Positions 1 to 27,022 of a DNA stretch of 27,022 nucleotides are shown here, piece after piece (within the stretch, counting starts at the first letter, position 1; the number at the start of each line of letters is the position of its first letter). The DNA lies in NCBI GenBank assembly GCA_022562795.1, contig JADFOP010000029.1, forward strand, positions 1 to 27,022, read 5' to 3'. The stretch comes from Nitrospinota bacterium. GTDB lineage: Bacteria; JADFOP01. Below the pieces are notes generated by a model, which ran no database searches, was not told the origin of the DNA, and saw only the letters and a program-made list of their open reading frames with translations. Made by a program: the position numbers and the translations under genes.

Positions 1-201
1 GAGACAGGTGTGGAGGCGACCCAGGAAGCGTTTCGCACTCGCTTTGTGGAGTCAGGACGGGTCTTCGCTGGCTCGGCCAACTACTTCGTACAGGCTGCAC
101 CGGTGGAGCACGAGATTACGGATAAAGACGACGCCTACCAGCTGGTCGACAAGGCCTCCCTCTTCGTCGACGAATGTCAGATGGCTTACAGTCGAATGTA
201 A
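1..201 (+). CDS. C-terminal end of an unidentified protein (5' truncated by window)
   Basis: Frame 1 is open from the first base and stops with TAA at 199-201, giving about 66 residues that begin ETGVEATQEA and end QMAYSRM. I do not recognise the family. The fragment is charged and mixed helical in character, with a single cysteine near the end and no membrane segment. An ATG at 10 exists in the same frame, but the frame continues upstream and no ribosome binding site precedes it, so I treat this as the tail of a longer gene. A strong intrinsic terminator follows directly, which supports a real gene end here. Confidence 0.55.
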   Translation, partial: ETGVEATQEAFRTRFVESGRVFAGSANYFVQAAPVEHEITDKDDAYQLVDKASLFVDECQMAYSRM

Positions 202-203
202 GC

Positions 204-235
204 GGTCGCTTCCCTCAGAAGGAGGCGGCCTTTCT
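204..235 (+). terminator. Intrinsic terminator after the partial gene
   Basis: GGTCGCTTCC (204-213) pairs with GGAGGCGGCC (221-230) over ten base pairs, two of them G-U, around a 7-nt loop. TTTCT follows at 231-235. It lies between two convergent reading frames and starts three bases after the stop codon of the upstream one. Confidence 0.7.
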
Positions 236-240
236 GATGA

Positions 241-597
241 CTACTCCTCTCGCCTTTTGTTCTGAGAACGGCTGAAGCCAATTTGATACCGCTCCGAGAC
301 GAGTACCAAAAGTGTCCCGACAATCATCCCGATGAGAAATCCATACGGCAGCCCAACCGCTATCAACCCTACTAACAGAGCGATTGAGAAGTGAGCCCTT
401 GGATAGACGATGTCTCCTATTAACCTCATCAGGGTCAATCCTTCAAAAAATAAGATAACCCCTAAAATAGGAAGGGGAAAGATCGTGATGATCCCGTTAA
501 AACTGCCACTAAAGAAAAGCCCCAACAATAGATACATGGAGCCGTTAATAATAACGGAGCCTCCCGTCCGCCCTCCGAACGCATAATGCCCAGCCAT
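241..597 (-). pseudogene. 3' remnant of a MOT1-type sulfate/molybdate permease
   Basis: The 118-residue translation begins MAGHYAFGGRTGGSV and contains SGSFNGIITIFPLPILGVIL. This matches, from memory, the last third of putative molybdate/sulfate transporters of the MOT1 family, where a conserved HGAGG-x-AGHYRFGARTGG stretch precedes the final membrane helices. Three hydrophobic segments are visible. The family is normally well over 300 residues, so the N-terminal two thirds are missing. Reading upstream in this frame reaches a stop after about 20 unrelated residues, so the ATG at 597 is probably an internal methionine of a decayed gene. Its place downstream of mobA and yqeC on the same strand fits a former molybdate uptake gene. 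A short functional membrane protein cannot be excluded. Confidence 0.6.
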
Positions 598-768
598 GCT
601 ACATGCGCCGGGAGAACGGCGCCTGCATTTACCATTTGTGTATAATCAACTCTTATTAACTTTTATGGGTTTTTCCGGGTTATTTTTCCGCGAATTTCCG
701 CATTTCTCACTTTTTTCGGCGTTCCAAAGGCGTCAGCGGGTGGCTGACGGGGCTTACTTGGTAGAGGG

Positions 769-1500
769 TCAGTCTGCGCAGACGACCTGGAACGGCGTCT
801 CGCTGAGGAGTTCGCCCATGCGGTCGACGGTGTCCTTTCTCTCGGGTGATGAGGCCTTGGTGCAGTAGAGGAACCATCGGGCTCCAGGAGGGCCCTTGCC
901 GAGGTATGACTCGGGCGCGCTCACCACCTGGGCGATGACCTCAGGCGAGATTATCCCACCCATGGCCAGGCCCGTAAGGGCCGTGACCCTCTCTGGGCGG
1001 TGGACGCTCAGCTCGTCCATGGCCTTGCCCACCGCCTCCATCCCCACCACCACCACAACGTGGGTGGCGAAGGGAGGAATCACAGGCTCGTTGTCGGCTG
1101 GCGCCTTGAAGGGCCTGCGGCGGGCGCCGCAGCACTCAAGCACGAATAGGTCGGCCAGCCCCGCCTCGTGGAGACCCTCCAGGGTTTCTACAGGCACCCC
1201 GAGCATTTTGTCTCGGCGCTCTTCCGTCCCGAAGAGGACGACTTGGCCGGTGGCGGCGAAGGTTTCCCTCAGGTGGGACTCGAGGTCGGAAATCTCTTCT
1301 GCGACCACCACGGCTCGGTCGGGGGCGGGGGAGACCATCTGGGCGGTGACGGTGCTTGAGCAGAGGGTCTTCCATCCCCGCTCCGCCGCCTCGCCGGCCA
1401 GACGGTAAAGCAAGGTCGTCTTGCCCCCGCTGCCGCAGATGGCCACGACGCTGCCGAGGGTGACGCCGAAGCGGTCTATCAGGCTAGCAGCGCCTCCCAT
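769..1500 (-). CDS. yqeC: YqeC-like selenium-dependent molybdenum hydroxylase accessory protein
   Basis: The 243-residue protein opens with a P-loop, ICGSGGKTTL (residues 21-30), and carries the family's second signature as ECCGARRRPFKAPADNEPVIPP near the middle. These mark the YqeC family of putative ATP/GTP-binding proteins that sit beside selenium-dependent molybdenum hydroxylases and Moco maturation genes; the exact reaction is not established. The start codon overlaps the mobA stop as TAATG, so the two are translationally coupled. In most family members I recall the second motif reads EADGA; here it is ECCGA, with two adjacent cysteines replacing Ala-Asp. No molybdenum hydroxylase is in the window, so its client here may be the molybdopterin oxidoreductase at 4489-6933 or lie elsewhere. 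Confidence 0.85.
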   Translation of the reverse strand: MGGAASLIDRFGVTLGSVVAICGSGGKTTLLYRLAGEAAERGWKTLCSSTVTAQMVSPAPDRAVVVAEEISDLESHLRETFAATGQVVLFGTEERRDKMLGVPVETLEGLHEAGLADLFVLECCGARRRPFKAPADNEPVIPPFATHVVVVVGMEAVGKAMDELSVHRPERVTALTGLAMGGIISPEVIAQVVSAPESYLGKGPPGARWFLYCTKASSPERKDTVDRMGELLSETPFQVVCAD

Positions 1501-2126
1501 TAGGAGTTCCGGCCCCCCGCGTGGGGCAAATCCCCGGCTCCCTCAAGGGTGCGAGCGAGGATATTGGCCTCTTGCAGATCGTCCATTCGGTTGATGTTGA
1601 AGAAGCTTCGCCACTCGGGGTCGAGGTCGGTGAGCTCGGCGCCCTCTACCATTCGTACATTTATCCGCGAAACGAGGTCGGCCAGCTTCAGCTGCCCGGC
1701 GGCGATGCCCTCTTCGATGGCCGGCAGGCAGCGCTTCGTGTAGACGGAGTGAAGGGGTTGAAGGCCGTCGGGACTCTTGGGGACTACCGCATCGGCACCG
1801 GAGGCCAACTCTGCCAGGTAGCGGATGAGCCGAGGGTTTAAGAAGGGCATATCGCAGGCGCAGAGGAAACAGGCCTCGCCTGAGGAGTATGACAGCGCGG
1901 CGTGGAGGCCTCCCAGAGAGTCGTTGCCCGGCAACAGGTCTGTGTGGATGGGGAAGCCGAGGTGAGCGTAGGGCTCGGGCCGGGTGGTGACGATGAAAAC
2001 CTCATCAAAGAGGCCCCGAAGGACCTTCAGGGCCCGCTCGATGATGGGGATTCCGCCCACCTCTACAAAGGCCTTGTTAAGGCCCATCCTTTTTGACTCA
2101 CCTCCCGCCAAAATCGCCCCGGTCAC
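1500..2126 (-). CDS. mobA: Molybdenum cofactor guanylyltransferase
   Basis: MobA transfers GMP from GTP to Mo-molybdopterin to form the guanine dinucleotide cofactor used by DMSO-reductase-family enzymes. The 208-residue protein has the nucleotidyltransferase signature LAGGESKRMGLNKA at residues 6-19, the metal-binding CDMPF motif near residue 91, and the usual C-terminal FFNINRMDDLQEA. The length is normal for the family. It starts 44 bases after the upstream carboxymuconolactone-decarboxylase-like gene and shares one base with yqeC. It faces a bis-MGD enzyme operon across the 2510-2946 spacer, so it plausibly supplies that enzyme's cofactor. MocA-type cytidylyltransferase is the alternative, but the C-terminal NINRMDDL block favours MobA. 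Confidence 0.88.
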   Translation of the reverse strand: MTGAILAGGESKRMGLNKAFVEVGGIPIIERALKVLRGLFDEVFIVTTRPEPYAHLGFPIHTDLLPGNDSLGGLHAALSYSSGEACFLCACDMPFLNPRLIRYLAELASGADAVVPKSPDGLQPLHSVYTKRCLPAIEEGIAAGQLKLADLVSRINVRMVEGAELTDLDPEWRSFFNINRMDDLQEANILARTLEGAGDLPHAGGRNS

Positions 2127-2170
2127 TGAGAAGTCCCCCTTCCGGCATCACCGAGGGGTAAGGATCCGGC

Positions 2171-2509
2171 TTATGCCGTTGCTCCAGAGGCCCACTCCTT
2201 CGTGACCCAGGTGTAAGCCGCTATTGTCCCGGGCAGGCCAAGGGTGGGCAGAGCGAGGGCAACAACGTGCTCTACGTCGGCCGGGTCGAGGCCATCGGAA
2301 CGGGCCTTCCTGACCTGGCCTCGCGCGCCCCCTTCGAGCTGGGCCCCAACGGCAATGGCCAACTTGACCAAGCGCCGGGTCTTGTCGTCCAGAGGACCGG
2401 CCCGGTGGCAAGCGTCTCCAAGACCTTCGTATTGGCTCCAAATTTCCGGGTACTTCTCACTGAACTCCTGAAGCGCAGGTGGGATACCGCTTGCTTTGCT
2501 TGATGACAT
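2171..2509 (-). CDS. Carboxymuconolactone decarboxylase / AhpD-like protein without the redox cysteines
   Basis: The 112-residue protein has the all-helical CMD fold pattern. PLDDKTRRLVKLAIAVGAQLEG is the conserved helix pair, followed by GLDPADVEHVVALALPTLGLPGT. AhpD-type relatives carry a CxxC-x2-H redox motif where this protein reads QLEGGARGQV, and the only cysteine is residue 34, upstream of that site. It therefore cannot act as a classical AhpD disulfide reductase and its function is unknown. It is the first gene of the mobA-yqeC minus-strand operon and lies divergent from the molybdoenzyme operon. CMD-like genes are often found beside DMSO-reductase-family operons, which fits a role in that pathway, but this is inference. 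The ATG at 2509 is preceded on the minus strand by AAGGAGG at 2517-2523. Confidence 0.75.
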   Translation of the reverse strand: MSSSKASGIPPALQEFSEKYPEIWSQYEGLGDACHRAGPLDDKTRRLVKLAIAVGAQLEGGARGQVRKARSDGLDPADVEHVVALALPTLGLPGTIAAYTWVTKEWASGATA

Positions 2510-2946
2510 AGGTCGCCTCCTTCTTGTCGAAAGAAATCAGCCTCACCTTGGCCAATGGGTAGGGGAAGAGACGTAGCACTCCTGGGTGTTGATCGTAGGA
2601 GCTCCAACCCCTCCTGATTGGCTATTATACCCCAAGTCTGGGGCATTGACCGCGGAATCAAGGCGCAAGAAGTCGTCGAAGCGGACCTGAAGCCGACTCT
2701 CCCATCTATTGCCTTAATTCTTCATTTAAAAAAGAGGTTACGCCTTGACTAAAGTCAAGGTTCCAGTTGGACGGGGAGCCTAGATTGAAAGGTGGAGGAT
2801 GCATGAAGGCATCCAAGACCACACTAAAGGCTCCACGATGACTTTTCCCTATTTGATTGTCCAATGTCGCACGAGGAACAATCGTTGCACAAATCGCTCG
2901 ACCATAGAGCGGTTCCGAGCCCCCAAAGAAGGGAGGGTAGCTGCTT
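2510..2946. other. Divergent intergenic control region
   Basis: This 437-bp spacer separates the minus-strand mobA operon from the plus-strand molybdoenzyme operon. It contains the FNR-type palindrome described separately. I see no gene in it: the reading frames crossing it are short and have no recognisable protein signature. The part around 2700-2740 is AT-rich, as expected of a promoter. The leader between the predicted start of transcription (about 2793) and the first gene is about 150 bases, with no riboswitch I can recognise. Confidence 0.6.
2743..2786 (+). promoter_or_regulatory. FNR/CRP-family operator and class II promoter of the molybdoenzyme operon
   Basis: CCTTGACTAAAGTCAAGG at 2743-2760 is an 18-bp inverted repeat with 8-bp arms. 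Its core, TTGAC-TAAA-GTCAA, matches the FNR-type TTGAY-N4-RTCAA consensus. A -10-like TAGATT lies at 2781-2786, which places the dyad centre about 41.5 bp before the expected transcription start near 2793, the classical activator position. The mirrored position on the minus strand carries AAGAAT (complement of 2717-2722), so the site could also serve the divergent mobA operon. A Crp/Fnr gene with the matching recognition helix is at 7813-8502. Confidence 0.75.
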
Positions 2947-3549
2947 ATGGCTGAAAAACGCTACGCGATGGTGATCGACCTCAACCGTTGCATCGGCTGC
3001 CACGCCTGTTCGGTAGCCTGCAAGGCTGAGTTCGACGTCCCAGTGGGGGTCTGGCGGAGCTGGGTCACCTACGGTGAGAGAGGGACATACCCCGACGCAG
3101 TCCTCTCTTTCCTCCCGCGGCTCTGCAACCACTGCGAAGATGCCCCCTGCATTCCCGTTTGCCCCACTGGGGCTACCTACCAGCGCGACGACGGGGTGGT
3201 GGTCATCAAGGAGGAGCGGTGTATAGGCTGCGGCTACTGTGTCGAGGCTTGCCCGTACGAGATGAGGTTTCTCCACCCAGAGACGAAGGTCGCCTCGAAG
3301 TGCGACTTCTGTGTCCATCGAGTCGATCAGGGGCTCGAGCCTGCCTGCGTGCAGACCTGTCTCGGTACAGCCCGCATCTTCGGTGACATGAACGACCCCA
3401 ACAGCGAGGTGTCACAGATCCTGAAGAAGGAGAAGGTCCACCAGATACGGCCCGACTTTGGGACCGATCCGAGGGTCTTCTACGTTGACCCTGACCCCAC
3501 ATTGCTGGACGTCTTCAAGCGTACAGCGCCCCAAGAGGAGGTGGTATAG
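2947..3549 (+). CDS. Molybdoenzyme electron-transfer subunit, 4x[4Fe-4S] ferredoxin (DmsB/PsrB/TtrB type)
   Basis: This is the electron-transfer subunit that passes electrons from a quinol-oxidising anchor to a molybdopterin catalytic subunit. The 200-residue protein shows four cysteine groups: CIGCHACSVACK near residue 16, CNHCEDAPCIPVCP near 58, CIGCGYCVEACPYEM near 92, and CDFCVHRVDQGLEPACVQTC near 119. These are the four cubane sites of the DmsB family. It has no signal peptide, so it is probably exported together with the Tat-tagged catalytic subunit. The ATG at 2947 is preceded by AGGGAGG. The next gene starts two bases after its stop. The gene order (B, then NrfD anchor, then catalytic subunit) resembles ttrBCA and srdBCA, but the substrate cannot be set from this subunit. 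Confidence 0.92.
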   Translation: MAEKRYAMVIDLNRCIGCHACSVACKAEFDVPVGVWRSWVTYGERGTYPDAVLSFLPRLCNHCEDAPCIPVCPTGATYQRDDGVVVIKEERCIGCGYCVEACPYEMRFLHPETKVASKCDFCVHRVDQGLEPACVQTCLGTARIFGDMNDPNSEVSQILKKEKVHQIRPDFGTDPRVFYVDPDPTLLDVFKRTAPQEEVV

Positions 3550-3551
3550 CC

Positions 3552-4469
3552 GTGAAACCAACAATCGTCTACGAGGTGTTTCACCCCATCTCCTGGGGGA
3601 TTGAGATCGTAGCGGACTTCTTCCTCGTAGGGCTGGCGGTCGGCGCCTTCCTCCTGTCTGCGGGCATCAAACTCTACTACGGACCGAACAGAGTTCTGCC
3701 GGAGGAGTATAGGAAAATCTGCAGGATCGGAGCCTACATCGCCCTCGTCGGATTGGTCTTGGGCAGCGCCTTCCTCATAGGCCACCTGGGCCGTCCCGAG
3801 CGTTTCTTCACGCTATTTTACCGCTTCCAGGTCACCTCGGTGCTCGCGTGGGGCGCGTGGATTAAGCTCGGCTTCACCATCTTCGCGCTCTGGTATGCGC
3901 TGCTCTGGTGGCGCGACCGCCCAGGGGAGGCCCGGAAGCGTCTGGTGGTCGGCGTGGTCGGCTCGGTCTTTGCCTTAGCCCTGGGGATGTACCACGGGAT
4001 CCTCAGGACGGTGCTGAAAGCCAGCGCGCTTTGGAACGCCGGTCCCACAACGGTGGTCTCCATTCTGGGGTTCGTCCTTACGGGCATCGCCGCCGTGACC
4101 CTGGTCATCGCCTTGCGCCGGCGGGGCGATGTGGCGCTCAAGGCCATCCTTGCCGTTCGGTGGATCTTCGGCCTGGCCATCATCGCCCAGCTCTTTACCG
4201 TGCTGTTGTGGCTATTTACCCTCTATACGGGGCCCCATGACGCCAAAGCTGCAGCCCAGGTCCTGATGGACCGCTTCCCGCTTCTGCTTTGGGGCGGGGC
4301 CATCGGGTTGGGCCTAATCCTGCCGCTGGCCCTCGGCCTCTACGCCATCGTCCATGAGCGCAAGGATCCACGGCTAAGCGTGGCCATCCCGGCGGTGGCC
4401 GCGGCGCTCGTGCTCGTCGGTGGGTTCATCCTCCGCTACGTCATCGTCGTAGCCGGGCAATTGAGCTAG
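3552..4469 (+). CDS. NrfD/PsrC-family quinol-interacting membrane anchor
   Basis: The 305-residue protein is strongly hydrophobic, with about eight membrane helices. It opens with VYEVFHPISWGIEIVADFFL, the typical NrfD/PsrC start in which the protein embraces the quinone site. GHLGRPERF, a conserved loop of this family, is near residue 77. It would oxidise menaquinol or ubiquinol and hand electrons to the ferredoxin subunit encoded just upstream. The start is GTG at 3552, two bases after the upstream stop, with AGGAGG inside the end of the upstream gene. The catalytic subunit starts 19 bases downstream. No heme-binding signature is obvious. Length and topology are normal for the family. Confidence 0.9.
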   Translation: MKPTIVYEVFHPISWGIEIVADFFLVGLAVGAFLLSAGIKLYYGPNRVLPEEYRKICRIGAYIALVGLVLGSAFLIGHLGRPERFFTLFYRFQVTSVLAWGAWIKLGFTIFALWYALLWWRDRPGEARKRLVVGVVGSVFALALGMYHGILRTVLKASALWNAGPTTVVSILGFVLTGIAAVTLVIALRRRGDVALKAILAVRWIFGLAIIAQLFTVLLWLFTLYTGPHDAKAAAQVLMDRFPLLLWGGAIGLGLILPLALGLYAIVHERKDPRLSVAIPAVAAALVLVGGFILRYVIVVAGQLS

Positions 4470-4488
4470 AGAAAGGAGGTAAAGGACA

Positions 4489-6933
4489 ATGCGACTCTCT
4501 AGACGTGATTTCCTCCGGCTCGGGATGGCAACGGCGGGGATGGCCGCAGTACCCGTGAATCCCGCCTTCTTGCTGGCGGCCGATGCTCCCGCCCCGGTGA
4601 CGGGTGTCTCGTCCCACACGGGCCGCAAGCTCAAGGCCGTCCCGAGCGCATGCTGGCAGTGCGTATGTCGTTCCTCCATCGTCGGCTATGTCGAGAACGG
4701 CCGCCTGCTCAAAGTCGACGGCAACCCCAACTCCCAGCGCACCCGGGGCCGCATCTGCGCCAAGGGCCAAGCCGCCCCGAATTTCCTCTACGACCCCGAC
4801 CGGATCCTCTACCCCATGAGGCGGGTCGGCCCGAGGGGCTCAGGAAAGTGGAAGCGTATCAGCTGGGATGAGGCCCTGGACGAAATCGCCGGGCGGCTGA
4901 AGAAGCTGCGCGACGAGGGCCATCCGGAGCGCTTCATGTTCCACTACGGCCGGATGAAGGCCTCTAGCTCGACAATAATCAAGAGCTACTTCCTGCCGGC
5001 CTACGGCACCAAGACCATCGGAAATCACACATCCATATGCGAGGGGGGCAAGTGGACCGCCCAGGAGCTCACCTGGGGCAAGCACTACGACGTCAACGAT
5101 GTGGCCCGCTCCAAGTACATCGTAGTCATGGGCTCCAACCCCCTCGAGGCCCACACCTCCCATGAAGTAATCGCCCAGCGGATCGTTGAGGCCCGGGCCA
5201 AGGGGGCCGGGATGGTGACGTTCGACGTGCGGCTTAGCAACACTGCCGCCGTCAGCGACAAGTGGTACCCCGTCAAGCCCGGCACCGACGGGGCCGTAGC
5301 CCTCGCGATGGCCCACGTCCTTATGAAGGACGGCCTCTACGACGAGAAGTTCATCGACAAGTGGACCAACGTGACGGTCCGGGAGCTCAAGGACCACCTG
5401 GCCCGCTACACCCCCGAGTGGGCCGAGGGCGTCAGCGGCGTGCCGGCCAGCGAGATCCGGGCCGTGGCCCGGGCATACGGCACGAAGAAGCCCTCGACCA
5501 TCATCAGCTACCGGGGCGTGGTGGCCCACTACAACGGGGTGGAGAACGAGCGGATCATCCAGATGCTCGAGGCCATCGCGGGCAACATCGACGTTCCGGG
5601 GGGACGGACAAAACCGGCGGGCCCCAAGTGGAAGAACTCCTACAAGAAGCCTAAGGGGAAGGCCAAAAAGCTGAAGATTCTCGACGGCAAGGGCATCGCC
5701 TACCCCACCCACCACGTCAGCCACCAGGGCTTCAAAATGATCAAGGACGGCTCCAACGGCCGACCCGAGGTCTACATGTGGTACTGCTACAACCCGGTCT
5801 ACGTCAACGGGGACGTAAAAGAGAACATGGAGGTCCTGAAGGACGAGAAGCTCATCCCCTTCACCGTGGCCGTCGATGTAGCTATGAGCGAGTCCTCGGC
5901 GCTGGCAGACATCATCCTTCCCGATGCCACTTACCTGGAGCGGTGGGACTGGGAGGATATGGTCTCTTACGACAAAACGCCCGAGTACTATATCCGCCAG
6001 CCGATGGTCAAGCCCCTGGGCGAGGCCCGCGACTTCAAGGATGTCTGCGTCGATCTGGCCCAGCGCATCGGGCCCGATGTGGCCAAGTGGCTGCCGTTTA
6101 AAAGCGCCAAGGAATTCGTCAAGGACGCTTGCGAACACACCAAGGCGGTCAAGGCCGCCGGCGGCTTCCGCTACATGGTTAAGCACGGCACCTACGTCGA
6201 TCACAAAGCCAAGCATCCCTACCGGAGCTACGCCAAGAAGCTCAAGCCGAAAGACCTTCAAGGGACCAACGTTGATAAGAAAACGGGTGTCGTCTGGAAA
6301 GGCAAGCCCGGCCAGGACTACACCAATACGAAGGGTGCCTACAAGAAGTACGTAGGCCAGATGATTGACGGGGTCGCCTATGCGGGCTTCAAGCCCGACA
6401 AGCTCAACAAGAACGGTCTGTTCGAGATCAAGAGCGAATTCCTCGCCAAGAAGGGCTTTGCGGCCATGCCGAGCTGGATGCCCATTCCCGAACACGAGAG
6501 GATGAAGGAGGACGAGCTCATCCTGACCACCTTCAAGGTAAACGTACAGATCCACTCGCGGTCGTCCAACTCCAAGTGGCTCACGGAAATCTATCACACC
6601 AACCCCGCCTGGATTAACCCGGAGACGGCGGCCCGGCTGGGAATCAAGAACAAAGACCGGATCAAGGTCAAGTCGCATATAGGGGAGATTACGACCAAAG
6701 CCTACGTCACCCCGAGGATCCACCCCAAGGTCATCGCCATCAGCATGCACTGCGGTCGTTGGGCATACGGCCGCTACGGCAGCGGCAAGAAGGTCTTCCC
6801 AACGGTGAAGGACGACGAGCCGTGGTGGACCGATTTCGGGGTGCATCCCAACTGGATTATCCCCAACGCGCCCGACCCCATCGGCGGTCAGCAACGCTGG
6901 ATGGATACGGTGGTCAGCGTCACAAAAGCGTGA
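4489..6933 (+). CDS. Tat-exported molybdopterin oxidoreductase catalytic subunit (PsrA/TtrA/ArrA-like)
   Basis: The 814-residue protein begins MRLSRRDFLRLGMATAG, a twin-arginine signal ending in an alanine-rich stretch near residue 31. The N-terminal Fe-S region holds C55, C58, C60 and C90; the standard third ligand position (62) is serine. C184 in GNHTSICEGGKW sits where the molybdenum-ligating cysteine of polysulfide, thiosulfate, tetrathionate and arsenate reductases lies. GSNPLEAH, PGTDGAVALAMAH and the C-terminal dinucleotide-binding domain (LTTFKVNVQIHSR onward) complete a bis-MGD enzyme. AAAGGAGG precedes the ATG. Order B-C-A and the TorD-type gene behind it support a periplasmic quinol-linked reductase. 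The substrate could be a sulfur oxyanion, arsenate, selenate or another; sequence alone does not settle it. The central region (about 380-400) is unusually lysine-rich. Confidence 0.9.
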   Translation: MRLSRRDFLRLGMATAGMAAVPVNPAFLLAADAPAPVTGVSSHTGRKLKAVPSACWQCVCRSSIVGYVENGRLLKVDGNPNSQRTRGRICAKGQAAPNFLYDPDRILYPMRRVGPRGSGKWKRISWDEALDEIAGRLKKLRDEGHPERFMFHYGRMKASSSTIIKSYFLPAYGTKTIGNHTSICEGGKWTAQELTWGKHYDVNDVARSKYIVVMGSNPLEAHTSHEVIAQRIVEARAKGAGMVTFDVRLSNTAAVSDKWYPVKPGTDGAVALAMAHVLMKDGLYDEKFIDKWTNVTVRELKDHLARYTPEWAEGVSGVPASEIRAVARAYGTKKPSTIISYRGVVAHYNGVENERIIQMLEAIAGNIDVPGGRTKPAGPKWKNSYKKPKGKAKKLKILDGKGIAYPTHHVSHQGFKMIKDGSNGRPEVYMWYCYNPVYVNGDVKENMEVLKDEKLIPFTVAVDVAMSESSALADIILPDATYLERWDWEDMVSYDKTPEYYIRQPMVKPLGEARDFKDVCVDLAQRIGPDVAKWLPFKSAKEFVKDACEHTKAVKAAGGFRYMVKHGTYVDHKAKHPYRSYAKKLKPKDLQGTNVDKKTGVVWKGKPGQDYTNTKGAYKKYVGQMIDGVAYAGFKPDKLNKNGLFEIKSEFLAKKGFAAMPSWMPIPEHERMKEDELILTTFKVNVQIHSRSSNSKWLTEIYHTNPAWINPETAARLGIKNKDRIKVKSHIGEITTKAYVTPRIHPKVIAISMHCGRWAYGRYGSGKKVFPTVKDDEPWWTDFGVHPNWIIPNAPDPIGGQQRWMDTVVSVTKA

Positions 6934-6950
6934 TATGCTCCGCAACCTGG

Positions 6951-6995
6951 GGGGCAGGGGAGATCGAAAGGGTCCCCCCTGCCCCTTCTTTTTTT
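6951..6995 (+). terminator. Intrinsic terminator between catalytic subunit and chaperone
   Basis: GGGGCAGGGG (6951-6960) pairs with CCCCTGCCCC (6976-6985) around a 15-nt loop, and TTCTTTTTTT follows to 6995. It starts 17 bases after the catalytic subunit's stop and ends 17 bases before the chaperone's start, so chaperone expression would need read-through or a separate promoter. Confidence 0.85.
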
Positions 6996-7012
6996 GGGGA
7001 GAATGGGGGAGC

Positions 7013-7654
7013 ATGAACGAGCGGAAAAAGGAGAACGGAAAGGCCGAGGAGGCCCGCGCCCGGGCGGGGCTATATCGGCTCGTGGCCCAGATGGTCGCCC
7101 AAGAGCCGGATGAGGCGTTCCTACGCGACCTCAACGCCACCGGTTTCCGCGAAACCGTCGCCTCTCTCGGCCTGAGCCCACCGCCCGCACCGACCTCAAC
7201 CGAGGCAGATGTCACCTGTGAGGAGCTGGCGGTCGAGTACGCCCGACTGTTTCTCCTGCCCGGGGCGCCTCTCCATCCATACGAGTCGGTTCAGCGGGGG
7301 GAGGGCCAACTCTGGGGCGAGGCGACTGCCGGAGTCCAGGAGACCTACCTTGAGGCCGGTTTCGAACTGAATCCCGAGGTCCACCATGTCCCCGATCACC
7401 TCGCCGTGGAGCTCGAGTTCATGGCGCACCTGGCCGGCAAGGAAGCTGAGCGGTTGGCGGCCGGCTCGACTGAGGAGGCCGAGGCGCTCCAGAAGCTCCA
7501 GAAATCGTTTCTCCGCAATCACTTAGGAACATGGGCCGTCGCCTTCGCACACACCCTCAAGGCAGAGACGTCCCAGCGATATTTTCAGTTTCTCGCCGAC
7601 CTCCTTGAAACGGTCATCAAGTCCGACGCCTATTTCCTCGACGCCCCCTTGTGA
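7013..7654 (+). CDS. TorD/DmsD-family molybdoenzyme maturation chaperone
   Basis: The 213-residue protein is a cytoplasmic redox-enzyme maturation protein that binds the Tat signal and guards cofactor insertion of the partner molybdoenzyme. Family marks are EYARLFLLPGAPLHPYESV (roughly residues 76-94) and, later, HVPDHLAVELEFMAHL, the pDHxxxELEFM motif. I chose the ATG at 7013, which has GGGGGAG just upstream. An ATG at 6935 in the same frame would force translation through the terminator hairpin and add a non-family proline/glycine-rich stretch, so I reject it. The obvious client is the enzyme encoded immediately upstream. The body is all-helical and acidic, as usual for TorD. Confidence 0.88.
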   Translation: MNERKKENGKAEEARARAGLYRLVAQMVAQEPDEAFLRDLNATGFRETVASLGLSPPPAPTSTEADVTCEELAVEYARLFLLPGAPLHPYESVQRGEGQLWGEATAGVQETYLEAGFELNPEVHHVPDHLAVELEFMAHLAGKEAERLAAGSTEEAEALQKLQKSFLRNHLGTWAVAFAHTLKAETSQRYFQFLADLLETVIKSDAYFLDAPL

Positions 7655-7765
7655 GCGGGCCGCTCTGGCCGGAGCCGAGGCTCGTCCCTTCGGCCCCTCC
7701 ATCATCGCGGCCCCATCTTCGTCTGTGCCTCCAAGGTTGAACTCCGAATCGCCAGAGAGTAGAAT

Positions 7766-7801
7766 GAGATACGAATGCCCGGCCTTGGGCATTCGTATCT
7801 C
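7766..7801. repeat. Perfect 15-bp inverted repeat in the leader of the Crp/Fnr gene
   Basis: GAGATACGAATGCCC (7766-7780) and its exact complement (7787-7801) enclose GGCCTT. The hairpin ends three bases before the AGGA ribosome binding site (7804-7807) and twelve before the ATG. It has no T-tract, so it is not a clear intrinsic terminator. It may be a dispersed palindromic repeat, a leader structure affecting translation, or an operator. The dyad does not resemble the TTGAC palindromes. Confidence 0.85.
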
Positions 7802-7812
7802 GTAGGACGCAC

Positions 7813-8502
7813 ATGGCGACGACATCCCGCGGCCTCAAAACAATCCCCATCTTTGCCGACCTGGAGTCCTCCGACCTGGAACTGCTGGAGGCTGTTGCGT
7901 CTCGACGGACGCTCGGGCGGGGCGAGCATCTCTTCTTCGAGGACGACCCTTCCGTGGGATTTTTCGCGTTAGAGAGCGGGCTCATCAAAATCTACAAGAT
8001 AGCCCCCGACGGCCGGGAGCAGGTGCCCTACTTCATAGGGCCAGGCCAGACCTTCGCCATAGCTTCTCTCTTTGGCGATGGGTTATACATGGCCAACGCT
8101 GAGGCCGTCGAGCCCTCGAAGCTGTGGCTTATTGCCAAGGCCCCGTTTCTCGACCTGGTGCGGGCTGAGCCGGAGCTGGCCGTCAAGCTGCTGGCGTATA
8201 TGGCCCAGTGGATGAAGCGCCTTCTGGCCCTCGTCGAGACCCTCTCGCTCAAGAACGTGGAGGCCCGGCTGGCCGAGTACATTTTAAGCCGCGCTCATGT
8301 GGATGGCCGCCACACCGACGATGGCGACATCTTGCTCACCCTCGATGTGGAAAAAAAGATGATTGCCGCCCATCTGGGCACCATCAGCGAGACCCTCTCG
8401 CGCTCGCTTAGAAAGCTAAAAGACCGGGGCCTCATCCGCGAGGACGGCCCCCTAATCATCATCACAGACCTCGAGGGTCTCCGAAAGATTGCCGCAGGCT
8501 AA
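7813..8502 (+). CDS. Crp/Fnr-family transcriptional regulator, cysteine-free
   Basis: The 229-residue protein has an N-terminal cyclic-nucleotide-binding-type beta-barrel (residues about 14-115), a long dimerisation helix (115-150), and a C-terminal winged helix-turn-helix. The recognition helix reads TISETLSRSLRKLK (190-203), and its E193-x2-S196-R197 arrangement is that of FNR (E-x2-SR), which reads TTGA half-sites. The protein has no cysteine at all, so an oxygen-labile [4Fe-4S] sensor is excluded; a DNR-like heme/NO sensor or a small-molecule ligand is possible. TTGAC palindromes lie upstream of the molybdoenzyme operon and directly downstream of this gene, before the stress protein, so it probably controls both. 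An AGGA ribosome binding site at 7804-7807 supports the start. Confidence 0.9.
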   Translation: MATTSRGLKTIPIFADLESSDLELLEAVASRRTLGRGEHLFFEDDPSVGFFALESGLIKIYKIAPDGREQVPYFIGPGQTFAIASLFGDGLYMANAEAVEPSKLWLIAKAPFLDLVRAEPELAVKLLAYMAQWMKRLLALVETLSLKNVEARLAEYILSRAHVDGRHTDDGDILLTLDVEKKMIAAHLGTISETLSRSLRKLKDRGLIREDGPLIIITDLEGLRKIAAG

Positions 8503-8547
8503 CGCTCAACCCTCCCGCTCGCCCTTACCTACAAAAACCGCAATCCT

Positions 8548-8589
8548 TTGACTTAAGTCAAGGTGCCTGGCAGACGTGGAGGCTATCCT
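8548..8589 (+). promoter_or_regulatory. FNR/CRP-family operator and class II promoter of the universal stress gene
   Basis: TTGACTTAAGTCAA at 8548-8561 is a perfect 14-bp palindrome of the TTGAY-N4-RTCAA type. A -10-like TATCCT lies at 8584-8589. The distance from dyad centre to -10 is 29.5 bp, identical to the site at 2743-2786, so both fit activation from about -41.5. The stress protein's ATG is about 120 bases downstream of the predicted start site. Confidence 0.75.
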
Positions 8590-8715
8590 ACGTTCAGGGA
8601 GAGGCTTCTAAGAATGCGCCCGTGCTCAACCGCTCCAAACTAGGACCGCCGGGCCGTTGGATGCAGAGGCCCGGAACGGGCGAAGGCGAAGGATCCAAGG
8701 AAAGGAGGGGGGACG

Positions 8716-9201
8716 ATGTTCAGGAAAATCCTGGTTCCACTGGACGGCTCAAGCTTGGCCGAGAAGGCCCTTCCCGTCGCTGAGGAGGAGGCCAAGGCCC
8801 ACGGAGCGAGCATCGTGCTGCTGCGAGTCGTCCATCCAAATTTCTTCGACAAGCCCTTTAGCAAGGCTGAGAAAACCCTCATTGAGAAGTACAAGGAGCA
8901 GGCGAATAAGTACCTCGCCATCGTGGCGGAGAGAGTTCGGAACGAGGCGGCGGTGAATGTGAATGTTGAGGTCGAGGAAGGTGATCCAGTGAAAGTCATT
9001 CTCGATGTGGCCGAGGCCCAGAAGTGCAGCCTGATCGCAATGACCACCCACGGCTTTTCCGGATTGAGGCATATAACGTTGGGCAGCGTGGCGAGCAAGG
9101 TGGCCAAGGCGGCCAAGGCGCGCGACATTCCTTTGCTGCTAATAAGAACCGCTCCCCTGACCGTCTCGGCAATGGAGGCCGAGGCGGCGGTTGCTTTTTA
9201 A
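8716..9201 (+). CDS. Universal stress protein, UspA-like
   Basis: The 161-residue single-domain protein begins FRKILVPLDGSSLAEKALPVA, the usual Usp opening with the adenine-contacting Asp. It ends with the nucleotide-binding stretch MTTHGFSGLRHITLGSVASKV, a TTHG-x9-GS variant of the G-x2-G-x9-G[ST] motif. This suggests ATP binding. Usp proteins commonly rise under oxygen limitation, and here the gene has its own FNR-type operator. AAAGGAGGGG precedes the ATG by a few bases, a strong ribosome binding site. The last 15 residues after the Usp fold (TVSAMEAEAAVAF) are extra and of no recognised function. Confidence 0.9.
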   Translation: MFRKILVPLDGSSLAEKALPVAEEEAKAHGASIVLLRVVHPNFFDKPFSKAEKTLIEKYKEQANKYLAIVAERVRNEAAVNVNVEVEEGDPVKVILDVAEAQKCSLIAMTTHGFSGLRHITLGSVASKVAKAAKARDIPLLLIRTAPLTVSAMEAEAAVAF

Positions 9202-9314
9202 GAAAGGCTGGCCGGGTCCTCAGCCGACGCCGAAAGGGAATTGTCCCCTATCCCTGACTCTCACGTCGGGGGAACGATGACGAGGGGCCCGGCCACAGAT
9301 AGGAGATAAAACCC

Positions 9315-9387
9315 ATGATCATCTTCGAGTACCGCTTCGACGTCTTGCCGGGCAAGATGGAGGAGTTCCTTTTACGCTCGAAACGCC
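9315..9387 (+). pseudogene. Truncated 5' end of a small NIPSNAP/Dabb-like reading frame
   Basis: An ATG at 9315 follows AGGAGA at 9301-9306 with good spacing. It opens MIIFEYRFDVLPGKMEEFLL, which resembles the first strand and helix of ferredoxin-like alpha-beta-barrel proteins (NIPSNAP or stress-responsive Dabb type) that typically begin with M-I-x-E-x-R-x-x-V-x-P-G-K. After about 24 codons the sequence becomes the 3' half of a tRNA-Gly gene, so the gene is cut. Homology over so short a stretch is weak; the ribosome binding site and the abrupt join are the main reasons to list it. Confidence 0.4.
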
Positions 9388-9432
9388 TTCCCAAGCCGGA
9401 GGTCGCGGGTTCGAGACCCGTTGCCCGCTCCA
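9388..9432 (+). tRNA. 3' half of a tRNA-Gly (CCC) gene, 5' half missing
   Basis: From the anticodon loop onward the sequence is a good tRNA: loop TTCCCAA (9388-9394, anticodon CCC), 3' anticodon strand GCCGG, variable AGGTC, T-arm GCGGG-TTCGAGA-CCCGT (9405-9421), acceptor strand TGCCCGC, discriminator T and encoded CCA (9430-9432). The 5' anticodon strand would need to be CCGGC but reads ACGCC. No D-arm or matching GCGGGCA acceptor strand lies at the expected distance. A terminator follows the CCA. The join lies at the 5' edge of the anticodon loop, a usual crossover point for tRNA-targeting integrases, so this looks like an attachment-site remnant. Confidence 0.7.
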
Positions 9433-9437
9433 TCTTA

Positions 9438-9473
9438 GAGCCCGGAATTCAACAAGTTCCGGGCTCATTCTTT
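9438..9473 (+). terminator. Intrinsic terminator behind the tRNA-Gly half
   Basis: GAGCCCGGAA (9438-9447) pairs perfectly with TTCCGGGCTC (9457-9466) around a 9-nt loop, followed by ATTCTTT. It starts six bases after the CCA end and was probably the tRNA gene's own terminator. Confidence 0.85.
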
Positions 9474-9521
9474 ATAAAGCAGTTGAAGATAGGTTCGTGT
9501 GGTGCGATTCGGCCCGGCCGT

Positions 9522-9989
9522 TCAGCCCCAGTGGCGACCCGTCGCCCCGATGAGGGCGGTCAGCAGACCGAGCGGCAGGTTGATGGCGATGATCAGCCGG
9601 ATCTGGTTGAGGCGCCTGCCTGCTTCGGCCAGATCGTTGGCCCCCAGGGCATCTTTGAAGCGGCGGTAGGGCGCGAACCAGAGGTGCAGGTAGAGCAGGA
9701 TCATCGTAAGCCCCGTCACCTGCATGATGTGGACATGGACGCCAACCGAGCCGAAGCCGCCTAAGACGACGAAGATCATCCCGTAGCCGCTTAAGAGCAA
9801 GGCCGCGATCGAGGCCCAGACCCAGGGGAAAAACTTCTCGAAGCCCCGCCCCCAGAGCTCCAGCCTCTGGGCGGGCTCGAGCGGCCCGGCAGCCGGCCTG
9901 AGGCACATGTAGGCGAAGAACATCCCGCCGACCCATACGATGACGGCGAGGGTGTGTAGCCCCATGGCCACCATTGAGAATAATCCCAT
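9522..9989 (-). CDS. CopD-family four-helix membrane protein
   Basis: The 155-residue protein has four hydrophobic segments: residues about 5-30, 55-78, 85-105 and 130-150. It includes LHTLAVIVWVGGMFFAYMCLRP at the start and a central HVHIMQVTGL segment. This is the pattern of CopD-like proteins (putative copper-resistance or heme-handling, with conserved histidines in helices). The true activity of this branch is unknown. It stands alone on the minus strand, convergent with the tRNA-Gly remnant. A GAGG lies eight bases before the ATG on the minus strand. There are no copper genes nearby, so I give no gene symbol. Confidence 0.75.
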   Translation of the reverse strand: MGLFSMVAMGLHTLAVIVWVGGMFFAYMCLRPAAGPLEPAQRLELWGRGFEKFFPWVWASIAALLLSGYGMIFVVLGGFGSVGVHVHIMQVTGLTMILLYLHLWFAPYRRFKDALGANDLAEAGRRLNQIRLIIAINLPLGLLTALIGATGRHWG

Positions 9990-10459
9990 AGTATTTACCT
10001 CATCCTATTTTTTCGTCAGTTTCTCTTACCTTCATTCCGCTCCATTTTCCGGGACAGGCTCCCGTATGTCAAGAAAACCTGGGGATTCGTCCTTCCGAGA
10101 TGGGCGGGCAGCCACCCGCTTCAGGCGGACCGAAAGGGAGTCGAGGTCCGGGGGTCGCAAGCGACCTTTGGTCGCCCGACTACCCGATATCATTCATTGC
10201 TTGACACCATTTTACACTTTTCAGCCTCTTAGACGGCCGCATTTCATTTAATGCCAGTAAGTTCAATGTCTTGCATCCAGCTTGACGCTTCCTTAAAAAC
10301 CCAAGATGTGTCTAAAAGTGTCACGTGGCCGGAGGGCGATCTCCAGGCTAAGGCTGGGTAGACATGCGGGCCTTTGAGGGATATATTTTCCTTAGGGCGT
10401 TATGGTATCCTCGATGATAGAAAAAAGAAATTAGGGCGAACCGAGAAAGGACCCTCATC
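9990..10459. other. 470-bp spacer between CopD-like gene and aconitase
   Basis: I see no gene here; the frames crossing it lack a recognisable protein. It contains a short hairpin, GGTCGC-AA-GCGACC, near 10155, and a CCGC-TTCAGG-CGGA sequence near 10120 that resembles the CCGCCTNAGGCGG palindromes of the 18.8-19.2 kb repeat cluster. TTGACA occurs at 10201 without a convincing -10 partner. An AGAAAGGA ribosome binding site for aconitase sits at its right end. Confidence 0.45.
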
Positions 10460-12421
10460 ATGGGAACCAATCTAACAAGAAAAATTTTGCAAGAGCATCT
10501 CGTCTCCGGCGAGATGTCTCCGGGCGAGACGATCGCTATCGGCATAGACCAGGTCCTGGTGCAGGACCTCACCGGGACGCAGGCGTTTCTCCATTTCGAG
10601 GCGATGGGCATCGAAAGGGTCCGTTGCGAGTTGGCTGTGTGCTTCGCCGACCACAACGTCTTGCAGATTAAGCCGGAGAATATGGAGGACCACATCTACC
10701 TTAGGACGGCGGGCCGGAAGTACGGTATCTGGTTCGCCAAGCCCGCCAGCGGGATCGGCCACCAGATCCACCTCGAGCACTTCGCCGTTCCGGGCAAGAC
10801 GGCGCTCGGCGCCGACAGCCACACGCCCCACTGCGGGGGGATAGGGATGATCGCCATCGGCGCGGGGGGGATGGACGTGGCTGTCGCCATGGGCGGCGGG
10901 CCCTTCCACATGCTTATGCCTCGGGTGGTCAACGTACACCTCACCGGCGAGCTCAGGCCTTGGTGTACGGCCAAGGACGTCATCCTTGAGCTCCTTCGCC
11001 GCCTCACGGTGCGGGGGGGCAAGGAGAAGGTCTTCGAGTTCACCGGGCCGGGAATCAGAAGCCTCAACGCCCAGCAGCGGGTCACCATCACCAACATGGG
11101 GACCGAGCTCGGCGCAACGACCAGCATCTTCCCCAGCGACGACATAACCCTGGAGTTTTTCCGCCGCCTGGGGCGCGAGGGCGACTGGCGCGAGATTCTG
11201 CCCGACGACGATGCCGGCTACGACGAGGTCATCGAGCTAGACCTATCGACCATCGAGCCCTTGATAGCCGAGCCGAGCCTGCCCGACAAGGTCGTTCCGG
11301 TCCGCGAGGTGGCGGGCACCAAGGTCCACCAGGTCATGGTCGGAAGCTGCACCAACGGCTCGTACACCGACCTACAGGCGGTGGCCAAGATGATGAAGGG
11401 AAGGCGGGTCCACCCGGAGACGACCTTCTTCATCCACCCGGCCAGCCGCATGGCCCTGGAGCTTCTGGCCAAGGAGGGCTACCTGGGAGACCTCCTCGCC
11501 GCAGGGGTCAACGTGGCCGAGGCCACGTGCGGGGCCTGTATCGGGCTCGGCCACGTGCCCGCACCAGGGACGGTGAGCCTTAGGGCCATCAACCGAAACT
11601 TCAGGGGCCGAAGCGGCCTCAAGGACGACGCCGTCTACCTGGCCAGCTCCGAGACGGCCGCAGCCACCGCGATCCGGGGAGTCATCATCGACCCCCGCGA
11701 CCTGGGCGAGGAGGAGGGCTTGGAGGCCCCGCCGGCCGAGCTCCCCTCCGAGATCAGCCAGGACAACCCGAACCTCATTCCCCCGGCTTCGGATGAGGAG
11801 GCTCCCGCCATTGAGGTGGAGCGGGGTGAGAACATCGTTCCGGCTCCGATGAAAGGGGCGCTCGAGGCCTCTGTGAGCGGCGAAGCGCTCCTGAAGGTCG
11901 AAGACGACATCAGCACCGACCACATCATGCCGGCCAGCGCCGATATTCTCGCCTATCGGTCGAACATCCCAAAGATAAGCGAGTTCGTATTTCATCGGCT
12001 CGACCCCACCTTCAGCGAGCGGGCCAAGGCCAAGGGCAGCGGCTTCATCGTGGGGGGGCTCAACTACGGCCAGGGCTCGTCCCGCGAGCACGCGGCGCTG
12101 GCCCCCATGTTTCTCGGGCTCAAGGGCGTATTGGCTAAGTCCTTCGCGCGGATTCACCACGCCAATTTGGTGAATTTTGGGCTTTTGCCCATGGTCTTCG
12201 CCTCCACGGACGATTACGACATGATCGATCAGGGCGATGAGCTCGCCATCGAGGGCACCTGGGAGGGGGTTGATCAGGGCAGGCTCACCGTGCAGAACAA
12301 GACCAAGGGGACGACCATCGAGGTGACTTTGGAGCTCACCGATCGCCAGGGGGAGATTCTCAAGGCCGGCGGCCTTCTGCCTTACACCCGTGATTTAGGG
12401 TCCGGCGGCGCATCTGCCTAG
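10460..12421 (+). CDS. Aconitate hydratase, Aquifex-type
   Basis: It isomerises citrate and isocitrate in the TCA cycle using a [4Fe-4S] cluster. The 653-residue length and the order of domains match the short Aquifex-type putative aconitase group rather than the ~890-residue AcnA or the rearranged AcnB. Cluster ligands are C297 (GSCTNGSYTD) and C357/C360 (ATCGACIGLG). GADSHTPHCGGIGM near residues 117-130 is the usual substrate-side loop. The C-terminal swivel domain has KVEDDISTDHIMPA and NYGQGSSREHAAL. A connecting acidic linker lies around residues 425-460. AAAGGA precedes the ATG. A homoaconitase or isopropylmalate isomerase is less likely, because the fused swivel domain and DDISTDHI are aconitase features. 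It appears monocistronic. Confidence 0.9.
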   Translation: MGTNLTRKILQEHLVSGEMSPGETIAIGIDQVLVQDLTGTQAFLHFEAMGIERVRCELAVCFADHNVLQIKPENMEDHIYLRTAGRKYGIWFAKPASGIGHQIHLEHFAVPGKTALGADSHTPHCGGIGMIAIGAGGMDVAVAMGGGPFHMLMPRVVNVHLTGELRPWCTAKDVILELLRRLTVRGGKEKVFEFTGPGIRSLNAQQRVTITNMGTELGATTSIFPSDDITLEFFRRLGREGDWREILPDDDAGYDEVIELDLSTIEPLIAEPSLPDKVVPVREVAGTKVHQVMVGSCTNGSYTDLQAVAKMMKGRRVHPETTFFIHPASRMALELLAKEGYLGDLLAAGVNVAEATCGACIGLGHVPAPGTVSLRAINRNFRGRSGLKDDAVYLASSETAAATAIRGVIIDPRDLGEEEGLEAPPAELPSEISQDNPNLIPPASDEEAPAIEVERGENIVPAPMKGALEASVSGEALLKVEDDISTDHIMPASADILAYRSNIPKISEFVFHRLDPTFSERAKAKGSGFIVGGLNYGQGSSREHAALAPMFLGLKGVLAKSFARIHHANLVNFGLLPMVFASTDDYDMIDQGDELAIEGTWEGVDQGRLTVQNKTKGTTIEVTLELTDRQGEILKAGGLLPYTRDLGSGGASA

Positions 12422-12669
12422 AGCTCCATCTTTCCAAGGCGACTTCCTCCGCTGGGGCGGCAAATGTCATCCCCATCCCTTCGGGGCAGGCTCTTTTCGA
12501 CACCAGTCTATCCCATCCCAGGTTGCTGACGGCCAGGTCGACGGCCCGAGAACAACCTCTATTGGTGCCTCTCTTAGGAATTATTACAAAGGAGGCGCCG
12601 ATATAGGCAAACTGCGGGCCGCAGTATTATGATACGCAAAATTAATTTGTTGAAATCTACATTTTTGTG
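12422..12669. other. Spacer between aconitase and the histidine kinase promoter
   Basis: No gene is visible. A small palindrome, CTGCGG-G-CCGCAG, lies at about 12610-12622. I see no clear intrinsic terminator for aconitase. The right half becomes AT-rich and leads into the promoter at 12670. Confidence 0.4.
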
Positions 12670-12697
12670 TTGACTTCAGTGAAGGGCTTATTATAAT
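12670..12697 (+). promoter_or_regulatory. Sigma-70-type promoter of the histidine kinase
   Basis: TTGACT (12670-12675) and a perfect TATAAT (12692-12697) are separated by 16 bp, in an AT-rich stretch about 80 bases before the kinase start. A 9-bp hairpin, AATTTCCTT / AAGGAAATT (12712-12735), lies in the resulting leader. Confidence 0.75.
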
Positions 12698-12776
12698 AGG
12701 CATCCTCCTAAAATTTCCTTTTAAATAAGGAAATTCGAGGCGTTTTCTATACCTCCAGGCGGGACGGTCCGTAGAG

Positions 12777-13922
12777 ATGCAGCAACCGTATACCCATCCC
12801 ATAGAGAGCAAGGACTACTTGGAGGCGCTTATTGAGCGGTCGATGGATGCCATTATATCGACCGATGCTGATGGAAATGTGGTCACTTTCAACCAGGGCG
12901 CAGAGGACCTCTCGGGCTATCGGAGGGAGGAGGTCATAGGCCAGCGCGTACGGGTGCTCTACGAGAGCGAGGAGGTTGCGAGAGAGGTGATGGGCCGGAT
13001 GCGCGAAGAGGGCGGTACACTCTCGGCCTTCGAGACAGAACTTCAGGCGAAGGACGGCCAGCTAATTCCCGTTTTGATTTCGGCATCAATGCTTTATGAC
13101 GAAGAGGGTAATGAAGTTGGGACGGTGGGCTTTAGCAAGGACATTAGGGAGCGAAAGCTGGCCGAGGATGATCTCCGGAAGGCCAGCGAAGAGCTTAAGC
13201 ACTCGTACGAGAGGCTGGAGCGAGCCCAGGCCTCGGCCATCTCTGCCGAGAAGCTGGCGGCCATTGGCCGGCTGACCGCCGGGGTCTCCCACGAGATCTT
13301 GAACCCACTTGCCATTATCACGATGAGCCTGCAGTTGATGATCAAAGACCAAAAGACCCCCCCGGAGATTGCCGACCAGCTCCGAGTCCTGGAGGAGCAG
13401 TCCTACCGAATTGCGAAAATCACCCAAAACCTCCTCTTTTTCTCTCGCCAGAGAGAGCCGGAGCGCAGTCCGCTCGATTTCAATCAGATGTTAGAGCGGA
13501 CCTTGGACCTCTTGGGGAATGAAATGATGCTGCAAAACATCTCCTTGGAGCTTAAGCTTGATGGAGGGTTGCCGCCCGTCTCGGCCGATCAGGGCCAGCT
13601 CCAGCAGGTGGTCCTCAACCTGCTGACCAACGCGAAGGACGCCATGCCCGACGGAGGCCAGCTCGTCCTGAGCACCAAGGCGGTCGAGAACAACGGTAAG
13701 AAATTTGTGGAGCTGCGGGTGGAGGACTCGGGATCGGGCATCGCCGCCGATCATATGGATAAAATCTTTGACCCCTTCTTTACCACCAAGCCCGAGGGGG
13801 AGGGAACGGGCCTTGGCCTTTCGATCTGTCAGGGCATCGTCGAGGCGCACGGGGGCTCCATCCGGGCCGAAAACATTCCAGAAGGGGGCGCGGCCTTAGT
13901 AATCCAAATGGGCTCAGAGTAA
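12777..13922 (+). CDS. Soluble PAS-domain sensor histidine kinase, NtrB-like
   Basis: The 381-residue protein has no membrane segment. A PAS domain spans residues about 13-128 (IERSMDAIISTDADGNVVTFNQGAEDLSGY, ending in the PAC-type GFSKDIRERKLAE). A coiled linker (130-160) leads to the dimerisation helix with the phosphoacceptor H172 in GVSHEILNPLA. The ATP domain shows the N box NLLTNAKDAM, G1 DSGSGI, F box DPFFTTK and G2 GTGLGLSI. It would sense an internal signal through PAS and phosphorylate a response regulator. No response regulator gene is near, so it is an orphan here. No heme or flavin ligand is obvious in the PAS. The ribosome binding site before the ATG is weak. Confidence 0.9.
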   Translation: MQQPYTHPIESKDYLEALIERSMDAIISTDADGNVVTFNQGAEDLSGYRREEVIGQRVRVLYESEEVAREVMGRMREEGGTLSAFETELQAKDGQLIPVLISASMLYDEEGNEVGTVGFSKDIRERKLAEDDLRKASEELKHSYERLERAQASAISAEKLAAIGRLTAGVSHEILNPLAIITMSLQLMIKDQKTPPEIADQLRVLEEQSYRIAKITQNLLFFSRQREPERSPLDFNQMLERTLDLLGNEMMLQNISLELKLDGGLPPVSADQGQLQQVVLNLLTNAKDAMPDGGQLVLSTKAVENNGKKFVELRVEDSGSGIAADHMDKIFDPFFTTKPEGEGTGLGLSICQGIVEAHGGSIRAENIPEGGAALVIQMGSE

Positions 13923-14085
13923 CCCCCTTACCTCCAGATCCTGCTCCCCCAGCGACCCATCTCCGACATGCCAATATCCTATTTTCTATAAAAGTCCGCC
14001 TGACGCTGCCTAACAGAAAGGGAGTCTTTTAAGGCTCTGCGGCATGCCCTCCATCTCCGTCAGCACTCTGAAAACTATTATATCC

Positions 14086-14114
14086 TTGACTATCAACTCA
14101 GGGTGCGATATATA
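14086..14114 (+). promoter_or_regulatory. Promoter of the cobalamin-uptake operon
   Basis: TTGACT (14086-14091) is followed after 17 bp by TATATA (14109-14114), or after 19 bp by TATAAT (14111-14116). It lies about 20-30 bases ahead of the cobalamin riboswitch. Confidence 0.7.
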
Positions 14115-14134
14115 ATAAACATAGTTGTCTTTCT

Positions 14135-14310
14135 CTGCGGATGCCCGCTAGGGCTGTAGACAGGGAAGAGGGTGAGAATCCCTCACGGTCTCTCCGCCAC
14201 TGTGATGGGGGACGAAAGCCCGAAGTCGCCACTGTCCCTTTGCCGGGATGGGAAGGCAGGGCGAGTAGGACGATCCCTAAGTCAGTAGACCTATTCGTAG
14301 AGCGTTTCCA
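14135..14310 (+). ncRNA. Cobalamin riboswitch aptamer
   Basis: The aptamer core is visible as GGTGAGAATCCCTCACGGTC (14171-14190) followed by CCGCCACTGTGA, the conserved strand seen in cobalamin elements. A further conserved part reads AAGTCGCCACTG. A B12 box, AAGTCAGTAGACCT, lies at 14279-14292. It sits in the leader of a TonB-dependent receptor gene, the expected target. Binding of adenosyl- or methylcobalamin would lower expression of the downstream transport genes. The exact 5' and 3' edges are approximate. Confidence 0.9.
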
Positions 14311-14361
14311 ACAGTCCTTCGGGGGTAGAGGACGTGGAAGTTGCTCGCATCACTCCACGGC

Positions 14362-14390
14362 CCCGGTTCTGGAAAGGACCGGGATTTTTG
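14362..14390 (+). terminator. Riboswitch expression-platform terminator
   Basis: CCCGGTTCT (14362-14370) pairs with AGGACCGGG (14375-14383), including one G-U pair, around a GGAA tetraloop; ATTTTTG follows. It lies between the B12 box and the receptor gene, so it probably forms when cobalamin is bound and stops transcription. Confidence 0.75.
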
Positions 14391-14484
14391 ATGGCCCCAA
14401 CCACGGGTCTCTTCCCGCCTGGGGCCGCCTTTCACATCTTCGAGCTCTCCACACCCTTCGCCCCTCGCCAGGACGTTCCGGCGA

Positions 14485-14524
14485 GGTGCGCGCCGTAGGC
14501 GCTCACCTCCCGCAAAGGGAGGTG
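14485..14524 (+). promoter_or_regulatory. Overlapping hairpins that hide or free the btuB ribosome binding site
   Basis: CACCTCCC (14504-14511) pairs perfectly with GGGAGGTG (14517-14524) around GCAAA. The right arm contains the GGGAGG ribosome binding site just ahead of the ATG at 14529. An alternative hairpin, GGTGCGCGCC (14485-14494) with GGCGCTCACC (14498-14507), has one mismatch and uses the same CACC, so the two structures exclude each other. This looks like a translational switch placed after the terminator. Confidence 0.6.
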
Positions 14525-14528
14525 TCCC

Positions 14529-16745
14529 ATGTTCGCGTTCGCAATCACCCTGGTTATGGCTGCTCTGGTCGCTCTTGGGCCTGCGACCGCTGCCGCCCAA
14601 ACCACTCCCGGGCCGCCTCAGGGCCCCGAGGCCGTCCAGCTTCAGCCGAAGGAAAAGGAGGTCGCAAAGAGTTCCGAGGCGGCCAAGCCTCCTGGCACCG
14701 AGGCTCAGACCGCTAAGAAAGCTGAAGAGCTAGGCCCCGTCGTCGTGACGGCCACGAAGACGGTCGTGCCGCTCTCCCTCTCCCCCTTCTCCACAGAAGT
14801 TATTACGGGCCAGGCGATCGAGGAAAAACAGGTCCCCTCGGTCCGGGAGGCCCTCAGGGGCGCCCGGGGCCTCCATGTCGTCGGGACGGGCCGCGAAGGG
14901 AGCCAGACCTCCATCTTCGTCCGCGGCGGGGCGAGCGACCACAATCTCGTCCTCCTCGACGGCATCCCCTTCAACGATGCGGGCGGCCTGGTTAACTTCG
15001 CCGATCTGACGTCGGACAATATCGAGCGCATCGAAGTCTTTCGGGGAGCCGGAAGCGCGCTCTACGGCTCCGACGCCATGACGAGCGTCATCCACATCAT
15101 TACCAAAGAGGGCGACGGACCCCCGACCCTCACCGTCTCTACGGCCTTCGGCGACCAGGGCACGACCAGAGAAATGGCCAGGTTGCAGGGCAGCCGGCCG
15201 GGGACGCGCTACAGCTTTACTCTGAGCCGTTATGACACCGACGGGTTCTTCGAGCCCAACGACTTTTACGGCAACACGACCGCTAGGGGCAAAGTTTCCC
15301 TCGCCCTGACTGACTACACCAAGGCGACCTTCACAGCGCACTACCTGGACCAGCGAAAGGGTCTGCCAGGCCAGACGGGCTTTTTCGTCTTCGACCGTGA
15401 CGAATTTTCTGAAAGCGACGAGCTAGCATTGGGCCTCACATTGACCCAGCAGCTCTTTTCCTGGTTCGACCACACGGTTTTCGTCGCGGTTTTGGACCGC
15501 AGACGTTTCACCCAAGATCTAATTTTTGACCCCGCAATTGCCCGGCGGCCCGAGGAGACTGATGTCGCCGTCCCCGCTTTCGACTTCATCAATGAGAGGA
15601 GCGATGAGATTGAACGCCGGCTCGCCGACTACCACTTCAATCTCCACGTCAATCAGCTCGATGTTGAGGCCGTTTTGACCGGAGGAGTTGAGTGGGAGCT
15701 GGAGGACGGCGAGCTCATTTTCGCCACCCCAGTATCATTTGGTGGCCCTTCCGAGGTCTTTCCCTTTGTCGAGTTCAATGATGAGCGGCGAAATCTCGGC
15801 TACTATGTACAGGCTCAGCTCAACTGGCGCGACCGGATTATCGTCGTGCCCGGCGTACGCTTTGAGGACAACGAGGCATTCGGTGGCGAGACGGTGCCTC
15901 GGGTGGCGGCCGCCATAATCCTGGGCGATCCACCTGAGGAGACCTGGGTCGGCCCGCTGAAGATAAGGGGGAGCTACGGAGAGGGCATCAAGGAGCCGCA
16001 ATTCGGGGAGAACTTCAGCCCGCCGCCGTTTAGAGGCGACCCGGGGCTCGCACCCGAGGAGACGGCCCACTGGGATGCCGGAGTTGAACTCACTCTCTGC
16101 AAGGGCCGCTGCTTCATTGAGGCGGTCTATTTCCATGTGAGGCAGAAGAATCTTATTTCGTTCATCACTGATACCTTTTTTCCCTTCACGGGCCACTTCG
16201 AGAACCTCGGCAAGGTCCGTTCTGAGGGATTGGAGGTCTACGGTGCGGTGGAGCCCTTCGACTGGCTTCGGATCGAGGGCCAGTACACCGGCCTAGAGAC
16301 GGTCGTCAAGGATTCCGCCAGCCCCGACAGCCCGACCGTCGGCGTTGGCAAGGAACTGCTGCGGCGGCCCAAGCACAGCGGATCCGGCTCAATTGTCGCA
16401 CGGTATGGCCCGCTCACCGTCCGGGGCGACGCCGTCTTCGTCGGCAGGCGGTTCGACTTTGACGGCCAGGGCCTTTCGATATTCGATAACCCCGCCTACA
16501 TGCGCGTCGATCTTGCCGCCCGCCTCCGGCTGGAAAACCACCTCGTTGAGCTCTGGGGATCGCCATTCCCGCACGCGGTGGAGGTCTTCGTCCGCGCCGA
16601 GAACCTCTTAGACGAAGACTACGAGGAGGTCCTCGGCTTCCCGGCGCCGGGGATTAACGTCCTGGCGGGGGTGCAGGTCACTTTTCAAGGGGCGGCCCAA
16701 GAGTTGAGCATAGCGCCCAGGAAAAACACGCTCGCCCAGCAATAG
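14529..16745 (+). CDS. btuB: TonB-dependent outer-membrane receptor, vitamin B12 type
   Basis: This outer-membrane beta-barrel would take up cobalamin (or other corrinoids) with energy from TonB. The 738-residue protein has a signal peptide (residues 1-23, cleavage near ATAAAQ), an unusually long proline/lysine-rich stretch (25-66), and a TonB box in LGPVVVTATK (69-77). A plug domain follows with SIFVRGGASDHNLVLLDGIPFND and ERIEVFRGAGSALYGSDAM, then the barrel, which ends with the extra tail SIAPRKNTLAQQ. The last barrel strand is probably AGVQVTF, so about 20 residues follow the expected terminal aromatic, which is uncommon. The cobalamin riboswitch upstream is the main reason for choosing BtuB over a siderophore or metal receptor. 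tonB begins nine bases after the stop. Confidence 0.88.
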   Translation: MFAFAITLVMAALVALGPATAAAQTTPGPPQGPEAVQLQPKEKEVAKSSEAAKPPGTEAQTAKKAEELGPVVVTATKTVVPLSLSPFSTEVITGQAIEEKQVPSVREALRGARGLHVVGTGREGSQTSIFVRGGASDHNLVLLDGIPFNDAGGLVNFADLTSDNIERIEVFRGAGSALYGSDAMTSVIHIITKEGDGPPTLTVSTAFGDQGTTREMARLQGSRPGTRYSFTLSRYDTDGFFEPNDFYGNTTARGKVSLALTDYTKATFTAHYLDQRKGLPGQTGFFVFDRDEFSESDELALGLTLTQQLFSWFDHTVFVAVLDRRRFTQDLIFDPAIARRPEETDVAVPAFDFINERSDEIERRLADYHFNLHVNQLDVEAVLTGGVEWELEDGELIFATPVSFGGPSEVFPFVEFNDERRNLGYYVQAQLNWRDRIIVVPGVRFEDNEAFGGETVPRVAAAIILGDPPEETWVGPLKIRGSYGEGIKEPQFGENFSPPPFRGDPGLAPEETAHWDAGVELTLCKGRCFIEAVYFHVRQKNLISFITDTFFPFTGHFENLGKVRSEGLEVYGAVEPFDWLRIEGQYTGLETVVKDSASPDSPTVGVGKELLRRPKHSGSGSIVARYGPLTVRGDAVFVGRRFDFDGQGLSIFDNPAYMRVDLAARLRLENHLVELWGSPFPHAVEVFVRAENLLDEDYEEVLGFPAPGINVLAGVQVTFQGAAQELSIAPRKNTLAQQ

Positions 16746-16753
16746 GAGGGCCG

Positions 16754-17638
16754 TTGCAGGAAGAACGCCAAATCCAAGGGGCCAGGCCTCGCAGGGGGAT
16801 GGCCCTTGCCTTCATCGCCTCGGTGGGGCTCCACGCCGTGGCGGTGTGGGGGACTGGGTGGTGGGTTCAGCCCGTATGGCGTCTGGAGCCTATCCACGTC
16901 ATCTCCCTGAGGGTCCTTAATGGAGAGGGCGCCACAGGGGCCTCTAGCCCCGTCCAAGCCCGGCCCAACCCTCAGAGGACACCTCTCAAGGACAAGTCGA
17001 AGGTGGTCATGCGTAGGGCGGCCCCTCCCGAGGAGCGCACCATGAAGCATCCTCAGAAGATCCGCATCGCGCAGAAGCCTCATACCCAAGTCACCCCGTC
17101 CGCACCACCGCCTCCGAAACCGCAACTGCGGGTGGCGACGGCTACGAGGCTCTCGCTCCCGGAGCCCTCTTCGCCCATGCCGCCATCGAGAAGCCCTCAG
17201 GCCGGAGAGTCCAGGCTGAGGCTTGAGACGCATCCACGTCCGGTCGGGAGGGGAGACGAGGAGAGCGCTGCCGGACCCTCCTCTCCGTCGGGCTCGCCCC
17301 TCCTCGTCGCAAAGGTCGAGCAGCCCAATAGGGGGTGGGACCGCGATGCGCGCCTGGAGGCCATCCGCCGCCTCATCCAGAAGGCCCTCGTCTATCCTCA
17401 GGCGGCCCGCCGTTTCGGCTGGGAGGGGACGGCGCGGGTTCGCTTCGCCCTGGGCCCCGACGGGCGACCCTCCGAGGTGACCCTGGAGTCCTCAAGCCAA
17501 ATGGCGATACTCGACCAGGAGGCCCTGGCAGCGGTCCGCCGAGCCGCTCCATATCCATATCTTAAGGGGGCCATTGTCGTTCCCATCGTCTTTGACATCC
17601 GGGCTCCACGTCCCCGAATCATCCCAGGTGCGCAATGA
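16754..17638 (+). CDS. tonB: TonB energy-transducing protein
   Basis: TonB links the inner-membrane proton gradient to the outer-membrane receptor. The 294-residue protein has one N-terminal membrane helix (residues about 15-35), a long proline- and basic-residue-rich periplasmic span (50-200), and a C-terminal TonB domain, YPQAARRFGWEGTARVRFALGPDGRPSEVTLESSS. The start is TTG at 16754 with AGGAGG (16744-16749) upstream; an in-frame ATG at 16799 would begin right at the membrane helix and has a poorly spaced ribosome binding site. No exbB or exbD is in the window, so the motor must be encoded elsewhere. Co-transcription with btuB under the riboswitch suggests a TonB dedicated to cobalamin. 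Confidence 0.88.
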   Translation: MQEERQIQGARPRRGMALAFIASVGLHAVAVWGTGWWVQPVWRLEPIHVISLRVLNGEGATGASSPVQARPNPQRTPLKDKSKVVMRRAAPPEERTMKHPQKIRIAQKPHTQVTPSAPPPPKPQLRVATATRLSLPEPSSPMPPSRSPQAGESRLRLETHPRPVGRGDEESAAGPSSPSGSPLLVAKVEQPNRGWDRDARLEAIRRLIQKALVYPQAARRFGWEGTARVRFALGPDGRPSEVTLESSSQMAILDQEALAAVRRAAPYPYLKGAIVVPIVFDIRAPRPRIIPGAQ

Positions 17639-17740
17639 AGCCCCGTAAAATTCAGGACGTTTTGACCTTGACCGGGCCTAACCTCCTATGGTAGAAAAAA
17701 ACCAGAAACCATCGATTTGTGGAACGAGAAAGGGTTGCCA

Positions 17741-18271
17741 ATGTTAAGAGCGCGCATGAGTGTCCTTGTTGGAATGATATTGTTTACTGCCGCTACCCGG
17801 CTCCTTCCCCATCCGCCAAACTTCACTCCGGTAATGGCAATGGCTCTCTTCGGGGGCGCATTCCTGACCAGCAACCGGGCCGCGTTTGCAGTCCCTATTT
17901 TGGCAATGGCCTTGAGCGACCTCTTTATTGGGCCCGACCATCTCTTGCCGGTCGTTTATTTCTGTATTCTTCTAACAACCTGTATCGGCCTGTTGCTCCG
18001 ATCGAGGAAGAGCCTTGTTGCGGTTACGGCGGCGGCGCTTGGAAGCTCGGTGCTATTCTTTGTGATTACAAACTTTGGCGTGTGGTATTTTGGGCCTTAC
18101 TACCCCCATACGGCCGCAGGGCTTGCAGCCTGCTACGTGGCGGCTATACCGTTTTTTCAAAACACGCTTGTTGGCACGCTCGGCTACACCGCGGTCCTCT
18201 TTGGGGGCTTCTACCTGGCTGAACGGTTGTTCCCAGTTTTGAAAGAGACAATACACGAATTGCCCGCCTAA
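17741..18271 (+). CDS. DUF6580-like integral membrane protein, candidate corrinoid-linked transporter
   Basis: The 176-residue protein is hydrophobic, with about five or six membrane helices. It has the conserved opening RLLPHPPNFTPVMAMALFGGA and the later FGPYYPHTAAGLAACYVAAIPFFQNTLVGTLGYT, which I associate with DUF6580. That family has the size and shape of ECF-type substrate-binding (S) components, but no substrate is established. The gene follows tonB by about 100 bases in the riboswitch-led group, so a role in moving a corrinoid or precursor across the inner membrane is a reasonable guess. I prefer the ATG at 17741 (GAAAGGG upstream); a TTG at 17717 in frame would add eight residues. 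No ATPase or T-component lies nearby. Confidence 0.7.
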   Translation: MLRARMSVLVGMILFTAATRLLPHPPNFTPVMAMALFGGAFLTSNRAAFAVPILAMALSDLFIGPDHLLPVVYFCILLTTCIGLLLRSRKSLVAVTAAALGSSVLFFVITNFGVWYFGPYYPHTAAGLAACYVAAIPFFQNTLVGTLGYTAVLFGGFYLAERLFPVLKETIHELPA

Positions 18272-18275
18272 CGCT

Positions 18276-18354
18276 TGCTCCTAATTGCTCCTAATAGGCG
18301 GCTTCATCTTCGCCTCTAAGTTCACACGGCCCCTCGATCAATAAATTAGGAGCA
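18276..18354. repeat. TGCTCCTAAT tandem pair with a distant inverted copy
   Basis: TGCTCCTAAT occurs twice in tandem (18276-18285 and 18286-18295) and once inverted as ATTAGGAGCA (18345-18354). It directly follows the DUF6580-like gene. It could fold as a long stem but has no T-tract; function unknown. Confidence 0.6.
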
Positions 18355-18417
18355 GTCGAGGCATCCCGGGACAACTGAAACCCTCCCTCCCGGATTTTCA
18401 GATAAAATATCACAAAG

Positions 18418-18714
18418 CTAAATACGCCCATTGACCTCGGTGACCTTTCCAAAAGTTCGGGAAATTTGTCTTTTGAGGTCGACCACGTAGAGGACGGCCC
18501 TGACCACAGCGCGGTGCACCGCTGGGTCGAGAGGGCAGGGGACGAGCTCGCCGTCCTTCGCCGAACAGGCGATCGCCTCTGCGGCGGCTATCCTCATGAG
18601 CGGCGTGATGGCCGAGGCGCGTGCAAGTAGCGCCCCTTTGAATAGGCCCGGGAAGCCAAGCACGTTATTGACGGCCGCCAGATCGACTTCCTCAGAGGTT
18701 TGTATCCGCGCCAT
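18418..18714 (-). pseudogene. C-terminal fragment of a malic enzyme
   Basis: The translation contains [37 protein letters not shown], which corresponds to the NAD(P)-binding domain of malic enzymes (family form [21 protein letters not shown]). PCPLDPAVHRAVVRAV, the family's SPLDPRV region, follows. A complete enzyme needs over 400 residues; here about 98 remain after the ATG at 18714. The frame could be extended upstream to 18771, but those residues are unrelated. The family's tyrosine and metal-binding parts are missing, so the fragment cannot be catalytic. It lies next to the palindromic repeat cluster, so it is probably the leftover of a deletion. Confidence 0.75.
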
Positions 18715-18838
18715 AATACTAAAACTCCTCTTATGACACCGAAGACCATTCCATGCTCTATTATCGGACAAAGGGTATTTTAACTTAACGCTATTGAAGC
18801 GGATTATCCCAGTCTGAGAATTAGAAGGGCGAGGGGCC

Positions 18839-19195
18839 GGACAGCCTAAAGGCTGTCCCTACATGGGGGCCGAGAATTGGAAGGGGAATCCCCTGTAGGG
18901 ACAGGGTTTACCCTGTCCGCGGGATTGAAGGGCGAGAAACGACGGACAGCCTAAATCCGCCTCAGGCGGACTACATCGACGTGTGCCTGTGTAGGGACAG
19001 GGTTTACCCTGTCCGAGGGTATGAAGGGCGGGTCGTGTATGCGGACGGGGGTTTATCCTTTTCCTGGGGGTCATGCTTGTTCGCGGACACCCATCCGCCT
19101 TAGGCGGACCTAAGGCGGACTACATAACAAGAGAACGGAGGCTACATTGGCCTAATCCTTTGTAGGGATCCGCCTCAGGCGGGCCTGAGGCGGAT
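18839..19195. repeat. Cluster of palindromic repeat elements
   Basis: Several perfect dyads lie in about 360 bp. They are GGACAGCC-TAAA-GGCTGTCC (18839-18858); two exact copies of a 26-nt unit (18894-18919 and 18990-19015) containing GGACAGGG-TTTA-CCCTGTCC; TCCGCCT-C-AGGCGGA (18956-18970); CCGCCTTAGG-CGGA-CCTAAGGCGG (19095-19118); and ATCCGCCTCAGG-CGGG-CCTGAGGCGGAT (19168-19195). TGTAGGGA or CTACAT borders most of them, as at element edges. No reading frame here looks real. The spacing is irregular and the units differ, so it is not a CRISPR array. This resembles dispersed miniature repeats that have piled up. Confidence 0.85.
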
Positions 19196-19246
19196 GACCC
19201 CGACACCACACCCCGGACCTTCATCGTAAATAATTCTAAAACCCCC

Positions 19247-19275
19247 TTGATTTTCGCTTTTTTTTCGTTTATGCT
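19247..19275 (+). promoter_or_regulatory. Possible promoter of the RecA-like/PolB cassette
   Basis: TTGATT (19247-19252) and TATGCT (19270-19275) are 17 bp apart in a T-rich stretch. They end about 30 bases before the TTG start at 19306. No LexA-type operator is evident. Confidence 0.5.
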
Positions 19276-19305
19276 TGATATCTCCACTATGGAGGGAGGG
19301 AGAAT

Positions 19306-19968
19306 TTGCGCATAGCGCCCACACACCTTCAGCGGGAGCTTCTCCCTGTTCCTGGAGCAGGCCCAGGGGGGTCCTTTGTCCTCCTCTATGGTAGCAAGAC
19401 AACCTACACGCTCTCCCTCTACGCTGTCTCCGTGCTCCTTGCTCGGGGCGACCATCTGCTGGTGGTAGACGGCGGCAATTCCTTCGATCCCTACGTCATC
19501 TCCGAAGCGGCCCGATGGCTCGGCCAGAGCCCAGAGGAACTTCTGGGGCGCATCCACATCTCCCGCGCATTCACCTGCCACCAGCTGGAGGCCCTAATCA
19601 CGGGACGCCTCTCAGATGCGCTACGGCGTTTCCACTCACGGAGCCTACTGCTTTCCGGCCTCCTGAATACCCTCTACGACGAGGATGTCTCGCACGGTGA
19701 GGCCTGGAAGCTGTTCCATCGGATAGTGGCGACGCTCCGCTCCTTGAGGAGGCAAGGCGTGAGCATGGTGGGCCTTTGCCCCGAAGCGTCGGCTCCAATC
19801 GCCATGCGACGGAGGTTTCTCGCCGAGCTTAAGGGCGAGGCCGACCGGGTGATGCGGGCTGAGACCAACGATGGCCGGACCTTGCTCACAACCGAGAAGC
19901 CTGCGGGCCTCGGCGGCCCACGGCAGCTGATAACAGAAAGCATCTCCGATGGAAGGGGATACAGATAG
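19306..19968 (+). CDS. RecA/RadA-fold protein with a damaged P-loop
   Basis: The 220-residue protein follows the Rad51/RadA core. LLVVDGGNSFDPYVISEAARWLGQSPEELLGRIHISRAF (residues 51-89) matches the RadA stretch that reads about Y-I-D-T-E-G-T-F-x-P with helix and HVARAF. The P-loop region reads LLYGSKTT (26-33): the GSGKT core has lost its second glycine. At the Walker B position (RSLLLSGLL, 112-120) the aspartate is missing. It therefore probably does not hydrolyse ATP normally. It has no N-terminal zinc or HhH domain and no DNA-binding loop that I can identify. TTG at 19306 is preceded by GGAGGGAGGG. The next gene starts directly after the stop. By position and fold it resembles ImuA, the RecA-like partner of bacterial mutagenic polymerases. 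Confidence 0.7.
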   Translation: MRIAPTHLQRELLPVPGAGPGGSFVLLYGSKTTYTLSLYAVSVLLARGDHLLVVDGGNSFDPYVISEAARWLGQSPEELLGRIHISRAFTCHQLEALITGRLSDALRRFHSRSLLLSGLLNTLYDEDVSHGEAWKLFHRIVATLRSLRRQGVSMVGLCPEASAPIAMRRRFLAELKGEADRVMRAETNDGRTLLTTEKPAGLGGPRQLITESISDGRGYR

Positions 19969-20259
19969 ATGGGACGGACGGTGCTTTCGGCAACCCAGGT
20001 GGTCTTGAGGGAACAGGCGAGCTGGAGCAAGTTCCGGAGGGTCCTTCGGAAAGAGGATCAAGAAACGCTGGACGCCCTCTTCCAGGCGGCCCGGTACCAT
20101 GCAGCGGCTCTCTCGTACGTCTCGAAGCCCACGCCCTTGGAGCCGATCCTTATATCCATGCTCATTGAGCACCAAAAGGCCATCCAGGCCCTGGAAGAGA
20201 AGATAAGAAAGCTGGAGGAGAAGCGAGGCGATGACGGAGACGACCGGCTGGCTCTTTGA
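19969..20259 (+). CDS. Small helical protein with C-terminal coiled coil
   Basis: The 96-residue protein has no family I recognise. Residues 1-45 are amphipathic and basic (REQASWSKFRRVLRKEDQETLDALFQAARYHAAAL). Residues 60-90 (SMLIEHQKAIQALEEKIRKLEEKR) form a clear heptad coiled coil. It has no cysteine, catalytic pattern or membrane segment. The ATG immediately follows the RecA-like gene's TAG, and its last 29 bases overlap the polymerase start, so the three genes are translationally coupled. A bridging or oligomerisation role between the RecA-like protein and the polymerase is an inference from position only. Confidence 0.75.
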   Translation: MGRTVLSATQVVLREQASWSKFRRVLRKEDQETLDALFQAARYHAAALSYVSKPTPLEPILISMLIEHQKAIQALEEKIRKLEEKRGDDGDDRLAL

Positions 20260-22450
20260 CGTCTATCCCTCCAGCGAGGGGATGGTGGTGTGGCTCCTGG
20301 ACGATGAGGGGAAGTCAACCGCGTTCGTGGACCGCTACGAACCTTACTTCTACGCCTCGGGAAGCAGAGAGGGCCTGAGGCTGCTAAGGCAGCGCCTCTC
20401 CAGAATCAAGGTGCCAATCCGAACGGAGCGGGTCGAGCGGACGGAGTTCTGGAGCGGAAGACCCCTGGAGGTCCTCAAGGTCTCAACCCCCAACCTCCTG
20501 GCCTACGGGCATTTGGCGAGGGTCGCTGGCAGGCTGGAGGGTATCGAGCTCTTTAACTGCGATATCCCACTGCCCCAGGTCTATCTCTTCGAGAGGAATG
20601 TCTTCCCGCTGGCCCGATGTCGTCTAGATTGTGACACCGAGGGTCGGATCGGGGCGATGGAAGCGCTTGACTCGCCCTGGAGCACAAACTACGCCATTCC
20701 TCCTTTAAGGGTGATGGAACTCAGGGTCGAAGGCGGGGGGGTAAACCCCAACCACAGTCGCCGGGGCAGGCTTGAGGTGGAGCTCGACGGCGCAACCTAC
20801 ACCCTTGAGCCCGACGACCCGGCCGAGCTTATCCACACCTTCAATAGCTTGCTTGAGAGCCACGATCCCGATCTCATCATCACTGAATGGGGGGACTCTT
20901 TCATCATCCCTCGGCTGATGAGTCTTTCGGGGGCGGCGGGCCTCCCCTTGCTCCTTAATAGGGACCCAAGGAAGCAAAAAGTCGCTTCTCGAAGAGCTCG
21001 CTCTTATTTCACCTACGGCAAGACCGTCTACCAGGCAGGCGCCCGGACGCTGTTCGGACGGTGGCACGTTGACCGCTGCAATTCCTTCATTTTGGGCGAG
21101 GCGGGGCTGGAGGGCCTCTTCGAGCTCGCCAGGATCGCCAAGATTCCTGTCCAGCGGACAGCCCGTACATCAACCGGCACCTGTATAAGCAACATGCAGA
21201 TGGAGCGGGCCGTCCGAGACGGCATCCTCATTCCCTGGCGCAAGCGGCGGGCCGAGGAGTTCAAAACGGGGCTTGAGCTGCTGACCGCCGACAAAGGCGG
21301 TCTCACGTACCAGCCGGTGCTCGGCGTCCATGAGAACGTGGCCGAGATCGACTTCTCTTCCATGTACCCCACCATCATGGCGACCTACAACGTCTCACCT
21401 GAAACGGTGGGGTGCGCCTGCTGTCGCAACGCCGTCCCAGAGATCAACGCCTCCACCTGCCAGAGGAGGGAGGGGCTGGTGCCGAAGACCCTGAGGCCCA
21501 TCCTTGAGAAGCGGGCACGCTACAAGTCGCTCATGCAGGAAGCAGGCTCTAAGAAGGAACGAGGAGTCTATGACCGGAGGCAGTGCGCCATCAAGTGGAT
21601 GCTGGTCACGTGCTTCGGCTACCTGGGCTACAAGAACGCGCGGTTCGGCAAGATCGAGGCCCACGAGTCTGTCACGGCCTACGGTAGGGAAAAGCTCCTC
21701 CAGGCGAAGGAGGTCGCCGAGGCGAGAGGCTTCGCGCTCATCCACGCCCTGACCGACTCCCTCTGGGTGAAGAAGAAGGGTTCGACGGAGACAGAGTACG
21801 AGGCCCTGCGCGAGGAGATGGCCCGCGCCACGGGGCTGCCCATCGGGCTTGAAGGGGTCTACCTGTGGATAGCCTTCCTCCCATCGAAGGTCTCACCCAA
21901 GATGCCCGTGCCCAACCGGTTCGTCGGGGTCTTCACCGACGGGAGGGTCAAGGCCCGAGGCATTGAGATGCGGCGCTCCGACATGCCCCCGTTCGTCAAG
22001 AAAGCTCAGGCTGAAATCGTAAGGCTACTCTCAGAGGCCGGGAGCGTAGAAGAGATCAAGGCCAAGGTGGATGATGCTCTGGAGGTGCTCTCCGGGTATC
22101 TGGCGGAGCTAAGGGAAGGAGGGGTGCCGCTGCACGAGCTCGTGATAAGGAAGCGGTTGTCGAAAGACCCCTTAAGCTATAAGAAAAAGAGCATCTTGGC
22201 TGAGGTGGCGGGAGAGCTCGTCTCCAGGGGGGTGGCTCTCAGGCCTGGGGAGAAGGTCGATTACGTCATCACAGACTTCGAGGGAAGGAGTGGAGGGCCG
22301 AGGGCCAGGGCGTATGCAACGATGGATGAAAGCTGCGGCTACGACGTCGGCAAATATACCGACCTGCTCCTTGAGGCCGCCGGGACCATGCTGGCCCCCT
22401 TCGGCTACGACTACCAGCGGCTGGTGGAAATCGCCCCGCTGTCTGCTTGA
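20231..22450 (+). CDS. Family B DNA polymerase with degenerate exonuclease motifs
   Basis: The 739-residue protein has an N-terminal domain, a decayed 3'-5' exonuclease domain (about 155-310), and the palm, fingers and thumb of family B. Motif A is D374FSSMYPTIM. Motif B is in R450QCAIKWMLVTCFGYLG. Motif C reads ALTDS (506-510), keeping D509 but with leucine where most enzymes have the first Asp of DTD. Exo I (family DIE) reads V-MEL and Exo II (family N-x3-FD) reads EWGDSFII, so proofreading is probably absent. Four cysteines (C395, C397, C398, C410) in the palm insertion could bind metal. It most resembles the divergent archaeal PolB2 group, one member of which is a damage-induced error-prone polymerase. 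GAGGCG precedes the ATG. Confidence 0.85.
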   Translation: MTETTGWLFDVYPSSEGMVVWLLDDEGKSTAFVDRYEPYFYASGSREGLRLLRQRLSRIKVPIRTERVERTEFWSGRPLEVLKVSTPNLLAYGHLARVAGRLEGIELFNCDIPLPQVYLFERNVFPLARCRLDCDTEGRIGAMEALDSPWSTNYAIPPLRVMELRVEGGGVNPNHSRRGRLEVELDGATYTLEPDDPAELIHTFNSLLESHDPDLIITEWGDSFIIPRLMSLSGAAGLPLLLNRDPRKQKVASRRARSYFTYGKTVYQAGARTLFGRWHVDRCNSFILGEAGLEGLFELARIAKIPVQRTARTSTGTCISNMQMERAVRDGILIPWRKRRAEEFKTGLELLTADKGGLTYQPVLGVHENVAEIDFSSMYPTIMATYNVSPETVGCACCRNAVPEINASTCQRREGLVPKTLRPILEKRARYKSLMQEAGSKKERGVYDRRQCAIKWMLVTCFGYLGYKNARFGKIEAHESVTAYGREKLLQAKEVAEARGFALIHALTDSLWVKKKGSTETEYEALREEMARATGLPIGLEGVYLWIAFLPSKVSPKMPVPNRFVGVFTDGRVKARGIEMRRSDMPPFVKKAQAEIVRLLSEAGSVEEIKAKVDDALEVLSGYLAELREGGVPLHELVIRKRLSKDPLSYKKKSILAEVAGELVSRGVALRPGEKVDYVITDFEGRSGGPRARAYATMDESCGYDVGKYTDLLLEAAGTMLAPFGYDYQRLVEIAPLSA

Positions 22451-22711
22451 GGCTTGGTGCGGTTTAGGGAGGCTCGCGAGTCGTTGTGTTGGCACATCTG
22501 GCCGGTTTCTATCAGGGGTCGTCTCCCTCCTCGACGGCGCCTGGGGTTCAGGGCGGAACGGGTTTCTTTTCCCTCCGCAATGTGATAATCTTAAACATCC
22601 TTTCAAACACCTCGCCTTGTCCGGGGGCAGTCCTCAAGGGAGAGGGGGGCAAGCCCAGAGAGCAGGAGTCATCCACTCCTACCAGCAACCGCCAACCTGG
22701 AGGAGAGCATA

Positions 22712-24232
22712 ATGGTCCCTACCACATCCATTGAATTTCCCGAAGTAGAGATCAGTTCCAAGGTGGAGGAGTTTTTGGCCTCGCCCCGGAAGCTGCTCAT
22801 AGGCGGCCGGTGGGCCGACGCCGCTTCCGGCAAGACCTTTCCGGTTTACAACCCGGCGACCGGTGACGAGCTCGCGCGTGTGGCCGAGGGGGACAGGGAG
22901 GACATCGACCGCGCCGTCGATGCCGCCCGGAAAGCGTTCGAGGAGGGCCCGTGGCGCCGGATGACGCCTTCGGAGCGCGGCCGCATCATTTGGAAAATCG
23001 GCGATTTGATTCTCGAGAACCTCGACGAGCTCGCCGAGCTGGACTCACTCGACAACGGCAAGCCCCTCGGCGTCGCCAAGGTCGCGGACGTGCCGCTCGC
23101 CGCCGACCTGTTTCACTACATGGCCGGCTGGGCGACGAAAATCGAGGGCAGCACCATACCCATCTCGGTGCCCTACGCGCCGGGCGCCAAGTTCCACGCC
23201 TTCACCACGCGCGAGCCAATCGGCGTGGTGGGCCAGATAATCCCGTGGAATTTCCCGCTCCTTATGGCCGCCTGGAAGCTCGGCCCCGCGCTCGCGACCG
23301 GAAACGCCATCGTCCTCAAGCCCGCCGAGCAGACGCCGCTCTCCGCCCTGCGGCTCGGCGAGATAATTCAGGAAGCGGGCGCGCCCGACGGTGTCGTCAA
23401 CATCGTGCCGGGTTACGGCGAGACGGCCGGGGCGGCGCTCGCCGCGCACGATGGCGTCGATAAGATCGCCTTCACCGGCTCAACCGAGGTCGGCAAGCTC
23501 ATCGTCCAGGCCGCTACTGGGAACCTGAAGAAAGTCACCCTCGAGCTCGGCGGCAAATCTCCCAACATCGTCTTCAAGGACTCCCCCGATCTCGACGCCG
23601 CCATCGCGGGCGTAGCCAGCGCCATCTTCTTCAACCACGGCCAGTGCTGCTGCGCCGGCTCTCGCCTCTTGGTCGAGCGGGAGATCTTCGACGACGTGGT
23701 TGCCGGCGTTTCCGAGGCCGCCCAGAATATCAAGCTCGGCCCCGGCCTCGCCGCCGACACGCAAATGGGCCCGCTCGTCTCTGAGGAGCAGCTGGAGCGC
23801 GTGACCGGCTACATCGACGCCGGCCAGAACGACGGCGCGTGCGTCGTCACGGGCGGCCGTCGTATCGGTGAGCGCGGCTACTTCGTCTCACCCACCGTGA
23901 TAACCGACGCCCGGCCGGAGATGAGCATCGTCCGCGAGGAGATTTTCGGGCCGGTCGTCGTCGCCGAGCCGTTCACGAAGACCGAAGAGGTGCTTCCGGT
24001 CGCCAACGAAACCGTCTACGGCCTCGCGGCCGGCATCTGGACGGGGGATATCTCCAAGGCCCACCGGGTGGCCGAGCAGCTCCGCGCGGGCACCGTCTGG
24101 ATAAACTGCTTCAACATCTTCGACGCCGCGCTCCCCTTCGGCGGATACAAGCAGTCCGGCTGGGGCCGGGAGATGGGCAAAGGGGCCCTCGACCTCTACA
24201 CGGAGACCAAGGCCGTCTGCATCGGTCTGTAA
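22712..24232 (+). CDS. NAD(P)-dependent aldehyde dehydrogenase
   Basis: It oxidises an aldehyde to the acid with NAD(P)+. The 506-residue length is normal. Motifs in order: IIPWNFPLLMAAWK (active-site Asn), FTGSTEVG (cofactor Rossmann loop), ELGGKSPNIVF with the general-base Glu, NHGQCCCAGSRLLV with the catalytic Cys, and EEIFGPVV. It is closest to the ALDH1/betaine-aldehyde-type class, but the substrate is not clear. GGAGGAG precedes the ATG. It stands alone between the polymerase cassette and tRNA-Leu, with a terminator behind it. Its third codon positions appear even richer in C and G than those of its neighbours. Confidence 0.92.
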   Translation: MVPTTSIEFPEVEISSKVEEFLASPRKLLIGGRWADAASGKTFPVYNPATGDELARVAEGDREDIDRAVDAARKAFEEGPWRRMTPSERGRIIWKIGDLILENLDELAELDSLDNGKPLGVAKVADVPLAADLFHYMAGWATKIEGSTIPISVPYAPGAKFHAFTTREPIGVVGQIIPWNFPLLMAAWKLGPALATGNAIVLKPAEQTPLSALRLGEIIQEAGAPDGVVNIVPGYGETAGAALAAHDGVDKIAFTGSTEVGKLIVQAATGNLKKVTLELGGKSPNIVFKDSPDLDAAIAGVASAIFFNHGQCCCAGSRLLVEREIFDDVVAGVSEAAQNIKLGPGLAADTQMGPLVSEEQLERVTGYIDAGQNDGACVVTGGRRIGERGYFVSPTVITDARPEMSIVREEIFGPVVVAEPFTKTEEVLPVANETVYGLAAGIWTGDISKAHRVAEQLRAGTVWINCFNIFDAALPFGGYKQSGWGREMGKGALDLYTETKAVCIGL

Positions 24233-24254
24233 ATAACTGGGCGGGCAAATCTGG

Positions 24255-24290
24255 AAGGGCCGGGGGGGGCTCCCCCTGGCCCTTTCTCTT
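24255..24290 (+). terminator. Intrinsic terminator after aldehyde dehydrogenase
   Basis: AAGGGCC (24255-24261) pairs with GGCCCTT (24278-24284), extended by an inner run of G facing C. TCTCTT follows. It begins 22 bases after the stop codon. Confidence 0.75.
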
Positions 24291-24334
24291 CCCCCATGCA
24301 TGAAGGCGGCGGCCTCTCCCGCCTCCCGTGGTCG

Positions 24335-24362
24335 TTGACTTTGGGGCGGAGTTTGCTAAGAT
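24335..24362 (+). promoter_or_regulatory. Promoter of tRNA-Leu
   Basis: TTGACT (24335-24340) and TAAGAT (24357-24362) are 16 bp apart, about 35 bases before the first base of the tRNA. Confidence 0.65.
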
Positions 24363-24396
24363 GACCTCCCGCCTCAACACCGGGATGGGGGCCAGT

Positions 24397-24483
24397 GCCC
24401 AAGTGGCGGAATTGGCAGACGCGCATGATTCAGGGTCATGTGGCCTTACGGCCGTGGGGGTTCGAGTCCCTCCTTGGGCACCA
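24397..24483 (+). tRNA. tRNA-Leu (anticodon CAG)
   Basis: GCCCAAG (24397-24403) pairs with CTTGGGC (24473-24479), followed by A73 and encoded CCA. The anticodon arm is CATGA-TTCAGGG-TCATG with anticodon CAG. A long variable arm, TGGCCTTACGGCC, and the T-arm GGGGG-TTCGAGT-CCCTC complete a class II tRNA. It is intact. Confidence 0.97.
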
Positions 24484-24584
24484 CCAAAGCGGAACAAGGG
24501 GGTTCGGGGAGCCGGGCCTCCTGATTTTTTTGCCCGCGCTAGGGCGACGGCCCCGGCGGAAAGGCAGACGCTTGGAGGAGTACC

Positions 24585-25244
24585 ATGAGTAGGCGATACG
24601 AGATCGACAAGCTCGCCGTCGAAGAGTCGTGGCGGATGTTCCGCATCATTGGGGAGTTTGTCGAGGGCTTCGACGCGCTCTCCCACCTGGAGAAGGCCGT
24701 GACGATATACGGCTCGGCGCGCTCCAAGCCGGGCGACCCGGTCTGGCGTATCGCCGAGGAGATCGGCCGGGAGCTCGCGGCGGAGGGCTACGCGGTCATC
24801 ACCGGCGGTGGGCCGGGGGCGATGGAGGCTGCGAACAAGGGCGCCTTCGAGCAGGGGGGCGAGTCGGTGGGCCTCAACATCGACCTGCCCGAGGAGCAGG
24901 CCTCCAACCCGTATGTGACCATCTCGCTCGATTTCCGCTACTTCTTCGTCCGAAAGGTGATGCTTGTAAAATACGCCACGGCCTTCGTCCTTCTGCCCGG
25001 AGGCTTCGGCACCCTCGATGAGCTCTTCGAGACCTCCACCCTCATCCAGACCCTGCGGATCAAACCCTTCCCAATCTTCCTCGTCGGAGCCGACTACTGG
25101 GGTGGACTTCTCGGCTGGCTGAGGGGCGAGAGCGTCGCGCGGGGCTACCTGACCCCGGAGGATATAGAAATTTATCAGGTCGTCGAGAAGCCTGCCGAGA
25201 TCGTCCCCGCCATCGAAGCCTACCTCCAGCGCGAGACGGGGTAG
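24585..25244 (+). CDS. LOG-family (TIGR00730) nucleotide phosphoribohydrolase
   Basis: LOG-type proteins cleave nucleoside 5'-monophosphates such as cytokinin ribotides, or related nucleotides in bacteria, to base plus ribose phosphate. The 219-residue protein has the Rossmann-like core with GGGPGAMEAANKGA (about residues 74-87) and the signature PGGFGTLDELFE (about 138-149). A two-helix N-terminal extension (residues 1-40) is common in the longer bacterial branch. A GGAGG ribosome binding site sits before the ATG. It lies about 100 bases after tRNA-Leu with no partner gene, so its biological substrate in this organism is not shown. Confidence 0.88.
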   Translation: MSRRYEIDKLAVEESWRMFRIIGEFVEGFDALSHLEKAVTIYGSARSKPGDPVWRIAEEIGRELAAEGYAVITGGGPGAMEAANKGAFEQGGESVGLNIDLPEEQASNPYVTISLDFRYFFVRKVMLVKYATAFVLLPGGFGTLDELFETSTLIQTLRIKPFPIFLVGADYWGGLLGWLRGESVARGYLTPEDIEIYQVVEKPAEIVPAIEAYLQRETG

Positions 25245-25418
25245 GGGGACGTGATAATGTGGAAGGCCTGACCGCCTGAAGGGCAATTTCTTGACAAATA
25301 TAGACTTTTCAAGAGGTTATTCGAAATTCAAGATTTCCTGAGAAAGTCTTTAATTGCTAATGGCGGTTGCATTATCCATTAGAGTGAAGTAAAGTTTTTA
25401 CGCTGCACCTCAAATGTA
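25245..25418. other. AT-rich boundary segment
   Basis: Base composition shifts here from GC-rich to AT-rich. TTGACA at 25291-25296 with a weak GGTTAT 18 bp later may be a promoter for the next gene. GACCGCCTGAA (25270-25280) also occurs inside the attC-like site at 26143-26153. Confidence 0.45.
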
Positions 25419-26102
25419 ATGTTAAGGAACACTAGCTGCATATCAGGCGGGGATGGCGCGGCGGACGACATCGATAATTCGAAAAAGGGTAAGTTCTTGA
25501 TCTTGAAACCACCTCAGCTCCCATCCGAGGATGATAGGCTCTTTGAGGGCGACGACGACTGGTGGAACAACGCCTGCGTCAACTTCCTCCCTGACGATTG
25601 GCATATCTACGCGACAGGATACAAAGACGCCGCCGACGTACTCATGGCCCATGTCGAAAAGCACCAAGGGCGGCAGGATACTCTCGTGTATCCGGTCGTA
25701 TTCTTGTATCGACAGTATCTTGAACTGAAGATCAAAAATTTGATACGACAGGGTAGAGACCTGCTGGACATTCATGAGCCTTTTCCCAAGACTCACCGGA
25801 TTGATGAGCTGTGGAAGGTTTGTAGCGACTTATTGCGTGAGATTTTTCCCGGGGATTCTGAGGAGGAGCAAGCTCAGATAGCCCGCCTAATCGAGGAGTT
25901 CTGTCAAGTCGACCCCACATCTACGGCATTTCGATATCCGGAAGACCTAGATGGGAACCCTTCACTTCCTCCGGTGGTTCGGCACATCAATCTCCGGAAC
26001 GTAAAGGAAGTGATCGACAAGATCTCAGTGATTCTTGTTGGGGCAGATACCCTGATCGCCGAATACTTGTCAATCAAGGCAGACATGTACTCTGGGCTTT
26101 AG
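25419..26102 (+). CDS. Hypothetical helical protein, possibly HEPN-like
   Basis: The 227-residue protein belongs to no family I can name with certainty. After a variable N-terminus it has DTLVYPVVFLYRQYLELKIKNLI (residues 87-109), KTHRIDELWKVCSDLLREIF (124-143), a conserved-looking STAFRYPEDLDGNPSLP and a final long helix. The all-helical build with R-x-Y-L-x-L-x-I-K and a histidine after the second helix resembles HEPN-type proteins, which often accompany defence or toxin modules, but the R-x4-6-H RNase motif is not clear. The ATG at 25419 has AATGTA upstream and no good ribosome binding site; the true start may be later, near residue 23. Its AT-richer codons differ from those of the left part of the window. 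Confidence 0.55.
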   Translation: MLRNTSCISGGDGAADDIDNSKKGKFLILKPPQLPSEDDRLFEGDDDWWNNACVNFLPDDWHIYATGYKDAADVLMAHVEKHQGRQDTLVYPVVFLYRQYLELKIKNLIRQGRDLLDIHEPFPKTHRIDELWKVCSDLLREIFPGDSEEEQAQIARLIEEFCQVDPTSTAFRYPEDLDGNPSLPPVVRHINLRNVKEVIDKISVILVGADTLIAEYLSIKADMYSGL

Positions 26103-26120
26103 TGAGAGTCTCGTGATGCA

Positions 26121-26215
26121 CTCTAACAAAGCGTTGCACATGGACCGCCTGAAACGCTGGGCGTTTCAGAGACCCTCCGCGCTTCACGTTCATGCGCGGC
26201 GGTTAGTTGCCGACT
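26121..26215. other. Integron attC-like structured site
   Basis: TCTAACAAAGCGTTGCA begins the segment and GGCGGTTAG lies near its end, so CTAAC and GTTAG form outer complementary ends as in attC sites. GACCGCC near the left faces GGCGGT near the right. A 9-bp hairpin, CTGAAACGC-TGG-GCGTTTCAG (26149-26169), lies between. The site follows one gene's stop by about 20 bases and precedes the next gene's ribosome binding site, as between gene cassettes. The right core departs from the GTTRRRY consensus and no integrase is in view, so I am cautious. Confidence 0.4.
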
Positions 26216-26235
26216 AAAAAAAGGAATGCCTTAAT

Positions 26236-27022
26236 ATGAAACCCTCCGACAGAATCCATCTCATTAAAGAAATATCCGCCTCCCTTGGAGAAGAGAGCTG
26301 GAAGCTCATTGATTTAACTCTAAAACAATTTAACTTGCCTTGGACCGATGAATGGAACGGAGATACCAAGGGCGATTATGTCATCGATATGATCAGCGAC
26401 GCCAGCAATCAATCTTTAGTGAAATTAGCTAAACATCTAGGGGTTGTGACAGAACTTGAATCCTCTGAACTACCAACTTTTTGGTCACCCAATCATCTAC
26501 GTATATTTCTCAGTGGTCTCGCTACTGAAAAAAAAGCCATCAAAGCTATAAAAACTGAATTGGGAGATTATGGGCTTGTATGTTTTCTCGCTCATGAGGA
26601 TATTGAGCCAACAAGGGAATGGCAGACAGAAATTGAGACAGCCCTAACGACAATGGATGCTCTCGTAGCGTATTTAACTCCAGGTTTTAATGAAAGCGAA
26701 TGGACAGATCAAGAAGTGGGTGTGGCTATCGGCCGCAAAGTTCCAATTGTTCCTCTGAAAGCTGGAATCGATCCCTATGGCTTCATAGGTAAATACCAAG
26801 CACTTCAAGCTAAAGACCGAATGCCAGAGGAAATTGCAAAAGAGATTGTGGAATTGCTTGCAGCAAAACCTCAGATTGCGGCCAAGATTTCAAATGCGCT
26901 TGTTGAACGCCTTGAAGGCTCAGGGTCTTTTAGTGATTCAAAACTAATTATGGATTTAATAGAAAGATGTCGCCAGTTTTCGGAGGACACACTTGAAAGG
27001 CTTAAAGCTGCACCAAAGGGCA
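26236..27022 (+). CDS. TIR-domain protein, 3' end beyond window
   Basis: The frame is open from the ATG at 26236 (AAGGA upstream) to the window end, 262 residues. Residues 1-70 (SDRIHLIKEISASLGEESWKL onward) form a helical N-terminal domain like the effector-associated or adaptor domains seen before bacterial TIRs. Residues about 88-185 form a TIR domain: LRIFLSGLATEKKAIKAI, CFLAHEDIEPTREWQTEI, DALVAYLTPGFNESEW and TDQEVGVAIGRKVPIVPL. W156-x3-E160 is the usual location of the catalytic glutamate of NAD-cleaving TIRs. Residues after 200 are helical and unfinished. Bacterial TIR proteins commonly serve in anti-phage systems by depleting NAD+ or making signal molecules; that role is inferred here. 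Codon use is AT-rich. Confidence 0.85.
   Translation, partial: MKPSDRIHLIKEISASLGEESWKLIDLTLKQFNLPWTDEWNGDTKGDYVIDMISDASNQSLVKLAKHLGVVTELESSELPTFWSPNHLRIFLSGLATEKKAIKAIKTELGDYGLVCFLAHEDIEPTREWQTEIETALTTMDALVAYLTPGFNESEWTDQEVGVAIGRKVPIVPLKAGIDPYGFIGKYQALQAKDRMPEEIAKEIVELLAAKPQIAAKISNALVERLEGSGSFSDSKLIMDLIERCRQFSEDTLERLKAAPKG

Follow-up and report, generated by a model that had tools for sequence, protein, structure and literature searches.

The stretch of DNA analysed here (the window) comprises 27,022 nucleotides of contig JADFOP010000029.1 from a Nitrospinota bacterium and carries on its forward strand three tightly packed genes together with a ribosome-binding site:

19291–19302, + strand: purine-rich ribosome-binding site ggagggagggag, read directly, 5' of the iRadA gene
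19306–19968, + strand: iRadA gene, 220 aa, TTG start; RadA/Rad51 fold, no N-terminal domain, no Walker A motif
19969–20259, + strand: PPB2 gene (arCOG07300-type), 96 aa, ATG start; small helical protein beginning with MGRT
20231–22450, + strand: PolB2 gene (G2 group family B DNA polymerase), 739 aa, ATG start

The ATG of the PPB2 gene stands directly after the stop codon of the iRadA gene and the PolB2 gene overlaps the PPB2 gene by 29 bases, a layout that a first-pass annotation made from the sequence had described correctly to the base. The neighbours of the operon are ordinary chromosomal genes (a TonB system, an aldehyde dehydrogenase and a tRNA), and the aldehyde dehydrogenase gene downstream of PolB2 (22712–24232) is unrelated and 261 bases away. 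Elsewhere in the window a cobalamin riboswitch (14122–14312; Rfam RF00174, 90.7 bits) is located upstream of a TonB-dependent receptor gene (14529–16745), and a TonB-like gene (16754–17638) comes next after the receptor gene. The region upstream of the operon also contains an intergenic 41-nt direct repeat in two copies (18894–19030, 93%) and, at about 19089–19200, GGCGGA inverted-repeat elements (tccgcctcaggcgg...).

That PolB2 shares an operon with arCOG07300 and an inactivated RadA was described for archaea in 2014 (PMC4104785). In 2025 the two partners were renamed PPB2 and iRadA, the bacterial gene order was given as iRadA-PPB2-PolB2 and a single transfer of the operon from archaea to bacteria was reported (PMC11791011). 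The same paper presents a modelled PolB2-iRadA-PPB2(3) heteropentamer for archaea and bacteria, with the MGRT arm touching PolB2, iRadA and DNA, and the bacterial G2/PolB2 polymerases are treated as PolB2 mutasome in PMC12926913 as well.

The polymerase of the window clearly belongs to family B, matching DNA_pol_B of Pfam with E 4.3e-39 and the type B polymerase entry of NCBIfam with E 2.7e-120. Its 3'-5' exonuclease is inactivated, as in an alignment of 86 sequences the Asp of Exo II aligns with I225 and the Tyr of Exo III falls in a deletion; the Exo I motif could not be located in the alignment of the window PolB2. Both the family and the loss of the exonuclease motifs had already been recognised in the first-pass annotation. 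The following motifs were identified:

21071–21076, + strand: D281-R282, D(K/R) motif in a loop of PolB2; Asp in 86/86 PolB2 sequences
21350–21352, + strand: D374, catalytic Asp of motif A, kept; 86/86 PolB2 sequences
21413–21460, + strand: Cys cluster C395-x-C397-C398...C410; C395, C397 and C410 in 86/86
21749–21757, + strand: L507-T-D509, motif C (DxD), first Asp replaced by Leu, second kept; D509 in 86/86

The residue following D281 varies widely among the relatives, while the Asp itself is invariant. Position 398 is occupied by Cys in 83 and by His in 3 of the 86 sequences, and the resulting CxC(C/H)...C pattern is a possible metal site, a role of which no discussion was seen in the covered sections of the PolB2 mutasome literature. 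At position 507 all 86 sequences have I, L, V or N, and the window reads LTD. As this first Asp of DxD is replaced by Leu in the window and is non-acidic throughout the family, as the exonuclease Asp is lost too, and as PolB2 was called inactivated in the early literature (PMC4104785), one might assume that the polymerase is catalytically dead and that the three proteins act at stalled forks or origins as a complex with a regulatory or structural role. We consider this unlikely, because the invariance of the motif A Asp and of the second motif C Asp in 86 sequences is hard to explain without catalysis and because Dpo2 from Sulfolobus, which has IID in place of DxD (PMC11791011), has been described as a robust polymerase and as an extender without exonuclease (PMC8764526).

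Also the first gene agrees with the RadA-like core and broken P-loop that had been proposed for it. On its own, the window iRadA gave only weak matches to RadA (E 0.008–0.15), a profile built from 33 relatives matched solved RadA with E 1.8e-15, and its AlphaFold (AF2) model (pLDDT 88) matched chains of Rad51/RadA, the E value being about 5e-11 and the TM-score about 0.7 by query length. For the structure models, alignments consisting of the window and genome-contig rows only, without phage and plasmid rows, were used. The P-loop GxxxxGK[TS] is absent from the window iRadA and from 69 of the 70 iRadA sequences in the set. A regular-expression search of the iRadA C-termini for a clamp-binding motif found none in the window and one doubtful match in a relative, and among the PolB C-termini of about a dozen loci read by eye, that of the window PolB2 shows no recognisable motif of this kind. 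Such a sliding-clamp motif is present in only a fraction of the known PolB2 mutasome members and is not required.

The second protein had been suggested to be a small coiled-coil protein, and its AlphaFold model (pLDDT 88) is indeed helical with a 37-residue C-terminal helix. It carries the N-terminal arm motif defined in PMC11791011:

19969–19980, + strand: codons of the MGRT N-terminal arm of PPB2, seen in the PPB2 loci and in an alignment of 32 PPB2

Among the listed loci, 63 of the 76 PPB2 scored start with [MVL]GR[TN], and much of the remainder shows GKT-type or misparsed starts. The 32 rows of the alignment were picked by the MGRT-type motif, and its invariance there is due to this selection. 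A fold search with PPB2 found no solved relative at E below 3 and therefore did not reproduce the published likeness to a sigma-factor N-domain; in Pfam the protein matched no family, the sole match being at chance level (E 0.1).

To take a broader look at the family, we searched a genome collection for relatives of the polymerase, of which at least 563 were confirmed and the best 80 kept, and used partner profiles, each built from five seed sequences, to search 90 polymerase loci. At 70 of these 90 loci both partners are present, and in all 70 listed loci holding both the order is iRadA-PPB2-PolB2, just as in the window, where the genes are adjacent and on the same strand; chance can therefore be excluded. 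Some of the remaining polymerase loci end at contig ends, and four of six genomes without PPB2 at the polymerase locus encode it elsewhere in the genome. The hosts among the listed relatives are Chloroflexota, Nitrospirota, Acidobacteriota, Bacteroidota, Ignavibacteriota, Pseudomonadota, Thermodesulfobacteriota and Bathyarchaeota. In a maximum-likelihood tree of the polymerases, for which B-family enzymes of the PolB1/PolB3 type from Bathyarchaeota genomes served as outgroups, all PolB2 split from the outgroups with a support of 100/100 and the window PolB2 is located inside the bacterial PolB2 with a moderate support of 80/92; nearest to it by path among the tree members are polymerases from Chloroflexota, Armatimonadota and Pseudomonadota. 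Thus, it groups with PolB2 and not with replicative PolB1/PolB3 or phage polymerases. The first-pass annotation had named the gene order in relatives and the grouping of the polymerase as checks of its reading, and both came out in its favour.

A sister genome (G002), the only other one of this genus in the genome collection, contains pieces of PolB2 operons on three contigs (C775, C466 and C553), which are broken at contig ends. One PolB is 89% identical to that of the window over the C-terminal half, and the N-terminal halves in the pieces are 85% and 81% identical to the window's; the sister genome thus appears to hold two copies of the operon.

Complete iRadA-PPB2-PolB2 operons, with a PPB2 starting with MGRT, are also found in LE1-type phages of Leptospira (L005:4198–7454; L006:4207–7259; L090:3192–6253), where the genes are annotated only as hypothetical proteins and DNA polymerase family B and where the polymerase is 36–39% identical to the window PolB2. 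The full three-gene set is present on two IMG/VR contigs with identical match positions, and haloarchaeal plasmids carry full copies of the operon. The main text of PMC11791011 does not mention phages or Leptospira. In view of such copies the window operon could be a polymerase cassette gained recently from a phage or plasmid instead of a resident repair operon, but this is quite improbable, as the phage copies stand apart from the window PolB2 on a long branch of their own, the chromosomal neighbourhood is ordinary, and the operon is present in the sister genome under the same promoter.

What the first-pass annotation had called a convergent mutasome with a B-family enzyme is indeed a mutasome-like set built on such an enzyme, whose partners are a RecA-fold protein and a small bridging protein as in the published PolB2 mutasome, and the connection to archaeal PolB2 that it had drawn is borne out by the position of the polymerase in the bacterial PolB2 clade. 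From the architecture, which resembles ImuA-ImuB-DnaE2 and Pol V, one might suspect a new mutasome that arose by true convergence and has no relation to the archaeal system. This can be dismissed, since each of the three proteins has its homologue in the archaeal set, with agreement in sequence, gene order and MGRT arm, and they are therefore not an independent invention. Judged from these homologies, the window system is a transferred one, the bacteria having acquired the PolB2 set from archaea.

The similarity to ImuA-ImuB-DnaE2 exists in outline, both having a RecA-fold partner, an adaptor protein and an error-prone polymerase, but that system uses a C-family polymerase and an inactive Y-family ImuB, and neither its polymerase nor its small protein is homologous to those of the window. 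With a family B polymerase and a second protein without a Pfam family, the window operon is not a member of it. E. coli Pol V (UmuD'2C-RecA) likewise combines a polymerase, a small oligomeric subunit whose N-terminal arm is inserted and a RecA/Rad51-fold partner (PMC11791011), but it differs in its Y-family polymerase, active RecA and UmuD' fold. Closer is Dpo2, which in Sulfolobus is inducible by damage and alone accounts for targeted mutagenesis (PMC7390963). By the published descriptions, Dpo2 of Sulfolobus islandicus resembles the window polymerase in its family, the degenerate DxD, the missing exonuclease and, if the window operon is regulated as proposed below, the damage-inducible operon. 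It differs in the archaeal host, in having IID where the window has LTD, and in an Orc1/Cdc6-linked response as compared to the proposed LexA-type control.

This proposal arises from the promoter region of the operon:

19247–19275, + strand: promoter-like TTGATT-17-TATGCT, the spacer containing a candidate LexA operator; same layout as the lexA promoter
19253–19267, + strand: direct repeat TTCG-N7-TTCG in the 17-base spacer of the operon promoter

The lexA gene of the window genome is located on another contig (C27), upstream of a Y-family polymerase gene, and not in the neighbourhood of the operon; in published PolB2 operons a nearby lexA is enriched but neither universal nor required, and among our listed loci a LexA-like gene is close by at 16, in 12 of them on the operon strand. 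The lexA promoter (TTGACC-TTCGTATTATTTTCGCC-TATTAT) and the operon promoter (TTGATT-TTCGCTTTTTTTTCGTT-TATGCT) both have a 17-base spacer with TTCG-N7-TTCG. The pattern TTGANNTTCGN7TTCG, derived from these two sites, occurs exactly there and nowhere else in the 2.15 Mb of the window genome; the reversed control pattern occurs once, and 100 shuffles of the window gave no occurrence. In the sister genome it is found five times, namely at lexA, at a PolB2 operon, upstream of two small genes and once in unrelated sequence. As the pattern derives from the window genome, only the lexA match of the sister genome represents an independent test. The two small genes of the sister genome (sites at C55:19695–19715 and C166:162–182) have the promoter TTGATTTTCG-N7-TTCGCCTATTAT common to lexA and the PolB2 operon; they are similar to each other, have a helix-turn-helix-like start and resemble, by eye, phage terminase small subunits. 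The recA promoter of the window genome does not contain TTCG-N7-TTCG. The 11-base period of the repeat equals that of the SOS box of Caulobacter, GTTCN7GTTC (PMC9578287). Taken together, the operon promoter appears to carry the organism's own LexA switch, and from this sequence evidence we infer LexA binding and induction of the operon by DNA damage.

A single operator for all bacteria was rejected, because TTCG-N7-TTCG is present upstream of only four operons of the bacterial set (the window, two Acidobacteria and one Patescibacteria) while Ignavibacteria and Bacteroidota carry GACA-N4-TGTC. The latter is found at 12 of the 70 listed loci, all from these two groups and mostly just after the –35 element TTGACA, and might be the operator of a LexA-like repressor. 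In full, the shared element reads CTTGACA-N4-GACA-N4-TGTC-GTAT upstream of iRadA (L022, L027, L028, L039, L043, L047, L053, L055, L057, L059, L069 and L070), and at some of these loci a divergent LexA-like gene adjoins it.

Nearly all testable sequence features of the PolB2 mutasome family are found in the window operon: it shares with the published system (PMC11791011, PMC4104785; G2 group, PMC12926913) the three genes and their bacterial order, the MGRT arm, the lost DxD Asp, the lost proofreading and a RadA fold without P-loop and N-terminal domain. It differs in its host, a sparsely sampled Nitrospinae-like lineage, in lacking a clamp motif, and in a distant lexA, with which its promoter nevertheless shares the candidate operator. 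As a whole, the operon is best explained as encoding a PolB2 mutasome that is probably LexA-repressed, damage-induced and mutagenic, to which we assign a probability of roughly 0.86. By analogy with the published work, the family B core of PolB2, with the Asp of motif A, the second Asp of motif C and no working proofreading site, would extend mismatched or lesion-containing primer ends as does Sulfolobus Dpo2. iRadA, probably devoid of the usual ATP binding, would serve as a structural subunit held by a loop of PolB2 similar to that of RadA oligomerisation, and PPB2, probably as a trimer, would insert its MGRT arm between PolB2, iRadA and DNA. LexA would repress the operon from the TTCG-N7-TTCG repeat between –35 and –10, and DNA damage would switch it on, leading to damage tolerance at the cost of mutations. 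More tentatively, and at somewhat less than even odds, the PolB2 operon could belong to a very small set of LexA targets, or perhaps even be the sole one besides lexA and the Y-family gene following it, so that SOS in this organism would mainly be a mutagenesis switch on an archaeal polymerase complex, acting through a Caulobacter-like repeat with an 11-bp period, and the imported operon would have come under different LexA operators in different bacterial clades.

As the three-gene set, its order and the model of the complex have already been published, the window operon is a further and good example of a known system and not a new one; the new piece is the putative LexA control of the PolB2 operon in this lineage, a useful and testable addition. 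The operon lends support to the published idea of a wide spread of an archaeal translesion complex among bacteria, complete copies of it travel on Leptospira phages, and the putative LexA operator common to lexA and the PolB2 operon adds a concrete regulatory link.
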